A stretch of DNA of 64,000 nucleotides from contig JAMPCJ010000001.1 in the NCBI GenBank assembly GCA_023666275.1, positions 62,001 through 126,000 on the forward strand, in the 5' to 3' direction. Below, one piece after another: positions 1 to 64,000 of the stretch; the stretch's first letter is position 1; the number at the start of each line of letters is the position of its first letter. Source of the stretch: Treponema brennaborense (GTDB lineage Bacteria > Spirochaetota > Spirochaetia > Treponematales > Treponemataceae). The notes beneath the pieces are model-generated. The model was not told the origin of the DNA, searched no databases, and saw only the letters and a list, made by a program, of their open reading frames with translations. A program made the translations under genes and the position numbers.

Positions 1-78
1 CGCTGTCAGCAGTACATTTCCGGAAAAAAACGATTTGATTCCCGAATATGTTTTTTTTGCGGAAAATTTGTTGTTCAT
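1..78 (-). CDS. 5' end of a divergent gene, product unknown (cut by window edge)
   Basis: An ATG at 78 (complement) is preceded by AGGAG with a five-base spacing and opens a frame that runs without a stop to the window edge (26 codons). It begins MNNKFSAKKTYSGIKSF and ends in a hydrophobic stretch (GNVLLTA), which could be the start of a membrane segment. It is divergent from the lipoprotein gene at 195. Too little is visible to name a product. The good ribosome binding site and the protein-like composition are the only support. Confidence 0.55.
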   Translation of the reverse strand, partial: MNNKFSAKKTYSGIKSFFSGNVLLTA

Positions 79-158
79 GCAAACTCCTATGCTCTGCGGC
101 GGGAAGCCGATAATATTTCAAGTCCGGATGCATTTTATGATACACGCAAAAAAGGATA

Positions 159-188
159 TTGCCAATCATAATCGCAACATGATACAGT
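159..188 (+). promoter_or_regulatory. candidate promoter directly abutting the lipoprotein gene
   Basis: TTGCCA (159-164), an 18-base spacer and TACAGT (183-188) are followed by only six bases before the ATG at 195. No Shine-Dalgarno lies in between. If this promoter is used, the transcript starts at or next to the ATG, so the mRNA would be leaderless. Confidence 0.4.
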
Positions 189-194
189 TGCTTT

Positions 195-1229
195 ATGCAT
201 ATCGGGAAAAAAATATCATTTTTTATCATTTATGTACATATTTTTACAGCCATTTCCTGTTCGCGCTCATCTGCGGATGCTTCGATCCAAAACCAATTGC
301 TTCGGCTTGTCGAAAACCCTTCGCTTTCGGCGGAAAGCCGTTTTTCCGTCATAAACCAAATCGCCGGCAATTACAGCGCCGAACAAAACAGCGAAGCTCT
401 TATCTTATTTTTAACCGAATATGCGGAAAAACATCCGCAGGATCCGTTCAACGCGTACTGGCTTTTGATGACCGCGAATGAATATTTGAACGAAAATTCG
501 GAACCCGCCGCGGAATATTATTTCGATAAAATCATCCAAAATTACGACGATCTTCTCATTCAAAATACGTCGATTCACATTTTGTGCCTAAAGAATCTGA
601 TTCAAATAAGCACTTCGCCGGAAAACCGAATTTATTATTTTTCGAAACTCATTTCGCAGTTTCCCGACCAAATAAATTTGGCGGAACTTTATGCCCGCCA
701 AGCCGCCGAATACGAAAAACTCGGCGAATGGGATCAGGCGATGAAATCGTATGCATTGTTTCTCGAACAGCCGGACGCCGCATCCATTCAAATAACCGGC
801 ATTCCGGACGCATACGCAACGGCGCGCAAAATGATAGATTTCAATAATTCGCCGAAAGACTGGACATTCGAAAGTCTTGACGCGGCGGTAAGTGCCGTAA
901 AAACGGCAATCGATTCCCGCAATTACAGAAGACTCGATTCGTATAAATCGAAAGTCAATTTTTTCACTATGTCATGGAAGCAGGAAGCCACCGCCGTAAA
1001 CAGCCAGACTAATTTTTCTCTGAATGATTACGGCGCTGGAAACAGAATCCGCTACAATAAAACCATCGATGAATCATCCACTCCGCGGGAAGCGTATCTG
1101 CGGACAACCGGCTGGAGCCGCTATGTTTCCGTTTGGTACTTTTATTTTAACAAAATCAATTTTCCGGCAGATCCGGAAATCCACGGCAGGTGGGAATGGT
1201 CCGGCATTTATCTCGGCGAAAAACTGTAG
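195..1229 (+). CDS. putative lipoprotein with TPR-like repeats
   Basis: The 344-residue product begins with a basic end, a hydrophobic stretch and Cys22 in the context FTAISC, a plausible spirochaetal lipobox, so it is probably anchored to a membrane facing the periplasm or outside. The middle (about residues 45-215) is rich in helical, TPR-like pairs with Y/A/L spacing (for example around AELYARQAAEYEKLGEW), which suggests a protein-protein scaffold. The C-terminal third has no recognised domain. It ends in TAG nine bases before the transglycosylase start, so the two are probably co-transcribed. There is no Shine-Dalgarno; a -10-like TACAGT ends six bases before the ATG. The TPR call comes from pattern only. 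Confidence 0.7.
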   Translation: MHIGKKISFFIIYVHIFTAISCSRSSADASIQNQLLRLVENPSLSAESRFSVINQIAGNYSAEQNSEALILFLTEYAEKHPQDPFNAYWLLMTANEYLNENSEPAAEYYFDKIIQNYDDLLIQNTSIHILCLKNLIQISTSPENRIYYFSKLISQFPDQINLAELYARQAAEYEKLGEWDQAMKSYALFLEQPDAASIQITGIPDAYATARKMIDFNNSPKDWTFESLDAAVSAVKTAIDSRNYRRLDSYKSKVNFFTMSWKQEATAVNSQTNFSLNDYGAGNRIRYNKTIDESSTPREAYLRTTGWSRYVSVWYFYFNKINFPADPEIHGRWEWSGIYLGEKL

Positions 1230-1237
1230 CGCACACC

Positions 1238-2458
1238 ATGCCTCGGCGGAAACTGCGGCGTTTTTTGCTGCTGTGTATTGCGGCACTTTTTCGGTTTCGC
1301 GCGCAGGCTGCCGCAGAAGCAGGCGGACAAACGCCGCAATTGCAGAGCATTGACCTTGACACCGCCGCTGCGGAAATTTCATCGATACGGCACGATGAAA
1401 CGCAGCAAAATACGCAAGACGGCACCGCAGACACGGACACCGAAAATTTCGTTTCCGCAGACGCAATATCGGCAGCGGAAAAGCCGCCGGAGAAAACGCA
1501 TATCGATATCGGCATTCCGATTCCGGAAGACAACATATATGTACAAAAATACAGGACGGAATATCTTTCGAATTACGGAAAAAAATGGCTCGACGCTGTG
1601 ATGCAGCGCGCGGCACCCTACCGTTCGTATATCCGCAGCGCTCTGAAAGAAATGGGTTTGCCCGAATGTCTTGAATATCTGCCCGTAATAGAATCCGATT
1701 TCAACACGCATGCCGTTTCCAAGTCGGGCGCAAAAGGATTGTGGCAGTTTATGGAAAACAGCATGGGACCGTATCTGAAAAAAGACGAATGGCGCGACGA
1801 ACGGCTCGATCCGTGGAAATCGACACAGGCGGCGCTGAAAAAACTGAAAGAAAATTACGAAACGTTCAAAAGCTGGGAAACAGCGCTTGCGGCATATAAT
1901 TGCGGCGGCGGAAGCATGTCCCGCATAATAAAAAAAGCCGGAAGCGCCGATTACTGGGAACTTGCGGAAAACGGTTTTTTCACAAAACAAACGCAATTGT
2001 ATGTTCCGAAATTTCTTGTCATCGCGGATTTGCTTGCAAATACCGAATTCTACGGCATAGAATTATCGGATTCGGCTGAAAATGACTCTATCGAGTACAC
2101 GGAATATGTTATCAACGGCTCGGTACCGCTTTTTCACATCAGCAGCAAAAGCAATATACCGCATGAAGTTCTTGCATTTTTAAATCCATCTCTGATACGC
2201 GGCTGTACTCCGCCCGATATGCATTACGCGCTGCGCATTCCGGCAGGCGCGGAACCGCTTGTAAAAGACGCGCTGAAAGAATTGGCAGGCAGTACATATA
2301 TCAGCTACACCGTAAAAAAAGGCGATACCTTGTGGGCGCTGTCAAGAAAATATCAGATACCGCTTGCCGATTTATACAGCGCAAACAACTTGAACGAAAA
2401 CAGCATTTTATCTATAGGAAAAGTATTGAATATACCGATACATAATACAGACAGATAA
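1238..2458 (+). CDS. lytic murein transglycosylase with C-terminal LysM (MltD-like)
   Basis: Cleaves the glycan strands of peptidoglycan in the periplasm. The ATG at 1238 is chosen because it gives a compact signal sequence (MPRRKLRRFLLLCIAALF); the open frame continues upstream into the previous gene. The SLT domain (about residues 130-260) shows the catalytic Glu in PVIESDFN, followed by SGAKGLWQFM and ALAAYNCGGG. A LysM repeat closes the protein (YTVKKGDTLWALSRKY). A low-complexity linker lies between signal and SLT. It sits between a lipoprotein and an OmpA-like protein, so this is an envelope cluster. About 406 residues, typical of MltD-like enzymes with one LysM. Confidence 0.88.
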   Translation: MPRRKLRRFLLLCIAALFRFRAQAAAEAGGQTPQLQSIDLDTAAAEISSIRHDETQQNTQDGTADTDTENFVSADAISAAEKPPEKTHIDIGIPIPEDNIYVQKYRTEYLSNYGKKWLDAVMQRAAPYRSYIRSALKEMGLPECLEYLPVIESDFNTHAVSKSGAKGLWQFMENSMGPYLKKDEWRDERLDPWKSTQAALKKLKENYETFKSWETALAAYNCGGGSMSRIIKKAGSADYWELAENGFFTKQTQLYVPKFLVIADLLANTEFYGIELSDSAENDSIEYTEYVINGSVPLFHISSKSNIPHEVLAFLNPSLIRGCTPPDMHYALRIPAGAEPLVKDALKELAGSTYISYTVKKGDTLWALSRKYQIPLADLYSANNLNENSILSIGKVLNIPIHNTDR

Positions 2459-2472
2459 GGAATATTTGTATT

Positions 2473-3846
2473 ATGTCCCGTATTTTTTGTGCCGCGGCGG
2501 CGGTTCTTATATTTTTTGCGCACTCAGGCGCGCATGCGCAGTTATCAGCCATATCAAACGCGCTGCATTCGGAAAGCATTGTGGATTGGACGGAGCCGGG
2601 TTTTGTTTCCGATGTTTCGCTGAATATCCTGAAAGCGGGAATTCCGCTTCCGTCGGGCAGAAGCGCGGCGGAAGATTCCATTCAAACCCAGCTGCCGCAG
2701 CTGATAAAAGATCCGCTTTTGACGCTTGCCGTTGACGCGTCGACAAAAATCGGCGACGCAATTCTGCTTGAAGATATTACGATGGAACAGCTTACGAATA
2801 TCATAGACAACGGCAGAACATCATCCAGTTATTTTGCCGACGGACTTACGACGCTGAAAATCAATCATTCCGTATCGCTGAATGAAATCGGTGCGCTCAT
2901 GGTAAAACATCACAATCCGTATACGCCGCAAAAACCGATCGAACTTGTTTCTTCCCGAACATACAGCGGCATCATCATCGACGCGCGCGGGCTGCTTCCT
3001 GTTCAGGGAGAATTCGTGCAGGACACGGGAACGCCGTGCCTTTTTCCGCGGATATGGGACGATACAATGGAAGTGCTGTATGAAAGAAACATGATGGACA
3101 GCGACGCCGCAAAAGCAAGCGGAATTATCACGTATTCCTGGACTGACGATGAATCGGCGTACAAAGACCGCGTCGGCTACGATCCGCTGAAAATTTACGC
3201 AAAAAAAATCTTCGGCATAAACAGGACGGATCCTGTCATATCACGAAAAGACGCGCTGAAAATATTATCCGTTCCGCAGAATCTCGAACTGATAAAAAAA
3301 GGAAAAATCGTCATACTGCTCGATAAAGACAAATTAAGGCATCCGGTATACGGTCCCCGAAAAGACGAATCGTATTATGTTGTGTATCGGCAAGTCGCGG
3401 ATTTTTACTACGAGCGGAAAATTCCCGACACGGAAATTCAAGATACGTACAAGGGAATCCAGCTTTCGCTTTCCAATATACGTTTCGAAGCGGATTCGGC
3501 GGTTATTCTTCCGGGGGAAAACGATCGCCTCAATGCAATAGCGGAATCGCTGAAAAACGTGATGAAAGATACAGCCATAACCATTCAAGTGGAGGGACAC
3601 ACTGCCAGCGTCGGAAAACCGGCGGGAGAACAGCGGCTTTCCGTGGAACGCGCGCAGACAATCATAAATCAGCTTGTAAACCGCGGCATTCCGGAATATA
3701 TATTCGCATCTCCGCAGGGATACGGCGGAACAATCCCGCTTGCCGACAACAGCAGCGCGGAAGGCAGGGCGAAAAACCGCCGCGTGGAACTCATAATTCT
3801 GCCGTCGGAACCGGTTATCGATTATCGGCAGCGAAGCGCGCATTAA
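2473..3846 (+). CDS. OmpA family peptidoglycan-binding envelope protein
   Basis: The product (457 residues) starts with a signal peptide (hydrophobic to about residue 18, then AHSGAHAQ). The C-terminal 110 residues are an OmpA domain: RFEADSAVILP, VEGHTASVG, RLSVERAQTIINQLVNRGI and NRRVELIIL, the pattern that binds diaminopimelate or ornithine in peptidoglycan. The larger N-terminal part has no recognised domain. An AAGGA ribosome binding site precedes the ATG, 14 bases after the transglycosylase stop. Likely role: linking the outer membrane or periplasm to the cell wall. It converges on purN with a 20-base gap. Confidence 0.82.
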   Translation: MSRIFCAAAAVLIFFAHSGAHAQLSAISNALHSESIVDWTEPGFVSDVSLNILKAGIPLPSGRSAAEDSIQTQLPQLIKDPLLTLAVDASTKIGDAILLEDITMEQLTNIIDNGRTSSSYFADGLTTLKINHSVSLNEIGALMVKHHNPYTPQKPIELVSSRTYSGIIIDARGLLPVQGEFVQDTGTPCLFPRIWDDTMEVLYERNMMDSDAAKASGIITYSWTDDESAYKDRVGYDPLKIYAKKIFGINRTDPVISRKDALKILSVPQNLELIKKGKIVILLDKDKLRHPVYGPRKDESYYVVYRQVADFYYERKIPDTEIQDTYKGIQLSLSNIRFEADSAVILPGENDRLNAIAESLKNVMKDTAITIQVEGHTASVGKPAGEQRLSVERAQTIINQLVNRGIPEYIFASPQGYGGTIPLADNSSAEGRAKNRRVELIILPSEPVIDYRQRSAH

Positions 3847-3866
3847 CGGCAGGACGCGCGGCGTTT

Positions 3867-4532
3867 TTACCGATTTCTGCCGACAGACCGAGCCAAAATA
3901 CGGGCGCCTTCAACCATGGCTTCATGCTCAACGGGCGCGATGCGGCTGTATAATGATTCGGGAGTATCATCCGGCAGTACGGGAACTTTTTTCTGCAAAA
4001 TGATTTTTCCCGTATCGCAGCCGGCATCGACAAGATGCACCGTGCAGCCGCTTTCTTTTCTGCCTGCGGCAAGCACCGCTTCGTGAACATGATGCCCCCA
4101 CATGCCTTCTCCGCCGAATTCGGGAAGCAGCGCCGGATGCAGATTTAAAATGCGCCCGCTGTATTCCTGCAGAATTTTTCCGCCGAGCACCGTAAGGAAC
4201 CCAGCCAAAATAATTATTTCGACATTATGAGCACGGCATATCTCCGATATTCTGTCGGAAACAGCGAATCGTTTTTCGTCGCGGCCGGCTGATTTTGCTT
4301 TTTCCTGACCGAGAACGGAAACCGGACTCGCCGTAAACGCCGGAATTCCGGCAGCTTCCGCGCGGCGCAGCGCAAAAGCGTCTTTGGTATTGGACACCAC
4401 AACCGCAATTTCATATTCGTTTTTCGATGTGCCGTCTGCGTTCACGCCGGCGGATGCCTGCGCGTCAATAAGCGCCTGCAAATTCGTACCGCCGCCGGAT
4501 ACAAGCACAGCCGTCTTTACGGGATATATCAT
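3867..4532 (-). CDS. purN: phosphoribosylglycinamide formyltransferase
   Basis: Transfers a formyl group from 10-formyl-tetrahydrofolate to GAR, the third step of purine synthesis. Visible are the phosphate-binding start (VSGGGTNLQALI), the catalytic N-L-H in GRILNLHPALLPEF and the Asp-containing DAGCDTGKII loop. It has 221 residues, close to the usual 190-220, with a short insert after residue 25 (NADGTSKNE) and another near residue 75. GCGGAGA precedes the ATG. It stands apart from purH (42.6 kb), so the pathway is not clustered here. Confidence 0.93.
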   Translation of the reverse strand: MIYPVKTAVLVSGGGTNLQALIDAQASAGVNADGTSKNEYEIAVVVSNTKDAFALRRAEAAGIPAFTASPVSVLGQEKAKSAGRDEKRFAVSDRISEICRAHNVEIIILAGFLTVLGGKILQEYSGRILNLHPALLPEFGGEGMWGHHVHEAVLAAGRKESGCTVHLVDAGCDTGKIILQKKVPVLPDDTPESLYSRIAPVEHEAMVEGARILARSVGRNR

Positions 4533-4705
4533 GGAAGTATTCTCCGCTTTGAAAACATCATTTATTTTTTCGCTGCATCATCCGCAGCCCGATTTTTATC
4601 CGCACAGACGCGGTTCGATTGACGCACCGCCCGATGCATCTCTTCGGACAAATGCAGCTTCGGCACATACAGCCGCATAAAATTCGAATTTGCGGGATTT
4701 CGATT

Positions 4706-4792
4706 TGCTGGAAACCGGAATCGAACCGGCACGGCGGTACTGCCGCCGAGGGATTTTAAGTCCCTTGTGTCTACCTATTTCACCATTCCAGC
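4706..4792 (-). tRNA. tRNA-Leu (anticodon UAA)
   Basis: The complement folds as a class II tRNA of 87 bases: acceptor GCTGGAA pairing with TTCCAGC, discriminator A, TAA anticodon in the loop GACTTAAAATC, a long variable arm (CGGCGGCAGTACCGCCG) and a T arm with GGTTCGATTCC. The 3' CCA is not encoded. A promoter lies just upstream at 4811-4840. Confidence 0.95.
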
Positions 4793-4810
4793 GGGATTTA
4801 CAATGGCTTT

Positions 4811-4840
4811 ATAATATCGGAAAATATCCGCACGCGTCAA
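4811..4840 (-). promoter_or_regulatory. promoter of tRNA-Leu
   Basis: On the complement: TTGACG (4840-4835), an 18-base spacer and TATTAT (4816-4811), ending 18 bases before the mature tRNA 5' end. It lies in the 72-base gap between the HD gene and the tRNA. Confidence 0.6.
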
Positions 4841-4864
4841 CAGCGATTCTTTTGCGGAAAAACG

Positions 4865-5467
4865 CTACATCATTTGTCTTTGGTCGAGATAGCCCGAATC
4901 TTCGAGATATTTGCGGCGCGTCATAACAAGCTGAATGAGTTCCTGATACATATTGAAATCGACTTCCAGCGCAATCGGAAAAATAAAAAATTCCGTTTCA
5001 TCGCAGTATCGTTCTATAAACGCAGGATCCGTTACAAAGCCGAGGCTGATCATATTGCTGATTCTGTCTGCGCATTTGAGAATTTTCGCCTTTTCGCTGC
5101 CGTGTCCGATAATGCCCCGCAAATATTCGCTTTTGAGCTGTCCGTCTTTTTTCGAAACCTCCAGCACAAGATTCAGGACGTCGGCGCCGTCGGCATCGAC
5201 ATTTTTTATCAGCTCGCGGTCAAAACCGGGAATATCTTCGACAACATCATGGATAACCGACGCTTTCAAAAGCACGCTGTCAATGTATCCGTAATCAATC
5301 AGGATAGCCATTGTATCGATTTGATGCCGAAACATATTTCCGCCGGAATGCCGCCGCTTTCCGATCAAGGCAGTGGCAAGCTGCATGTACGGCGCCATGT
5401 AAATTTCTTTCAGCTGAAGCATCGCCTGATGATTCATTTGATTCGGTTTGTGAACATTCATCGGCAT
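4865..5467 (-). CDS. HD-domain phosphohydrolase, RelA/SpoT-like hydrolase fold
   Basis: A 200-residue protein carrying only an HD domain. Visible are the first His in MFRHQIDTMAIL, the HD pair in SVIHDVVEDI and a distal Asp in LKCADRISNM, in the order seen in the (p)ppGpp hydrolase part of RelA/SpoT enzymes. No synthetase or TGS domain is present, so it could be a small alarmone hydrolase (Mesh1-like) or an HD enzyme for another nucleotide. The start at 5467 was chosen because TAGGGAGGA lies just upstream; the longer frame has no such site. It is upstream of tRNA-Leu on the same strand. Confidence 0.72.
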   Translation of the reverse strand: MPMNVHKPNQMNHQAMLQLKEIYMAPYMQLATALIGKRRHSGGNMFRHQIDTMAILIDYGYIDSVLLKASVIHDVVEDIPGFDRELIKNVDADGADVLNLVLEVSKKDGQLKSEYLRGIIGHGSEKAKILKCADRISNMISLGFVTDPAFIERYCDETEFFIFPIALEVDFNMYQELIQLVMTRRKYLEDSGYLDQRQMM

Positions 5468-5617
5468 ATATTCCTCCCTAAAAATACCGCGCCGCAGAAA
5501 ACAGCTGTCCGCAAAACAACATGTCAGCCGCCGCACGCAAATACGACAATAAAACGCGCGTCACAGAAAACCGGCATCTGCGCGGTTTAGGGCAACATCC
5601 CGATAAAATTCGGCGGT

Positions 5618-8449
5618 TCACAAACCGCTGACATACGATGAAAGCTTTTCGATGCGGCGGACGACAGCGGAACGCTTTTCTCTTTCCGCCGCGACAACTT
5701 CCGGCGGCGCATGATCCGCGAATTGTCCGGAAAGCTTTGCGTCCGCTTTTGCGATAAACGCAGTTTCCGCAGCAATTTCTTTTTCAAAGCGGGCTTTCAG
5801 CGCGGCAGAGTCAACAGCGCCGTCAATCATAATGAAAACCTCGAAGCCGTCTCCGACCGTGCCGATTGCGCTTTCAGGTTTTTCGGAAACGAAATCAACA
5901 GCCGCGCAGCCGGCAAGCAGACGGATAAGTTCCGTTTCGGTTTTGCACGATTCCGCAGGGCTTCCCTCGGCAGTCAGCAACGCGGCGTGCAGCTTTACGT
6001 CATGGGAAATGCCGCATTCGGCGCGGAGCAGCCGTATCAGGCGGACTGCTTCCTGAAGCGCCGCGAACCGACGGGAAACTGCTTCGCTGCGGCGCGCGGC
6101 ACACGGCACGGGATACGGCGCGGCTATCAGCATTCCCGTATACTGCGAGGACGATACGGCAGTTTCTCCGCAGTCCTGCGCAGCCGCGGCACGGGCTCTG
6201 TCGGCGGCGATTTCGGCAAGCGGCAGCTTTCCGTATATTTCTTCGGTAACAAACGGCAGATACGGGTGCAGCAGACGCAGGCTTTCTTCAAGCACATTCA
6301 GCAGCACGGAAACAGCCCTGTTTTTTTCGGCTTCGCTGCCGCCGCGGAACGACAGCTTTGTGCCTTCCACATACCAATCGCAGAATTCGGTCCAGAAATA
6401 TTCATACAGCGCCTGCGCGCCGTCATTGTAGCGGTAACTTTCAAAAGCTTCGCGGACAGCACGCACGGCAGCGTCAAGTCTTGCGTAAATCCAAATATCA
6501 AGCGCGCACAAATCGGCATCGGCAACGGGAACAAGTTCGCGGCCCTCAAGATTTCCGAGAATATAGCGGCTCGCGTTCCATATTTTATTCGCAAAGCGGC
6601 TGCCGAGCTTGAACGACTCTTTGTCAATCAGAACATCCTGCCCCTGCGCGCACATAAAACCGAGCGTGAATTTCAGCGCATCGGAACCGTATTCGCCGAT
6701 AATTTCAAGCGGATCGAGCCCGTTGCCCAGCGATTTGCTCATTTTCCGTCCCTGCTTGTCGCGGACGAGCCCGTGAATATAAATATCGCGGAACGGGACG
6801 CGGCCGGTAAATTCCAGCCCCGCCATAATCATGCGGCTTACCCAAAAAAAGATGATGTCATACGCGGTAACCAGCGCCGATGTCGGGTAAAACCGTTTGA
6901 AGTCTTCCGTTTCGGCAGGCCAGCCGAGCGTGGAAAACGGCCACAGCCAGCTGGAAAACCAGGTATCAAGCACATCGGGATCCTGCAAAAGCTCCGATTT
7001 CGGCGCACCGCATTCGGGGCAGACACTCGGATCTTCCCTGGCAACTGTCATGCCGCCGCATTTTCGGCAGTACCAGGCGGGAATGCGGTGCCCCCACCAC
7101 AGCTGACGGCTGATGCACCAGTCGCGGATATTTTCCATCCAGTGCGCATACGTGTTTTCCCATTTTTTCGGATAAAACACGATTTCGCCGTTTTTCCAGG
7201 CGGCAAGCGCTTTCTGCGCGAGCGGCTTCATGCGGACGAACCATTGTTCGCTCATATACGGCTCCACCACGGTGCGGCAGCGGTAGCAATGCCCTACCGG
7301 ATGCGTTATTTTTTCTTCGCATTTAAACAATCCGGCGGCGGCGAGATCTTCGGCGACAATGCTGCGGGCATCTTTGCAGGACATGCCGCGGTATTTTTCC
7401 GGAACTTGCTCGTTGAGCGTGCCGTCGGGATTCAAAATGTTGATGACATCGAGATTGTGCCGGCGGCCGACTTCCCAGTCATTCGGATCGTGCGCCGGAG
7501 TTATTTTTACGACGCCGGTGCCGAACGCGCGGTCAACATACGCGTCCGCAATAACGGGAATGCGTTTTTCCGTGAGCGCAAGACGCACCTGCTTGCCGAC
7601 AAGCGCCTTGTAGCGCGGATCATCGGGATGCACGGCAACCGCCGTATCTCCGAACAATGTTTCGGGACGCGTCGTGGCAATTTCGATTCGTGAACCGCCT
7701 TCGAATACCGTGCCGTCTTCCAATGTTACCGAAGGAATGGAGTTCCCCGGATTTTCTTTTGTTCCTTCGATTTCATAATAAATATGGTACATCGCGCCGG
7801 CGGTATCTTCATGTTCCACTTCGTCATCGGCAAGCGCGGTACCGCACGACGGGCACCAGTTCACAAGATAATTGCCTTTATACACAAGCCCGCGTTCGTA
7901 CAGCGTTACGAAAACATCGCGCACCGCTTTCGACAGCCCCTCGTCGAGCGTAAAGCGTTCGCGCGACCAGTCGACGCTGTTGCCGAGCTTCCGCTGCTGC
8001 CGCTTGATTATATCGTGATGTTCGTTTTTTACCGTCCAGGTACGCTCAAGAAATTTTTCCCTGCCGAGATCGCCGCGGGAAAGCCCTTCTTTTTTCAGGC
8101 GGCGTTCCACAACATTCTGCGTCGCGATTCCGGCGTGATCGGTTCCCGGAACCCACAAAACGGTTTCCCCGTTCATGCGGTGATAGCGCACGATAATATC
8201 CTGAAGCGCATTGTTCAATCCGTGTCCCATGTGAAGCACGCCGGTTACATTCGGCGGAGGAATTACGACAGTGAACGGTTTTTTCGCGGAAGCTTCGGCG
8301 GAAGACGCACAGGCGCAGGAACAGCGCGCGTGCACCGGAGAATCCGCATCCGAATCCGGTTTGAAATATCCCTGCTTTTCCCATTCTTCATACAAACGGT
8401 CTTCGAAATCCTGCGGATTGTACGCTTTTTCAAGCTCAATACCCTTCAT
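5618..8449 (-). CDS. valS: valyl-tRNA synthetase
   Basis: Charges tRNA-Val. At 943 residues it is the normal length for ValS. The class I signatures are clear: HMGH at residues 73-76 within PPPNVTGVLHMGHGLNN and KMSKSLGN near residue 570. The editing domain (WVPGTDHAGIATQ just before it; TTRPETLFGDTAV within) and a C-terminal coiled-coil tail (about residues 870-943, ending KLSSYVSGL) are present. A Cys-rich insert of about 14 residues (near 41-54, RCSCACASS) is unusual; it falls before the catalytic core. A sigma70-type promoter lies 70-100 bases upstream. Confidence 0.97.
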   Translation of the reverse strand: MKGIELEKAYNPQDFEDRLYEEWEKQGYFKPDSDADSPVHARCSCACASSAEASAKKPFTVVIPPPNVTGVLHMGHGLNNALQDIIVRYHRMNGETVLWVPGTDHAGIATQNVVERRLKKEGLSRGDLGREKFLERTWTVKNEHHDIIKRQQRKLGNSVDWSRERFTLDEGLSKAVRDVFVTLYERGLVYKGNYLVNWCPSCGTALADDEVEHEDTAGAMYHIYYEIEGTKENPGNSIPSVTLEDGTVFEGGSRIEIATTRPETLFGDTAVAVHPDDPRYKALVGKQVRLALTEKRIPVIADAYVDRAFGTGVVKITPAHDPNDWEVGRRHNLDVINILNPDGTLNEQVPEKYRGMSCKDARSIVAEDLAAAGLFKCEEKITHPVGHCYRCRTVVEPYMSEQWFVRMKPLAQKALAAWKNGEIVFYPKKWENTYAHWMENIRDWCISRQLWWGHRIPAWYCRKCGGMTVAREDPSVCPECGAPKSELLQDPDVLDTWFSSWLWPFSTLGWPAETEDFKRFYPTSALVTAYDIIFFWVSRMIMAGLEFTGRVPFRDIYIHGLVRDKQGRKMSKSLGNGLDPLEIIGEYGSDALKFTLGFMCAQGQDVLIDKESFKLGSRFANKIWNASRYILGNLEGRELVPVADADLCALDIWIYARLDAAVRAVREAFESYRYNDGAQALYEYFWTEFCDWYVEGTKLSFRGGSEAEKNRAVSVLLNVLEESLRLLHPYLPFVTEEIYGKLPLAEIAADRARAAAAQDCGETAVSSSQYTGMLIAAPYPVPCAARRSEAVSRRFAALQEAVRLIRLLRAECGISHDVKLHAALLTAEGSPAESCKTETELIRLLAGCAAVDFVSEKPESAIGTVGDGFEVFIMIDGAVDSAALKARFEKEIAAETAFIAKADAKLSGQFADHAPPEVVAAEREKRSAVVRRIEKLSSYVSGL

Positions 8450-8517
8450 TTATGCGGCACCTCTGTTTTCAGAAAATCCATACGGCAGCCCGCCGAACGG
8501 CAGCGCTGCATAGTGTG

Positions 8518-8546
8518 ATAGTAGCTGATTTTTGTGATTTAGACAA
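8518..8546 (-). promoter_or_regulatory. candidate valS promoter
   Basis: On the complement: TTGTCT (8546-8541), a 17-base spacer and TACTAT (8523-8518). It would give a leader of about 60 bases before the valS ATG at 8449. Confidence 0.5.
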
Positions 8547-8636
8547 TTACAGCGGATATATCCCGCCGCGATTTTTACGCATAAAAGCGCAAAAGCATCC
8601 CCGCGGCGATGCGCGCAGGGCAGAAAAGCAATTCCT

Positions 8637-8645
8637 CCCCCCCCC
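8637..8645. repeat. intergenic C9 homopolymer
   Basis: Nine consecutive C on the plus strand between the antitoxin 3' end and the valS promoter. It is not inside any gene or promoter element I can support. It is listed because four other G/C tracts of the same length occur in functionally sensitive positions in this window. Confidence 0.6.
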
Positions 8646-8710
8646 GCCCGCAGCAGCTGCCGAAAGATGCGCTGAAAGCGAACGAAGAGCGATATTCGAT
8701 ATTTCGCTTT

Positions 8711-9022
8711 TTATCTGACAATGATTCCCGAAGCAGTCGGGAACGAAGGGTCTTGACGTGTGATTGTCAATAACCGTCTTGCCGCACCGTCCGGCCGGTT
8801 GCGTCCCGCTTCCCATGCTTCAACCGTCTTTACGGATACGCCCATATACTTTGCAAACAAAGCCTGCGACAGCCCCGTGCTGCTGCGTATCTCTTTGATT
8901 TCGGCTGCGGTAAAAACATCCAAAGGCATTACAGACAAGGTTGTCTTTCTTGCTTTCAGATTTCCTTTTTCGTATTCGATTGCCTGCTCTAATCCGAGCT
9001 TGATGTCATCAAAAACGCCCAT
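8711..9022 (-). CDS. XRE-family antitoxin (HigA-like)
   Basis: A 103-residue protein with a C-terminal helix-turn-helix (STGLSQALFAKYMGVSVKTVEAWEAGRNRP), the layout of HigA/MqsA-type antitoxins that bind their toxin through the N-terminal half and DNA through the HTH. AAGGAGG sits seven bases before the ATG at 9022, which decides this start over the longer frame. The gene lies directly downstream of a RelE/HigB-like toxin remnant (9039-9172), the usual toxin-first order. With the toxin broken it may survive as a regulator. Confidence 0.82.
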   Translation of the reverse strand: MGVFDDIKLGLEQAIEYEKGNLKARKTTLSVMPLDVFTAAEIKEIRSSTGLSQALFAKYMGVSVKTVEAWEAGRNRPDGAARRLLTITRQDPSFPTASGIIVR

Positions 9023-9038
9023 GCAATGCCTCCTTGTA

Positions 9039-9172
9039 TCAGTTATTGTCTTTGAGCTGTCCTTCAAGCACCGTAATAAGTCTGCGGAGCTCGTTTTGTT
9101 CGTCCTTCGTTAAGTTTTCTTTTTCATTTTTAGTATATGCAGTAAGAAAATGTCATTCCGCTTGTCAAAAAA
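9039..9172 (-). pseudogene. remnant of a RelE/HigB-type toxin
   Basis: The complement reads FFDKRNDIFLLHILKNEKE followed by NLTKDEQNELRRL and ends at a TGA 16 bases before the antitoxin ATG. This matches the C-terminal third of RelE/HigB2-like toxins (the K-N-E-K-E-N-L motif and a final helix). Just upstream the frame meets TAA, there is no start codon, and the rest of the toxin is missing; the candidate small RNA promoter occupies that place. It is a truncated toxin left beside its antitoxin. Confidence 0.65.
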
Positions 9173-9191
9173 TTAAATCTTGCGCTATACT
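9162..9191 (+). promoter_or_regulatory. promoter of the candidate small RNA
   Basis: TTGTCA (9162-9167), an 18-base spacer and TATACT (9186-9191). Predicted start about 9198. It overlaps the open end of the toxin remnant on the other strand. Confidence 0.55.
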
Positions 9192-9197
9192 ATAAAC

Positions 9198-9275
9198 AGA
9201 TCCTATTAAGATGAAAGCGGGCGTCGTGCCATGCGTTGCGAAAGCAACCTAGTCTTATACAGGGTCTATTTTTTT
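9198..9275 (+). ncRNA. candidate small RNA of about 78 nt with intrinsic terminator
   Basis: A strong promoter is followed by a sequence in which 5' AGATCCT can pair with 3' AGGGTCT, inner TAAGA with TCTTA, and an internal hairpin GTTGC-GAAA-GCAAC is capped by a GNRA tetraloop. A run of seven T (9269-9275) ends it. There is no open frame of note. It does not show the conserved loops of SRP RNA, 6S RNA, tmRNA or the common riboswitches I can recall, and no plus-strand gene follows for it to regulate in cis. Family unknown. Confidence 0.5.
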
Positions 9276-9337
9276 GCTTCCAGCGGATTTTTCGCAGATA
9301 GAAATAGTATAGCACAAAAGGCAAGAATGTCATTTCC

Positions 9338-9469
9338 GCACTGACAAGCTGCTCGCTTCTGCACTGATGAATGATTCATCAGTAACTGACAAGCCGCTTG
9401 TTAGTTACTAATAAGCCGTTTGTTAGCAGCTGACAAGACTCTTGTTAGTAACTAACAAGAGTCTTGCAG
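9338..9469. repeat. six tandem imperfect palindromes of about 22 bp
   Basis: Units start at about 9338, 9361, 9382, 9404, 9426 and 9448 and measure 23, 21, 22, 22, 22 and 22 bp. Each is built on an inverted core such as ACAAG-N-CTTGT. The last two units together form a near-perfect 33-bp palindrome. The cluster lies in the 240-bp gap between the small RNA and the pectate lyase 3' end, and no gene is visible in that gap. Confidence 0.75.
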
Positions 9470-9512
9470 AACGGAAATTTCGCGGAATTTTTGTTTGCGG
9501 AATGCCGCTTAC

Positions 9513-10841
9513 TTATTCGACCGTTACGGTTGTGTAGTATGCGCCGCCCGCTTGTTTTTTTACGGCAGCCGCGGCTTCCGCGTAACTTTGCAGCGCATCT
9601 TTGTACGGATAGTTAATTGTCCAGGGAGGCGTAGGTGTATTATGATACGTCGCAAAATCTAGACCGCTGTTTTTTACATCGCTATTTGAAATCGTAATGT
9701 TATTGCCCGTCTGATAAAATTTCGAAAGCGTCGCCGCGCCTGCTTCGCTGCTATCCTCGTACTGCACTATGTTCTGTTTAAAAGATCCGAAGTAATTGTT
9801 CTCGACAATATACTGCGAACCGATGCCGGGACCGAGGCTGTAGCCGCCGTTACCCAAAACTCCGATGTCGTCATAAACATTGTTGTAAATATGCAGCTGG
9901 CAGCCGCGGCTTCGCGGCATTCGCTGCGTTGCGCCGTGGTAATAATTATGGTGAAACGTAATTTGCCGATCTTCCGGATTAACGTAGTCATCGCCCGGCG
10001 CGAGAAGCGTAACTTTGTCATGATTCGTGAATTCGCACCAGGAAACCGTAACGTTTTTGGCGGCTTTCATATCAAGCGATCCGTCGTGATTAAGGTTTCT
10101 GATCAAATCGCTGCATGTTCCGTCGGTAAACGTGCAGTGATCGATCCAAATATTCGTCGGGATATAATCGTACGAACCGGTCGTGCTGCCTTTTGTTGCT
10201 TCGAGCACGAGCGCATCCGCGCTTGCCTTGCTGGAAGAATCATATTTTGTATCTTTTTCCGTGGATCCGTGCGCGTCCCAAAAGGTTACGTTTTGTATGA
10301 TGATATTTTGTCCGGAAGACGCGTCTTTCGCATAAATTTGCAGCCCGCCGAAAGCGATTTTCGCGTTGTTTTTCCCGATAATCGCTTTGTTCGAGCCGAT
10401 TTTACAAACAATGTCGTCGTGCTTTCGTGTGTGATCCGAATTGAATTCATCGTAATAAGTGTGATCGGTATCGGAAATTTTTCCGTCGCTCAAATCGACT
10501 GTTCCGTCCAGAATAATAATCGCAGGCGCAGTATTGACGGACGAACTCGATACGCTGCCGCTTGCTATCGCGTTGGTAAAGGCTTCGCGTTTAGCGGCAG
10601 CCGTCGGATATTTTTCATCAGTAATTTCTATTATATTATCCGTATTCGGATATTTCATGCCGACCGTATCCGCCCAGCCGAACGTTGTTACCGCGGCGCC
10701 GCGTTTTATAACAAGCTCGCCGCTGACAGGAACCGGTTGCGGGGCGACAGTCTGCGGATCGTCGGCAGGACAGCCCGCAAGGATCAGGAATACCCCCCCC
10801 CACGCGCACAGGGAGCACAAAATTTTAAACATTGATTTCAT
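9513..10841 (-). CDS. pectate lyase, family PL1, surface lipoprotein
   Basis: Cleaves polygalacturonate by beta-elimination. The 442-residue product has a lipoprotein signal ending at Cys24 (LILAGC), a low-complexity linker, and a parallel beta-helix with PL1 hallmarks: NIWIDHCTF, a Ca-binding DGSLDMKAAKNVTVSW followed by HDKVTLL, and HHNYYHGATQRMPRSR with the catalytic Arg. A G9 run (10793-10801) falls in codons 13-17 of the signal peptide (A-W-G-G-V), so gain or loss of one base would abolish the protein. GAGGACAAAT precedes the ATG, and a strong promoter lies at 10876-10903. The role is probably pectin use or adhesion to plant or host glycans. Confidence 0.92.
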   Translation of the reverse strand: MKSMFKILCSLCAWGGVFLILAGCPADDPQTVAPQPVPVSGELVIKRGAAVTTFGWADTVGMKYPNTDNIIEITDEKYPTAAAKREAFTNAIASGSVSSSSVNTAPAIIILDGTVDLSDGKISDTDHTYYDEFNSDHTRKHDDIVCKIGSNKAIIGKNNAKIAFGGLQIYAKDASSGQNIIIQNVTFWDAHGSTEKDTKYDSSSKASADALVLEATKGSTTGSYDYIPTNIWIDHCTFTDGTCSDLIRNLNHDGSLDMKAAKNVTVSWCEFTNHDKVTLLAPGDDYVNPEDRQITFHHNYYHGATQRMPRSRGCQLHIYNNVYDDIGVLGNGGYSLGPGIGSQYIVENNYFGSFKQNIVQYEDSSEAGAATLSKFYQTGNNITISNSDVKNSGLDFATYHNTPTPPWTINYPYKDALQSYAEAAAAVKKQAGGAYYTTVTVE

Positions 10842-10875
10842 ATTTGTCCTCTTTTTTGCAGGAAATGTACGTTAT

Positions 10876-10903
10876 TTTATAGTGCGCGTATGAAATTTGT
10901 CAA
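10876..10903 (-). promoter_or_regulatory. promoter of the pectate lyase gene
   Basis: On the complement: consensus TTGACA (10903-10898), a 16-base spacer and TATAAA (10881-10876), about 35 bases before the ATG with a good AGAGGA ribosome binding site. Confidence 0.7.
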
Positions 10904-10984
10904 TGTTTGATTTCGGCGGGAGTTTCGGAGATTGCCGCATAGGCAGTCCGGCGCAGAAACAGCACTGAAAGCGGATAATTTTTT

Positions 10985-11959
10985 TCAGAATATGGTATTT
11001 GAAGCACGCCGCATCAATGCGGAAAACGCGCTTTGAAGCGGCTGCAATGCTGCGAGCGCATCGTCAACCTGCGCTGCGGACGGAATCGATTCGGCGGCGC
11101 CTTTGCGGGAAACCGCGAGAGCTGCGGCGGCGGACGCACGTTCGAGTGCACGGGCAGCGCTCATGCCGCAGGCAATGCCGGCAATAAAATATCCGGCAAA
11201 TGTATCGCCGGCAGCCGTGGTATCAACGGCGGGAACATCATAGCATCCGTGAAAATACATGGTTTCTCCGTCGCCGAACAGCGCGCCGTTTTTGCCCAGC
11301 GTCAGCACGATTTTCGCAGACGGAAATTTTTCGGCGAGCATACAGAGCATCGTCCGCCCCTCCGCGACAGAAACAGCGGAAGCGCCGGAAATTCCGCACA
11401 TAGCCGCGGCTTCCACTTCATTCAATAAAAAGCAGCCGACGCCGTCAAGCGGCAGCCGTTCCGTTTCGGCAGTGTACGGCGACGGATTGAAAAAAACCGT
11501 AAGACCTTTTTCGAAAGCTTTGCGCATGATGTATTCGGTTTCGGAAATTTCATTCTGCATCACGAGAATATCGCCCGCGGAAAAACGCGCAAAAACACGG
11601 TCGATGTGCGTTCGGCTCTGCATGTCGTTCGCACCGCCGCACAGCAATATGCAGTTTTGTCCCGAAGCATCGACTTGAATAACCGCATGCCCGCTTGCAC
11701 ACGGAAGCTCCGCGATGCAGTCCGTCTGTACGCCGTTTTGTGCGAGCAGCTGTTTCAAGAACAAACCGTCTTCTTTTCCGACACAGCCCGCATGAAATAC
11801 TTCGGATCCGGCGCGGGCAAGCGCAAGCGACTGATTCAAGCCTTTGCCGCCGGGGAAGACTTCTCTGCGTTCCGTGCGCGCGGTTTCGCCGGGGCAGACA
11901 AAATGACTGACGCTGTATACGTAATCGATATTCATGGAACCGAAATTCAAGATTTTCAT
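10985..11959 (-). CDS. rbsK: ribokinase (PfkB family)
   Basis: Phosphorylates ribose to ribose-5-phosphate after uptake. Signatures visible: the substrate-binding FPGGKGLNQSLALAR near residue 35 and the catalytic Asp in DTTAAGDTFAGYF near residue 250. 324 residues, a usual size. It is the last gene of rbsD-A-C-B-K, 76 bases after rbsB. A PfkB kinase for another sugar is possible from sequence alone, but the operon makes ribose the best assignment. Confidence 0.9.
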   Translation of the reverse strand: MKILNFGSMNIDYVYSVSHFVCPGETARTERREVFPGGKGLNQSLALARAGSEVFHAGCVGKEDGLFLKQLLAQNGVQTDCIAELPCASGHAVIQVDASGQNCILLCGGANDMQSRTHIDRVFARFSAGDILVMQNEISETEYIMRKAFEKGLTVFFNPSPYTAETERLPLDGVGCFLLNEVEAAAMCGISGASAVSVAEGRTMLCMLAEKFPSAKIVLTLGKNGALFGDGETMYFHGCYDVPAVDTTAAGDTFAGYFIAGIACGMSAARALERASAAAALAVSRKGAAESIPSAAQVDDALAALQPLQSAFSALMRRASNTIF

Positions 11960-12035
11960 GATTTTTTTTTGTTTTTGCGGCTTTCCTCGGCAAAAAGTTT
12001 ATATGCGCCGCCGCGGAAAACGGCGGCGCATACCA

Positions 12036-12923
12036 TTACTCGGCAATCAATGTTACCGCGACAGGGATTGACGCGGCAACCGTTTTTCCTTTCATAATTT
12101 GCAGCGCGGTCTGCACGGCGATTTTTCCCATTTCCGCCGGCTGCTGTGCCACTGTCGCCGCGAGATTTCCGGATTTAATAGAAGCAAGCGCATCAAGCGT
12201 CGCATCGAAACCGACGACTGCGATTTTTTTGCCCGCAGCACCGGCGGCTTCAAGCGCGCCGAGCGCCATTTCGTCGTTGTGTGCAAAAATGCCGGTTATA
12301 TCGGGATGCGACTGAAGCAGATTTTCGGCAACATCCATGCCTTCGACGCGGTTGAAATTTGCCGTAAGCCGCGCAACGACGTTTGCTTTTCCGTCTACTG
12401 CCTGATGAAAACCTTTGCCGCGGTCTATCGTAGCCGAGGCGCCGGGGATTCCTTCTATTTCGGCTATTTTTGCGTTTTTCCCTGTCAGTTTCAGCAAATA
12501 TTCGCCTGCCATTTTTGCGCCGGCAACATTGTCGGAAGCTATCTGACAGGTTACCGATTCGCCGATTACCGCGCGATCCACCGCAACAACAGGAATGCCG
12601 GCGCGCTTCGCCAAAGCTACCGCAGGCGCGACTGCCGAAGAATCCACAGGATTTACGATGAGCACGCTCACTTTTTTCGACACGAGGTCTTCTATATCGC
12701 TTGCCTGCTTGACCGTGTCGTCCCGCGCATCGATGACAATCAGTTCCGTATTTTGCGCCGCCGCCTTTGCGCCTTCGACCATCGTTACAAAAAACGGATT
12801 ATTCTGCGTCGATACGGACAAACCGATGCGCGCCGTATCCGATTCCGTTTTCTTTGAGCACCCCGCGCACAAACATGCGCACATTGCAAGAATTCCTGCC
12901 GTTGTTTTTGCAGCTTTTTTCAT
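12036..12923 (-). CDS. rbsB: ribose ABC transporter substrate-binding lipoprotein
   Basis: Binds ribose outside the inner membrane and delivers it to RbsC. The start at 12923 is chosen because GGGGAGG lies just upstream and it begins with a standard lipoprotein signal ending at Cys22 (CLCAGC). The mature part is a periplasmic binding protein of the LacI-like fold: IGLSVSTQNNPFFVTMVEG, VDRAVIGE, NRVEGMDVAENLLQ and FAHNDEMALGALEA. It follows rbsC by 88 bases. Confidence 0.93.
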   Translation of the reverse strand: MKKAAKTTAGILAMCACLCAGCSKKTESDTARIGLSVSTQNNPFFVTMVEGAKAAAQNTELIVIDARDDTVKQASDIEDLVSKKVSVLIVNPVDSSAVAPAVALAKRAGIPVVAVDRAVIGESVTCQIASDNVAGAKMAGEYLLKLTGKNAKIAEIEGIPGASATIDRGKGFHQAVDGKANVVARLTANFNRVEGMDVAENLLQSHPDITGIFAHNDEMALGALEAAGAAGKKIAVVGFDATLDALASIKSGNLAATVAQQPAEMGKIAVQTALQIMKGKTVAASIPVAVTLIAE

Positions 12924-13011
12924 ATTTCTTATAACCTCCCCGTAAAACGGTAAAATAGACATACAGTTTTTCGAAAATAACCGCCGCCGATTTTTATGCG
13001 CTCGGCGCCTT

Positions 13012-13950
13012 TTATCTGCTGCGGTCGGATATTACCGCAAGCAGTATTACCGCAGCTTTCGCTATTTGCTGATAATACGATGAAATTCCGATGATATTCA
13101 TGCTGTTGTTCAGCGTCGCTATAATGACAACGCCCGTCAGCGTTCCCCATATTTTGCCCCTGCCGCCGTTCATGCTTGCGCCGCCGAGCGCTGCCGCCGC
13201 AATTGCGTCCAGTTCATAGCCGCTGCCCATTGTCGGCTGCGCGCTTCCCAAACGCGATACAAGAATAGCGCCCGCCAGAGCGGATGCCGCACCGCAGACA
13301 ATATATGTCAAAGCGGTTACCATATCGGTGCGGATGCCTGCCAGTTCCGCGGCTTTTTTGTTGCTGCCGGTCGCATAGATCATTCTGCCGAGAACTGTTT
13401 TTTGCAGTACAAACAAAAACAAGCAAAACGCCGCCGCCAAGATCCAAACCGGAACCGGCACATTAAAAACGCTTCCCCGCCCCAGAAAAGACAGCAGCGG
13501 ACTTTCTCCCAAATTCGATATAGGACGGCCGCTGCAAAAAATCATTGCCGCACCGCGAAACGCGGTCATGGAAACAAGCGTCGCAATAAACGGCTGAAGG
13601 CGGCACTTCACGACAAGCAAACCATTGCACAACCCTGCGGCGGCGCCCAGGCACAAGCAGACAAACATTGCCGCGCCGGCGGGAACGCCTGCCTTTATCA
13701 TTGCAGCCTCCATAAGCGCAGTCAGGCACAGCACCGATCCGACGGATAAATCTATGCCGCCGGTAAGGATAACGCAAGTCATGCCGAATGCAATCAATCC
13801 GTTTACGGAAGACTGCCGCAGCAGCAAAAACGCATTTCCGAGCGTTCTGAATTCGGGGCTGATAAAACCGACCGCAATAATCAGAATTGCCAGCGCTATT
13901 TGCGCCCCGTAATCGCTTAAGTGTATATTTCTGTCAAGCAGTTTCCGCAT
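13012..13950 (-). CDS. rbsC: ribose ABC transporter permease
   Basis: Membrane channel of the ribose importer. It carries many hydrophobic helices and the BPD_transp_2 pattern (GMTCVILTGGIDLSVGSVL; later LGGASMNGGRGKIWGTLTG). The ATG at 13950 is supported by GGGAGGA eight bases upstream and overlaps the end of rbsA by 17 bases, a sign of translational coupling. Length 312 residues, standard. Confidence 0.94.
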   Translation of the reverse strand: MRKLLDRNIHLSDYGAQIALAILIIAVGFISPEFRTLGNAFLLLRQSSVNGLIAFGMTCVILTGGIDLSVGSVLCLTALMEAAMIKAGVPAGAAMFVCLCLGAAAGLCNGLLVVKCRLQPFIATLVSMTAFRGAAMIFCSGRPISNLGESPLLSFLGRGSVFNVPVPVWILAAAFCLFLFVLQKTVLGRMIYATGSNKKAAELAGIRTDMVTALTYIVCGAASALAGAILVSRLGSAQPTMGSGYELDAIAAAALGGASMNGGRGKIWGTLTGVVIIATLNNSMNIIGISSYYQQIAKAAVILLAVISDRSR

Positions 13951-15439
13951 TGCAATTTCCTCCCGCGGCAAGTTTCATAACAGCATCTTCGGAAGCGTCG
14001 CATCGCTTCAAAATTCCCGCAATGCTTCCTTCGTGCATAACGGCGATGCGGTCGCTCATGCCGAGCAATTCCGGCATCTCGGAAGAAACCATGATGACTG
14101 CCGCGCCGTTTCGCACAAAGCGTGAAATCATCGCGTAAATTTCCTGCTTCGATCCGACGTCGATGCCGCGCGTCGGTTCATCCAAAATCAAAATCGACGG
14201 CGAAGAAAGCAGCCATTTCGCAAATATAACTTTTTGCTGATTGCCGCCACTTAAATCACCGCACTTTTGATTTCTGCCGGAACATTTTACGCGGAAATCC
14301 GCAATGGCATCATCGGCAATCCGTTTTTCCGCCGTCCCGTTAATAATATTCCATCGGGCGATGCGCGGAAAATTCACGGCGCTTATATCTTTCATGATAG
14401 TTTCCTCCGGCAGTATTCCTTCGTTTTTTCGATCTTCCGTGATAAACGCCATGCCGAGCCTGCGCGCCGCGGCGGGATTATGTTTTTTTAACGGAATCGG
14501 ATTTCCGCGGACACGCACCGTACCGCGATCCGCTTTATCCGCGCCGAAAATCGCTTTCATAAGTTCCGTTCTGCCGGCGCCCATAAGTCCGCCGAAGCCC
14601 AGAATTTCGCCGGCGCGAACACTGAACGAAATATCGCGGAATGCTCCTTTTTTCGATAAACCGCGGACTTCAAGCAGTACCGCACCCGGCTTTGCCGGCG
14701 GTTTGTCAAACAATTTTCCCAAATCGCGGCCGATCATCAGTTTGATAAGTTCGTTTTCGGTTGTTTCCGCGGCGTCTTTTTCCGCGATGAATTTGCCGTC
14801 GCGCATCACGGTGATGCGGTCGCACAGCTTGAAAATTTCTTCCATGCGGTGGGAAATATACACAAACGAAATGCCCTGCGTTTTCAGTTTTCCGATAACT
14901 TCAAACAGCTTTGCCGTTTCCGCTTCGGTAAGCGCGGCGGTCGGTTCATCCAAAATAATTATCCGCGCAGAACAAAGAAACGCCCGTGCAATTTCGACAA
15001 GCTGACGCTGACCGACGGAAAGTCCGCGCAGCGGCATATCGATCGCAAGCGAAGAACCGAGCATCCGCATCGCTTTTTCCGCGCCCCGCCTCATGGCGCC
15101 GCGGTCAAGCACGCCGAAAGCACGCGTTATTTCTCTGCCAGCAAACAAATTTTCTTCCACGGTCATGTCCGGCAGACTGTTCAGTTCCTGATGCACAAAA
15201 CAAATGCCCGCCGCTTCCGCTTCCCGCGGATGAGAAAACACCGTTTCCCTGCCGCCGATATATACGGTGCCGCTGTCTTTTTCGTATTCGCCGGCAAGGA
15301 TTTTCATCAATGTGGATTTTCCCGCGCCGTTTTCTCCCATAAGCGCATGGACTTCTCCTGCCGCCAGCGAAAAGCGCGCATGATCGAGTACGGCGTTTTC
15401 TCCGAAACGCTTGCAGATTCCTTTCATTTCAAGAATCAT
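13934..15439 (-). CDS. rbsA: ribose ABC transporter ATP-binding protein (two ATPase domains)
   Basis: Energises ribose import. Two fused ABC domains are visible: the first with GENGAGKSTLMKIL and LSVGQRQLVEIARAF, the second with a degenerate Walker A (GLMGAGRTELMKAIFG) and LSGGNQQKVIFAKWL, as in RbsA/XylG/AraG. The start at 15439 follows GCGGAGGAATAATTCC; the longer open frame upstream runs into rbsD. 501 residues, the usual length. Confidence 0.95.
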   Translation of the reverse strand: MILEMKGICKRFGENAVLDHARFSLAAGEVHALMGENGAGKSTLMKILAGEYEKDSGTVYIGGRETVFSHPREAEAAGICFVHQELNSLPDMTVEENLFAGREITRAFGVLDRGAMRRGAEKAMRMLGSSLAIDMPLRGLSVGQRQLVEIARAFLCSARIIILDEPTAALTEAETAKLFEVIGKLKTQGISFVYISHRMEEIFKLCDRITVMRDGKFIAEKDAAETTENELIKLMIGRDLGKLFDKPPAKPGAVLLEVRGLSKKGAFRDISFSVRAGEILGFGGLMGAGRTELMKAIFGADKADRGTVRVRGNPIPLKKHNPAAARRLGMAFITEDRKNEGILPEETIMKDISAVNFPRIARWNIINGTAEKRIADDAIADFRVKCSGRNQKCGDLSGGNQQKVIFAKWLLSSPSILILDEPTRGIDVGSKQEIYAMISRFVRNGAAVIMVSSEMPELLGMSDRIAVMHEGSIAGILKRCDASEDAVMKLAAGGNCNAETA

Positions 15440-15458
15440 GGAATTATTCCTCCGCATG

Positions 15459-15854
15459 TCAGAACAAACACGCCGAATGCAGAATGATATTCGCAAACGG
15501 CGTACTTTCTCCTGTTCTGATAACGGCTTTGCAGGCCGCAAGACGTTCTTTGAACCGAGCGTGCGGAAGAAATTCCGTTGCGGCAGACGGCAGCAATTGT
15601 TTTACGCCCTCAAGCGCTTCGGGATTTTTCTGCTTGATTTCTTCGGCAAGCGTAATTTTTTCGATGCACAAATCCGCCAGCACAATGTCCAGCACATGCA
15701 GAAAGCCCGGATCTCCCGCGCAAAGCGATACATCGACAAGCTCCGTATTTTCGGGACACGGCAGTCCGCAGTCGGCAATGCAGATGCAATCACCGTGGCG
15801 CATGTACGATAATATGCGCGAAATACTGCTGTTCAGCATTCCATGTTTTTTCAT
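15459..15854 (-). CDS. rbsD: D-ribose pyranase
   Basis: Interconverts the pyranose and furanose forms of ribose so that ribokinase can act. 131 residues with the family start (KHGMLNSSISRILSYMRHGD, holding the catalytic His), an Asp in CIADCGLP and the C-terminal AVIRTGESTPFANIIL. First gene of the operon. The 210-base gap upstream holds no gene; no rbs repressor gene is present in the window. Confidence 0.94.
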   Translation of the reverse strand: MKKHGMLNSSISRILSYMRHGDCICIADCGLPCPENTELVDVSLCAGDPGFLHVLDIVLADLCIEKITLAEEIKQKNPEALEGVKQLLPSAATEFLPHARFKERLAACKAVIRTGESTPFANIILHSACLF

Positions 15855-16020
15855 TTTTTCCCCGCTGATTGTGATACAAAGGTGTGTACAGCGAAAACGA
15901 AAAAAATGCCAGACGGCAGCAGCCGTTCATGCTATGTTTGACAGAAATGAATAAAAGTAAGCAAAAAAATTTCGGGACGGCATATCCGCGTGCGCTGCGC
16001 AGACGGCGGAAAAACGGGGA

Positions 16021-16055
16021 AACAAAGCGGAACGTTTTGCCGCTTTGTTTTTTTT
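16021..16055. terminator. hairpin terminator downstream of lysA
   Basis: AACAAAGCGG pairs with CCGCTTTGTT around a nine-base loop. A T run follows on the plus strand and a weaker T-rich stretch on the minus strand. It separates lysA from the rbs operon; both are on the minus strand. A G7 tract sits next to it at 16056-16062. Confidence 0.55.
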
Positions 16056-16065
16056 GGGGGGGCGA

Positions 16066-17370
16066 TTATGCGCGGAAAGAATTCAAACCGGAAAAATCAA
16101 TGGTGGCAAAATAATCGTCGATTGTTTCCGCGCGGCGGATCTGCACAACGGAACCGTCTTCCCGAAGCAGCAGTTCCCCGCAGCGGAGTTTTGCGTTGTA
16201 ATTGAATCCCATGGCTCTTCCGTGTGCGCCGGCGTCGTGAACAATAAGCAGATCGCCGACCGCTATTTCCGGAAGCGGACGCTGCACGGCGAATTTATCG
16301 CAGTTCTCGCACAGGGAACCGACAACGTCATATATATGCGCGCCGTCGGGAAGCGAACCGCCGCCGGCAGCCGCGACATCGGGCTTTCCGGCAACGGAAA
16401 TATGATGATACGCTCCGTACATGCCGGGGCGCATTAAATCCGCCATGGACGCATCAACGCCGATATACTCGCGGTAAATGTGCTTTTGATGAATGGCGCG
16501 CGTAACAAGATACCCATACGGTCCTGTTATCGGGCGCCCGCATTCCCAGCAGATTTTCAGCGGATCAAGCCCCGCCGGCGCGATAATGCCGTCATACAGT
16601 TTTTTTATGCCCGCCGCGATGTATTCGTAATCGACCGGCTGCTGTTCGGGTTTGTACGGAATCCCGATGCCGCCGCCCAAATCGACGAATTCCAGACGGA
16701 CACCGAGACGGGATTTCAGTTCGGCAGCCAATTCAAACAAAATTTGCGCGGTTTCGAGAAAGCAGTCGGGATTCAGTTCGTTGGAAGCGACCATTGTATG
16801 CAGCCCGAAGCGCCGCACGCCCTCGTTTTTCGCCTGCCGGTACGCATCGAAAATTTGCGGATAGGTCAATCCGTATTTTGCTTCTTCCGGCCGCCCGATA
16901 ATGGCATTTACGCCGCTTTTTTTCAGCGCCCCCGGATTATAGCGGAAACTCAATATTTCCGGCAAATGCCCGCCGAGCGCGTTTTTCACGTAATCGATGT
17001 GCGTTATATCGTCAAGATTCAGAATGTTGCCGCGCAAATTGGCATAAATATATTCACGTTCCGGCGTTTCGTTCGACGTGAACATGACTTTTTCGCCTGT
17101 CATGCCGGATTTTTCGGCGAGAATCAGTTCCGGCAGGCTGGAACAGTCCGCGCCGCAGCCTTCCGCCGCAAGTATTTTTAATATATACGGATTCGGCAGC
17201 GCCTTGACCGCAAAATATTCCGTAAAAGACGGAAAAATGCCGAACGCCTTTGCAAAGCGGCGCATATTTGCGCGGATTGCTTTTTCGTCGTATATGTAAA
17301 ACGGCGTCGGATACGAAGCCGCGATTTCTTCCAGCTGCGCTTTTGTAAGCGGAAACGTTTTTTCTGCCAT
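16066..17370 (-). CDS. lysA: diaminopimelate decarboxylase
   Basis: PLP-dependent last step of lysine synthesis. Visible: the PLP lysine in YFAVKALPNP, GADCSSLPEL, the glycine loop DLGGGIGIPY, ECGRPITGPYG, and SLCENCDKF with the Cys that contacts substrate. 434 residues, near the family norm. The ATG at 17370 has no Shine-Dalgarno; instead TATACT ends six bases upstream, so a leaderless transcript is likely. asd and dapA lie upstream on the same strand, grouping three lysine/DAP pathway genes. A related decarboxylase for another basic amino acid or derivative cannot be wholly excluded. Confidence 0.85.
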   Translation of the reverse strand: MAEKTFPLTKAQLEEIAASYPTPFYIYDEKAIRANMRRFAKAFGIFPSFTEYFAVKALPNPYILKILAAEGCGADCSSLPELILAEKSGMTGEKVMFTSNETPEREYIYANLRGNILNLDDITHIDYVKNALGGHLPEILSFRYNPGALKKSGVNAIIGRPEEAKYGLTYPQIFDAYRQAKNEGVRRFGLHTMVASNELNPDCFLETAQILFELAAELKSRLGVRLEFVDLGGGIGIPYKPEQQPVDYEYIAAGIKKLYDGIIAPAGLDPLKICWECGRPITGPYGYLVTRAIHQKHIYREYIGVDASMADLMRPGMYGAYHHISVAGKPDVAAAGGGSLPDGAHIYDVVGSLCENCDKFAVQRPLPEIAVGDLLIVHDAGAHGRAMGFNYNAKLRCGELLLREDGSVVQIRRAETIDDYFATIDFSGLNSFRA

Positions 17371-17376
17371 ACGCAA

Positions 17377-17405
17377 AGTATATCACAAAAGAAGATAAAT
17401 CACAA
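17377..17405 (-). promoter_or_regulatory. lysA promoter adjoining the start codon
   Basis: On the complement: TTGTGA (17405-17400), a 17-base spacer and TATACT (17382-17377), then six bases and the ATG. The spacing puts the expected transcription start on the ATG itself. Confidence 0.55.
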
Positions 17406-17434
17406 GAAAATGCCGCGCAGGCGGACATTCCGTT

Positions 17435-18535
17435 TTAATCGAAAAAGCCTTTTGCTTTCAGCAGTTCCGCATTGAGGATTCCGCCGAGCGCGGCGCCGCG
17501 TTTTGTATTATGGCTCAGTGCGACAAATCGTATATCAAAAATCGGACACGGACGCAGACGGCCGATTGTAACCGCCATGCCCTTTTCCGCATCTCTGTCG
17601 CGGCGCGGCTGCGGACGGTTTTCTTCGTGCCGGACAATAATCGGACGCGCGGGAGCGGACGGCAGATCCAGTTCCTGCGGCAGCGCGCGGAACGACGTCC
17701 AGATTTTCTCTATTTGTTCGAGCGGAGGTTTTTTATCATCGGGAAGATCGAATTCGAGCGAAACGCAGGCAATGTGTCCGTCAATCACGGGGACGCGGTT
17801 GCAGTGCGCCGCAATTTTCGGCAGCGAAGCGGTTTCGATTTTTCCGTTTTTCAGCGTCCCGAATATTTTAAGTGCTTCCGTTTCCGTTTTTTCTTCTTCG
17901 CCGCCGATATACGGCACAATGTTGTCTATCATATCGAAAGACGCAACACCGGGGTAGCCGGCGCCGCTCACCGCCTGAAGCGTTGTAACAATCATGCGCT
18001 TTACCGGAAAGCCGGCGCGGTTTAAAGCAAAAATCGGCATCATATAGGATTGGATTGAACAGTTCGGCTTTACGACAATAAATCCGTCTTTCCAGCCGTG
18101 ATGTTTTTTTTGTTCGGCGATAACATCGAGGTGCTGCGGATTGATTTCGGGAATGAGCACCGGCACATCGTCTGTCCAGCGGTTCGCGCTGGCATTTGAA
18201 ACAACGGGAATGCCTGCCTGCGCGTAGGCTTCTTCGAGAGCCTTGATGGTTTCTTTATCCATTTCAAGCGCGCTGAACACAAAACGGCACTTTCCTTTTG
18301 CCGCGTTCACATCGTTCGCGTCGCAGACGACAAGATCCGCCGCGCCGGACGGAATATCGCTCCCGATAAGCCAGCGGTTTGCCACTGCGTCTTTGTAGAT
18401 TTTTCCCGCAGAACGGGGACTTGCCGCAACATACGTTACTTCGAACCAGGGATGATCCGCAAGATTCGCGATATACCGCTGCCCTACCATTCCGGTAGCG
18501 CCGAGAATTCCGACAGGTATTTTATGATTGTTCAT
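17435..18535 (-). CDS. asd: aspartate-semialdehyde dehydrogenase
   Basis: Reduces aspartyl phosphate to the semialdehyde that feeds lysine, DAP, threonine and methionine synthesis. NADP-binding start VGILGATGMVGQRY, active-site Cys in VKPNCSIQSY and the substrate-binding His in AAHCNRVPV are visible. Length (366) and sequence resemble the archaeal/fungal-type Asd rather than the E. coli type. The start at 18535 follows GGGAGGAAACA. dapA is 28 bases upstream, so the two are probably co-transcribed. Confidence 0.92.
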   Translation of the reverse strand: MNNHKIPVGILGATGMVGQRYIANLADHPWFEVTYVAASPRSAGKIYKDAVANRWLIGSDIPSGAADLVVCDANDVNAAKGKCRFVFSALEMDKETIKALEEAYAQAGIPVVSNASANRWTDDVPVLIPEINPQHLDVIAEQKKHHGWKDGFIVVKPNCSIQSYMMPIFALNRAGFPVKRMIVTTLQAVSGAGYPGVASFDMIDNIVPYIGGEEEKTETEALKIFGTLKNGKIETASLPKIAAHCNRVPVIDGHIACVSLEFDLPDDKKPPLEQIEKIWTSFRALPQELDLPSAPARPIIVRHEENRPQPRRDRDAEKGMAVTIGRLRPCPIFDIRFVALSHNTKRGAALGGILNAELLKAKGFFD

Positions 18536-18563
18536 TGTTTCCTCCCGCAGGCGCGTTTTCCGT

Positions 18564-19469
18564 TTACAGCGCGCACTGTTCCAGCGCCTGTTCGATGATT
18601 TTTTTTGCGGAATCATTCGCTTCCGCAAGCGGCAGCCGCACCGCGCCGGCCGGCAGTCCTTTTTTATTCATCGCGTATTTTATCGAAACCGGATTGCCGT
18701 CGCAAAACGCGGCTTTGAAAAACGGCAAAAGCCGATAATGAATTTCGCGCGCTTTCTGCATATCGCCGTCAAGCGCCGCATGAACCAAATCCGCAACCAG
18801 CGCGGGCGCAAGGTTCGAAACGACGGAAACCACGCCGTCGCCGCCGCATGAAATCAGCGGGAGCGCAAGCGCGTCGTCGCCGCTCAAAACCGAAAAATCC
18901 CGCGCGCTTCCGCCGAGACGGGCAATGACTTCCATCATTTGGTTTATGTCGCCGGATGCTTCTTTTACGCCGGCTATGCACGGCAGCGAAGCGATGCGGC
19001 ACAGCAAATCCGGACAAATATTTTTTCCGGTTCTGCCGGCAATATTATACACAATAACGGGAATTCCGATTTTCGAAACGGCTTCGAAATGGCGGAAAAT
19101 TCCTTCGTCGGAAGGCTTATTGTAATACGGCGTAACGACAAGCGCATAGTCGGCGCCCGCATCTTTTGCACGCTGCACGTAGCGGACAGCGTCTTTTGTA
19201 TTGTTGCTGCCCGCGCCGAGAATAATCGGAACGGCATGACCGCTTTTCTGCGCCCAAGCGTTTTTTTCCGCTATTGCGATTTCGACAAGCTGCGCTTCTT
19301 CAGCTTCGTCCAAAGTCGGCGTTTCTCCGCTTGTTCCCAGCGGAACAATGCCGTCTGCGCCGTTTTCCAGCTGAAAGCGGAGCAGACTTCGAAACCCATC
19401 ATAATCGACAGAACCGTCTGAATGCATCGGTGTAACAAGCGCAGTAAAAACGCCGCGCAATTTTGCCAT
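18564..19469 (-). CDS. dapA: 4-hydroxy-tetrahydrodipicolinate synthase
   Basis: Condenses pyruvate with aspartate semialdehyde, the first committed step to DAP and lysine. The Schiff-base lysine in CIAGVKEASGD, the Tyr in VIVYNIAGRTG and the GTSGETPTL motif are all present; 301 residues. A GGAGG site precedes the ATG. It is the promoter-proximal gene of dapA-asd, divergent from the solute-binding protein at 19738. Confidence 0.95.
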   Translation of the reverse strand: MAKLRGVFTALVTPMHSDGSVDYDGFRSLLRFQLENGADGIVPLGTSGETPTLDEAEEAQLVEIAIAEKNAWAQKSGHAVPIILGAGSNNTKDAVRYVQRAKDAGADYALVVTPYYNKPSDEGIFRHFEAVSKIGIPVIVYNIAGRTGKNICPDLLCRIASLPCIAGVKEASGDINQMMEVIARLGGSARDFSVLSGDDALALPLISCGGDGVVSVVSNLAPALVADLVHAALDGDMQKAREIHYRLLPFFKAAFCDGNPVSIKYAMNKKGLPAGAVRLPLAEANDSAKKIIEQALEQCAL

Positions 19470-19520
19470 GGAAAGCCTCCGGACATCAATAAAACAGCAT
19501 GCACATGCCGTGACAGCTGC

Positions 19521-19548
19521 CGTATATTTTATTCGTACAAATATTCAA
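19521..19548 (-). promoter_or_regulatory. candidate dapA promoter
   Basis: On the complement: TTGAAT (19548-19543), a 16-base spacer and TATACG (19526-19521), about 50 bases before the dapA ATG. The 268-base divergent region shows no lysine riboswitch and no other gene that I can see. Confidence 0.4.
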
Positions 19549-19737
19549 TACGCCGCATAGTATTGCACTTTTATGTGAATTGTACAAGAGAAGCTTTTTA
19601 TATAGAAAAGAATGTCTGCCGAAGAAGCGCGAAGCGTATTTTGTCGGCGCCGTTTTTGCAAATTGAATATTGCAATATGCATGTATTTTTTGGCTGATGC
19701 ATGAAAATCCGGCAGGCAGACCGCATACTTTAAATCA

Positions 19738-20583
19738 ATGAAAAAACAAATGAAAACAAAAACTCGCACGGCGGCATGCGTTTTCTGTACGTTTTTATTT
19801 GCGGCAGCTCCGTTCAAAAGCCATGCAGCGGCGGAAACAGGCGGCGCGGCAAAAAAATCCGTTTTGCGGAATATCGCGGAATCCGGAACGTTTACCGTTG
19901 CCGTAACAAAAACAGATAATCCGCCGTTTTGCTTTACGGACAAAAACGGAATGACTGCCGGATTTGATATCCGTCTTGCAAAGCGCATTGCGGACGAGCT
20001 GCACGCGGAACTCATTGTGAACCGAGAAGCACAGACGTTTGACGATGTAATTCAATTTGTGGCAGCAGGAAAAGCAGACGCCGGCATTTCGAAACTGAGC
20101 AAAAACCTCGACCGCGCGGCACGCGTGCGTTTTACGCGACCGTATCTCGTACTCAGGCAGGGACTGCTGTACAACAGAGTGCGGCTGGCAAAAAGAATTC
20201 CGGAAAAAAAGATTCGGCAGTTTACCCGCGCATTCGACGAAGAACTCGGCGTTCTCGGCGGCACCGTATACAGCACCTATGCCAAAAAACATTTTCCGAA
20301 CGCAAAAACAGTATTGTTCGCTTCTTGGGAAGACGCGGTTGCAGCACTGCGCGCAGGCGATATTCTTGCGCTGTATCGAGATGATCTTGCCATTCAGCAA
20401 GTAATGAATTCCGAAAAAGACAGTTTTTTGCTGTACAAACCATTGTATTTTACGGACAAAACAGATCAAATTGCCATTGCCGTGCACGAAGACGATACGC
20501 TTTTTTTGGATTATCTCAATTTTTTCCTTGAGCTGTATCAGCCGCCGGCAACGGCAGCGCAAATTCTCGATATGTATCAATAA
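19738..20583 (+). CDS. periplasmic solute-binding protein, SBP_bac_3 (amino-acid type)
   Basis: A 281-residue exported protein: signal peptide to about residue 30 (FLFAAAPFKSHAAA), then the family-3 binding fold (FTVAVTKTDNPPFCF, GFDIRLAKRIADEL, DAGISKLSKN, VRFTRPYL). Such proteins usually bind polar amino acids. No ABC permease or ATPase is adjacent. The next gene is a DAACS-type symporter 20 bases downstream, an unusual pairing that suggests a shared substrate class such as dicarboxylic amino acids. No Shine-Dalgarno; TACTTT ends six bases before the ATG. Confidence 0.82.
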   Translation: MKKQMKTKTRTAACVFCTFLFAAAPFKSHAAAETGGAAKKSVLRNIAESGTFTVAVTKTDNPPFCFTDKNGMTAGFDIRLAKRIADELHAELIVNREAQTFDDVIQFVAAGKADAGISKLSKNLDRAARVRFTRPYLVLRQGLLYNRVRLAKRIPEKKIRQFTRAFDEELGVLGGTVYSTYAKKHFPNAKTVLFASWEDAVAALRAGDILALYRDDLAIQQVMNSEKDSFLLYKPLYFTDKTDQIAIAVHEDDTLFLDYLNFFLELYQPPATAAQILDMYQ

Positions 20584-20603
20584 AATAAAACAGGATTACG
20601 CAG

Positions 20604-21965
20604 ATGGCTTCTTCAACGCACATTTTAAAACATCCGCTCACTATTCTTTTTTCAATATGTTTCGGCGCGCTGCTGGGCGTGTATTCGGGGGAATTTATTG
20701 TTCCGCTGGGAATTCTCAGCGACGTGTATCTGGCATTTTTCCAGATGAGCGTTATTCCCATTCTCGTAACATCGATTATTTCAAGTCTTGCAGTACTGAT
20801 AAAAGATCCGCAGGCAAAGCAGTACATCGCGAAAATAGCGACGGTTTTTATTTTATCGCTCGCCGCAAGCGCGGTTTTCGGTGTCTGTGCGGGAATCTGG
20901 GGAAAACCGGGAAATTTTCCGGGAATGCAGAAAACCGACGCGCTTAATGCAATTATCAAAACGGCGCAAAATGACGCGCAGGAAACAATGTGTCTTGAAA
21001 CAGAACATACTTTCGCAGAAGAAAACCGCACTGACGCCGTCAGCCGCTTTTTGCTTGATATTGTTCCGTCGAATATTTTCGCATCGCTGAGTTCCGGTAC
21101 CATACTGCAAATCGTGTTTTTCAGCATTATTCTCGGAATAGCGCTCGGCTGCCTTCCGGAAAAACAGTCCGTCATCATCATCGAAACAGCGAAATCGTTT
21201 CAAACCGCGTTTCAAAAACTTATCGGCTGGACAATGTATGCACTGCCGTTTGCGCTTGTGTTTCTCGTCGGAAGACAAATCGCCCTGACCGGCGCGGATA
21301 TTTTTCTTGCCATGCTGAGATTTATCGCTGTTTTTTTTGCTGCCGGAGGAGCACTGATTGTCTGCTGTTTCTTTTGCATTTGGTTTTGCTCCGGCACAAA
21401 AAATCCGGCAGAAGTTATTCACGCGCTTATCGAACCGACAGTTGTCCCGCTTGCCACAAGGAACAGCTTTGCTTCCATGCCGGCAGCCGTGTCCGCACTG
21501 AATACGCTGAATTTCGATCGGCGCTCTTCGAATTTGGTGTTCCCGCTGGGGCTGACCATTCTGCGCTTCGGAAACATTGTGTATTTTGCCGTGGCTTCGT
21601 GCTGCGTTGCGCAAATATACAATGCGCCCGTTTCTTTTAACGAACTGCCGGCGTACATATTCGGTTCGCTGTTTGCCGGAACGGCGACTGCCGGCGCATC
21701 GGGAATCGCGACGCTGCAAATGATCCACATTGTGCTCGATCCGCTGGGACTTCCGGCGGAATCGCTGTTCACGGTTTTTCTCGCGATAGATGCGCTTGTC
21801 GATCCCATGCGGACACTCATAAACGTTTTCATGAACATGAGCATAACCGCAGTCATTGCCGCAAACACAAAAGCGAACAGCATGCGCGGCGGCTCCGGCA
21901 AAAGCGCCGATAAAAAGCGGCTGTTTTTTCCGTTTTTTACCGGATTCAAAAACATACATCCGTAA
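20604..21965 (+). CDS. dicarboxylate/amino acid:cation symporter (SDF/DAACS family)
   Basis: A 453-residue multi-pass membrane protein of the glutamate/aspartate/dicarboxylate symporter family. Visible features are the N-terminal helices around FQMSVIPILVTSIISSL, the hairpin region with the Ser/Thr-rich TRNSFASMPA and the C-terminal substrate region FAGTATAGASG followed by AIDALVDPMRTLINV. It couples Na+ or H+ entry to uptake. It follows the solute-binding protein closely and is probably in the same operon. A terminator follows. Confidence 0.86.
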   Translation: MASSTHILKHPLTILFSICFGALLGVYSGEFIVPLGILSDVYLAFFQMSVIPILVTSIISSLAVLIKDPQAKQYIAKIATVFILSLAASAVFGVCAGIWGKPGNFPGMQKTDALNAIIKTAQNDAQETMCLETEHTFAEENRTDAVSRFLLDIVPSNIFASLSSGTILQIVFFSIILGIALGCLPEKQSVIIIETAKSFQTAFQKLIGWTMYALPFALVFLVGRQIALTGADIFLAMLRFIAVFFAAGGALIVCCFFCIWFCSGTKNPAEVIHALIEPTVVPLATRNSFASMPAAVSALNTLNFDRRSSNLVFPLGLTILRFGNIVYFAVASCCVAQIYNAPVSFNELPAYIFGSLFAGTATAGASGIATLQMIHIVLDPLGLPAESLFTVFLAIDALVDPMRTLINVFMNMSITAVIAANTKANSMRGGSGKSADKKRLFFPFFTGFKNIHP

Positions 21966-22008
21966 CGCGCAGATTCGGGAAATATCGGCGGCGCAATTCA
22001 AGCACATG

Positions 22009-22040
22009 AAAATCCGCACGCAATTTCAGCGCGGATTTTA
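22009..22040 (+). terminator. hairpin after the symporter gene
   Basis: AAAATCCGC pairs with GCGGATTTT around a 13-base loop, 43 bases after the symporter stop. The T run is short, so efficiency is uncertain. Confidence 0.5.
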
Positions 22041-22100
22041 AACTCCGCACGTTTCCCGCAGCGGCGCGGAAACGCCGCAGAGCGTACATGAAAACGCCTA

Positions 22101-22129
22101 TTCACTTTTTCCGCGAAAATTATTATAAT
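22101..22129 (+). promoter_or_regulatory. gltX promoter
   Basis: TTCACT (22101-22106), a 17-base spacer and a perfect TATAAT (22124-22129), about 70 bases before the gltX ATG. Confidence 0.6.
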
Positions 22130-22200
22130 ATGCGCTCAATACAGCAGAAAAACTGCCGGACATAACGCCGGCATTTACTTCAGTCAATCAAGGAATATAT

Positions 22201-23790
22201 ATGGAAGTTCGTGTCCGTTACGCTCCGTCGCCGACGGGAATGCAGCATATCGGCGGAATAAGAACCGCATTGTTTAATTATCTTTTTGCCCGCAGCAAAA
22301 ACGGCAAATTTATTCTGCGTCTCGAAGATACCGACAGGACGCGCTACGGAGAAGCCTTTGTGCAGAATCTGTACGACACGCTTGCCTGGCTCGGCATCGA
22401 ATGGGACGAAGGCGGCGAAAAAGGCGGCGAGTTCGGACCGTACATTCAGTCGCAGCGTTTTGAACTGTACAAAAAATACGCGCAGGAACTCGTCGACGCA
22501 GGGCACGCGTATTACTGCTTCTGCGACGAAGAACGTCTTGAACGCATCCGCGCGCTGCAAACAAAAAATAAAATGGCGCCGGGATATGACCGCAACTGCC
22601 GCCATTTAACCGAACAGGAAATACAGGAAAACCTGCAGGCGGGGAAGCCCTATGTTATCCGGCTGAAAATTCCGCTTGAAGGCGTAACCCGCTTTCACGA
22701 CTCGCTGCTCGGCGATATCGAATGGAAAAACGAAGATATAAGCCCCGATCCGGTGCTGCTGAAAAGCGACGGATTTCCCACGTATCACCTTGCAAACGTC
22801 ATCGATGACCATTTTATGAAAATAACGCATGTCATGCGGGCACAGGAATGGATTCCGTCCACGCCGATGCATGTTATCATGTACAATGCGTTCGGCTGGG
22901 AACATCCCGAATACTGTCATCTGCCTATGGTTATGGGACAGGACGGGCAAAAGCTGTCAAAACGGCACGGCGCGACATCCGTAAACGAATTCCGTGCGCG
23001 CGGGTACCTTCCTGCGGCGCTGATAAACTATGTTTCGATGCTCGGCTGTTCGTATGAAGACGGACGCGATTTGTATGAACTCAAAGATCTCGAAACATTA
23101 TTCCGTCTCGAACATCTGAACAAAGCGCCGGCGGTTTTCGATTACAAAAAACTCGAATGGCTCAACGGCCAGTATATCCGCATGATGAGCGACGAAGAAT
23201 TGTACGGCGCGGTGCTGCCGTTCATAACGGGCACGGGAGATGCCGCACTTCCGGTGAATGAATCGGAACAGTTCCCCGCGCCGAAAATCGGCCCCGAATA
23301 TTCCGGCATTGCACAGGCCGCAGACGGAACGCTTACGATAGCGGAAAGCGCGCTTTCTTCGGGCGCACAGCCGATGACTTCTTCCGTCATTGCCGAAAAT
23401 CTGCTGGCACTGATGCCGCTCATACGCGAGCGCCTGCACTTTCTGACCGATGCGGCGGAAATGGTCGGCTTCCTGTTCAAAAACGTTGTGTCGCCGCCTG
23501 CGGAACAAATCATTCCCAAAAAGCTCGACGCCGCCACGACCAAAAAAGTGCTGGAAACGGCACGCGGCTTTATCCGTTCCCTGCCGGAACTGGATCACGA
23601 AGCGCAGGAAGCGCTTGCACGCGAAACCGCGGAAAAACTGGGAATAAAACTGGGCGACTTTATGATGCCGATACGCATGGCTGTTACCGGTTCGCGCGTA
23701 TCGCCGCCGCTTTTGGGCTCAATCTTAATTCTCGGCACGGAAAAAGCGCTCTCAAGAATCGACGCGGCGCTGTCGGTTTTTCCGTCGTAA
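22201..23790 (+). CDS. gltX: glutamyl-tRNA synthetase
   Basis: Charges tRNA-Glu. Class I signatures: APSPTGMQHIGGIRTALFN at the N-terminus (HIGH variant H-I-G-G) and KLSKRHGAT near residue 255. 529 residues, somewhat longer than the E. coli enzyme (471), with an extra stretch near residues 340-390. CAAGGAA precedes the ATG. No partner Asp/Glu amidotransferase genes are seen here. Confidence 0.96.
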   Translation: MEVRVRYAPSPTGMQHIGGIRTALFNYLFARSKNGKFILRLEDTDRTRYGEAFVQNLYDTLAWLGIEWDEGGEKGGEFGPYIQSQRFELYKKYAQELVDAGHAYYCFCDEERLERIRALQTKNKMAPGYDRNCRHLTEQEIQENLQAGKPYVIRLKIPLEGVTRFHDSLLGDIEWKNEDISPDPVLLKSDGFPTYHLANVIDDHFMKITHVMRAQEWIPSTPMHVIMYNAFGWEHPEYCHLPMVMGQDGQKLSKRHGATSVNEFRARGYLPAALINYVSMLGCSYEDGRDLYELKDLETLFRLEHLNKAPAVFDYKKLEWLNGQYIRMMSDEELYGAVLPFITGTGDAALPVNESEQFPAPKIGPEYSGIAQAADGTLTIAESALSSGAQPMTSSVIAENLLALMPLIRERLHFLTDAAEMVGFLFKNVVSPPAEQIIPKKLDAATTKKVLETARGFIRSLPELDHEAQEALARETAEKLGIKLGDFMMPIRMAVTGSRVSPPLLGSILILGTEKALSRIDAALSVFPS

Positions 23791-23844
23791 AAGCATCGGC
23801 ATCCGCGGCAGTTTTTTTTGAAGCTGCGCGCGGATAAGCGTGCC

Positions 23845-23873
23845 TTGAAAATTCCCGATGAAACCGCTAGTAT
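23845..23873 (+). promoter_or_regulatory. candidate glyA promoter
   Basis: TTGAAA (23845-23850), a 17-base spacer and TAGTAT (23868-23873). The resulting glyA leader of about 75 bases contains the hairpin at 23901-23940. Confidence 0.5.
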
Positions 23874-23900
23874 GTTTTTGTTCTTATATCACGGAACAAT

Positions 23901-23940
23901 AAAAAGGCATTCCGAACATAAAAGCTTGTTTTGCCTTTTT
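23901..23940 (+). terminator. terminator-like hairpin in the glyA leader
   Basis: AAAAAGGCA pairs with TGCCTTTTT across a 22-base loop and ends in five T just before the glyA ribosome binding site (GCAGGAGA). It lies downstream of the glyA promoter, so it could act as an attenuator; it could equally be the gltX terminator. Confidence 0.4.
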
Positions 23941-23953
23941 GCAGGAGAAATCA

Positions 23954-25456
23954 ATGACAACACCATTACAGGATTATCTTTCCGGCACCGCTCCGGATAA
24001 ACTAAACGCGGCTATGACAGCATACGTTGCGAATCTTCAGGAAACCGCCGCCGTCTGTCCGGAAATCGCCGCCGATATTGTAAAAGAATTGGAAACGCAG
24101 CGGGCGCATCTGAAACTTGTCGCCAGCGAAAATTACTGTTCTCTGTCGGTGCAGGCCGCGATGGGAAACCTCTTAACCGACAAATACGCGGAAGGATATC
24201 CGGAACACCGATATTACGGCGGATGCGAAAACGTAGACGCCGTGGAAATGACTGCCGCGAACGAAGCAAAAGCGTTATTCGGCGCGGATCATGCATACGT
24301 GCAGCCGCACGCCGGAGCAGACGCGAATCTCGTTGCCTACTGGGCAATTCTCAATAAAAAAATCGAAATGCCGGCGCTTGAAGAATTCGGCGAAACGAAC
24401 CTGTCGAACTTGACGGACGCCCAGTGGAAGAATCTGCGCGAAAAACTCGGCAACCAGCGGCTGCTCGGACTCGATTATTATTCCGGCGGACATCTCACGC
24501 ACGGATACCGCCAGAACATTTCCGCGCGCATGTTTGAAAGCCATTCATATACCGTTGACAAGCAAACAGGACTGCTCGATTACGACGCCATAGAAAAACA
24601 AGCAATGGAAATAAAGCCGCTCATCCTGCTTGCCGGATATTCCGCGTATCCGCGCGCGATAAATTTCCGCCGCTTCCGGCAAATCGCGGATAAATGCGGC
24701 GCCGTTTTAATGGTAGATATGGCGCATTTTGCAGGACTTGTTGCCGGAAAAGTATTTACCGGAGAAGAAAATCCCGTCGAATGGGCAGACGTCGTTACGT
24801 CCACAACGCACAAAACGCTCCGCGGACCGCGGGGTGCGCTTATTTTGTGCAAAGAAGAATTCGCCGAATCCGTAAACAAAGGCTGTCCGCTTGTGCTCGG
24901 CGGACCGCTTCCGCATATTATGGCAGCAAAAGCGATTGCTTTCAAAGAAGCGCGCTCGGCGGCATATCAGGAATACGCACGCCGCGTCAAAAACAATGCC
25001 GCGGAACTCGCATCGCAGTGCATGAAACTGGGAATGAAACTGCAAACGGGCGGCACAGACAATCATCTGATGCTGATTGACGTAACCACATACGGACTTA
25101 CCGGCAGGCAGGCGGAAAACGCGCTTTTCGAATGCGGCATTACCTTGAACAGAAATACGCTGCCTTTCGATCCGCAGGGTCCCTGGTGGACAAGCGGCAT
25201 CCGCGTCGGCACGCCGGCTGTTACGACGCTCGGCATGGGCATTCCCGAAATGAAAGAAATCGCCGAAATTATCGATACGGTACTGAAAGGCACAAAACCG
25301 GGATTGACAAAAGACGGCAAACCGGCAAAAGGAAAAATCGATTTGGATCAGGCAGTAAAACAGCAGGTAAAACAGCGCGTCAGTACGCTGCTTGAAAAAT
25401 TCCTGCTGTATCCGGAATTGGATATAGACTTCCTGAAAAAACATTTTGTGCGCTGA
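23954..25456 (+). CDS. glyA: serine hydroxymethyltransferase
   Basis: PLP enzyme that converts serine and tetrahydrofolate to glycine and methylene-tetrahydrofolate. The PLP lysine is in TSTTHKTLRGPRGALIL; LVASENYCS, YPEHRYYGGCENVD and DMAHFAGLVAG are also visible. 500 residues, longer than the usual ~420: an insert of about 60-80 residues follows the PHAGADANL region (about residues 120-200), a form I associate with spirochaetes. The ATG at 23954 is chosen for GCAGGAGA seven bases upstream. Confidence 0.94.
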   Translation: MTTPLQDYLSGTAPDKLNAAMTAYVANLQETAAVCPEIAADIVKELETQRAHLKLVASENYCSLSVQAAMGNLLTDKYAEGYPEHRYYGGCENVDAVEMTAANEAKALFGADHAYVQPHAGADANLVAYWAILNKKIEMPALEEFGETNLSNLTDAQWKNLREKLGNQRLLGLDYYSGGHLTHGYRQNISARMFESHSYTVDKQTGLLDYDAIEKQAMEIKPLILLAGYSAYPRAINFRRFRQIADKCGAVLMVDMAHFAGLVAGKVFTGEENPVEWADVVTSTTHKTLRGPRGALILCKEEFAESVNKGCPLVLGGPLPHIMAAKAIAFKEARSAAYQEYARRVKNNAAELASQCMKLGMKLQTGGTDNHLMLIDVTTYGLTGRQAENALFECGITLNRNTLPFDPQGPWWTSGIRVGTPAVTTLGMGIPEMKEIAEIIDTVLKGTKPGLTKDGKPAKGKIDLDQAVKQQVKQRVSTLLEKFLLYPELDIDFLKKHFVR

Positions 25457-25657
25457 AAGCAAATAAATGCCGCAATAAGGCACTGCAAAATATCGAACAA
25501 CCGCTGCGGGCGCAAATACGAAAATGCGCGTATGTGTGCCGATCGGCGGGGAAAGCGGCTTCCGCAGGTTCCGTGCCGCAAAACTCGGCCGTGCGCTTGG
25601 CAGTGCACCGCAGGCGGAAGCACTGTTTTCCGCAGCGGCGGTTTCAAGGAACTTTTT

Positions 25658-26218
25658 GTGAATCGGGCAGAAAAAGCAAAACAACTTTTTTTACGCGGAT
25701 ATACCTGCGCGCAGGCAGTCGTCGGCGCGTTTGCGGAAGACGATTGGTTTGCCGGCAGCGGACTCACATTCGAAGCCGCCATGAAAATCGCATCGTCGTT
25801 CGGCGGCGGCATGGGACGGCTGCGGGAAGTCTGTGGCGCAGTCAGCGGCATGTTCCTGCTTGCCGGTTTGAAATACGGTTTTGCGGAACCGGCCGCCGCG
25901 CCGGAGAAACAAACCGGCAGCGCGGAAGAAACAGAAACCGCTCTGAAAAACGCGCGCGCAAAAAACGATCATTACGCAAGAATCCAGCAGCTCGCAAAAT
26001 CTTTTGCAGAACAAAACGGATCGATTATCTGCCGCGATTTACTGAATCTCGCCGCAAAAAAAACACCGTTCGCGCCGGACTCTCCCGAAGCCTCCGCACG
26101 GACAGCCGAATACTACAAAAAACGTCCCTGTGCCGACTTATGCGCCTGCGCGGCAAACATCTTCGAGCAGTACACTGTTTCCGTGCACCGCATTTTTGTG
26201 CAGTCATACGGACTATAA
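25658..26218 (+). CDS. C_GCAxxG_C_C family protein
   Basis: A 186-residue protein matching the Cys-rich family named for its motif: LFLRGYTCAQAVVGAF, then FGGGMGRLREVCGAVSGMFL and later a conserved Cys cluster (SIICRDLL; RPCADLCACAA). Members are thought to bind a redox cofactor or metal, but the function is not established. A GTG start at 25658 is chosen because AAGGAAC precedes it and the family alignment begins there. Its 3' end overlaps that of desulfoferrodoxin on the other strand by six bases. Confidence 0.8.
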   Translation: MNRAEKAKQLFLRGYTCAQAVVGAFAEDDWFAGSGLTFEAAMKIASSFGGGMGRLREVCGAVSGMFLLAGLKYGFAEPAAAPEKQTGSAEETETALKNARAKNDHYARIQQLAKSFAEQNGSIICRDLLNLAAKKTPFAPDSPEASARTAEYYKKRPCADLCACAANIFEQYTVSVHRIFVQSYGL

Positions 26219-26596
26219 CGCGGCTTCTTTTTTCGCAACATACAGCCCGTGCACATTGCAGTATTCGTACGCAGCAACAAGACTGTCATCTTCGAGAACG
26301 AATTTTGCTTCCGGAATATTTCCCGGCTTTAACCGAACGAATTGAAAACCGTGCTTTGTTTCGACTGCAATCCACATAATGTAATGTTCCGTTTTCATAG
26401 GATGCGGAAGCGAACCGACCGACACGGTTACACGCGAACCTGATTCATGAATTGCCGGCAAATGTTTTTCGAGAATGCCGTCTGAAGTTCCGGGCTTTAA
26501 TTCGATCATCGTTTCGCCGCAGCAGACAAGCGGCACGCCGGAGTTTTCAATGGAGCAAACAAGATTTCCGCAATGGACACACATAAAAAATTTCAT
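26213..26596 (-). CDS. dfx: desulfoferrodoxin (2Fe superoxide reductase)
   Basis: Reduces superoxide to hydrogen peroxide in anaerobes. The N-terminal rubredoxin-like centre is intact (C5-x2-C8 in CVHCG and the Cys pair in LVCCGE), and the catalytic Fe(His)4Cys site is visible as EKHLPAI, LPHPMKTEHYIMWI and CNVHGLY. 127 residues. The presence of all four centre-I Cys makes it the two-iron class, unlike the T. pallidum enzyme, which as I recall lacks them. The start follows GCAGGAGG. Part of an oxidative stress defence for an anaerobe or microaerophile. Confidence 0.94.
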   Translation of the reverse strand: MKFFMCVHCGNLVCSIENSGVPLVCCGETMIELKPGTSDGILEKHLPAIHESGSRVTVSVGSLPHPMKTEHYIMWIAVETKHGFQFVRLKPGNIPEAKFVLEDDSLVAAYEYCNVHGLYVAKKEAAL

Positions 26597-26914
26597 AAAA
26601 CCTCCTGCAAAGAACATGACGCTTCCGGCACACAAACGGCGGCGCGGTTTTCCCTCGGCGGACAATGCAGGCAAAAACAATTTTGCGGCACACAAAGCGG
26701 GCGGCGCATAAACGAATTCTTGCTGCGGCGCCGATCGCAGGGATATGCAGCTGCCTCGCGAATCGGCACAGTCCGGCATCGAAATAACATACATGAAAGA
26801 CAATACTTAGCGTTTCTGTTCTTCTTATTTGTGATGTTTAAAGTATACTTGACACCATGAAATTACATTCTGTCAAATGTGCAACAATTTTGCGAAAATT
26901 CACATCCCGAAGCC

Positions 26915-26944
26915 AAGCGCCCTGTCCCCTCTTGCGCTTTTTTT
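26915..26944 (+). terminator. terminator-like hairpin just upstream of the TPP riboswitch
   Basis: AAGCGC pairs with GCGCTT around a 13-base loop and is followed by a long T-rich run on the plus strand. No plus-strand gene precedes it (dfx is on the minus strand), so its role is unclear. Confidence 0.35.
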
Positions 26945-26967
26945 CTTTTTTTGATATACGTGTGTTG

Positions 26968-27058
26968 TACACGGGGAGTCGGCGCAAAGCTGTCTGAGAG
27001 TAGGATGTTTTCCTTGACCCGGGAACCTGATTTGGATAATGCCAACGTAGGGACGTGC
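26968..27058 (+). promoter_or_regulatory. TPP riboswitch (thi-box)
   Basis: All conserved blocks are present in order: GGGG near 26973, GCTGTCTGAGAG (26988-27000), GACCCGGGAACCTGAT (27016-27031), GGATAATGCCAACG and TAGGGA, with CACG at 26970 pairing to CGTG at 27054 as helix P1. It lies 65 bases before thiM and would turn the thi operon down when thiamin pyrophosphate is plentiful. A possible promoter is TTGCGC at 26932 with a 17-base spacer to TATACG. The short gap to the thiM ribosome binding site favours control of translation initiation. Confidence 0.93.
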
Positions 27059-27122
27059 GAAAACAAAGCTCTTCAATCCGCAAAATATTCAAATCAGCAT
27101 TCTTAAAATGAAAGAGGTTTTT

Positions 27123-27941
27123 ATGTTTAAGGAATGCCTTGATTCTGTTCGGGAAAAATCACCTTTGGTTCACAACATCACAAACTATGTTACGGTGAAC
27201 GATGTAGCAAACGCAATTCTTGCGGCAGGCGCAAGCCCTGTCATGTCGGACGAGCCGCATGATGTAAAAGACATCGCTTCGATCAGCAGCGCCGTCAATA
27301 TAAACATCGGTACGCTGAACAAGCGCTCGATAAAAGCGATGTTCATTGCGGGAAAACAAGCCGCAAGCCTGAATCGTCCGGTTCTCCTCGATCCGGTGGG
27401 AGCGGGTGCAAGCGCGCTCAGGACAAAAACGGCGCTGAGTCTTATGAGCGAAATACCGTTTGCGGTTATCCGCGGCAACAGCTCGGAGCTGAAAACGCTC
27501 GCGGCGGGAAGCGGACTTACGCAGGGAGTTGACGCAAGCAGTGCGGATGCAGTGCGCGAAGAAAATCTCGACCGAGAAATCGCGTTTGTAAAAAAGTTTG
27601 CCGAAAAAAACAACTGCGTTGCCGCAATGACCGGAGCAATCGATCTTGTCGCCGACAAGGATCGCTGCTTTGTTATCAGAAACGGACGCGCGGAAATGAG
27701 CCGCATAACGGGAACGGGCTGCTGTCTGAGCGGAATTACGGCGGCGTTCGTCAGCGCAAACAGAAACACGCTGGAAGCCGCCGCAGCAGCCGTATGCGCA
27801 ATGGGACTTGCGGGAGAAATCGCCTGGAAGCGGATGCAGGACGGCGACGGAAATTCCACGTACCGCAACCGAATCATCGATGCGCTGTACAATATGACAG
27901 GCGATGAACTCGAACGGGGCGCGCGCTATGAAATCCGCTGA
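27123..27941 (+). CDS. thiM: hydroxyethylthiazole kinase
   Basis: Phosphorylates thiazole alcohol for thiamin salvage. Signatures: PLVHNITNYVTVNDVANAILA, LDPVGAGAS, and the anion-hole RITGTGCCLSG near the C-terminus. 272 residues. The ATG at 27123 follows AAAGAGG; the in-frame ATG at 27108 lacks a site. First gene after the TPP riboswitch; its 3' end overlaps thiE by 14 bases. Confidence 0.95.
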   Translation: MFKECLDSVREKSPLVHNITNYVTVNDVANAILAAGASPVMSDEPHDVKDIASISSAVNINIGTLNKRSIKAMFIAGKQAASLNRPVLLDPVGAGASALRTKTALSLMSEIPFAVIRGNSSELKTLAAGSGLTQGVDASSADAVREENLDREIAFVKKFAEKNNCVAAMTGAIDLVADKDRCFVIRNGRAEMSRITGTGCCLSGITAAFVSANRNTLEAAAAAVCAMGLAGEIAWKRMQDGDGNSTYRNRIIDALYNMTGDELERGARYEIR

Positions 27942-28584
27942 TCTGCGCGCTTCGCTTGTGCTGTATGCCGTTACCGACCGCTCCTGGCTCGGCAGCGGCA
28001 CACCGTGCAGCTCGCTGTACGAAGCGGTATCGCAGGCAATCGACGGCGGCGCAACATGCATCCAGCTGCGCGAAAAAGATCTCGATGAAGAAAATTTTTT
28101 AACCGAAGCACTTGAAATCAGGCAGCTGTGCGCATCGACAAAAATTCCGTTCATCGTAAACGACAGCGTACATGTTGCGAAAAAAAGCGGCGCGGACGGC
28201 GTTCACATCGGGCAGGACGACATGAATCCTGCCGAAGCGCGGAGCATTCTCGGCGCGGACAAGATAATCGGCGTTTCCTGCCAGACCGCGGCGCAGGCAG
28301 TTCTTGCGGAACAACAGGGAGCCGATTACCTCGGCGTAGGCGCGGTTTTTCCCACTTCAACAAAAGACGATGCCGATTTGGTTTCGCTTGATACTTTAAA
28401 GGCAATATGCGCTTCCGTGAAAATTCCCGTTGTTGCAATCGGCGGAATCGGCAGAACAACCGCGCCGCAGCTTGCGGGAACGGGGATTGCCGGCATTTCC
28501 GTCGTCAGCGCGATTTTTGCGCAGGCAGACATTGCCGCATCGGCACGCGAACTTCTGCGCATCGCACAGTCCGTTACGGCATAA
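27928..28584 (+). CDS. thiE: thiamine-phosphate synthase
   Basis: Joins HMP pyrophosphate and thiazole phosphate. Visible: LYAVTDRSWL, CIQLREKDLDE, the phosphate-binding GVGAVFPTSTKDD and VAIGGIG. 218 residues. It starts inside the end of thiM, so translation is probably coupled. Confidence 0.95.
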   Translation: MKSADLRASLVLYAVTDRSWLGSGTPCSSLYEAVSQAIDGGATCIQLREKDLDEENFLTEALEIRQLCASTKIPFIVNDSVHVAKKSGADGVHIGQDDMNPAEARSILGADKIIGVSCQTAAQAVLAEQQGADYLGVGAVFPTSTKDDADLVSLDTLKAICASVKIPVVAIGGIGRTTAPQLAGTGIAGISVVSAIFAQADIAASARELLRIAQSVTA

Positions 28585-28661
28585 AATCGAAAATCCGCGG
28601 CGGATCAGGGGCACCATTTTCCGCCGCGTAATAAATAATGCATTTTTTTTCAGGAGGAAAC

Positions 28662-29453
28662 ATGAAAACTGCATTGACCATTGCGGGCACAGACCCGAGC
28701 GGAGGCGCCGGAATTCAAGCTGACATCAAGACGATGACCGCGCACGGAGTGTTTGCCATGAGCGCCGTTACCGCGCTTGTGTCGCAAAATACAACCGATG
28801 TTTTTTCCGTCACGGAAGTAACACCCGAATTCCTTGCCAGCCAAATTCGAGCGGTCGCAACCGATATTTTTCCTGATGCGGTAAAGACCGGCATGATTTC
28901 TTCTCCGGCGCTTGTGCGCATAATTGCGCAGAGCATCGCGGAATTCGGCTTCAGGCAGATTGTCGTAGATCCTGTCATGGTTGCGACAAACGGCGCGCGG
29001 CTGACCGACGACGAAGCGGTGCAGGCATTGCAGCGCGAACTTCTTCCGCTTGCCGCCGTTATCACGCCGAACATTCCCGAAGCGCAGATTCTTTCTCGCA
29101 TGAAAATCGATTCCGATTCGGCAATGGAAAAAGCCGCCGAAATTATTTTTTCGGAATACGGCTGCGCGGTTCTGGTGAAAGGCGGGCACAATCTGAACGA
29201 CGCCAGCGATTTTCTGCTCACAAAGAACGGCGGCACCTGGTTTGCCGGAAAACGCATAGACAACAAAAACACGCACGGAACCGGCTGCACGCTTTCAAGC
29301 GCAATTGCTTCAAACCTTGCAAAAGGCAAAACACTCGAACAATCCGTAAAGCAGGCAAAATCGTATATTTCCGGCTGTCTTGAGGCGATGCTCGATTTGG
29401 GAAAAGGAAGCGGTCCGCTCAATCACGCTTTCAAAATCGAGGGAGAGTATTAA
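28662..29453 (+). CDS. thiD: hydroxymethylpyrimidine/phosphomethylpyrimidine kinase
   Basis: Makes HMP pyrophosphate for ThiE. Ribokinase-like fold with the family start TIAGTDPSGGAGIQADIKTM and the anion hole HGTGCTLSSAIASNLA. 263 residues. CAGGAGGAAAC precedes the ATG at 28662. The stop is one base before the cytX start. Confidence 0.96.
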   Translation: MKTALTIAGTDPSGGAGIQADIKTMTAHGVFAMSAVTALVSQNTTDVFSVTEVTPEFLASQIRAVATDIFPDAVKTGMISSPALVRIIAQSIAEFGFRQIVVDPVMVATNGARLTDDEAVQALQRELLPLAAVITPNIPEAQILSRMKIDSDSAMEKAAEIIFSEYGCAVLVKGGHNLNDASDFLLTKNGGTWFAGKRIDNKNTHGTGCTLSSAIASNLAKGKTLEQSVKQAKSYISGCLEAMLDLGKGSGPLNHAFKIEGEY

Positions 29454-29454
29454 G

Positions 29455-30645
29455 ATGAACATAAAATCGAAGGAAGCAAACCTCGCGCTGATTTGGTTCG
29501 GCGCCGGCGTTTCCGTCGCGGAAATCATCACGGGAACATATTTTGCTCCGCTCGGTTTTGCAAAGGGAGCGGCGGCAATTTTGATCGGGCATGTTATCGG
29601 CTGCGCGCTTCTGTTCCTTGCGGGCTACATCGGCTGCGCTTCACAAAAAAGCGCGATGGAAACAACGAAACGCAGCTTCGGCATTTTCGGCGGCAAATTC
29701 TTTGCGCTGGTGAATGTTTTGCAGCTGACGGGCTGGACCGGAATCATGATTTACGACGGCTCGCTTTCCGTAAACGCATTGTTTGCAAACAGCGCGCGGA
29801 TCTGGGCGCTTGTAATCGGCACGCTTATTCTGCTTTGGATTGCGCTCGGAATTACACGGATCGGCAAACTTTCCGCCGCGGCATTGACGGCGCTTTTTGC
29901 CCTGACACTCGTTTTGTGCAAGGTTATTTTTTTCGGAGGAAACGCGCCTGCTTCGAATCATGTATCGGAAAGCGCACTGAGTTTCGGAGCCGCCGTCGAG
30001 CTTGCCGTCGCAATGCCGCTTTCATGGCTGCCGCTCGTCAGCGATTACACGCGGGAAAGCAGCCGTCCGCTTGCGTCTTCGCTTGTCAGTTCCGCAGTTT
30101 ACGGAATTACAAGCTGCTGGATGTACGTCATCGGCATGGGCGCCGCGCTTTTTACCGGAGAAACGGATATTTCGCTTATCATGCTCAAGGCAAATCTCGG
30201 CTGGGCGGCGATCGCAATTGTCGTGCTTTCGACCGTTACGACAACATTTCTCGATGCGTATTCGGCGGGAATCTCGTTTGAAGCAATCGTGCCCTCTGCA
30301 AACGGAAAATGGATTGCCGCCGCCGTAACGGCAGCCGGCACAATCGGTGCGCTTTTCTTTCCGATGGACGACATAACGGGCTTTTTATATTTAATCGGTT
30401 CCGTGTTCGCACCGATGAGCGCAATTTTGATTGCGGATTTCTTTGTTTTGAAGACGGATTTTTCCGAAAAAAAATGCCCCGCGGCAAAAGCCGTGCTGTG
30501 GCTTGCGGGTTTTGTTCTTTACCGAATTTCACTCGGCTGGGATTTTATTCTGGGAAACACGATTCCTGTCATGGCAGCCGTTTTTGCGGCAGCGGTCATT
30601 GCCGGAAAACTGTTTCGTCCGAACGGAAAAAAAACCGCCGCATAA
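29455..30645 (+). CDS. cytX: putative hydroxymethylpyrimidine transporter CytX (NCS1 family)
   Basis: A 396-residue protein with about 12 hydrophobic segments of the cytosine/purine permease (NCS1) family (LIWFGAGVSVAEIITGTYFAPLGF; PLVSDYTRES). Genes of this type under TPP riboswitch control are predicted to import the HMP moiety of thiamin, and it follows thiM-thiE-thiD here, so that role is the best inference. GGGAGAG precedes the ATG. No thiC or thiG is in the operon: it looks like salvage of both thiamin halves. Confidence 0.88.
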   Translation: MNIKSKEANLALIWFGAGVSVAEIITGTYFAPLGFAKGAAAILIGHVIGCALLFLAGYIGCASQKSAMETTKRSFGIFGGKFFALVNVLQLTGWTGIMIYDGSLSVNALFANSARIWALVIGTLILLWIALGITRIGKLSAAALTALFALTLVLCKVIFFGGNAPASNHVSESALSFGAAVELAVAMPLSWLPLVSDYTRESSRPLASSLVSSAVYGITSCWMYVIGMGAALFTGETDISLIMLKANLGWAAIAIVVLSTVTTTFLDAYSAGISFEAIVPSANGKWIAAAVTAAGTIGALFFPMDDITGFLYLIGSVFAPMSAILIADFFVLKTDFSEKKCPAAKAVLWLAGFVLYRISLGWDFILGNTIPVMAAVFAAAVIAGKLFRPNGKKTAA

Positions 30646-30699
30646 AAACACCGAAGCGCCGTGCGGTTTTTTCGGCAATCGGCGCTTCTTCAGCCACGG

Positions 30700-30809
30700 G
30701 AAAGCATTTCCCCTTACACAGGAAGACGTTTCCCCTGCCACGCGAAGGCATTTCCCCTTGCACGGGAAGACGTTTCCCCTGCCACGCGAAAGCGCTTCCC
30801 CTTGCACGT
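30700..30809. repeat. five 22-bp tandem repeats
   Basis: Units start at 30700, 30722, 30744, 30766 and 30788, each exactly 22 bp. They alternate between an A form (GAAAGCATTTCCCCTT...) and a B form (GAAGACGTTTCCCCTG...), units 2 and 4 being identical. Each contains an imperfect inverted repeat GGAA-N4-TTCC. They lie in the 239-base gap after cytX, where I see no gene. Confidence 0.8.
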
Positions 30810-30884
30810 TCGCCTGATGCGCCTTTCGCAATTCAATCGGCATTGTAAGTTCGTCATACAAATCGGCAAGCGAACATTTGTACC

Positions 30885-31094
30885 CTATTCCATGAATGGG
30901 TTTTCCTTTGCATATGCAATCGCCGCCGCTTGAAAATCTTCAGAACTCACATTATCAAAATATTTTTGCCGCCACTTGGTATAATCGGATCTTTCCCTGA
31001 TAATGACAGAAATAAAATGTTCTGTTTCCACTGTCCCAAGTTTTTCAAGCAAACATTCCATGCCCTTTTCCATAATTTCATTCGTACTTGTCAT
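30885..31094 (-). CDS. small antitoxin-like partner of the PIN protein
   Basis: A 69-residue protein beginning MTSTNEIMEKGMECLLEKLG with a YTKWRQKYFDNVS core. It resembles short proteins that commonly sit beside PIN-domain toxins (start of the type 'G-E-A-L-x-K-x-L-G', then 'Y-T-x-x-R'). The ATG shares a base with the TAA stop of the PIN gene (TAATG) and CAGGAG lies upstream, so translation is coupled. It is the second gene of the pair, the reverse of the usual VapBC order. The antitoxin role is inferred from context. Confidence 0.6.
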   Translation of the reverse strand: MTSTNEIMEKGMECLLEKLGTVETEHFISVIIRERSDYTKWRQKYFDNVSSEDFQAAAIAYAKENPFME

Positions 31095-31537
31095 TACTCC
31101 TGCACCTCCGTTTCTCTGATAAAAGTTGTCGGATCGACTATTTTTATCTTATCCGACTTGTACTTCAGCAATCTGTCATCTGTCGTAATAAGGTAATCGC
31201 ATTCAGAAAGAATCGCACAAGCCGTATGATATGCATCCGCTGTTTTTACACCTGTTTCTATAATTTCATCTGCGATTTTTTTTACTTCATCAGCTCTATC
31301 AATATCAATATATGCAATCAGGTTTTCTTTAACAAAGTTCCATATTGAATTTCTCTTGCTCCGAAGCGGATTTCTGCTGTTTTCATACTGCAATACGTAA
31401 GACGCCGCCAATTCCAGCTTCCCGTCTTTTATCATCGATTGTATTTGAAGTTTCGCCTGTGTTTCAAGCGATATTCTAAGCTGCGATTGATCGTCATACG
31501 GACGATTATAACTGCAATTATCAAGATATATTCTCAT
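31094..31537 (-). CDS. PIN-domain protein (VapC-like toxin)
   Basis: A 147-residue PIN-fold protein, probably a Mg-dependent ribonuclease. The acidic residues are in place: Asp in MRIYLDNCSYNRP, Glu in ALE-type LQYENSRNP, Asp in VKTADAYHTACAI and Asp in CDYLITTDDRLL. It begins with the YLDNCSYNRP motif of a PIN subgroup common in anaerobes. It forms a two-gene unit with the small protein downstream. Confidence 0.8.
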   Translation of the reverse strand: MRIYLDNCSYNRPYDDQSQLRISLETQAKLQIQSMIKDGKLELAASYVLQYENSRNPLRSKRNSIWNFVKENLIAYIDIDRADEVKKIADEIIETGVKTADAYHTACAILSECDYLITTDDRLLKYKSDKIKIVDPTTFIRETEVQE

Positions 31538-31743
31538 AAATTCCCATGATCTCCTCGCTTTTCATTCCAAACTTTTTGCTTCGCGAACGCGCCATGCTTC
31601 CGCAAATTTTGCCGCCGTCCTCCTTTACTGTCCGTTCGCGGCATAAGACAAGTATAGCACAGTTTTTTCCTTCCCTTTTCCCTTTCGAAAAAAACTTGAA
31701 TTATTCCCTGCCGATGCTGTATAGTTTTACGGGGAAAAATTAT

Positions 31744-32547
31744 ATGATTTCCAATTTCCATACCCACACAAAATTATGTCATCACGCGCAAGGTTCTCCG
31801 CAGGATTATATAGAAGAAGCTGCGCTGGGATTGTACGGCGAAGAATGCGGAGCGCTCGGTTTTTCCGATCATTGCCCGTATCCGCTTGCCGCCGCGGAAA
31901 CATGGCCGAATATCCGTATGTCGGAAAAAGAAGCGCCGCTGTACATTCAATGGGTACGCGAATCAGCAAAAACGGCGCCCTTTCCGGTATACGCCGGTTT
32001 CGAATGCGAATGGGATAAGCAGTATGCGGACTGGTACCGCGGCATGCTGCTCGGAGAATTAAAAGCGGACTATCTGGCGTTCGGGCCGCATTGGGTTCGC
32101 AGCGGAAGCGAATTTTTATATGTACTCGAAATACAGACAAAAAAGCAGCTGCACCGCTATGTCGACGGAGTAACGGAAGGCATCGCCAGCGGGCTTTTTT
32201 CATTTGTGGCGCATCCCGATATTGTGCTTGCCCGCTGGAAAGAATGGACTGCCGACATTGCTTCCTGCATGGAAGCGATTATCGACAGCGCGGTTGCATG
32301 CGGCATACCGCTTGAAATAAACGGACTCGGCATGACGCGGACGCCGAACAGCACCGCACGCGGCATACGCTATGCATATCCGGTTGACGAATTCTGGATT
32401 CTTGCCGCCGCAAAAGGCGCGCGCATTATATGCAATTCCGATGCGCATGCGCCGCAGGACGTGCTGAAAAACGCCGCAAACGCACGGCAGTACGCGCGCA
32501 GCTTGAATCTGCCTGTGCACGAATTTCTTCCCGTTCATCAGCTGTAG
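31744..32547 (+). CDS. PHP-domain histidinol-phosphatase-like protein
   Basis: A 267-residue metal-dependent phosphoesterase. PHP motifs: NFHTHTKLCHHA at the N-terminus, GFSDHCPYP, FVAHPDI and CNSDAHAP near the C-terminus. It resembles HisK-type histidinol phosphatases, but no his genes are nearby, so the substrate is uncertain. The ATG at 31744 is chosen because the metal-binding HTH motif follows at once. TTGAAT with an 18-base spacer to TATAGT lies upstream. The stop is TAG. Confidence 0.8.
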   Translation: MISNFHTHTKLCHHAQGSPQDYIEEAALGLYGEECGALGFSDHCPYPLAAAETWPNIRMSEKEAPLYIQWVRESAKTAPFPVYAGFECEWDKQYADWYRGMLLGELKADYLAFGPHWVRSGSEFLYVLEIQTKKQLHRYVDGVTEGIASGLFSFVAHPDIVLARWKEWTADIASCMEAIIDSAVACGIPLEINGLGMTRTPNSTARGIRYAYPVDEFWILAAAKGARIICNSDAHAPQDVLKNAANARQYARSLNLPVHEFLPVHQL

Positions 32548-32640
32548 CACGCGGCAGGCAAATATTCCGCGCATGCCGAACACTGCCGACACGTGCAACC
32601 GGCAGCTGTTTTTGCGCCGATAAGCCGATAAGCGGTTCGG

Positions 32641-33048
32641 CTATGCTTCGTTTTCCGGAAAAAGCCCCGAAACAATAAACTGTTCCGGCAGTTTTGAAGG
32701 TCTGCCCGCCTGGTTCACGCATGCCCAGGTAACATCCGCCTGCGCGCAGACAACGCCGTCTTCTTTTTTGATCAGCTGCCTGAATGTTCCCGATATGTGC
32801 CGCATCGAAACGGGTTCCGATTCTATAAAAAGTTTGTCATCCAAAACCGCCGACGCCTTGTAGTGAATATCGATATGGGTAACATACAGATAAAAGCCCG
32901 CCTGAACAATTCCTTTATAATCGAAACCTGCTGCATGAAGAAAATCCATGCGGGCATATTCCAAATAATTCAAGTACACCGCATTGTTCACATGATTGTA
33001 AGAATCGCATTCATACGGACGAACCGTAAGTTCGGTTATATGCTTCAT
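32641..33048 (-). CDS. acyl-CoA thioesterase, hotdog fold (YbgC/4HBT type)
   Basis: A 135-residue single hotdog domain with the family motif YECDSYNHVNNAVYLNYLEYARMDF containing the usual catalytic Asp/His region. It hydrolyses short acyl-CoA or related thioesters; the specific substrate is not evident. The ATG at 33048 has no Shine-Dalgarno but TACAAT ends six bases upstream, suggesting a leaderless mRNA. It is divergent from the LysR gene. Confidence 0.82.
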   Translation of the reverse strand: MKHITELTVRPYECDSYNHVNNAVYLNYLEYARMDFLHAAGFDYKGIVQAGFYLYVTHIDIHYKASAVLDDKLFIESEPVSMRHISGTFRQLIKKEDGVVCAQADVTWACVNQAGRPSKLPEQFIVSGLFPENEA

Positions 33049-33186
33049 GCAAGCATTGTACCCCAAAAAAGCATTTTCCGCCAGATACGGCATTGTCCGC
33101 ATGTCCGCATCACGCGGCGATGAACAAAATCGATATGCGTTTTATGCATGCTTGACCATACCTGCGGTGTATGCGAAAATAAAATC

Positions 33187-34086
33187 ATGATTGAATTCCG
33201 AGTACTCACCTACTTTCTTGCCGTTGCGGAAGAAAGAAGCGTAACCCGCGCCGCCGAAGCAGTCCATACGTCGCAGCCGAACCTGAGCCGCCAGCTGCTG
33301 GAACTGGAGCGGACACTCGGATGCAGGCTGTTTGAACGCGGAAAAACGGCTGTCCTCACCGAAGCCGGCGAACTTTTGAAGCGGCGCGCCGCGGAAATCC
33401 TCAGTCTTGTTTCAAAAACAGAATCGGAACTCTCGTTCAACGCAAAGGCGGTTCGCGGAACGATATCCGTCGGCTTCGGAGAAATGAAGTGCGTGCAGAA
33501 CATGGCGGACTGCGCCGCAGCGTTTCGGCAGACATATCCCGGCGTGAACTTCGAGTTTTTTACGGGAACAGCCGATCAGGTGAAAGAGCGCATGGAAAAA
33601 GGACTTTTGGACGCGGGACTGCTTCTCGAACCGATAGAAATCGAAAAGTACGACTTTTTCCGCCTGCCGGAAAAAACGCGCTTTGTCGCCGTCATGCAAA
33701 GCAGCTGTCCGCTTGCGCAAAAAGAATCCGCAACGGCGGACGATCTTGCGCAGTTTCCGCTGATTTTTCCGGTCCGGGCGAACATCAGGAACGAGCTTGC
33801 CTCCTGGTTCGCCGAGTACTTCCCGAATCTCCGCATTTCCGCCGTAAACAACCTTTCCACAAATGCCGCACTTCTCGTGCTGAGCGGCATGGGCATTGCA
33901 ATCGGATCCGAAGGTCATGCGTTTCCCGAAGGATGCGAAGAAAAATTTGCCGTGCGCCCGCTTGAACCGGAAGTTTCGTTTTCCGCCGTGGTCGCCTGGA
34001 AAAAAAGCCGCGCATGCTCGCCGCTGCTCGAAGAATTCATCAGGTTCGCAAAAGAATTCCTGCTGCGCGAAAAAACGCTGCGCTGA
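33187..34086 (+). CDS. LysR-family transcriptional regulator
   Basis: A 299-residue regulator: N-terminal winged helix (VLTYFLAVAEERSVTRAAEAVHTSQPNLSRQLLELE, residues 5-40), linker helix and a LysR substrate domain (ISVGFGEMKCVQNMADCAAAF onwards). It is closest in feel to the group that controls efflux or aromatic genes, but the target is unknown. The start at 33187 fits the family. LysR regulators often control divergent genes, which here would be the thioesterase 138 bases away. Confidence 0.88.
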   Translation: MIEFRVLTYFLAVAEERSVTRAAEAVHTSQPNLSRQLLELERTLGCRLFERGKTAVLTEAGELLKRRAAEILSLVSKTESELSFNAKAVRGTISVGFGEMKCVQNMADCAAAFRQTYPGVNFEFFTGTADQVKERMEKGLLDAGLLLEPIEIEKYDFFRLPEKTRFVAVMQSSCPLAQKESATADDLAQFPLIFPVRANIRNELASWFAEYFPNLRISAVNNLSTNAALLVLSGMGIAIGSEGHAFPEGCEEKFAVRPLEPEVSFSAVVAWKKSRACSPLLEEFIRFAKEFLLREKTLR

Positions 34087-34222
34087 TGTTCCCGCACGGA
34101 CACGCGGCAGGCTGAGCGCTCAAATGCGTTTTTCGCGACAAAGCAGGCGGTGCGCAACGCTTTCCAATCCGCGGCAAAGACACTGCCGCAGCATTTTCCG
34201 ACGCCGGCGCATTCCCGTTTCC

Positions 34223-35326
34223 CTACTTTTTCAGCACGAACAAATATTCGCGCACATGAATATCGCGGCTTCGCAGGTTGCGGCTTCCGCGAAAAGTATT
34301 GTATTTGATTTCCGCGGTTTTCAGCCTGCCGTATTTCGAAAGCATCTCGGTCATTTCCGCAAAAGAAATAAAGCCTTCGGAATTGTACGAAACGATGACG
34401 AACTTCGCATCCAAGTTCGCGACGATTTCTTCCATTGACTTCAGCGCCGAATACGGCTTGTTGAAAGCCGAGCGGTTCCAGTCCTGCGTAATTCCGCTGA
34501 CCTTGCTTATTTGCGCGTCGAGTTTGTTTTTCAAAATCAAGTTCAGCATAAAATAATTCGAGCCGTACGGATGCTGGTTGTACGGCGGATCGAGGTAGGC
34601 GACATCGAGATTTTTGAGTTCGCGGGAAAGGGCAGCGGCGTCTTTTTGATAGATTTCCAAGTCGGAATCGAAATTGCTGAAAACCGGCTCTTCAAGTTCG
34701 ATTCGTCCGAAAATGCGGGAAAGCGCGTTTCTGCCCGCCGCACCGAAGCAGCCAATGCCCGTGTTCTTATCTTTGTAAAAACCTTTGAAAACGCCGCTCG
34801 TATTCACGTGAATCGATGCCTGCGTTATGAGCGGCGCGAGAAAGAATTTTCGCAGGGGCGCGTCCGCAAGCTCGTCAATCAGTTTTCGGTACGTGTCGAT
34901 GCGAAGCGCGTTTTCGTGCGTGTAGAAAACCCGCTCGCCTTTTTGAATGCAGCCGTCATCTTGCGGCGCGTAATTCCGCGTAATGATTCCGCAGACCTTT
35001 TCTTTTTCGCACAAGGAATTTATTTCGGCGCGTAGCTGCGCGCATTTTTCTTTCGGAAAATCTTTTTTGTTCGAAAGGTAGCAGGAATTGATCACGGCGG
35101 AATAATTTTCCAAATCGTTCACGGCAAGGCTCGAAGCATATTTCTTCAGCATCCGCGAAACAATGCCCGAACCCGCGAACAAATCCGCGCAGACCATGCT
35201 GCGGCCGCCGAGCGTTTCCCGAATTGTGCACACTTCCGCCTCGATATTTTTGATGAGCGCGCGCTTGTTCCCGATGTACGTGATGATTTGCGTTGTAAGG
35301 AATTCTTTATTTTCCTGCATATTCAT
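34223..35326 (-). CDS. D12-class adenine-N6 DNA methyltransferase
   Basis: Methylates adenine in a short DNA motif. TYIGNKRALIKNI at the N-terminus, the SAM loop ADLFAGSGIVSR and the catalytic LDPPYNQHPYGSNYFMLN are visible; about 367 residues. The order (FAGSG before DPPY) is the alpha/Dam-like group. No restriction endonuclease gene is adjacent, so it may be solitary; the target sequence cannot be read from the protein. Start uncertain: ATG at 35326 or at 35320. Neither has a Shine-Dalgarno, and TATCAT ends seven bases before the second. Confidence 0.85.
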   Translation of the reverse strand: MNMQENKEFLTTQIITYIGNKRALIKNIEAEVCTIRETLGGRSMVCADLFAGSGIVSRMLKKYASSLAVNDLENYSAVINSCYLSNKKDFPKEKCAQLRAEINSLCEKEKVCGIITRNYAPQDDGCIQKGERVFYTHENALRIDTYRKLIDELADAPLRKFFLAPLITQASIHVNTSGVFKGFYKDKNTGIGCFGAAGRNALSRIFGRIELEEPVFSNFDSDLEIYQKDAAALSRELKNLDVAYLDPPYNQHPYGSNYFMLNLILKNKLDAQISKVSGITQDWNRSAFNKPYSALKSMEEIVANLDAKFVIVSYNSEGFISFAEMTEMLSKYGRLKTAEIKYNTFRGSRNLRSRDIHVREYLFVLKK

Positions 35327-35596
35327 AATGATACCGCATCGCATCGGGACATTTTTGGAATGCCTGCAATGCAAACGATGCCGAACGGACGACACGGGTA
35401 TTGCTTTTATCGGTTTTTTATTTTCCCCGTTCCGTTCGTTCTCTTTAAGCGCTCCGATTTTTTATTCACGATGAAGAGTATAACAAATATTTGCAAAAAG
35501 GCAAGAATCGCGGGATGGCGCAGGAATGCGCAGGGGAAGCCGCGCGCAAATCAAAACCGCGCCGCCGGACGCGGCTCAATAAAGCGCGCAAAGAAC

Positions 35597-35636
35597 AAAA
35601 AAAAAGACGCATACCGGATATGCGCCTTTTTTAAGC
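35597..35636 (-). terminator. terminator after the small lipoprotein gene
   Basis: On the complement GGCGCATA pairs with TATGCGTC around a TCCGG-type loop, followed by nine T. It starts about 20 bases after the lipoprotein stop. Confidence 0.75.
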
Positions 35637-35654
35637 GACAATTAGTATTTACTA

Positions 35655-36053
35655 CTACCCCCAAATTTTGTCAAATTCCTCTTCAGAAATCGCGGTCGGG
35701 GTTGCCGAGATTTTTTTATAATTTTTGGAATCGCCGTCATCGCTTGTAAGTATCAATGTATCGCCCGCAAGGCTGTATTCAACAGCGCTGTCATTAGCTG
35801 TTATTGTATTTCCGGATACGGAATACGCAAAGCCTTCTTTGCTGTAATAGTATTTTCCCTCCGATATTACAACAAAGTACAACATATCACCGCTGAAATA
35901 GTAACCTTCGTTTTCACCGTCAGCGGGCAGCCATAATCCCTGCAAAGCACTGCTGCCGCTGTTATCGTCGTCATTGTCGCTGCACGCAATAAAACTCATC
36001 GCGAAAATCAGCGAAGCCGTCAAAACGGCTGTCAGTTTCAAAACCTTTTTCAT
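35655..36053 (-). CDS. small lipoprotein of unknown function
   Basis: A 132-residue product with a lipoprotein signal ending at Cys24 (SFIACSDNDDDN). The mature part (SALQGLWLPADG, YYFSGDMLYFVV, GNTITANDSAVEYSLAGDTLILTS) has the alternating Gly/aromatic strands of small lipocalin-like beta barrels seen in Treponema lipoproteins. TTAGGAGG precedes the ATG. Its promoter has a nine-base homopolymer in the spacer (36080-36107), so expression is probably variable between cells. It has its own terminator, hence a single-gene unit. Confidence 0.8.
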   Translation of the reverse strand: MKKVLKLTAVLTASLIFAMSFIACSDNDDDNSGSSALQGLWLPADGENEGYYFSGDMLYFVVISEGKYYYSKEGFAYSVSGNTITANDSAVEYSLAGDTLILTSDDGDSKNYKKISATPTAISEEEFDKIWG

Positions 36054-36079
36054 AACATCCTCCTAAAAAAAGATGCTCT

Positions 36080-36107
36080 GTTATACAACGGGGGGGGGTA
36101 ATGTCAA
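36080..36107 (-). promoter_or_regulatory. promoter with C9 tract in the -35/-10 spacer
   Basis: On the complement: consensus TTGACA (36107-36102), a 16-base spacer containing nine C (36098-36090), and TATAAC (36085-36080). Change of the tract by one base alters the spacer from 16 to 15 or 17, which is expected to alter promoter strength. The rest of the 435-base gap up to trpS (36108-36488) shows no gene that I can support. Confidence 0.75.
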
Positions 36108-36488
36108 GACACTTTTGCGAAAAAACGGATTATTTTGCCTGTTTTTTCAGATTGCGCCATTGCGCCGAACGGAAAGCTGCGGGAACCGCCGCGCACGGAA
36201 CGCTGTGTACGCGGCATTCGCGGCGCAGAGCGGAGTAAACGCACAAAGAGAATCCGCAGATGCATCGAGGGTGCAGCGCTTGCGCTAACGGGCGTAAATA
36301 TATAAAATAATCCGTAAAAATTTTGTGGTTTTATTCGTGCGGCGGGCTTCTCGATATTCCTGACACCTGTGTTCTATTTTATAGAAGATATTGAGTTCCG
36401 GCTGCATATTCTATAAGAGCGAACGATGCCGCACATGCGGGAAACTGCGCTGCGTACCGCGCGGGCCCGTTTGCTTTTCGGAGTTACT

Positions 36489-37556
36489 ATGGCAGAAAAT
36501 ACAACGTACGAAGCCGCCGTTGCGCGCAGCAAAGAGCTTGAAAAAGCCATTGCGGAGCATCCCGAAAAATACCGCGTTTTAACAGGGGATCGTCCGACCG
36601 GACGGCTGCATATCGGGCATTTCTTCGGTTCGCTGCAAAACCGCGTGAAGCTCGCAAAACTCGGCGTGCCCACCTGCATAGTTATTGCGGATTACCAAGT
36701 GCTCACCGATCACGATGCGTTTTCCGAAATTTCGCAGAACACCAAGCAGCTGACAATCGATTATCTTGCGGCGGGCATTGAACCGTCGGATAATGTCATT
36801 ATTTATCCGCACAGTTATGTTCCCGAAGCAAATCAGCTGATGCTGCCGTTTTTAACGCTCGTATCAAACGCGGAACTCAGCCGCAATCCGACAGTAAAGG
36901 AAGAAATCCAGTCCGCCGGATTAAAAAGCATCAATGCGGGCATGTACACCTATCCGGTGCATCAGGCGTGCGACATTCTGTTCTGCAAAGGAAACGTCGT
37001 TCCCGTCGGCAAAGATCAGCTGCCGCATGTTGAACTGACGCGTTTGATTGCGCGGCGGTTCAACGAGCGTTTTTCCCCGTCGGCGCCGGTTTTTCCCGAA
37101 CCGTCTGCACTTCTCAGCAAAACGCCGAGCATTGCGGGACTTGACGGAAACCAAAAGATGAGCAAAAGCCGCGGCAATGCGGTTATGCTTTGCGCTTCGG
37201 AAGACGAAACGGCAAAGCTCATCAAAAAAGCAAAAACGGATGCCGAACGCGTCATCACATACGATCCGGAGAACCGTCCGGAAGTGGCAAACCTCCTGAT
37301 GCTCATTTCTTTGTGCACGGGAGAAACGCCGGAAGCCGCGGCGGCGCGAATCGGAGACGGCGGCGGCGGAAAACTGAAAGCGGAACTGACGGAAGCGCTC
37401 AACGAAAAACTCCGTCCGCTTCGTGCGGAGCGCGCCAGACTGGAAGCCGCTCCGGATTACATCAGGCGCGTGCTGCTTGACGGCGCCGCGCGCGCAAAAG
37501 AAATGGCAGAAGCAACACTGAAAGAAGTGCGCCGCGTCATGAATATGGAAATTTGA
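36489..37556 (+). CDS. trpS: tryptophanyl-tRNA synthetase
   Basis: Charges tRNA-Trp. HIGH motif in TGRLHIGHFFGSLQ and KMSKS in GNQKMSKSRGNAV are clear; 355 residues. The ATG at 36489 follows TCGGAG. metN begins one base after the stop, so trpS and metN appear co-transcribed. Confidence 0.95.
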   Translation: MAENTTYEAAVARSKELEKAIAEHPEKYRVLTGDRPTGRLHIGHFFGSLQNRVKLAKLGVPTCIVIADYQVLTDHDAFSEISQNTKQLTIDYLAAGIEPSDNVIIYPHSYVPEANQLMLPFLTLVSNAELSRNPTVKEEIQSAGLKSINAGMYTYPVHQACDILFCKGNVVPVGKDQLPHVELTRLIARRFNERFSPSAPVFPEPSALLSKTPSIAGLDGNQKMSKSRGNAVMLCASEDETAKLIKKAKTDAERVITYDPENRPEVANLLMLISLCTGETPEAAAARIGDGGGGKLKAELTEALNEKLRPLRAERARLEAAPDYIRRVLLDGAARAKEMAEATLKEVRRVMNMEI

Positions 37557-37557
37557 T

Positions 37558-38577
37558 ATGCGCATACATCTTGATTCGTTGAAAAAAACATACTCGGCGC
37601 CGGAAGGCGCTGTAAACGCCGTGGACAATATTACGCTTGATATTCCGTCCGATACCGTTTTCGGCATCATCGGAAAAAGCGGCGCGGGAAAATCATCGCT
37701 TGTCAGAATGGCAAGCCTGCTTGAAAAGCCCGACGGCGGCACCATTCATTACGATGACCGCCGTGTCGACAATCTGCCGCCGAAAGAATTGATTCTTCAG
37801 CGGCGGCGCATCGGCATGATATTTCAGAACTTCAATTTATTCAGTTCGCGCACGGCGGCACGCAACATTGCCTATCCGCTCGAAATTTGCGGAACGCCGA
37901 AAATCGAAACAAAGCAGCGTGTTGCGGAACTGCTTGAATTGGTGGGACTCGCCGACCGCGGCGACTCGCCCGTAAGCACGCTTTCCGGCGGGCAGAAGCA
38001 GCGCGTCGCCATTGCGCGGGCATTGGCAAACCGTCCGGAAATTCTTTTCTGCGACGAAGCGACAAGCGCGCTCGATCCGCAGACTACCCGTGCGATTCTT
38101 GCGCTCATCAAAAACATTCAGAAAAAAATGAATTTGACGGTGGTCATGATAACTCATCAAATGGAAGTTGTGCGGGATATTTGCGAACAAGTCGCCGTTC
38201 TCGATGCGGGAACGATTGCGGAAATAGGCGCAGTAAAAGATATTTTCGCACGACCGTCTTCGCCGGTAACGCGTGATTTTTTGTCGCATATTTCGGCACA
38301 GAACGCACCGCAGGGCGTTGTGCGCTGGTCCCCGAAAGGCGGGCAGTATATTCTCCGCTTCGCCGGCGAAAAAACAGACGAAGCGGTTATGAGCAATTTG
38401 TCCCACCGTTTCAATGTGGAATTCAATATCCGTGCCGGCGGCATACAGCACGTAGCGGGCAGCGGCATCGGTACGCTGATTACGGATATTTCCGGTTCCG
38501 AAGAAGAAGTCGAAAAAGCGCTTCAATATCTGCGGGACACCGGAATCGTTGTGGAAACCGCGCCGCAGACCATTTAA
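37558..38577 (+). CDS. metN: methionine ABC transporter ATP-binding protein
   Basis: Walker A GKSGAGKSS, signature LSGGQKQRVAIARAL and Walker B EILFCDEATSALD give an ABC ATPase; the C-terminal 75 residues are the NIL domain that senses methionine and inhibits transport. 339 residues, the usual MetN length. Operon trpS-metN-metI-metQ. No SAM riboswitch is seen upstream. Confidence 0.94.
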   Translation: MRIHLDSLKKTYSAPEGAVNAVDNITLDIPSDTVFGIIGKSGAGKSSLVRMASLLEKPDGGTIHYDDRRVDNLPPKELILQRRRIGMIFQNFNLFSSRTAARNIAYPLEICGTPKIETKQRVAELLELVGLADRGDSPVSTLSGGQKQRVAIARALANRPEILFCDEATSALDPQTTRAILALIKNIQKKMNLTVVMITHQMEVVRDICEQVAVLDAGTIAEIGAVKDIFARPSSPVTRDFLSHISAQNAPQGVVRWSPKGGQYILRFAGEKTDEAVMSNLSHRFNVEFNIRAGGIQHVAGSGIGTLITDISGSEEEVEKALQYLRDTGIVVETAPQTI

Positions 38578-38673
38578 AAACATCGGGGCTCAAAGCCGTA
38601 TGCCGCGTCTGCGCATTGCGGTTTTGCCCTTGTGTATATATGAGCGCGCGCGGATTTTATCGGGAGTAATGAT

Positions 38674-39336
38674 ATGGATATTTCGACAGTTGTTTCTTTA
38701 ACGGCAAACGCGACAGTGCAGACGCTTGCCATGGTATTTTTTTCGACAGTGTTTTCTCTCATCATGGGACTGCCGCTCGGCATTCTGCTGTGCACGGCGG
38801 ATCCGGAAAGCGGAATTATGCCCTCGCCGCTTCTGTTTCAAGTACTGACGCGGATTGTCAACATGCTCCGTTCGTTTCCGTTCATCATACTGATGATTCT
38901 GCTGTTTCCGCTTTCACGGATTATTCTCGGCACAAGCATCGGTACCGCGGCAGCTATCGTGCCGCTGTCAATCGCGGCGGCTCCGTTTGCGGCGCGCATT
39001 GTGGAAACCGCGCTCAAAGAAGTGGATCCCGGCGTAGTGCAGGCAGCCCGCGCAATGGGTTCCACAAACTGGCAGATTATCCGCAAAGTGCTGCTGCCGG
39101 AAGCAATGCCGTCGCTTGTGGCAGGCGTTACGCTTACCGTCATAAATCTGATAGGATATTCCGCAATGGCAGGCGCAATCGGCGGCGGCGGGCTTGGCGA
39201 CCTTGCCATACGATACGGCTATCAGCGCTTCCGCACGGAAGTTATGATTGCGGCAGTTGTCGTTATTTTAATTCTTGTCGAAGCAGTTCAAATTACGGGC
39301 ACCAAAATAAGCACTTCGCTGCTGTCGCGCAGATAA
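38674..39336 (+). CDS. metI: methionine ABC transporter permease
   Basis: A 220-residue permease with the BPD_transp_1 pattern: LRSFPFIILMILLFPLSRI, the EAA loop (ETALKEVDPGVVQAARAMGST) and SAMAGAIGGGGLGDLAIRYG, which is diagnostic for MetI. GGGAGTAATGAT precedes the ATG. Confidence 0.95.
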   Translation: MDISTVVSLTANATVQTLAMVFFSTVFSLIMGLPLGILLCTADPESGIMPSPLLFQVLTRIVNMLRSFPFIILMILLFPLSRIILGTSIGTAAAIVPLSIAAAPFAARIVETALKEVDPGVVQAARAMGSTNWQIIRKVLLPEAMPSLVAGVTLTVINLIGYSAMAGAIGGGGLGDLAIRYGYQRFRTEVMIAAVVVILILVEAVQITGTKISTSLLSRR

Positions 39337-39402
39337 GCGGCTGCAGTGCAAACAGGCATTTGCTGCGGTTTTTACGCATCACATAAATATTGGAGGAGAA
39401 AA

Positions 39403-40200
39403 ATGAAAAAATTTTTCATCGTGTTTGTTCTTGTTCTGACAACCGTTTTTTTTGCAGGCGGCTGTGCGAAGAACAAAGAAAATGTTTTGTCTGTCGGCGC
39501 TACGCCCGAACCTCACGCGGAAATGCTTAAAATCGCCGCGGAAATTCTGGCGGAAGAAGGAATCACGCTCAACATAATCGAGTTCACCGATTACGTTCTC
39601 CCGAATGAAGCGCTGGAAAGCGGCCAGATCGACGCGAATTTTTTCCAGCACCTGCCGTACATGGAATCTTTCAATAAAGAACGGGGATACCACTTGGCAA
39701 ACGCGGGCGGAATTCATATCGAACCGGTTGCGCTGTACTCGAAAAAAATCGCAAGCGCGGCGGAACTGCCGGACGGCACGACAATCGCCATTCCGAATGA
39801 TCCGACAAACGAAGGCCGCGCGCTGCTTCTTTTGCAGTCGGCAGGGCTCATCACGCTGAATCCGGCGGCAGGTATCGAAGCGACACCGTCGGATATTATC
39901 GTGAACACCAAAAACTTGAAATTCAGCGAAATCGAAGCCGCATCGCTGCCGCGCGTTCTGAATGACGTTACGGCTGCCGTTATCAACGGAAACTATGCGA
40001 TTCCCGCAGGGCTTACGGCGGCAAAAGACGGACTGATTGTCGAGGGTGCCGATTCTCCGTATGTAAACGTTGTCTGCGTAAAAGAAGAAAAATTGCAGGA
40101 CAAGAACATCATAAAACTGGTGCAGGCACTGCAAAGCGAAAAAGTTGCTTCGTTCATCGCGTCGAAATATCCGTCCGGCGAAGTGGTGGTTGTATTTTAA
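39403..40200 (+). CDS. metQ: methionine-binding lipoprotein
   Basis: Captures methionine for MetNI. Lipoprotein signal with Cys21 (FFAGGCAKNK), then the NlpA/MetQ fold (SVGATPEPHAEMLKIAAEIL, EFTDYVLPNEAL, QIDANFFQHLPYME). TTGGAGGAG precedes the ATG at 39403. A strong terminator follows. Confidence 0.95.
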   Translation: MKKFFIVFVLVLTTVFFAGGCAKNKENVLSVGATPEPHAEMLKIAAEILAEEGITLNIIEFTDYVLPNEALESGQIDANFFQHLPYMESFNKERGYHLANAGGIHIEPVALYSKKIASAAELPDGTTIAIPNDPTNEGRALLLLQSAGLITLNPAAGIEATPSDIIVNTKNLKFSEIEAASLPRVLNDVTAAVINGNYAIPAGLTAAKDGLIVEGADSPYVNVVCVKEEKLQDKNIIKLVQALQSEKVASFIASKYPSGEVVVVF

Positions 40201-40215
40201 CAGCGAGCATTTTGC

Positions 40216-40255
40216 AAAAAGCCCGCCGTTCGTTTTGTTCGGCGGGCTTTTTTTT
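40216..40255. terminator. bidirectional terminator between metQ and glgX
   Basis: Five A, the stem GCCCGCCG/CGGCGGGC with a 12-base loop, and eight T. It can serve both metQ (plus) and glgX (minus). Confidence 0.9.
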
Positions 40256-40286
40256 CGGAATGAACGGACTTGCCGCTCACACGGAT

Positions 40287-42425
40287 TTATTTAGACATAA
40301 GCAGCGCGCAGCTGTGCGCCGGCAGTACGTATACGGTCTGACGCACAAGGATTTCTTCTTCGCCGGGCGGCGGCATGTCATTCGGCGGTTCAATGGACGT
40401 ATCGACAGCGCGGTACCATTTTTTGTTCCGCGATGCCGGCGGGATTCTTACCGTAATATCTTTGTTTGACGAATTAAACATCATGCAGAAATCGTTGTCG
40501 TCGCGGTCGGCGAATATTTCCGCGCGGTTCCCGTCAAGACAGAACGCCAAAAAATGATTGTCCAAAGACCAGTCGGGCACACCGCCTTTTTCGTCAAACC
40601 AAACAATGTCCGGCAGCATATCAAAAGAATGATCCTGCCCCTCGAAAAATTCCGGACGGCGGAATGCCGGATGCGCGCGGCGGAACGCGATAAGCAGCCG
40701 CACGAAACGGAACAAATCGGCATTTTTTTCCGGCAGCGACCAGTCGAACCAGGAAATCGGCGTGTCCTGACAATAGGCGTTGTTGTTTCCCATTTGCGTC
40801 CGGCGGCATTCGTCCCCGCCGAGTATCATCGGCGTTCCCTGCGAAAGAATAAGCGACGTCATCATGTTTTTTATCTGCCGGACGCGCATTTTTTCTATCT
40901 TTTTGTTCAGCGCAGGACCTTCGAATCCGTAATTAAAACTGAAATTATTGTCGGAACCGTCGTGATTGTTTTCGCCGTTTTCTTCGTTGTGTTTGCCGTT
41001 GTAGCTGACAAGATCATTCATCGTAAAACCGTCGTGGCTTGTGATGAAATTGACGGAATGAAACGGTTTTCTTCCGTCCCGCAGGTACAAATCGGAAGAA
41101 CCGGTAAGCCTTGTCGCAACGGCGCTCGACAAATTATCGTCGCCGCGCCAGAATTTGCGCATGTCGTCGCGGAAACGGTCGTTCCATTCCGCCCAGCGTC
41201 CGCCGGGGAATCCGCCGACTTGATAGGCGCCGCCGGCATCCCAGGCTTCCGCGATGATTTTCGTATGCCGAAGCGCAGGCTCTTCCGCGATGCGTTCGAG
41301 TATCGGCGGATTTTCCATTAAGTTGCCTTCTTTATCGCGTCCGAGAATGGAACCGAGATCGAAGCGGAAGCCGTCCACGTGCATCGAGCAGACCCAATAC
41401 AGCAGGCAGTCGATGATAAATGTCCGCGCAACAGGATGATTGCAGTTGAACGTGTTGCCGCAGCCGGAAAAATTCTTGTAATGCTGCATTTTATGCGTTT
41501 CGAGAATGTAATAAACGGAATTATCAAGTCCGCGGAACGAAAGCGTGGGACCTTTTTCGTTGCCTTCCGCAGTGTGGTTGAACACGATGTCGAGAATTAC
41601 TTCCAGTCCGGCTTTGTGCATCTCTTTTACCATGCGCTTGAATTCCCGCACGGCGCCGCCGGACGAGCGATCCGACGCATACGATGTTTTCGGCGCAAAA
41701 AAAGCTATCGTGCTGTAGCCCCAGTAATTTTTCAGCGGTTCTTCCGTGCGCGGATTGCAATTCGAATTTTCGAATTCATCGAATTCCTGTATGGGCAGGA
41801 ATTCCACGCTGGTAACGCCGAGTTTTTTCAGATACGGAATTTTTTCAATGACGCCGCTGTATGTTCCCGGATGCGCAACGTCCGCAACGGCGGTAAAACC
41901 TTTCAAATGCGTTTCGTACAGCACGCTGTTCTGCATCGGGTAATTGAGCGGGCGGTCGCCTTCCCAGTCGAAATCATCATCGTCAATGACAATGCATTTT
42001 GGAAAACCGCGCGCATCGAATTTCCTGCCGAACTGTATATCGAACTTATCCGCAGGCGGCGTCAGCGCCGTCCGCCCCGATTTAAATGCGGAACAGTCGG
42101 TCAGCGCTTTTGCGTACGGATCAAGCACATAAATGTTTTTATTAAAACGATGCCCTTTTTCGGGCTCAAACGGACCGTCGACGCGGTACAAATACAAAGC
42201 GCCGGGACGCAAATCTTTCAATTCCACATGCCAGACATCGCCTGTTTTGTTCAAAAGCGGATCGAGCGAATATTCGAAATACGGTTCCGCGTCATCTTCG
42301 TGCGAAAAAAGCGCAAGAATTACCTGCGTACCGTTTCTTGAAAAAATGCTGAAGTTAACGCCATTGTGAGTAATGGTAGCGCCATACGGCAGAGGCTTGC
42401 CAGGCAAAGCTGTAATATTGTTCAT
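40287..42425 (-). CDS. glgX: glycogen debranching enzyme (isoamylase type)
   Basis: Hydrolyses alpha-1,6 branches of glycogen or limit dextrins. N-terminal CBM48 (GKPLPYGATITHNGVNFSIFS) and a GH13 barrel with nucleophile Asp in VDGFRFDLGSILG, the acid Glu in IIAEAWDAGG and FITSHDGFTMNDL. 712 residues, close to GlgX/TreX enzymes. The ATG at 42425 has no Shine-Dalgarno; TATAAT ends seven bases upstream. It stands alone without other glycogen genes in the window. Confidence 0.92.
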   Translation of the reverse strand: MNNITALPGKPLPYGATITHNGVNFSIFSRNGTQVILALFSHEDDAEPYFEYSLDPLLNKTGDVWHVELKDLRPGALYLYRVDGPFEPEKGHRFNKNIYVLDPYAKALTDCSAFKSGRTALTPPADKFDIQFGRKFDARGFPKCIVIDDDDFDWEGDRPLNYPMQNSVLYETHLKGFTAVADVAHPGTYSGVIEKIPYLKKLGVTSVEFLPIQEFDEFENSNCNPRTEEPLKNYWGYSTIAFFAPKTSYASDRSSGGAVREFKRMVKEMHKAGLEVILDIVFNHTAEGNEKGPTLSFRGLDNSVYYILETHKMQHYKNFSGCGNTFNCNHPVARTFIIDCLLYWVCSMHVDGFRFDLGSILGRDKEGNLMENPPILERIAEEPALRHTKIIAEAWDAGGAYQVGGFPGGRWAEWNDRFRDDMRKFWRGDDNLSSAVATRLTGSSDLYLRDGRKPFHSVNFITSHDGFTMNDLVSYNGKHNEENGENNHDGSDNNFSFNYGFEGPALNKKIEKMRVRQIKNMMTSLILSQGTPMILGGDECRRTQMGNNNAYCQDTPISWFDWSLPEKNADLFRFVRLLIAFRRAHPAFRRPEFFEGQDHSFDMLPDIVWFDEKGGVPDWSLDNHFLAFCLDGNRAEIFADRDDNDFCMMFNSSNKDITVRIPPASRNKKWYRAVDTSIEPPNDMPPPGEEEILVRQTVYVLPAHSCALLMSK

Positions 42426-42432
42426 GCTTTCT

Positions 42433-42462
42433 ATTATATCACGCGGAGTGTTTGCACTGCAA
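42433..42462 (-). promoter_or_regulatory. glgX promoter adjoining the start codon
   Basis: On the complement: TTGCAG (42462-42457), an 18-base spacer ending in TGA, and TATAAT (42438-42433), then seven bases to the ATG. It predicts a leaderless or nearly leaderless mRNA. Confidence 0.6.
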
Positions 42463-42582
42463 TAAAATGCAAAAGAAAAGGCGCGCGAAATGCCGGCACA
42501 AAAGACAGATTCATTGAAACAGACACGATTTCGTGATATAGTTTTGCTGTCTTTTATAATCATTTTATTCCGGAGTTGACGC

Positions 42583-44259
42583 ATGAAAAAGCGGGCGCTT
42601 ATAAGCGTATTCAAAAAAGATGGCGTGCTTGAATTGGCACGGTTTTTGCAAAATGAAAACTGGGAAATTCTTTCGACCGGCGGCACGGCGAAGCATTTGA
42701 CGCAGAACGGCATAGCCGTAACCGACGTAAGTTCCGTAACCGGTTTTCCCGAATGCCTTGACGGCAGAGTAAAAACCCTGCATCCTGCCGTTCATGCGGG
42801 AATCTTGGCAATTCGTTCCGATTCCTCGCACATGGAAACACTGCGCACGCTCAACATTGCGCCCATTGACTTGGTCTGCGTCAATTTGTATCCGTTTTTC
42901 GAAAAAGTACAGGCAAATCTTACATTTGAAGAAACAGTCGAATTTATCGACATCGGCGGACCTACGATGCTCCGCGCCGCGGCAAAAAACTATCAGGACG
43001 TGCTCGTTCTGACGGATCCCGCGGATTACAGCGCCGTCATGCGCGAAATAGAATCCGGCGGCAAAAATATTCCGCTGCGAAGAAAACTGGCGGGCAAAGT
43101 ATTCAATCTCATGTCCGCTTACGATGCGGCGGTTTCCCGCTTCATGCTGGCAGAAACAGACGCCGCGGATGCATCCGCTTCGTCCGCAAACTGCGATGAA
43201 CAAAAAGACGCGGCTTTCGATTCCTGCTTCCCCGAATGGCACGCAGCGCCGCTGATGAAAGCGCAGAATTTGCGCTACGGCGAAAACGCCCACCAGCGCG
43301 CCGCATTATATCTTGCCGCAGATCATGCCGGCGCGTTCGGCGGCATGAAGCAGCTTCAGGGAAAAGAACTTTCCTACAACAACATTCGGGATCTCGACGT
43401 TGCCTGGAAAGCAGTCTGCGCGTTCAATGCGTTCGTCAAAAATACGGATTCCGTTTCCGGCACCGATGCGGAAGGCAATGCGGTACAAGCATCGTTCACA
43501 GCTGCATCGCAAAGCGTTTTTACGATTGCCTTGAAACACAACACGCCCTGCGGCGCCGCGCTCGGCACAACGGCGCTTGATTCGTATAAAAAAACATACA
43601 GCTGCGATCCGGTATCGATTTTCGGCGGCATTATCGGATGCAGCGCCGTCATCGACAAAGAAGCGGCGGAAGAAATGAAGAAATGTTTCCTCGAAGTAAT
43701 TGTTGCGCCGGGCTTTACCGACGAAGCTTTGGCTGTATTCGCCGCGAAGAAAAATTTGCGGCTTGTAACCGCTTCCGTCGAAGCGGCGGAAACTCAGGAC
43801 TGCCTTGCCGTAGACGGCGGGCTTCTGGTGCAGACGCGGGACAGCCGTCTGTTTGAAAAATGGGATATCGTTACCAAAGCGCATCCGACGCCGGCGCAAA
43901 CGGAAGAAATGGCATTCGGCATGACAGTGGCCATGTTCGCCAAGTCAAACGCTATCGTTGTGGTGAAAGACAAAACGGCGCTCGGCATCGGCTGCGGACA
44001 GACAAACCGCATCTGGGCGGCGCAGCAGGCCCTTGAACGCGCGCAGGCAGCCGCGGATGCCGCCGGCATGTCCCGTGCGGAAGTCCTCGTGAGCGATGCG
44101 TTTTTCCCGTTTGCCGACTGCGTCGAAGAAGCCGCGAAATACGGCATAAAAGCTATTGTTCAGCCGGGCGGTTCTATCCGCGATCAAGAATCAATCGACG
44201 CGTGCAATAAACTCGGAATCGCCATGGTTTTCACCGGCACGCGCCATTTCAAGCATTGA
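42583..44259 (+). CDS. purH: bifunctional AICAR transformylase / IMP cyclohydrolase
   Basis: Last two steps of IMP synthesis. The N-terminal MGS-like cyclohydrolase part (ALISVFKKDGVLELAR, STGGTAKHL, GRVKTLHPAVHAGIL) and the transformylase part (LRYGENAHQRAALY; KHNTPCGAALG; VQPGGSIRDQESID) are both complete. 558 residues, slightly longer than the usual ~525. CCGGAG precedes the ATG. TATAAT lies about 25 bases upstream. Confidence 0.96.
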   Translation: MKKRALISVFKKDGVLELARFLQNENWEILSTGGTAKHLTQNGIAVTDVSSVTGFPECLDGRVKTLHPAVHAGILAIRSDSSHMETLRTLNIAPIDLVCVNLYPFFEKVQANLTFEETVEFIDIGGPTMLRAAAKNYQDVLVLTDPADYSAVMREIESGGKNIPLRRKLAGKVFNLMSAYDAAVSRFMLAETDAADASASSANCDEQKDAAFDSCFPEWHAAPLMKAQNLRYGENAHQRAALYLAADHAGAFGGMKQLQGKELSYNNIRDLDVAWKAVCAFNAFVKNTDSVSGTDAEGNAVQASFTAASQSVFTIALKHNTPCGAALGTTALDSYKKTYSCDPVSIFGGIIGCSAVIDKEAAEEMKKCFLEVIVAPGFTDEALAVFAAKKNLRLVTASVEAAETQDCLAVDGGLLVQTRDSRLFEKWDIVTKAHPTPAQTEEMAFGMTVAMFAKSNAIVVVKDKTALGIGCGQTNRIWAAQQALERAQAAADAAGMSRAEVLVSDAFFPFADCVEEAAKYGIKAIVQPGGSIRDQESIDACNKLGIAMVFTGTRHFKH

Positions 44260-44357
44260 TACAGCGGCGGCATGCTTTTCCGTTTTAATGCCGCCTCCGA
44301 ATTCCATTTCGGCGAAAGGCGGCACGAAAAACGGACGCATAATAAGGATTTTTCATC

Positions 44358-45428
44358 ATGATATATTATTTTGCATCGGCACTGAAACATCTTTTCGGTC
44401 CTGCACGGCTGCTGCAGTCGCATACGGTACTTATCGGGCTGGCTTTGTACACGGGTTTTTTTATCACCAAATGTTTTCTGCCGCGCTTTTATCCGCTGCT
44501 TCCGTCTGACAGGGGCAGAGAATTCACTTTGGCGGCGGAAGCAGCGAAAGGAAAACCGACCGGAGCCGGAATCGTATTTATTTCTTTTTTCGTTATGATT
44601 GCACTGCTGTTCGCGCCGGTGAACCGCCTGCAAACGATTGTCCTTGTGCTCACCTGGATTACCATGCTGACCGGTTTTCTCGACGACCGCTCGGCTGCAA
44701 GCTGGGGGGAATACCGCAAAGCTGCCATCGATCTTGTAATCTGCATAGCCGCATCGCTGGCGCTGTATTTCTTCAATCAAAACAAAAATGCCGACGGGAA
44801 CATCATGCTTTGGCTTCCGTTCGTAACACATCCTATATATATTGCGCCCTGGATATATATGATCATATCCGTTGTGCTTTTGTGGGCGGCGATAAATACC
44901 ACAAACTGCACCGACGGCGTGGACGGACTTTCCGGCACGCTTGTGCTTGTTGCGCTTATAACAATGGGAAGCATATTTTATTTTATCCTCGGACATAAAG
45001 ACATTGCCGCGTACCTCCTTGTGCCGCATCTCGACAGCGGCGCATCCTGGGGCATCATAACGTTTACGCTTGCAGGGACTTTAATGGGATATTTATGGCA
45101 TAACGCGTTTCCCAGCAATGTCCTCATGGGCGATGCCGGCAGCCGCGCAGTGGGCTTTTTTATCGGTATTTGCGTTATGATATCCGGCAATCCGTTCCTT
45201 TTGCTTGCCACATCGTCAATCATTCTCGTAAACGGCGGCATGGGACTGCTGAAAGTCGCGCTGCTCAGATTTTTCAAAATCAGCATATTCGAAACAATCC
45301 GCTTTCCGCTGCACGATCACATGAGAAAAAAACATAACTGGTCCGTTACGCAGGTGCTGGTGAAATTCCTTATTATGCAGGTGCTTATTACGCTCGGCAC
45401 GCTGGGCATTTTCCTGAAAATCCGCTGA
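44358..45428 (+). CDS. mraY: phospho-N-acetylmuramoyl-pentapeptide-transferase
   Basis: Makes lipid I at the inner membrane. A 356-residue protein with about ten membrane segments; the catalytic loops are visible: the Asp pair in TGFLDDR, NCTDGVDGLSG, MGDAGSRAVGFF and the His-rich FPLHDHMRKKHNW. The mur cluster is not adjacent; here mraY follows purH by 98 bases. Confidence 0.95.
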   Translation: MIYYFASALKHLFGPARLLQSHTVLIGLALYTGFFITKCFLPRFYPLLPSDRGREFTLAAEAAKGKPTGAGIVFISFFVMIALLFAPVNRLQTIVLVLTWITMLTGFLDDRSAASWGEYRKAAIDLVICIAASLALYFFNQNKNADGNIMLWLPFVTHPIYIAPWIYMIISVVLLWAAINTTNCTDGVDGLSGTLVLVALITMGSIFYFILGHKDIAAYLLVPHLDSGASWGIITFTLAGTLMGYLWHNAFPSNVLMGDAGSRAVGFFIGICVMISGNPFLLLATSSIILVNGGMGLLKVALLRFFKISIFETIRFPLHDHMRKKHNWSVTQVLVKFLIMQVLITLGTLGIFLKIR

Positions 45429-45458
45429 CGCAAAGCCGCCGCATGTGCGCACCGGCAG

Positions 45459-46544
45459 TCAGCCGCCGTCTGCCGTTTTCCAATGCCACACAGTGCGGGC
45501 AAGTTCGGCAGGGAACGGCTGCGCGCAGGTAAAATCGGGAAGCGGCGCGGAAGAATCATCGGCTTTTTCCTGATAAAACAAATGCGAAAATTCATAAGCA
45601 TCTATCATCTGCTTTATTTCGGAATATTCGGCGGACGCAAGCGGTCTGTTTTGAAACGATAAAAGCGCTTCATTCCGCTCCGCAAGCTCTCTGTCCGTGC
45701 ATCCTGCTTTTTTGCATTTGCCGCTGTCAAACGGAACGGGCGTATACTGCGACATCAGCGAGATACATGCATCGCTGCCGTCGCGCAGGGCGTTTTCGGC
45801 GTGAGCTTTGAGCCAGTCCAGTACAAGCCGTGTGTCGTCAAGCCGTCCGGGAAGCACAAGATGCCGCACAATTACGCCGGACAGCATTTTTTCTTCGGGA
45901 ATTTCGCGCGGGTTATGTATGCTGCCGCAGTTTGCGGAATCCCGATGCGGATTCAAGGGAACGCACTTTTTTTCGGCATGAGCAAACATCCACCTGAGCG
46001 CTTTTTTTGCTGCGGCGGGATAATCGCGGGCTTTGAACAACGTTTCCGCCATCAGCGGATTGAGGGTTTTCAAATCCGGAAGCCATATCTGAACAAGTCC
46101 GTCAAGCATTTCCAGCGTATCCGTGCTTTCGTAGGCGGACGAATTCCAGCAGACGGGAATCGCAAGCGAGCGTTTCACCGCCGATTCAAGTCCCGCCGCA
46201 ATAGCGGGCACCGCATGGCTTCCGGTTATGATATTTATATTTTCCGCACCGGCATCTTGCAGGCGCAGGCAAATATCCGCAAATTGTTTCGCGCCGACTG
46301 CCCGCCCCACACCGTTCTGCGAAATCTGATAATTCTGGCAAAACGCGCAGCGCAAATTGCATCCGCTGACAAAAACAGTGCCGGAACCGCGGGCGGCGGT
46401 TATCGGCGGTTCTTCCCCGAAATGCAGGCAGGCCGCCGCAATTCTGACTTCGTTTTTTTCGCCGCAAACAGCGCCGCGCGCTGTGGTTCTGTTTGTGCCG
46501 CATTGACGCGGACACTGCCTGCAATGCACATATAAATTTTCCAC
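45459..46544 (-). CDS. radical SAM protein, PflA-like (COG1313 type)
   Basis: A 361-residue radical-SAM protein. The 4Fe-4S motif CxxxCxxC is in GCNLRCAFCQNYQIS; the N-terminus has an extra Cys cluster (CRQCPRQCG ... GAVCGEKNEV). This fits proteins often named putative pyruvate formate-lyase activating enzyme, whose true targets are mostly unknown; no pfl gene is nearby. The start is GTG at 46544 with TATAGT ending five bases upstream and no Shine-Dalgarno. Confidence 0.82.
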   Translation of the reverse strand: MENLYVHCRQCPRQCGTNRTTARGAVCGEKNEVRIAAACLHFGEEPPITAARGSGTVFVSGCNLRCAFCQNYQISQNGVGRAVGAKQFADICLRLQDAGAENINIITGSHAVPAIAAGLESAVKRSLAIPVCWNSSAYESTDTLEMLDGLVQIWLPDLKTLNPLMAETLFKARDYPAAAKKALRWMFAHAEKKCVPLNPHRDSANCGSIHNPREIPEEKMLSGVIVRHLVLPGRLDDTRLVLDWLKAHAENALRDGSDACISLMSQYTPVPFDSGKCKKAGCTDRELAERNEALLSFQNRPLASAEYSEIKQMIDAYEFSHLFYQEKADDSSAPLPDFTCAQPFPAELARTVWHWKTADGG

Positions 46545-46600
46545 GGCTTACTATACAGCAAAAACGCGGTTTTGGAAAAGCTTGTATCTCGATGCATTAT

Positions 46601-46662
46601 GCGGATGCACAGACGAAAGCTCTTGCACGGCACTTCCGCGCCAGATTTTCGCCGCAGGCATA
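46601..46662 (+). repeat. direct repeat, left copy, bounding the CRISPR island
   Basis: 62 bp starting GCGGATGCACAGACG and ending GCCGCAGGCATA. It matches 58650-58712 in the same orientation with about five mismatches and one gap. It lies in the 368-base gap between the radical-SAM start and the small ORF at 46913; I see no gene in that gap apart from the frame-shifted extension of that ORF (to 46809). Confidence 0.75.
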
Positions 46663-46912
46663 ATTTTCCGAGCATGTTTCGAACGATTGATCGGCTGTAT
46701 TCTTTATTTATTGCTTGATAGAAATTTTGAAATATCTTTTTTACATCGATGCCTTTAACGCAAGCGCTGTTTATTTTGAAATGCGCCGCATACAAGCAAA
46801 TTTTTTATTTACACAGCCTTATCGAGCCCTATGTCAAAAAGAAGCCCGAAGTACTCTTTGTCTTTGTACATATCAAGCGCTTTCTTTTGTGTTCCAAAAG
46901 CTCTTTCACGAT

Positions 46913-47200
46913 CTATTTCCCCCCCCCTCTGTAAACTGCAACTTCTTCCATGAATCTTACGAAGCCGCTCTCATCGACTTTTTCGATACGGCGGATTCTT
47001 TTTGTGCATTTCTTTTTAGTGTCGTTTTCCAATTTTTTTAAAAGCCTTTGATGTCTCTCTTCACAACTTTCCTCATGGCGGTCGATATGATAGTTCACGC
47101 TGTCAGTAGCATCGTGTATCGCATCAATTATCAAATACGTATTCCATGTATTAGCATCGATAATCCCAAAAAGCCGCAAAATACAAAGAATAAAAAACAT
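46913..47200 (-). CDS. small membrane-anchored protein with G9 tract at its 3' end
   Basis: A 95-residue product of unknown function: N-terminal hydrophobic segment (MFFILCILRLFGIID), then a charged, helical, coiled-coil-like body (HEESCEERHQRLLKKLEND). AAGGAGAAACAG precedes the ATG. Near the 3' end a G9 run (46919-46927 on the complement) encodes the last glycines and is followed at once by a stop. In the frame reached by one extra G, or by loss of two, coding continues EIDRERAFGTQKKAL ... GLDKAV to a stop at 46809. The tract may thus switch between a short and a 36-residue-longer C-terminus. Confidence 0.6.
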   Translation of the reverse strand: MFFILCILRLFGIIDANTWNTYLIIDAIHDATDSVNYHIDRHEESCEERHQRLLKKLENDTKKKCTKRIRRIEKVDESGFVRFMEEVAVYRGGGK

Positions 47201-47450
47201 ACTGTTTCTCCTTACGTTTATACTATATACGATATATATGCGATTTGTGAATACCTGTTTTTATTCTTATCATTATCAGAAGCGAAAATCAAGGAATCTT
47301 ATGGAATAGAAAAATCAAATTCCGCAAGATACCAGCTAAATAACAAAGAGTTTTGCGGATAAAGAATCTCCGAAAATGAAATTTTTTCCAGCTCCTGCCC
47401 TGATTGATAACTGACGGCGGATTTTTGTGTCTGCAAGAACGTGCGCGAAA

Positions 47451-47574
47451 TTATCCAAAGGATAAATTGATTTACAGTAAGGATAATTTTATTTATCCTT
47501 TGGATAATGCATAGTTATCCTTTACATAAATTGATTTATCCTTACTGTATTTGGATTTATGTAAAGGATAAATC
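47451..47574. repeat. AT-rich cluster of 21-22-bp imperfect palindromes
   Basis: Five complete units start at 47460, 47481, 47502, 47524 and 47545 (21, 21, 22, 21, 21 bp), flanked by partial units. The core word is GGATAAAT/ATTTATCC, seen at least seven times in both orientations. The longest arm pair is TTATCCTTTACATAAA at 47517 and its exact complement at 47553. The 47201-47450 stretch beside it holds no gene with a start that I can support. Confidence 0.75.
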
Positions 47575-47667
47575 ACGCCAAGCTTTCTCCGCTGCGATCA
47601 GCGGGGAAATATGCCCGTGCGGGAAAAAAAATCCCTTTTTTAATCTGTCAATTTTCATCTCACTCAT
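47557..47667 (-). CDS. short ORF (36 aa) ending in the palindrome cluster
   Basis: MSEMKIDRLKKGFFFPHGHI... begins with an ATG preceded by GGAGGG and overlaps the end of the upstream 145-residue gene by eight bases. It ends in a TAA inside the palindromic repeats. Beyond the repeats the same frame reopens as a protein-like stretch (VSYQSGQELEKISFSEILY ...) to 47319. It may be a small gene broken by growth of the repeats. Function unknown. Confidence 0.35.
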   Translation of the reverse strand: MSEMKIDRLKKGFFFPHGHISPLIAAEKAWRDLSFT

Positions 47668-48097
47668 AATAAACCCTCCATTCAATTTCCTCGGAATCCT
47701 GCACATAGTCAAGCAGTTTTTCATAAAAAACGCTGCTGGTTTCCAGAAAGTCCAGTACATCATCGTATTCATCGTCTTCGTAGTCTCTTTCTTCCGCTTT
47801 CTTCCGGCATGGTGTCCCGCTTCCTCGGTTATACGGCTCTGTCAAAAACGAACTTTTATCAGGTATGACAAAATCGCAATACCCTCCCGAAGTTTTTTCA
47901 AGCAGTATTTTTCTCATCGCTCCCGTGCCATCTGCCGACCACCGTTTAACTTCAAGTACCGTATCTCCGTTCTCTTTTCGGCAGACTTCCGCATCAAATG
48001 ACACATCGCATTCTCCTTGGAATACCGCGCGGTATTTTTTCAAGTATATGCAGTATTCCACAAATCCACAATAATGTTCCGCTTTAAGTCTTATCAT
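47660..48097 (-). CDS. hypothetical protein next to the CRISPR array
   Basis: A 145-residue soluble protein with no recognised domain. It has several Cys and aromatic residues in the N-terminal half (HYCGFVEYCIYLKKYR) and a very acidic patch near residue 105 (ERDYEDDEYDDVLDF). CAGGAG precedes the ATG, which lies 21 bases from the last CRISPR repeat, on the strand of the cas genes. A link to CRISPR function is only positional. Confidence 0.6.
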   Translation of the reverse strand: MIRLKAEHYCGFVEYCIYLKKYRAVFQGECDVSFDAEVCRKENGDTVLEVKRWSADGTGAMRKILLEKTSGGYCDFVIPDKSSFLTEPYNRGSGTPCRKKAEERDYEDDEYDDVLDFLETSSVFYEKLLDYVQDSEEIEWRVYYE

Positions 48098-48118
48098 TTT
48101 TTACTCCTGTAATTAAAA

Positions 48119-48378
48119 GTTTTAATCCCTTAAGTCAGGTCTGTGTTTTTAATCTTCAAGAATATAATTTTTGTGAAAAATCTGAAAGCTGAGTTTTAAT
48201 CCCTTAAGTCAGGTCTGTGTTTTTAATGCGCGTGATAACGGGGAATTGTCCGGCGGGGCGTTGTTTGGTTTTAATCCCTTAAGTCAGGTCTGTGTTTTTA
48301 ATGTTTCCGGCGGTATTGCAAAAGAAATTATCGTTACGGAATAGTTTTAATCCCTTAAGTCAGGTCTGTGTTTTTAAT
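48119..48378 (-). CRISPR. CRISPR array, four 35-bp repeats and three spacers
   Basis: Four identical 35-bp repeats at 48119-48153, 48193-48227, 48268-48302 and 48344-48378; spacers of 39, 40 and 41 bp. On the plus strand the repeat starts GTTTTAATCCC and ends GTTTTTAAT. Read on the minus strand it ends GGGATTAAAAC, giving an AUUAAAAC 5' handle of the AUUGAAAC kind used by types I and III, so transcription is most likely on the minus strand, as for cas. With the leader at 48379-48629, the newest spacer would be the one nearest 48343. No spacer match was noticed within the window. Confidence 0.97.
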
Positions 48379-48629
48379 CCTACCGTTTATAATATACGAT
48401 ATTGCAGCAATTTACAATAGAGTTTTCGCAAAACGGAACCGTTATTATCATAATTTTTCTCTTTTTTGATAAAAAAACAATGTTTTTGTTTTTTTTATTC
48501 ATTTTAATCTCTTATAACACAAATAATTATATAAAATTCGCAGACATCGTGCACACAGCGCGGATTTTTCAAAAAACGAACCTCTGCGATTTACTGTCAA
48601 AGACAAAACCGGCGCCGTAAAATATTTTA
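48379..48629 (-). promoter_or_regulatory. AT-rich CRISPR leader
   Basis: About 250 bases between the last cas2 stop and the first repeat, very AT-rich and without a credible gene. Close to the repeat the complement has TATATTATAAAC, a -10-like sequence placed to start transcription near the first repeat. Role inferred from position. Confidence 0.6.
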
Positions 48630-48926
48630 TCACAAAATAACAAAATCTTCATCCGCAATTGTATCTGCCGATTCTGTTTTTTTGCCGAAAATCTGCCGTT
48701 TCTGAAAATCACGTTCGCAAATTTCAAAAAACAAAATAAAATCTTTTTCAATATCCATCAATTTTTCAAGCCGCAACCTAAGATGTCCGATTGTTTCATC
48801 ACTTGCAGTAGTTTCAAATACGGATTTCTGCACCCGCCGCCCATAGCTTTCCACGCATTTCGAAATTTTCGCAAGCCGCTTTACATCACGGATATCATAA
48901 ACAATGAGCCAATGTTTTTCTGCCAT
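48630..48926 (-). CDS. cas2: CRISPR adaptation protein Cas2 (second copy)
   Basis: A 98-residue Cas2: the ferredoxin-like start WLIVYDIRDVKRLAKISKCVESYGRRVQ with the metal-binding Asp in VYDI, then FETTASDETIGHLRLRLEKL. It clearly differs from the Cas2 encoded immediately upstream. GAGGA precedes the ATG. It is the last cas gene before the array. Cas2 dimers bridge Cas1 dimers during spacer integration. Confidence 0.9.
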   Translation of the reverse strand: MAEKHWLIVYDIRDVKRLAKISKCVESYGRRVQKSVFETTASDETIGHLRLRLEKLMDIEKDFILFFEICERDFQKRQIFGKKTESADTIADEDFVIL

Positions 48927-48936
48927 TTACGCGTCC

Positions 48937-49212
48937 TCATAAAATTTCAAAGGTTTTAGGAATAAAAATATCTCCGTTTCCCAGCGCCATGCTTTTTGAA
49001 GCGCAGTCCTGACATAGCGGATAAATTCTCAGGCTGTCCTCTTTTTTGTTAATAACTTCCAGCAATGCGGATTTTATTTCCTCAAGCTGCATCTTCTCCA
49101 TCTCGCACTCAAAAAACGAAAACTGAATGCGGATTCCGAAGTTTTCCAATATTTTCGCAGCTTTATTGAGACGTTTTGGATTTGAAATATCGTAGCTTAT
49201 AAAATAAATCAT
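48937..49212 (-). CDS. cas2: CRISPR adaptation protein Cas2 (first copy)
   Basis: A 91-residue Cas2: FISYDISNPKRLNKAAKILENFGIRIQFSFFECEM with the conserved Asp. It starts in the ATGA overlap with the cas1 stop, so it is coupled to cas1. The C-terminal half carries a Cys pair (CQDCASK). A second, divergent cas2 follows ten bases later. Confidence 0.92.
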   Translation of the reverse strand: MIYFISYDISNPKRLNKAAKILENFGIRIQFSFFECEMEKMQLEEIKSALLEVINKKEDSLRIYPLCQDCASKSMALGNGDIFIPKTFEIL

Positions 49213-50318
49213 TTGAAATAATACGATTTGTATTCGGTTTCTTCATTATTGATTACGCGTTTATAGCATAGAACTTGCTGATAGATAATTTTTGCATACG
49301 AAATTTTTTGTAAAGCCGGCGCGTATAAAATTACCGAATTCATCTTTGCTTCAAACGCCGTTATCACTTTTTTGAGTCCGGTATTTGTAAGAAGAATTCC
49401 ACAGCAGCCGGAATAATTTTCTTCATCGTTCTGACTTTCGGAAAACAAATCCGCATCGCCCTTTCCCTGTTCCGAATCAAGCGGAAAATCATCGCTTTCT
49501 GCCGAGAATTCTTTTTTTTCAAAATCGTTCGGCTTCAAAATTCCCAAATTAAACATGGAACAGCAAACCGAATCGCAAATTGGCGAACGGAATTCTTCCA
49601 TCAAATCAAAAACCAAAGCGGATTTTCCGTAATTCACCGCGTGAAGATTTCCGCAGCAGCAGTCAAGCCCCTGTGCTTCTATCGCGCTTTCCACGCGGTA
49701 CATCAAAAGCGTATACAAAAAACTCAAGACGGCATTTACATTCGTCCGCGGCGGATTTTTGCTCCGAGTTTTGAATTCCGCCCATTCATCCTGAAGATTG
49801 AATTTGAATACTTCAAAATATTTTCTCGCCGCAATTCCTTCATATCCGCGCAGCTTGTCAATATCATCGGCTTTTTCGGCATTGGAAAGCGTATTCTTTA
49901 CCGCAGCTATCGCATCTTCGACCGCCGTATTTTCTCCGGAATTTTTGCGCTTGATTCTCTGCATAAAACTGATTTCATTGCGGATTTTTCCCAGCACAAT
50001 GCTTCTTGCAATTGCAAGAGATTTCTGCGGATTGTCTAAAATCCGAAACTGCTTTTGCCGCAAAAAAATATTTTTTCCGTCGCCGAAAGTAAGTTTGCCG
50101 TTAAAACGTCCGTTTGCGGAAAGAAATGTTGTTCCGATTTTATATTTCGTAAGAAGACGCAAGGCATCAGCGCTAATCGAAACTTTTCCGATAAGAACCA
50201 AATGCTCGGTTTTAAACGGAAAAAGAACCGTATCTGTTCCGTCCGGCCGAGAAAAAATAATTGTTTCGTTTTTTTTCGAAAGCTTTCCGTAATCCGACAA
50301 AATATAAATTTCCGCCAT
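49209..50318 (-). CDS. cas1: CRISPR integrase Cas1
   Basis: Inserts new spacers at the leader end. The catalytic triad is visible: E160 in RGYEGIAARKYF, H226 in CCGNLHAVNYGK and E241/E242 in FDLMEEFRSP. 369 residues, longer than most Cas1. An acidic insert at about 264-302 (FPLDSEQGKGDADLFSE) lies in the C-terminal helical domain, just after the active site. Integrity of adaptation genes contrasts with the broken interference genes. Confidence 0.95.
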   Translation of the reverse strand: MAEIYILSDYGKLSKKNETIIFSRPDGTDTVLFPFKTEHLVLIGKVSISADALRLLTKYKIGTTFLSANGRFNGKLTFGDGKNIFLRQKQFRILDNPQKSLAIARSIVLGKIRNEISFMQRIKRKNSGENTAVEDAIAAVKNTLSNAEKADDIDKLRGYEGIAARKYFEVFKFNLQDEWAEFKTRSKNPPRTNVNAVLSFLYTLLMYRVESAIEAQGLDCCCGNLHAVNYGKSALVFDLMEEFRSPICDSVCCSMFNLGILKPNDFEKKEFSAESDDFPLDSEQGKGDADLFSESQNDEENYSGCCGILLTNTGLKKVITAFEAKMNSVILYAPALQKISYAKIIYQQVLCYKRVINNEETEYKSYYFK

Positions 50319-50336
50319 TTTGTCTCCGATAAAATG

Positions 50337-50726
50337 TCAGGTAAAATATTTATATGACTTAAAACATTCATGTTCGAAAATGTATTCACGGTAAACGGTT
50401 TCTCCGCTGCGCCTTTCTTTTGCGATACGGCGGGAAGTTGCGTAAAGCGGAATAAGACCTGCTTTCAAAGCATAATCCGCAAGCGTAAAAGTCGCCCCGA
50501 ATTCCCCTTGAATTATAAAAAGATCGCCCGTGACTGCATTGTTTTTAAGCCATAAAACAACAGATTCGATTATCTCATTATTTGGTTTTTCCGGAGGAAT
50601 TTGCGACCAGAGTTTTGCAAGATTTTCATCGGGATAAATAATTTGCGCGGAATTGAATTTTTTTTCAAGCTCGTCAATCTGATTTTGAGTAAGCGTATGA
50701 TTTAAAAGACAAAATGTTTTCGGCAT
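50337..50726 (-). CDS. csx20: Csx20-like CRISPR protein, predicted ring nuclease
   Basis: A 129-residue protein resembling Csx20: LLNHTLTQNQIDELEK, IYPDENLAKLWSQIPPE, a Gly/Phe core GDLFIIQGEFGATFTLADYAL and GLIPLYATSRR, ending HECFKSYKYF. Csx20 is a CARF-related family found in type III loci and predicted to degrade cyclic oligoadenylate. It sits between card1 and cas1, so an off-switch for Card1 activation is the natural reading. The assignment is by recalled motif, not alignment. Confidence 0.72.
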   Translation of the reverse strand: MPKTFCLLNHTLTQNQIDELEKKFNSAQIIYPDENLAKLWSQIPPEKPNNEIIESVVLWLKNNAVTGDLFIIQGEFGATFTLADYALKAGLIPLYATSRRIAKERRSGETVYREYIFEHECFKSYKYFT

Positions 50727-50745
50727 AATGATTTTTCCGCAAAAA

Positions 50746-51873
50746 TTAAATTTCTCTTCCGTCTTTTATATCGATTCCGAATTCTTTTGCACGATTCAAA
50801 GGCGTTTCTGTATCGATAATGCTTTTTGTATACAGATGCTGCTTTACGGACAACCCGAATTTCGATTTGATTATTGCCTGCAATTTATATAAAGCATCAT
50901 TCAAAACTTTATTTCCCTCTTTGCCGCCGGCGTCAACAAAACTTTTGCATTCAATTACATGAAGTTTGTTGTCTTTATCCAAATAAATTACATCAAGTTC
51001 GTTTTTATCGTTTCCTTTCTGAATTGCAACATTTAAGGCAGCATTTTTTTTATCCACATTTTGATATTCATTGCATATTTTTTGATAAACATATTCTTCA
51101 AACCAGCCGCCGGTAATATATCGAATATGTTTTTCTTTTATTTCGGCAGCATTAAAACCGAATTCCTGTAAAAGCTTTATCATATTCTCTTTAGTCGCTT
51201 GCGGATGACCGATAGCGGAAAATTTCGATTCGTCGATTTGCGTAAAATCAAGGAACTCCTTGTTTTTACAACGATTCTTAAAATAAGCGTTGTTTTGAAG
51301 TGCGTTCATCGCTGCTATGCTTTCACGATTTTTTTTGATATATAAATCATAGACAGATTTATTGAAATCCCGGTCTTTTATGCATTCGTTTGAAAACTTA
51401 TAAGAAATTCCGTGAGCATCTAAGTATTCTTGCAAAGAAAGAAGTTCAACCATATCGTATTTTTCATAATCGGGATAAAGCTTCTGAAGTTCTTTTCCTA
51501 TCGGCTGGTAATAAATTTCCGCATTCTGCCTGCGTTTGAAAAAATCGAAAACAGCCAATGACATCAGCTTTGTTCCGCCGGTAATATTTACAATTTCACT
51601 TTTATATTTATTTTTTTCAAAATGTTCGGCAAGAATTCTATTGGTTTTCTCCATATCGTTCCCGTCAGTCTGGATTACTTCCCACTCAACAAAAGAATCA
51701 AGACATGCTAATGCTTTTTTTATATGCGCTGATTTATCCTTTTGTTCCATTTCTTTTGTCGAAATAAGAAGAATCTTTATGGATTTTTTATTCCGATTAA
51801 AATACCATTTTATAAATTGAACATTCGGAATTGTTTGTTCACTTACCAAATTTACAAGAATTATGTCTTTCAT
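50746..51873 (-). CDS. card1: Card1/Can2-type CARF nuclease
   Basis: Cyclic-oligoadenylate-activated nuclease of type III CRISPR. N-terminal CARF domain (LVNLVSEQTIPNVQFIKWYF; NITGGTKLMSLAVFDFF) and C-terminal PD-(D/E)XK nuclease with D294 in ELDVIYLD and E308-C-K310 in VIECKSF. From memory S11, E308 and K310 coincide with the cA4-contact and catalytic residues reported for T. succinifaciens Card1, and the length (375) matches. The start at 51873 is chosen for GGAGAAG; the longer frame adds residues with no support. It appears to be the only ancillary effector; no Csm6 is present. Confidence 0.9.
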   Translation of the reverse strand: MKDIILVNLVSEQTIPNVQFIKWYFNRNKKSIKILLISTKEMEQKDKSAHIKKALACLDSFVEWEVIQTDGNDMEKTNRILAEHFEKNKYKSEIVNITGGTKLMSLAVFDFFKRRQNAEIYYQPIGKELQKLYPDYEKYDMVELLSLQEYLDAHGISYKFSNECIKDRDFNKSVYDLYIKKNRESIAAMNALQNNAYFKNRCKNKEFLDFTQIDESKFSAIGHPQATKENMIKLLQEFGFNAAEIKEKHIRYITGGWFEEYVYQKICNEYQNVDKKNAALNVAIQKGNDKNELDVIYLDKDNKLHVIECKSFVDAGGKEGNKVLNDALYKLQAIIKSKFGLSVKQHLYTKSIIDTETPLNRAKEFGIDIKDGREI

Positions 51874-51886
51874 TTTCTTCTCCGAA

Positions 51887-53074
51887 TTATTCCGCTTCCA
51901 CCGTGCATTTGCACCAGCCCATGGGAATATACTGCCCATCATCATTCAAAACCGAGCGGGTTTTTCCGTAAGGAGTTTTCGGATTTCTGAAATCATTGCC
52001 GAAAGTAACAAATTCGACTTGCGACCAGCGTCCGAGACGGATTATGAATTGATTGCCAGTATCGGCATCAGGAACGATAATTTTATCTATTATTTTTTTC
52101 AAAGAATCGATTTTCTCGACATGTTCAACGGCATTTCGATAAAACGTTTTATATTCTTCGTCAAACTGCTTTTTAAAAAAGAAATTGCATGAATCAATAA
52201 TGTCCCGAATATTTATTTTCTTGTTGATATGAAATTTTTCTCCGAAATCCGCATTCTGCAAATCCGTATTTATCCGCAGTGAAAATTCTGCGGAATATTT
52301 GCCTCCCAAAAGACTACAGGGAATTGCTTCGGCAATAATCTGCATGCCTGTTTCCGTAAGTTCCTTTGTTAACCTATCAATTTTTATATTTTTAATACAG
52401 CCGACAATTTGAGCTTTTGAAGAAAATTTACAGTCGGTAAATTCCAAACATCTGAACGGATCTTTTTGCGCATAATTGCCTTCCTGTGTTTTATCTATGT
52501 GCAAAGCCATATTTTGAATTGTTTTTTCATACGTGCCTTTCTTTTTGAAATCGTTCTGTTTTTCTTTTTCAGCCCGATTTTTAAGAGCATCGTAATGATC
52601 ATCATCCATTTCATGAAGAAGAATATTATTCAATACAGCGGTGCGAACAGCTCCCTTTACGGAAGAGCCCGGAATATACGGCATATTTCCATTATGCAGC
52701 ATCTGATCAACTTCCCGTGCATTCGAAAACAAACCATCGCTGCTTTTATCTGAAAAAAGCCTTTCGAATTCTTTTGTTACCGCTGCATCATAATCAATCG
52801 CTTTCCCGTTATCTATCCAAAAATGCTCCCGAAAAAAACGGCACATACGGTCTACATTGTTTTGATCAGAAACTTCCTGTAATTTTTGCTTCAGAGATTT
52901 ATCTTCGGAGTCCAAAACAGCGCGTATTATTTTATCCGAATTAAATTTAACATACTTTTTAGAGCCGGAGTTATTAGGAGCTGCAAGCGTATAATCAAGC
53001 GGCAGGAGTTTTTCTCCCGTTCCGATATGCACGGCTGTCAACGGCTCGATTTTTATTTTATGTATTTCTTTCAT
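51887..53074 (-). CDS. csm5: type III-A RAMP protein Csm5
   Basis: Caps the 3' end of the Csm complex and helps crRNA maturation. RAMP features: IKIEPLTAVHIGTGEKL at the N-terminus and the Gly-rich YIPGSSVKGAVRTAVLNNIL. 395 residues. The ATG overlaps the csm4 stop by four bases. The reading frame is intact. C-terminal PMGWCKCTVE is typical of Csm5. Confidence 0.92.
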   Translation of the reverse strand: MKEIHKIKIEPLTAVHIGTGEKLLPLDYTLAAPNNSGSKKYVKFNSDKIIRAVLDSEDKSLKQKLQEVSDQNNVDRMCRFFREHFWIDNGKAIDYDAAVTKEFERLFSDKSSDGLFSNAREVDQMLHNGNMPYIPGSSVKGAVRTAVLNNILLHEMDDDHYDALKNRAEKEKQNDFKKKGTYEKTIQNMALHIDKTQEGNYAQKDPFRCLEFTDCKFSSKAQIVGCIKNIKIDRLTKELTETGMQIIAEAIPCSLLGGKYSAEFSLRINTDLQNADFGEKFHINKKINIRDIIDSCNFFFKKQFDEEYKTFYRNAVEHVEKIDSLKKIIDKIIVPDADTGNQFIIRLGRWSQVEFVTFGNDFRNPKTPYGKTRSVLNDDGQYIPMGWCKCTVEAE

Positions 53075-53959
53075 GCATCATCTCCTATCGGCACAACAGG
53101 CGCAAATCCAGATTGGCATATCCGTTCGTCCGAGTGAACATTTTCAATCAGCGTTCCGATAAACTTCAACGGCTTTTCCGATTCGAAAACAGCGCCTTCG
53201 TCAAAAAGAACAACGGTCTTTTTGTAAGGACTCATAAAGGCTGCAAATGCACCGCCGATTTTTCCTGTACGAACAAAAATATCGGCACGCAGGGAATCAT
53301 CTTTTATTTCCGAAAAATCTGTTATAAAAGGAGCGAGCGCAACATATTTTTTCGAAGAAATTTTTGTTTCCGCAGGAACAACATTCTCAACGGCAATTCT
53401 TCCTTTTCCCGTTGAAGAGTCTGCACCGTAACCGTTTTCAAAAGCCCATTCCAAAAGCTGCTTTATTCTTTCCGCCGGATATAACGACAAAACATATAAA
53501 TCAAAATCCCGATTATTCGCCCCAAGCTCTTCCACCGAGAACAGGCTTCCGTCTTCGACAGTGTTTGTAAAACGATTTATGGAATTGTGCATTGTCTGCA
53601 TCCGCTTAAATCCGAATGTGCTGCTTTTGCTTTCGCTGTGAGATGTATTCGAAATATATTCTTCGGCGGAAGTAAATTTTTCTTTTTTCTTTTTCTTAAT
53701 CTGCGAATATTCTTCCGCCGACAATTTCGCTTTTCTGTTTTCGTGTTTCGGGTACGGTTTGCAGATTGTTCCTTTCGGAAACGCGGATGAAACTATCAAG
53801 GCAGGTTCGATTTTTTTTTTCTTCGTCGAGAAATCGTGCAGCAGCTTCATCTCCTTCATGATTCGCGATTCCCCATACAATATGCCCCCAAATCGTATCG
53901 CCTTTCAGAGGTGTTGCAAGAGCAGACTGCAATTGTATTGATGCTTTGTAAAGTTGCAT
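53071..53959 (-). pseudogene. csm4: csm4, interrupted by a frameshift at an A10 run
   Basis: Csm4 binds the crRNA 5' handle next to Cas10. The N-terminal frame begins at 53959 (MQLYKASIQLQSALATPLKG, TIWGHIVWG) and reaches an A10 run at 53820-53811 (D-E-E-K-K); there it shifts away and stops at 53696. The rest of Csm4 (IEPALIVSSAFPKG ... GYGADSSTGKGRIAVEN ... GFAPVVPIG) continues in another frame to 53071. A tract of nine A would restore one frame of about 295 residues. It could be a true mutation, a slippage switch, transcriptional slippage that yields some full-length protein, or an assembly error at a homopolymer. Confidence 0.85.
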
Positions 53960-53967
53960 ACATGCCT

Positions 53968-54642
53968 CTATTTTACAAGTCTTACGGGATTATTGTTTTC
54001 ATCAATTAAATCTTTAAATTCTATCTGCCCGTTTCCGCGGCTTCCGCCGCCTCCGAGATAATCGTTCTGCAAAACCTTTAAAGATTCAAGCACAACTTCT
54101 TTAAAAAGCTTTTCATCGGTTTCGCCGTTGTCGCCGGTATCGATTACGCGGTAAGAAATTTCAAAATCGAATTCCACATCCGGAACGACGCGTTCAATCG
54201 GGCGAGGATTAGCTACGGCTGTAATTCTGTTCAAGGCGTTTTCATTTTTTTCTTCAACAATCACGCTTCCGTTTCTGAATTTTTCTTTCCAGTGTTCGGT
54301 CAAAACAGCATCGCGGACAATGAGTCTTGTAGGACCTCTGTCTTTCGCTTCTTCCGATTTTGTATTCGCGCTTCCGAAGACACGGCAGATTTTGCATTCT
54401 GGTTTTCCGCAGGAACACGGCTCTCCGCCGGATTCTTTTACTTTATCGAATTTCCATTCCATCAAAGAACGCATTTTGCCCTTTATCGATGATCCGGGAA
54501 TATAAGGTTCTTGTGTAAGAGGATTTCTGATAATCGGATTATCCATTCCGCCTATTTCCACTTTATCGTTTCCGGCGCCGATGTGCAGGCCTGTCTTTAC
54601 AACAATTTTGCCGCTTATTTTTTTCGTTCCTATTTGTTTCAT
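53968..54642 (-). CDS. csm3: type III-A backbone RAMP and target ribonuclease Csm3
   Basis: Forms the filament of the Csm complex and cuts target RNA at six-base intervals. The catalytic Asp is D34 in VEIGGMDNPIIRNP; the G-loop IPGSSIKGKMRSLMEWK and a CSCGKPECKICRVFG zinc-type Cys cluster are present, as is NDYLGGGGSRGNGQIEF. 224 residues, frame intact. Confidence 0.96.
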   Translation of the reverse strand: MKQIGTKKISGKIVVKTGLHIGAGNDKVEIGGMDNPIIRNPLTQEPYIPGSSIKGKMRSLMEWKFDKVKESGGEPCSCGKPECKICRVFGSANTKSEEAKDRGPTRLIVRDAVLTEHWKEKFRNGSVIVEEKNENALNRITAVANPRPIERVVPDVEFDFEISYRVIDTGDNGETDEKLFKEVVLESLKVLQNDYLGGGGSRGNGQIEFKDLIDENNNPVRLVK

Positions 54643-54665
54643 AATTCAAAATCTCCTGTTTTGCT

Positions 54666-55199
54666 TTAATTATTATCAGGTTTGTTTTCGTAATAGAAAC
54701 CGTATACAGCTTCAAACAACGCTGAAAACACTCGATAATCTTTTTGCGTTTTAATTAAATCAATTCCCTCGGATATAAAGCTTATTAAATTGTCATAGCA
54801 TTTTTCAGTTCCCGTTTCGTGTTTGGCTTTGGCATTTTTTTTCGTCCTGGCGGCTGTGTAACGCACCTTTGACTTTATCATTTTTATATACGGCAATTGT
54901 TCGTCCCACTTTTCGGAATCGTTTTCGCTTAACAGTCGATCATATCGTTTTACTTCATCAAACAGCCGCCTCAATTGAGTTGAAGAAACTCCTTCATTTC
55001 CTCCTTTAGGAGATGATACAGATAATGATTTCGCAACATCTTCCGCATATTCATTGAATAAATCCGCTCTGACTTTACCGGCGGCATCATAAAAATTCCC
55101 GATTTTTTTATATTGACTCACTTCGACTGCCGGTCGAGCTACTGGTACTACGCGCGGCTGTTGTGGTCGGTCATTGAATCTCCTGTTTTCATCATACAT
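54666..55199 (-). CDS. csm2: type III-A small subunit Csm2
   Basis: A 177-residue helical protein matching Csm2: SSTQLRRLFDEVKRYDR, LPYIKMIKSKVRYTAAR and the final helix around VFSALFEAVYGFYY. The N-terminal 30 residues (Pro/Arg/Val-rich) extend beyond the common core. It forms the belly of the complex along the crRNA-target duplex. Located between cas10 and csm3 as usual. Confidence 0.9.
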   Translation of the reverse strand: MYDENRRFNDRPQQPRVVPVARPAVEVSQYKKIGNFYDAAGKVRADLFNEYAEDVAKSLSVSSPKGGNEGVSSTQLRRLFDEVKRYDRLLSENDSEKWDEQLPYIKMIKSKVRYTAARTKKNAKAKHETGTEKCYDNLISFISEGIDLIKTQKDYRVFSALFEAVYGFYYENKPDNN

Positions 55200-55217
55200 C
55201 TGTCTTCCTCCTGAATT

Positions 55218-57584
55218 TTATCTGTTCATATACAATGCATAACTTACGGCTATGCGTGATTTAATCATTTCCTGCGGAGTGCTTCCAAACGCCGTCAATT
55301 TTTTTTTCAAAGCTTCATCCTTTACATTTCTTGCAAGAACATAAATCAAATTGCTTTTCCAAATTCTGTCTTTTGTGTTTACAAGCTCGCTTACATCTGC
55401 AACGTTATCTTTGCTGCCTAAAATTTTTTCAGCGCGATTTGCAAAATCGATAAATTTATAAATAACACCGGTTGAAAGTTTTTCTTCTTTTAAGCATTGA
55501 GCAAAAAATTTCCCATTTTCAAGACATTTTTCATAATCTGCCCAAGAAACTGTTGTTCCGAAAATCGTAACAGCGTTTTTCCCGCTATAATCTTTTGAAA
55601 GCTCAAGATTTCTTTCCGCTTCGTCCGCAATGTTTCCAACCGGCAGTTTTGCATTCGCAAGCGCAATTCCTCCGCTTATCGTTACCGACGGATTATTGTT
55701 TGTGAATTTCCGCAATTCTTTTTGAAAATCAACTGCAAACTGCATTACGGATTCCCATGTACCGAGAATGCACAAATCATCGCCGCCGGAAAAAACCGTA
55801 TAAATTTTTTCTTTATAAAAATCATCGAATTGATCTTTTTTATTGTTTACAAACCATGAATAAAAAGCCGAAAAGAAATAATGAAGCAGATGACTTAAAT
55901 CGGCATATCTGGAAAAAGACATTCGCTCCCTCAAAGACTGATTGAAAACAAGTCCGAGATTATCAATATCGGCTTTGAACATTGCAAGCCTTTCATTTCC
56001 CTGAGATTTCTTCGCGATATCTTCAAAAGTTAAAAGTTCTTCATCATCGTTTTTCGGCGCGGTATACGGAAGAGTAATCAACGGGAATCCCGGCTTATAA
56101 TCATTCACGGAATAATAAAAATCCACATCCTCATCCCATTCATAAAGTTTTATCATATCGCCGAAAGGCAGCAGTTTATCGGATTTTAATTCGACCTTTG
56201 CAGACTTTACAAGTTTACGCCCGATTTCAATCAGTTTTTCGCAGGACTTACACTGTATCTCATCTGTATTTTCCGAATTCCTTGCGGCGAAAAGTCCGCA
56301 TGTCGGGCACTCGCCGTATTTTTGCAATTGTTCATACTGACTTTCCAGAACTGCGCCGTATTTTTTCAGAACTTTCTGCATTTTTTTTGATTTTGCTATA
56401 TCGCCGTCATCGTCGATTTTATTTATGAGTGCACTTACATTGCTTTGCCGCAAGTCATCGCTGCTTGCTTCTGTTCCGCTGCTGACAATAAAAGTCAGCT
56501 TGCCGGCAAATTCTTTTAAAAAATACGCTTCAATTTCAAGCCGCAATTGCTCAAGACATTTTTTTGATTTTTCCGTATTCGGCAGAAGAATTATGAACTT
56601 TCCGCCTGCGGATGTCATTATATTTGCATAAGTTACGCCGAACTGCTTTGTAATATATTGCGAAATAATTTCACTTAAAGCCCAGAGCTGAAAACTTTTT
56701 GCACGCAGCAGCTTTGCGTTGTCGGCAGAAGTCTTTAAATCAAAAATATAATTTTGAATTCCGGAAATATCTCCGTTTACAAACAAAAATTTCTTATCAT
56801 CGTTTTCTTTTAACGCATTTTCGTTTTCAGTATTTTTTTCTTTGTGATATTCATACAAAGCCGCTGCAAAAGCGGCTGTTGTTTTTGCATGCTGATATAA
56901 ACTTATATCTGCATCGGAATTAGTCGCAGAAGGAATACACCACCAGTACCGTTCCAGCAAAGAATTCAGCGCAAGCAAAAATTTATCATAACCCAAGTTT
57001 TTTAGTTTTTGAAAATCTCTTACGAAATCCTTCCAAAGATTTTTATATTCCTCTTTCGAAGTTCTGCTGCTTTCTACGGGCAAAACGGAATCTTCATCCA
57101 ATGCGGACATTTTGCAGAAAGCTTTATCGATTTTCTCGCAGTTATCAAGATGCAAAGTCGAAAGAATATGAATCATCGGTTTTTCGTAAAACTTTAATTT
57201 TTGTTTTTCCTCATCAAACTGGTTTTCGTCGCTGCATTCCGCAATTCCCAAAATATTGCATCTGTCAGAACCGCTGCTTAATCTGTCAGCATGACTTATA
57301 ATCCAATCATGATACGTTGAAGGTCTGTGATGCATCGCGGCAAGCGTTTTTATATGCTCGAAATTAACGCCGTCCGGAAGAATGTCTTTGTACTTACTTA
57401 AAAATCCTTCGGTATAAACAACATGCTGATGAGTAAAACGCCCGTCTTTTGTTGTTTTGCAATACTGACCTTCAAGGTCCTTGTTATAAAGTTCCGATAT
57501 TTCCGCGCGCTACGCAAATTTTCCGACATCATGAAGCCATGCCGCAATAATTATTTCTTCTTTTGTTATATGTACATCTGCCAT
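55218..57584 (-). pseudogene. cas10: cas10/csm1 with an in-frame TAG in the HD domain
   Basis: Cas10 is the large subunit that makes cyclic oligoadenylate and cuts ssDNA. The full frame starts at 57584 (MADVHITKEEIIIAAWLHDV) 22 bases after cas6; codon 25 (57512-57510) is TAG just after WLHDVGKFA, where Gln (CAG) would be expected. The frame then stays open for 763 codons: the rest of the HD domain, a zinc ribbon (CPTCGLF ... CKSCEKL) and the cyclase palm with GGDD near residue 598 (VFSGGDDLCIL). The next ATG, 57335 (MHHRPSTYHDW), lacks a good ribosome site. Re-initiation there would drop HD but keep the palm. Confidence 0.85.
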
Positions 57585-57605
57585 TTTTTAAAAATTCTCC
57601 TTTTG

Positions 57606-58559
57606 TTAAAAATTATTTTTTATCCAATAATCTATCTGCCCCAGCCCGAAGTTTGTGCTTTTTCCGGCGCCCGCAATTTTCGCGAGTTCTAATAAAGAAA
57701 GCTCGAAATTTGAAAATTTTCCGCTTAATTTAAAAGTTCCCACAGCGCCGCCAAGCTCCATTGCATTTTTTTGACGCGCGGAATAATGGTTTAAGTCAAT
57801 CCATCTTATTTTTCTGTCTTCAATCCGCATTGATTCCGACGCAGTGTATTTTTTCGATTTTTCTTTTTCCGAAATTTCGCCGTAAAGCGAACAGAGCGTT
57901 TTTGCGCGGCGGCAAAGGCAATTCATAAAATCCTGCGCAGTAAAATTCGTTCCGTATTTTCCGCCGAATTTGAACCGCAGCGGGGAATTCAGTTCGACAA
58001 GAAGTTCGTGCGAATTTGCTTCGCATTCATCGCTGAATCCCCACAAAGCGGGTTCTGTTTCCAAGTCGAGATGATTTTCATCCAGTAGAATATTTTTTTC
58101 GCAGGCAGTAACGCTTTCTACTTTAAATTGAGTTCGGCTTTTAAAAAGTCCGCATGTTCCCGCGCGTACAAATGCTGCGTAAATATACGGCAAAGACTCT
58201 ATCGCTTTTCCGAATAAAGTAATCGTAAAAGAATATGCACTTATCGGATTTTCGCGTTCGCGTTTTTTTACGGAGAAAGAATACGGATGACAACCTTTGT
58301 TGCGTCCGGGAAGAACAAGATTATTTTGCGGAAGAATTGTTTCGAAAATAAATGAATAGACGCATGTTTCTCTGTAAAGACATTCGGTGCAAACCGTCTT
58401 TTTTGAAATGCAGCACATCGAATGAAGATTTTTTCCGAGCACGCTGCGCAGAACGAAAAGCGGGTTTGTATCCGCAAAGCACGGGGATTCAAATCTTAAC
58501 AGAAAATGTACCGGTAAATAAAGAAGATTACCCCCCCCCGTACCATGCATCGGTTTCAT
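57606..58559 (-). CDS. cas6: CRISPR pre-crRNA endonuclease Cas6, with G9 tract near its start
   Basis: Cuts repeat RNA to give crRNAs. A 317-residue Cas6 of the Cas6/Csx RAMP type: YLPVHFLLRFESPCF, Cys-rich region CCISKKTVCTECLYRETC, GGKYGTNFTAQDF and the C-terminal Gly-rich loop KIAGAGKSTNFGLGQIDYW. A G9 run (58539-58531) occupies codons 7-10 (T-G-G-G), and no start codon exists after it, so a change of one base would abolish the protein. The ATG at 58559 has no Shine-Dalgarno; TATAAT ends six bases upstream, suggesting a leaderless mRNA for the whole cas operon. Confidence 0.85.
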   Translation of the reverse strand: MKPMHGTGGGNLLYLPVHFLLRFESPCFADTNPLFVLRSVLGKNLHSMCCISKKTVCTECLYRETCVYSFIFETILPQNNLVLPGRNKGCHPYSFSVKKRERENPISAYSFTITLFGKAIESLPYIYAAFVRAGTCGLFKSRTQFKVESVTACEKNILLDENHLDLETEPALWGFSDECEANSHELLVELNSPLRFKFGGKYGTNFTAQDFMNCLCRRAKTLCSLYGEISEKEKSKKYTASESMRIEDRKIRWIDLNHYSARQKNAMELGGAVGTFKLSGKFSNFELSLLELAKIAGAGKSTNFGLGQIDYWIKNNF

Positions 58560-58565
58560 ATTTTT

Positions 58566-58594
58566 ATTATACCGTTAAAACATCGGCATTGCAA
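58566..58594 (-). promoter_or_regulatory. cas operon promoter
   Basis: On the complement: TTGCAA (58594-58589), a 17-base spacer and TATAAT (58571-58566), then six bases and the cas6 ATG. It is the only clear promoter found for the eleven-gene operon, whose genes overlap or lie 8-24 bases apart. Confidence 0.65.
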
Positions 58595-58649
58595 TGAAAA
58601 AAACTTTTTTGTTATATTGCATGTTTTTTTGCACCTGTGGACTTCCGAC

Positions 58650-58712
58650 GCGGATGCGCAGACGGAAACTCTTGCACGGGCACTTCCGCGCTTGATTTTC
58701 GCCGCAGGCATA
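58650..58712 (+). repeat. direct repeat, right copy, bounding the CRISPR island
   Basis: 63 bp starting GCGGATGCGCAGACGG and ending GCCGCAGGCATA, about 90% identical by eye to 46601-46662 in the same orientation. It lies in the 161-base gap between the cas6 start and the methyltransferase 3' end. Confidence 0.75.
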
Positions 58713-58720
58713 TTCCCGAA

Positions 58721-59464
58721 TTATTTTCTGCACACAAGAACCATTGTCCGCGCTTTTTGGTCATACGGCGAAAAATCAAAATCCCCGTATACTTCGCAGG
58801 ACTTAAAGCCGCAGGCGGTTAAAATACGCTTGAGTTCCGGCGCCGAATACAGCCGCTGCATGAATACATGTTCCATCCGCGCGCCTGTTTCATTGTCAAT
58901 CAAAATCCAGCGCGAACGCAGCCCTTCCCAGGCGCCTTCCACGCTGAACTCCGTAAGCACGGTTTTGCCCGCGCGTTCAAACCATTCGCCTTCCGTAAAA
59001 TCGCGGACGGCGGTTTCCCGCGATACGCATTCCATGATAAACCAGCCGTTTTCTTTTACGGCGGCGGCAATATGACGCAGAATTTGCAAATCTTCTTCTA
59101 TTGTATCGCAGTATCCGAATGACGTGTATAAACTCACCGCGGCATCGTACAAACGATCGCTTTCAAAAGAACGCAAATCGGCTTTCACGAAATTTATCCG
59201 CACCTGTTCCGCTTCCGCAGTTTCCGCAGCCGCATTCAGCAGTTTCTGCTGCAAATCGATGCCGGTTACATCAAGTCCCAAAAGCGCAAGTTCCACGCTG
59301 ACGCGCCCCGGTCCGCAACCTGCATCGAGAATCGATGAGCCTTTGCCCAGGCCCGCGATTTTGCAGACAGCGGCGGCAACATCGGGAGCTTCTGCCCAGC
59401 GTTTCGCATCGAACATCACAGGTCCGTAATTCATCCAGAAATTTTCTTTTTCAAACCAAGCCAT
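58721..59464 (-). CDS. SAM-dependent methyltransferase (class I)
   Basis: A 247-residue protein with the Rossmann SAM motif ILDAGCGPGRVSVELALLG and motif II region VKADLRSFE ... DAAVSLYTSFGY. It resembles small-molecule methyltransferases of the Methyltransf_11/25 group; the substrate is unknown. The start at 59464 follows GGGAGGAAAATT. It is outside the AT-rich island by composition. Confidence 0.85.
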   Translation of the reverse strand: MAWFEKENFWMNYGPVMFDAKRWAEAPDVAAAVCKIAGLGKGSSILDAGCGPGRVSVELALLGLDVTGIDLQQKLLNAAAETAEAEQVRINFVKADLRSFESDRLYDAAVSLYTSFGYCDTIEEDLQILRHIAAAVKENGWFIMECVSRETAVRDFTEGEWFERAGKTVLTEFSVEGAWEGLRSRWILIDNETGARMEHVFMQRLYSAPELKRILTACGFKSCEVYGDFDFSPYDQKARTMVLVCRK

Positions 59465-59640
59465 AATTTTCCTCCCGCAAAAATTCCGCAAAAAAGTTAT
59501 CATCAGCCGTAAAAACACCGAAACAGCGCGCGTCCGCACAAAAATTCGGCAGAAAACATGCCGCAGCAGCAAACAGCAGCGAAACCGCCGCTTCAAACAT
59601 TTGATTTTCCGCGGAGCATATCACTTGCGGATATAGCCGC

Positions 59641-59656
59641 AAAAGTATATACTTTT
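59641..59656. promoter_or_regulatory. 16-bp perfect palindrome upstream of ackA
   Basis: AAAAGTATATACTTTT lies 40 bases before the ackA ATG and directly upstream of a -10-like TATTAT (59660). Position and symmetry suggest a repressor or activator site. The regulator is unknown. Confidence 0.4.
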
Positions 59657-59696
59657 CGTATTATATCACTATTTTTTACTTTAAAGGAAATGCGCA

Positions 59697-61034
59697 ATGG
59701 TTATCTTAACTTTGAACTGCGGAAGTTCCTCCGCAAAGTACCAGGTATACGATTGGGACAATAAAGACGTTTTGGCGTCCGGCGTTGTTGAACGGGTTAC
59801 ACAGGAAGGTTCTGTAATAACGCATCGGGCAAAGGGCAAAGACAAGTTCGTAAAAGAAAGTCCCTGTCCGACACACAAAGAAGCTATTGAACTGATTATT
59901 TCTTCGATAACTGACGCAAAAACCGGCGTTATTTCCGACATGAATGTCATAAAAGCGGTCGGACATCGCGTGCTGCACGGCGGAGACAAATTCACGAAAT
60001 CGGTTATCGTTACGCCGGAAGTGCTCGATACATTCCGTTCCGTGCAGGATCTCGGCCCGCTGCATAATCCCGCAAACATCATGGGCATCGAAGCCGCGCA
60101 GAAAGTACTGCCGAATGTACCGCATGTGGCGGTTATGGACACGGCATGGCACCAGACAATGCCGCCGTCATCGTTCATGTATGCCATTCCGCACGAATGG
60201 TACGAAAAATACGGTGCACGCCGATACGGTTTTCACGGAACGTCGTTTCTGTATACGGCAAAACGCGCGTCCGTGCTGCTGCGCCGCGAACCGAAAGATA
60301 CCAACATCATCATTGCCCATATCGGAAACGGCGCGTCAATGTGTGCCGTAAAAAACGGCGTCTGTTTTGACACAAGCATGGGCATAACACCGCTGGAAGG
60401 ACTTGTCATGGGCACACGCAGCGGCGATATGGATCCCGCACTGCCGTTTTACATCATGCGGAAAACGGGCATGACGCCGGCGGAAATGGATACAGCCATG
60501 AACAAAAAATCCGGTCTTCTCGGCCTTACGGGGGAATATACCGACCGCCGCGACGTACAGCAGGCTGCGGAAGCCGGCAATGAAAAAGCAAAACTGGCAA
60601 TCGAAATGGAATGCTACCGTCTGAAAAAATACTTCGGCGCCTATTTTGCCGCGCTCGGCGATGTGCAGGCAATCGTATTTACAGCCGGCGTCGGCGAACA
60701 CTCTTCCCTCATCCGCGGAAAATGCCTTGAAAACATGGAAAACTTCGGCGTCAAAGTAGATCCCGCAAAAAACAAATTGGCAAATACCGGCAATGCGGAA
60801 ACATGCATCAGCACGGACGATTCGAAAGTAAAAGTTTTCGTCATTCCGACGGACGAAGAGCTTGTTATGACAGAAGACGCCTGCGCGCTGATGCAGGGAA
60901 CTTACGACGTTCACACGAATTTTACGTATTCATTCCAAAGCCCGAATTACAAAAACAAAGCCCGCGAAGAAGCGCTGAAAAAAGAACTGGAAGAAAATCC
61001 GGCGCTCGCGCAAATTATCTGCAAAGTCTGCTGA
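59697..61034 (+). CDS. ackA: acetate kinase
   Basis: Converts acetyl phosphate and ADP to acetate and ATP, the main energy step of many fermenting spirochaetes. ASKHA motifs: [45 protein letters not shown] and [13 protein letters not shown]. At 445 residues it is longer than the usual ~400 through a basic/helical C-terminal tail ([17 protein letters not shown]). AAAGGAAAT precedes the ATG. No pta gene is adjacent. A clear terminator follows. Confidence 0.95.
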
Positions 61035-61057
61035 TATATTCGCACGGACTGATTCGA

Positions 61058-61104
61058 AAACGCAGCCGAATACGCGATTGCAGCGTATGCAGCTGCGTTT
61101 TTTA
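61058..61104 (+). terminator. ackA terminator
   Basis: Nested stem: AAACGCAGC pairs with GCTGCGTTT, inner ATACGC with GCGTAT, then a T run. It begins 24 bases after the ackA stop. Confidence 0.85.
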
Positions 61105-61105
61105 T

Positions 61106-61134
61106 TGAAAACCCGCGCGGGCGTTTTCAATTTT
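61106..61134. terminator. hairpin terminator for the convergent minus-strand gene
   Basis: GAAAACCCGCGC/GCGCGGGTTTTC-type stem (GAAAAC-N-GTTTTC with a GC core) flanked by T-rich sequence on both strands; 23 bases after the minus-strand stop at 61157. Confidence 0.65.
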
Positions 61135-61156
61135 TCCGTGCGCCCCTGCCTGCCGC

Positions 61157-62638
61157 CTACCACCGCGACGTCCAGGAACAGTTAATCTGATATTTATTTT
61201 TTCCGCCGCAAAGGGACTGTACAGCCTGCCCCGAAATCATGGCATTTCCGCAGGAAAATTCCGTTTTCAGCGTAAAACGATTCAGCGTGTTTTTCACCTC
61301 AAGCACGCCGCCTGCGGCTATCCGCGCGGAATATTTTTTTCCGCTTTTTTTATTTGTAAATGAAGCGTATATTTTTTCGACCGCTTCAAATTCCCAAACA
61401 TCGATGCTTGCCGGTTTTCCGGGATACGATTCAAAAGTTATTTCCGCGGAACACATTCTGTCCAAGCGTGCGAACCAAAGCGGCCGCACGGCAGCCCGCG
61501 ACGAAAAAGCCAATACGGTGTTTTTATCGAATAATTGCGGCGAAGGCTGCCATTCCTCGGAAAAACAATCCGCAAACGACGTTGTTGCGCCCTGCTTCCG
61601 CGCAAAATACATATTTTTCAAAGAAACAGACTGAACTGCCGTTACACCGAAACTGCGGTATTGAACGGCACACTTTGCGGTCCCGTACCAAACGCTTTCT
61701 GTCTTTTTTGCGGAAGTATATTTTACCGCCGCGTCCAGCACTGCGCCGCCGCTGATTTTCGATCCCGTGCCGAACTGCGGATTGACATAAATATGCAGCG
61801 GTTCGCGGATAACGGTGCCGCTGTATCCCGTATAGGCGCCCTCGGCTGCAAAAAAAGCGCAGTTCAGCGCAAAGAGGCGGAACTGCACGCTGTATTCCGC
61901 CCGAACAAAGCCGGCAGTTATGTCCGCGGCGGAAGTACCGCTTCCCTTTGCCGAAAGCGGCTGCTGTCTTGCTCCAATCGACGAAAAAAATGCAGAATGC
62001 GCCGCGGAAACACGCAGTTCGGCGGCAGCGGACATATACTTTTGCTCCGCACAGCCCGCGGCAGCAGTCAATTCTATTTTCGCCGGCAGAAATGCGATAC
62101 GCGGCAGCGGAATATGCGCGGCGGCAAAGGCGGCTTGATTCTGCACCCACAGCACGCCGATAGTTGTTTTCCGTGTTTTTTCGGCAGCGGGAAACGGCAG
62201 AAACGCGGACGCATAAAATGACAGCGGACGCTTTCCGGAAGAAACGGAAGCCTGCGAAACAGACATTCCCGTGCCACTGACGGAAACCGTTTTCAACGGC
62301 TGCGGGATTGTAAATTTCGGACTGCTTAAACGGGAAAAGATTCCGTAATAATAGGCGCTTCCCAGCTGTACGGTGCAGTACGAATTGCCGAATAAAACCG
62401 ATTTGTTTTTCAGTTCTTTTTCTTCGGGAGAGCGCAAATCTTTTCCGGAAACAGCACCGGCGGCCATCGCACGCAGAGAAGCTGACGAAAACACAGCCGC
62501 GCCTACAGCCGATTTTTCGTCAGCGGACAAAGACGTTTTTGTCTGCACGGAAATTTTTCCATGCGATGCGGCAAATAAACCTATCGTTGAATTTGCGGCA
62601 GCAGCACAAAGCATAAAAAAAGACAGTATGTATTTCAT
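61157..62638 (-). CDS. exported protein of unknown function, possibly an outer-membrane beta barrel
   Basis: A 493-residue product with an N-terminal signal (MKYILSFFMLCAAAANSTIGLFAA), a body rich in alternating hydrophobic/polar strands and aromatic residues, and a C-terminal ...NCSWTSRW close to the aromatic-ended signature of outer-membrane proteins. No known domain recognised. The ATG lacks a Shine-Dalgarno; TATTAA ends six bases upstream. Codon use is like its neighbours. The barrel idea is inference. Confidence 0.65.
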   Translation of the reverse strand: MKYILSFFMLCAAAANSTIGLFAASHGKISVQTKTSLSADEKSAVGAAVFSSASLRAMAAGAVSGKDLRSPEEKELKNKSVLFGNSYCTVQLGSAYYYGIFSRLSSPKFTIPQPLKTVSVSGTGMSVSQASVSSGKRPLSFYASAFLPFPAAEKTRKTTIGVLWVQNQAAFAAAHIPLPRIAFLPAKIELTAAAGCAEQKYMSAAAELRVSAAHSAFFSSIGARQQPLSAKGSGTSAADITAGFVRAEYSVQFRLFALNCAFFAAEGAYTGYSGTVIREPLHIYVNPQFGTGSKISGGAVLDAAVKYTSAKKTESVWYGTAKCAVQYRSFGVTAVQSVSLKNMYFARKQGATTSFADCFSEEWQPSPQLFDKNTVLAFSSRAAVRPLWFARLDRMCSAEITFESYPGKPASIDVWEFEAVEKIYASFTNKKSGKKYSARIAAGGVLEVKNTLNRFTLKTEFSCGNAMISGQAVQSLCGGKNKYQINCSWTSRW

Positions 62639-62694
62639 ACTGTCTTAATAGCACCGCGCGCCGCATTTTTTTTGAAAACCGCGGCATCGGCAAT

Positions 62695-64000
62695 TCACAT
62701 TTTATTTTCGGTTCTGAATTCGTCAAGCGAAGTTTCAAGCCGTGCCATTTTGCTGCAGCTGTCCTGACTCATTTCGCGTACATCCGCCATTCTGTGAACA
62801 ATATCTTCCGTTCCCGCTTTTATTTCTTCCACGCCTGTCAGCGATTCCGTGAAAATATTATTCATTGTATTCATTTCCGCAGTAACGATTTTCTGCTGCA
62901 TATTCAATTTTTCGCAGTTTAAATTGATTTTTTCCGTCGTGGCGGCAATATTGCGCGTTTTATCGGAAATCTGCCGCGTTTTGTCGTCTACGGAACGGAT
63001 GCTGCTTGTAATATCCCGCAGCGACACAACCATATCCCGCGCCTGCTCGCTCACGCGGGAAAAAGCTTCGGAAGCAAGCGAGTTTGTTTCGTTGGCTTCC
63101 CGCACATTTTTTATTATCGCATAAATGGATTCGCTTATGCGCTTGGCGTTTTCTCCGGTCGATTCCGCCAGCGTCCGTATTTCTTCCGCAACAACGCCGA
63201 AACCTTTTCCGCTTTCACCGGCATGCGCGCTTTCGATAGCGGCGTTCATGGACAAAATATTCGTTTGTTCCGCAATTGCGTTTATTATCGTGATAATCTC
63301 GCTGATTTCGTCAAGCTGTTCCGTAATGTTCGCAAGCAGCACTCCAGCGGCAGTCATTTTTTCGTCGCCGTCGGACAGCAGCTGCTGTATTTTTTCCGCA
63401 CTTGCCGTTTTCTGCGCCGCCTGCGAGCTGATAATATCAACCGTCTGCACTATATCGGAAACAGCGGTATTATTGTCTGTGATAAATTCCGTCTGCTGAT
63501 TATTGTCATTGATGAGCGCGGCGGAAATTTCGGACATTTGGCGCAGCGCATTCATGGACTGATACACCGCATTATTGAGCCGGTCGAATTCCTTTTTCAA
63601 GGATTCGATATTCGCGCTTATTTCATTTGTCGCAGATGCGGTTTCTTCCGCGGAATTATTTATCTGCAGTCCGGCATTGCGCGCAGTTATCGCGTTATGC
63701 TTCACCATAACAAAAAAATCATTTAATATTTCCACCGTTTTGTTCAAATCCCGCGTCAGCGTGCCGACTTCGTCTTTTATGCGTTCGGGAATTTTGAAAG
63801 CGAAGTCTTTTTTCGCCAAATGCGACGACATGGTATGCAGCGAAAGAATGCGTTTCAGCAGCGTCGAAGTTACCGTTCTGACCACGACGAACATGCTGAC
63901 CGCGGATATGACGGAAATAATTACCGCGATGATATTGAAAAGCCTGCTTTCGGCAGCCACATAGGATGCCAGTGTTTCGGAAACATTCACAAACAGCGCG
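62695..64000 (-). CDS. methyl-accepting chemotaxis protein (N-terminus beyond window)
   Basis: The frame is open to the window end. The visible part has a transmembrane helix ([19 protein letters not shown]), a HAMP domain ([24 protein letters not shown]) and a long signalling domain whose tip is [20 protein letters not shown] followed by [16 protein letters not shown], the CheA/CheW contact. The sensor domain lies beyond the edge. No CheR-tether pentapeptide is seen at the C-terminus (RTENKM). The ligand cannot be told. Confidence 0.93.

Follow-up and report, generated by a model that had tools for sequence, protein, structure and literature searches.

The closest described counterparts of the tracts considered here are the poly-G tracts of Treponema pallidum, which belong to the promoters of outer-membrane protein genes (tprE/G/J/L and tp0126). 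At tprL the tract ranges from 7 to 11 G, 9 being the commonest length, and transcription begins four nucleotides past it; at tp0126 the poly-G is located between the -35 and -10 elements (PMC7864442). Phase-variable phage defence has been described for methylation-based systems such as pglX of Streptomyces coelicolor, a methyltransferase gene (Pgl/BREX-type) in which an 8-G tract, reportedly prone to contraction and expansion, toggles phage resistance (PMC4365076). The literature searched, which consisted of open-licence papers, yielded no account of a CRISPR gene subject to phase variation. Among translational contingency loci, the Haemophilus lic genes combine a tetranucleotide repeat with start codons in different frames.

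We analysed a stretch of 64,000 nucleotides from Treponema brennaborense (hereafter the window, meaning this stretch at its full length), in which a run of nine G residues (G9) lies close to the 5′ end of cas6. Like the T. pallidum tracts, those of T. brennaborense are long G tracts, mostly of 9 G, and its poly-C spacer tracts sit between -35 and -10 as at tp0126; the cas6 tract, unlike the promoter tracts of outer-membrane protein genes, lies in the frame of a cytoplasmic RNase. As in pglX, a G tract is found inside a phage-defence gene, but switching of pglX has been measured, whereas cas6 belongs to a damaged operon. The arrangement of upstream ATGs in different frames, with several tract lengths that would yield product, recalls Haemophilus lic, although the cas6 repeat is a homopolymer and not a tetranucleotide. 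In gene content and order the locus follows type III-A (Csm) systems with Card1 and Csx20, from which it departs by a stop in csm1, a frameshift in csm4, a G tract in the place of the cas6 start and two adjacent cas2 genes. With a probability of roughly 60%, we read G9 as a hypermutable, contingency-type tract that is incidental in the 5′ part of cas6, within a type III-A locus that had been damaged before.

The G9 tract and the start of cas6

The tract reads as C9 on the forward strand and as G9 on the reverse strand, which is the coding strand of cas6 (coordinates of all features are collected in Table 1). Its placement in codons 7-10, claimed in a preliminary description of this DNA, was confirmed from sequence and reading frame: G9 starts 20 nt after the ATG of the ORF and spans the end of codon 7 to codon 10 (MKPMHGT-GGG-NLLYLPV), and tract length sets the open frame. 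With nine G, as assembled, the frame runs on through the tract and cas6 is intact downstream of it, with the PADLOC Cas6 profile matched nearly in full (positions 3-293 of 296 against query residues 12-310). A genome search found no second cas6.

The tract is preceded by ATG codons at 58559, 58550 and 58546, none of them with a Shine-Dalgarno sequence. At G9 and G12, cas6 is read from ATG 58559/58550, and at G10 and G7 from ATG 58546; at G8 or G11 no upstream ATG enters the cas6 frame. The earlier expectation that loss of one G shuts cas6 is therefore upheld for G8, but its counterpart, that gain of one G would also abolish cas6, is contradicted, because the otherwise out-of-frame ATG 58546 joins the cas6 frame at G10 and an extra G need not abolish the gene. 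Since the frame depends on tract length, slippage, which we infer to occur in populations, should switch the reading frame of cas6, and a frame switch of this type is mechanistically plausible in that the kind, length and position of the tract all fit.

A start codon behind the tract was considered and rejected. The first in-frame ATG, GTG or TTG 3′ of the tract is the GTG of codon 40 (58442), followed by the ATG of codon 48 (58418), and initiation at either would lose the conserved Cas6 core, so that no start behind the tract appears usable; on this point the preliminary description was right. The promoter-like match upstream puts the predicted transcript start at about ATG 58559, and from that position cas6 initiation is possibly leaderless or nearly leaderless.

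Comparison with relatives places the homologous start of Cas6 at query residue 9-12. Homology starts at residue 11-12 in tblastn against relatives, residue 12 corresponds to profile position 3 in PADLOC, and residues 1 to ~10 are unique to the T. brennaborense genome. In the relatives G034 and G077 (70% identical), cas6 starts at a TTG preceded by TACGGAGAAGAATT. The codon-anchored comparison sets TACGGAGAAGAATT-TTG-AAA-CTC of G034 against TACGGGGGGGGGT-AAT-CTT of the window, the start-codon position of G034/G077 being GGT in the window, and the -10 hexamer is separated from the homologous start codon by 33 nt in the window and 32 nt in G034. From this slot comparison and spacing, the G run seems to have taken the place of the ancestral Shine-Dalgarno sequence and start, and the first ten residues of cas6 appear to be former 5′ leader. 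We propose that G9 arose in the ribosome-binding-site/start-codon slot of cas6 in this lineage only; loss of the ancestral start codon would have left cas6 readable only from the upstream ATGs without Shine-Dalgarno sequence, on a possibly nearly leaderless transcript, with the gene open at some tract lengths (G9/G12 and G10/G7) and shut at G8 and G11.

The preliminary description had suggested that homologues be compared for the tract. Among 25 further cas6 loci from the order, none has it in the 5′ coding region: within 100 nt of the ORF start, 0/25 carry a G/C run of at least 6. In G034 a G8 run lies 5′ of the cas6 promoter, ~90 nt ahead of the start, and is missing in the sister G077. A further relative, G045 (L038 / L086), has a cas6 match with one in-frame TAG.

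The tract might affect initiation or transcription and not the frame, through anti-Shine-Dalgarno pairing or promoter modulation. Its location exactly in the Shine-Dalgarno slot would suit such a role, as would the C/G tracts in promoter spacers elsewhere in the genome and the poly-G upstream of T. pallidum tpr genes, which modulates promoters (PMC7864442). Against it, there is no in-frame ATG, GTG or TTG from the tract to codon 40, so that conserved Cas6 would be lost, and no recognisable -35/-10 spacer surrounds the tract. A placement in such a spacer was looked for on either strand and rejected, there being no match at cas6. Unlike T. pallidum-type promoter control by poly-G, the cas6 tract is located 3′ of TATAAT and no usable start follows it, and we regard an effect on initiation or transcription as distinctly improbable.

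Table 1. Coordinates of the features discussed (positions in the window)
Feature	Position	Strand	Details
Promoter-like TTGCAA-17-TATAAT	58566..58594	-	consensus match only, 10/12 positions
ATG in cas6 frame at G9	58557..58559	-	without Shine-Dalgarno
Second ATG in cas6 frame at G9	58548..58550	-	without Shine-Dalgarno
ATG in cas6 frame only at G10 (MVRGGGNLLYLPV...)	58544..58546	-	
G9 tract	58531..58539	-	codons 7-10 of extended cas6 ORF
cas6 ORF, 317 aa	57606..58559	-	Pfam PF10040 9.7e-16; PADLOC Cas6 5.1e-74
csm1/cas10 frame	55218..57584	-	one in-frame TAG, codon 25; open from ATG 57335
csm2	54666..55199	-	PF03750 1.8e-13
csm3	53968..54642	-	PADLOC Csm3 2.8e-69
csm4	53071..53959	-	frameshifted at A10; N-terminal part in other frame from ATG 53959
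csm5	51887..53074	-	PADLOC Csm5 1.7e-30
card1-like CARF-PDDEXK nuclease	50746..51873	-	PF23400 2e-49, PF23401, PF09002
csx20	50337..50726	-	PADLOC Csx20 1e-46
cas1	49209..50318	-	PF01867 7.7e-79
cas2, first copy	48937..49212	-	PADLOC Cas2 3e-25
cas2, second adjacent copy	48630..48926	-	PADLOC Cas2 8.1e-23
CRISPR array	48119..48378	.	four identical 35-nt repeats, three spacers
C9 in TTGACA-16-TATAAC spacer	36090..36098	+ (read on -)	upstream of gene 35655-36053
G9 in signal peptide of pectate-lyase-like lipoprotein (MKSMFKILCSLCAWGGVFLILAGC)	10793..10801	-	currently in frame

State of the type III-A operon

The genes are ordered cas6-csm1-csm2-csm3-csm4-csm5-card1-csx20-cas1-cas2, with two adjacent cas2 and then the four-repeat array, so that cas6 does head the operon, as had been stated earlier. 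The locus has a GC content of 0.37-0.42 against ~0.50 in its surroundings. cas1, cas2 and a CRISPR array are all present. The two cas2 genes beside cas1 adjoin each other and are divergent (48630-49212). No copies of the array repeat occur in the genome beyond these four, no second array with the same repeat was found there, and a search for exact matches to the 28-nt cores of all three spacers in viral contigs returned none.

The first of two lesions lies in csm1. The gene starts at ATG 57584 with its own Shine-Dalgarno sequence, GGAG (57600-57597), which gives no specific support to the polar effects on downstream cas genes envisaged in the preliminary description. Its TAG (57510-57512) stands within HDVGKFA*RAE in the HD motif region, at a codon that is Q in the relatives L083, L084, L036, L032 and L039 (context HDVGKFAQRA), and with this stop at codon 25 an unbroken Cas10/Csm1 comprising both the HD and the palm (GGDD) domain is not encoded. 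Use of TAG as a sense codon of the general code was rejected as an explanation, since 12/92 high-scoring genes stop at TAG. The second lesion is a +1 frameshift of csm4 at A10 (T10 on the + strand, 53811-53820), a site that is in frame in G034 and G077 (L083, L084); csm2, csm3 and csm5 are open, and with csm4 split the Csm2-Csm5 backbone is not intact. Homopolymers of the assembly may contain errors, the A10 of csm4 above all, and its indel could be such an artefact; the csm1 change is a substitution and not a homopolymer indel.

Given the csm1 nonsense codon and the csm4 frameshift, the type III-A effector has most likely lost its activity in the sequenced genotype, to judge from its reading frames, and for that genotype the phase-variable CRISPR immunity originally proposed is not supported. 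With Cas10 truncated and Csm4 frameshifted, a switch at cas6 has little to switch. That the sequenced strain turns its CRISPR immunity on and off adaptively is thus possible but unlikely, as two further genes of the system already look broken. Because csm1 and csm4 are already damaged, we consider it more likely that the tract is incidental in a decaying locus, where it would be a by-product of the genome's G-tract habit, than that it is a selected switch of CRISPR immunity.

Several points stand against reading the locus as decaying. An intact, in-frame cas6 is how a contingency gene in the ON state is expected to look, and csm1 could restart at ATG 57335, the next in-frame ATG, which lies after the HD motif and from which the palm/GGDD region is open, so that the HD motif would be lost and the palm kept. 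Transcriptional slippage at A10 runs can bypass a frameshift. As both the restart and the bypass are possible, the operon may not be dead. The possible assembly error in csm4 counts on the same side.

A true phase-variable CRISPR switch, in which slippage at G9 would toggle cas6 translation and hence crRNA maturation as a form of bet-hedging, takes the csm1 and csm4 lesions as clone-specific, bypassed or assembly errors. It would fit a tract of modal length, in frame and 20 nt into an ORF that is intact downstream, in a genome with many switch-like poly-G tracts, and it has a precedent in the G tract that switches the phage-defence gene pglX of Streptomyces (PMC4365076). The cas10 nonsense codon and the csm4 frameshift argue against it, as do the lack of the tract in other cas6 genes, the ATGs ahead of the tract without Shine-Dalgarno sequence and the service of the remaining recognised tracts to surface-type proteins, and we judge such a switch unlikely. 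Very doubtful in our estimate is stochastic switching of crRNA maturation and type III-A immunity among the cells of a population, with cas6 on at G9/G10 and off at G8/G11 and with the lesions present in the sequenced clone alone or circumvented there. Should the tract slip and have an effect, CRISPR would be switchable by replication slippage with the spacers kept.

Poly-G tracts across the genome

In the window, five G9 runs account for ten overlapping G8 matches, compared with 0.49 expected from dinucleotide shuffles. Across the genome (2.35 Mb, 18 contigs), overlapping matches number 128 for G8, 57 for G9 and 12 for G10. Counted by exact length, there are 26 runs of G8, 35 of G9, 8 of G10 and 2 of G11, a distribution that peaks at 9; G9 runs exceed G8 runs, whereas a random model predicts a roughly fourfold drop per extra G. 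The G9 of cas6 is beyond chance. Contigs C4, C8 and C18 start or stop at such tracts or at most 24 bases from them. In relatives, the number of G-tract matches varies widely, from none to several hundred.

These counts bear on the view that the cas6 tract arose by chance in a genome where G runs abound, neither affecting expression nor changing much in length. It can point to the 45 tracts of at least 9 in 2.35 Mb, some of them intergenic or gene-interior without obvious role. The peak of run length at 9 and the excess over shuffles speak against it, as does the variation reported within isolates for T. pallidum tracts of this length, mostly 9 G (PMC7864442), and we hold this view to be rather improbable.

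Two enrichments were calculated with thresholds set by ourselves on sequence preselected around tracts, with nearby genes called by a simple codon-usage score and not by full annotation: an ATG with Shine-Dalgarno sequence lies within 120 nt of 9/45 tracts against 4.4 expected (P = 0.03), and 9 tracts lie within -35/-10 spacers against 0.86 expected. The enrichment at gene 5′ ends is therefore modest, and cas6 falls outside those 9 tracts because it is without a Shine-Dalgarno sequence.

Several tracts of the genome look like classical phase-variation switches, to go by their sequence context. Poly-C runs in -35/-10 spacers follow the pattern TTGACA-ctaC9gtgc-TATAAA and were found at L049:3001, L050:3001 and 5011, L051:3001 and window position 36090, and probably at L065:3001; the genes behind spacer tracts encode small beta-barrel outer-membrane-type proteins, CotH-type proteins and others. 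At least one of the nine spacer tracts, that in L059, lies inside a coding region and may be due to chance. Besides the pectate-lyase-like lipoprotein of Table 1, G tracts occur in the signal peptides of lipoproteins at L059:3001, L061:3236 and L063:3001. Paralogous BspA-type LRR lipoproteins have a leader in common that carries G9 or G10 at the same site (L053 (25-34), L077 (3001), L074, L052 and L078); one G10 copy reads through to the lipobox there, and G9 copies hit a stop in the frame of the signal peptide. The signal-peptide G tracts are likely to represent a phase-variable surface repertoire. This genome-wide set of poly-G tracts, located in the signal-peptide regions and promoter spacers of genes for surface-type proteins in a Treponema other than T. 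pallidum, is a more solid result than the tract in cas6.

Two more G9 tracts of the window (8637-8645 and 46919-46927, both on the - strand) are intergenic and without recognised role. A third recurring context, TTGACAAAAGTCGC-G10/11, is present at L055:3001, L066:3001 and L076:3001 and is possibly a promoter-associated family.
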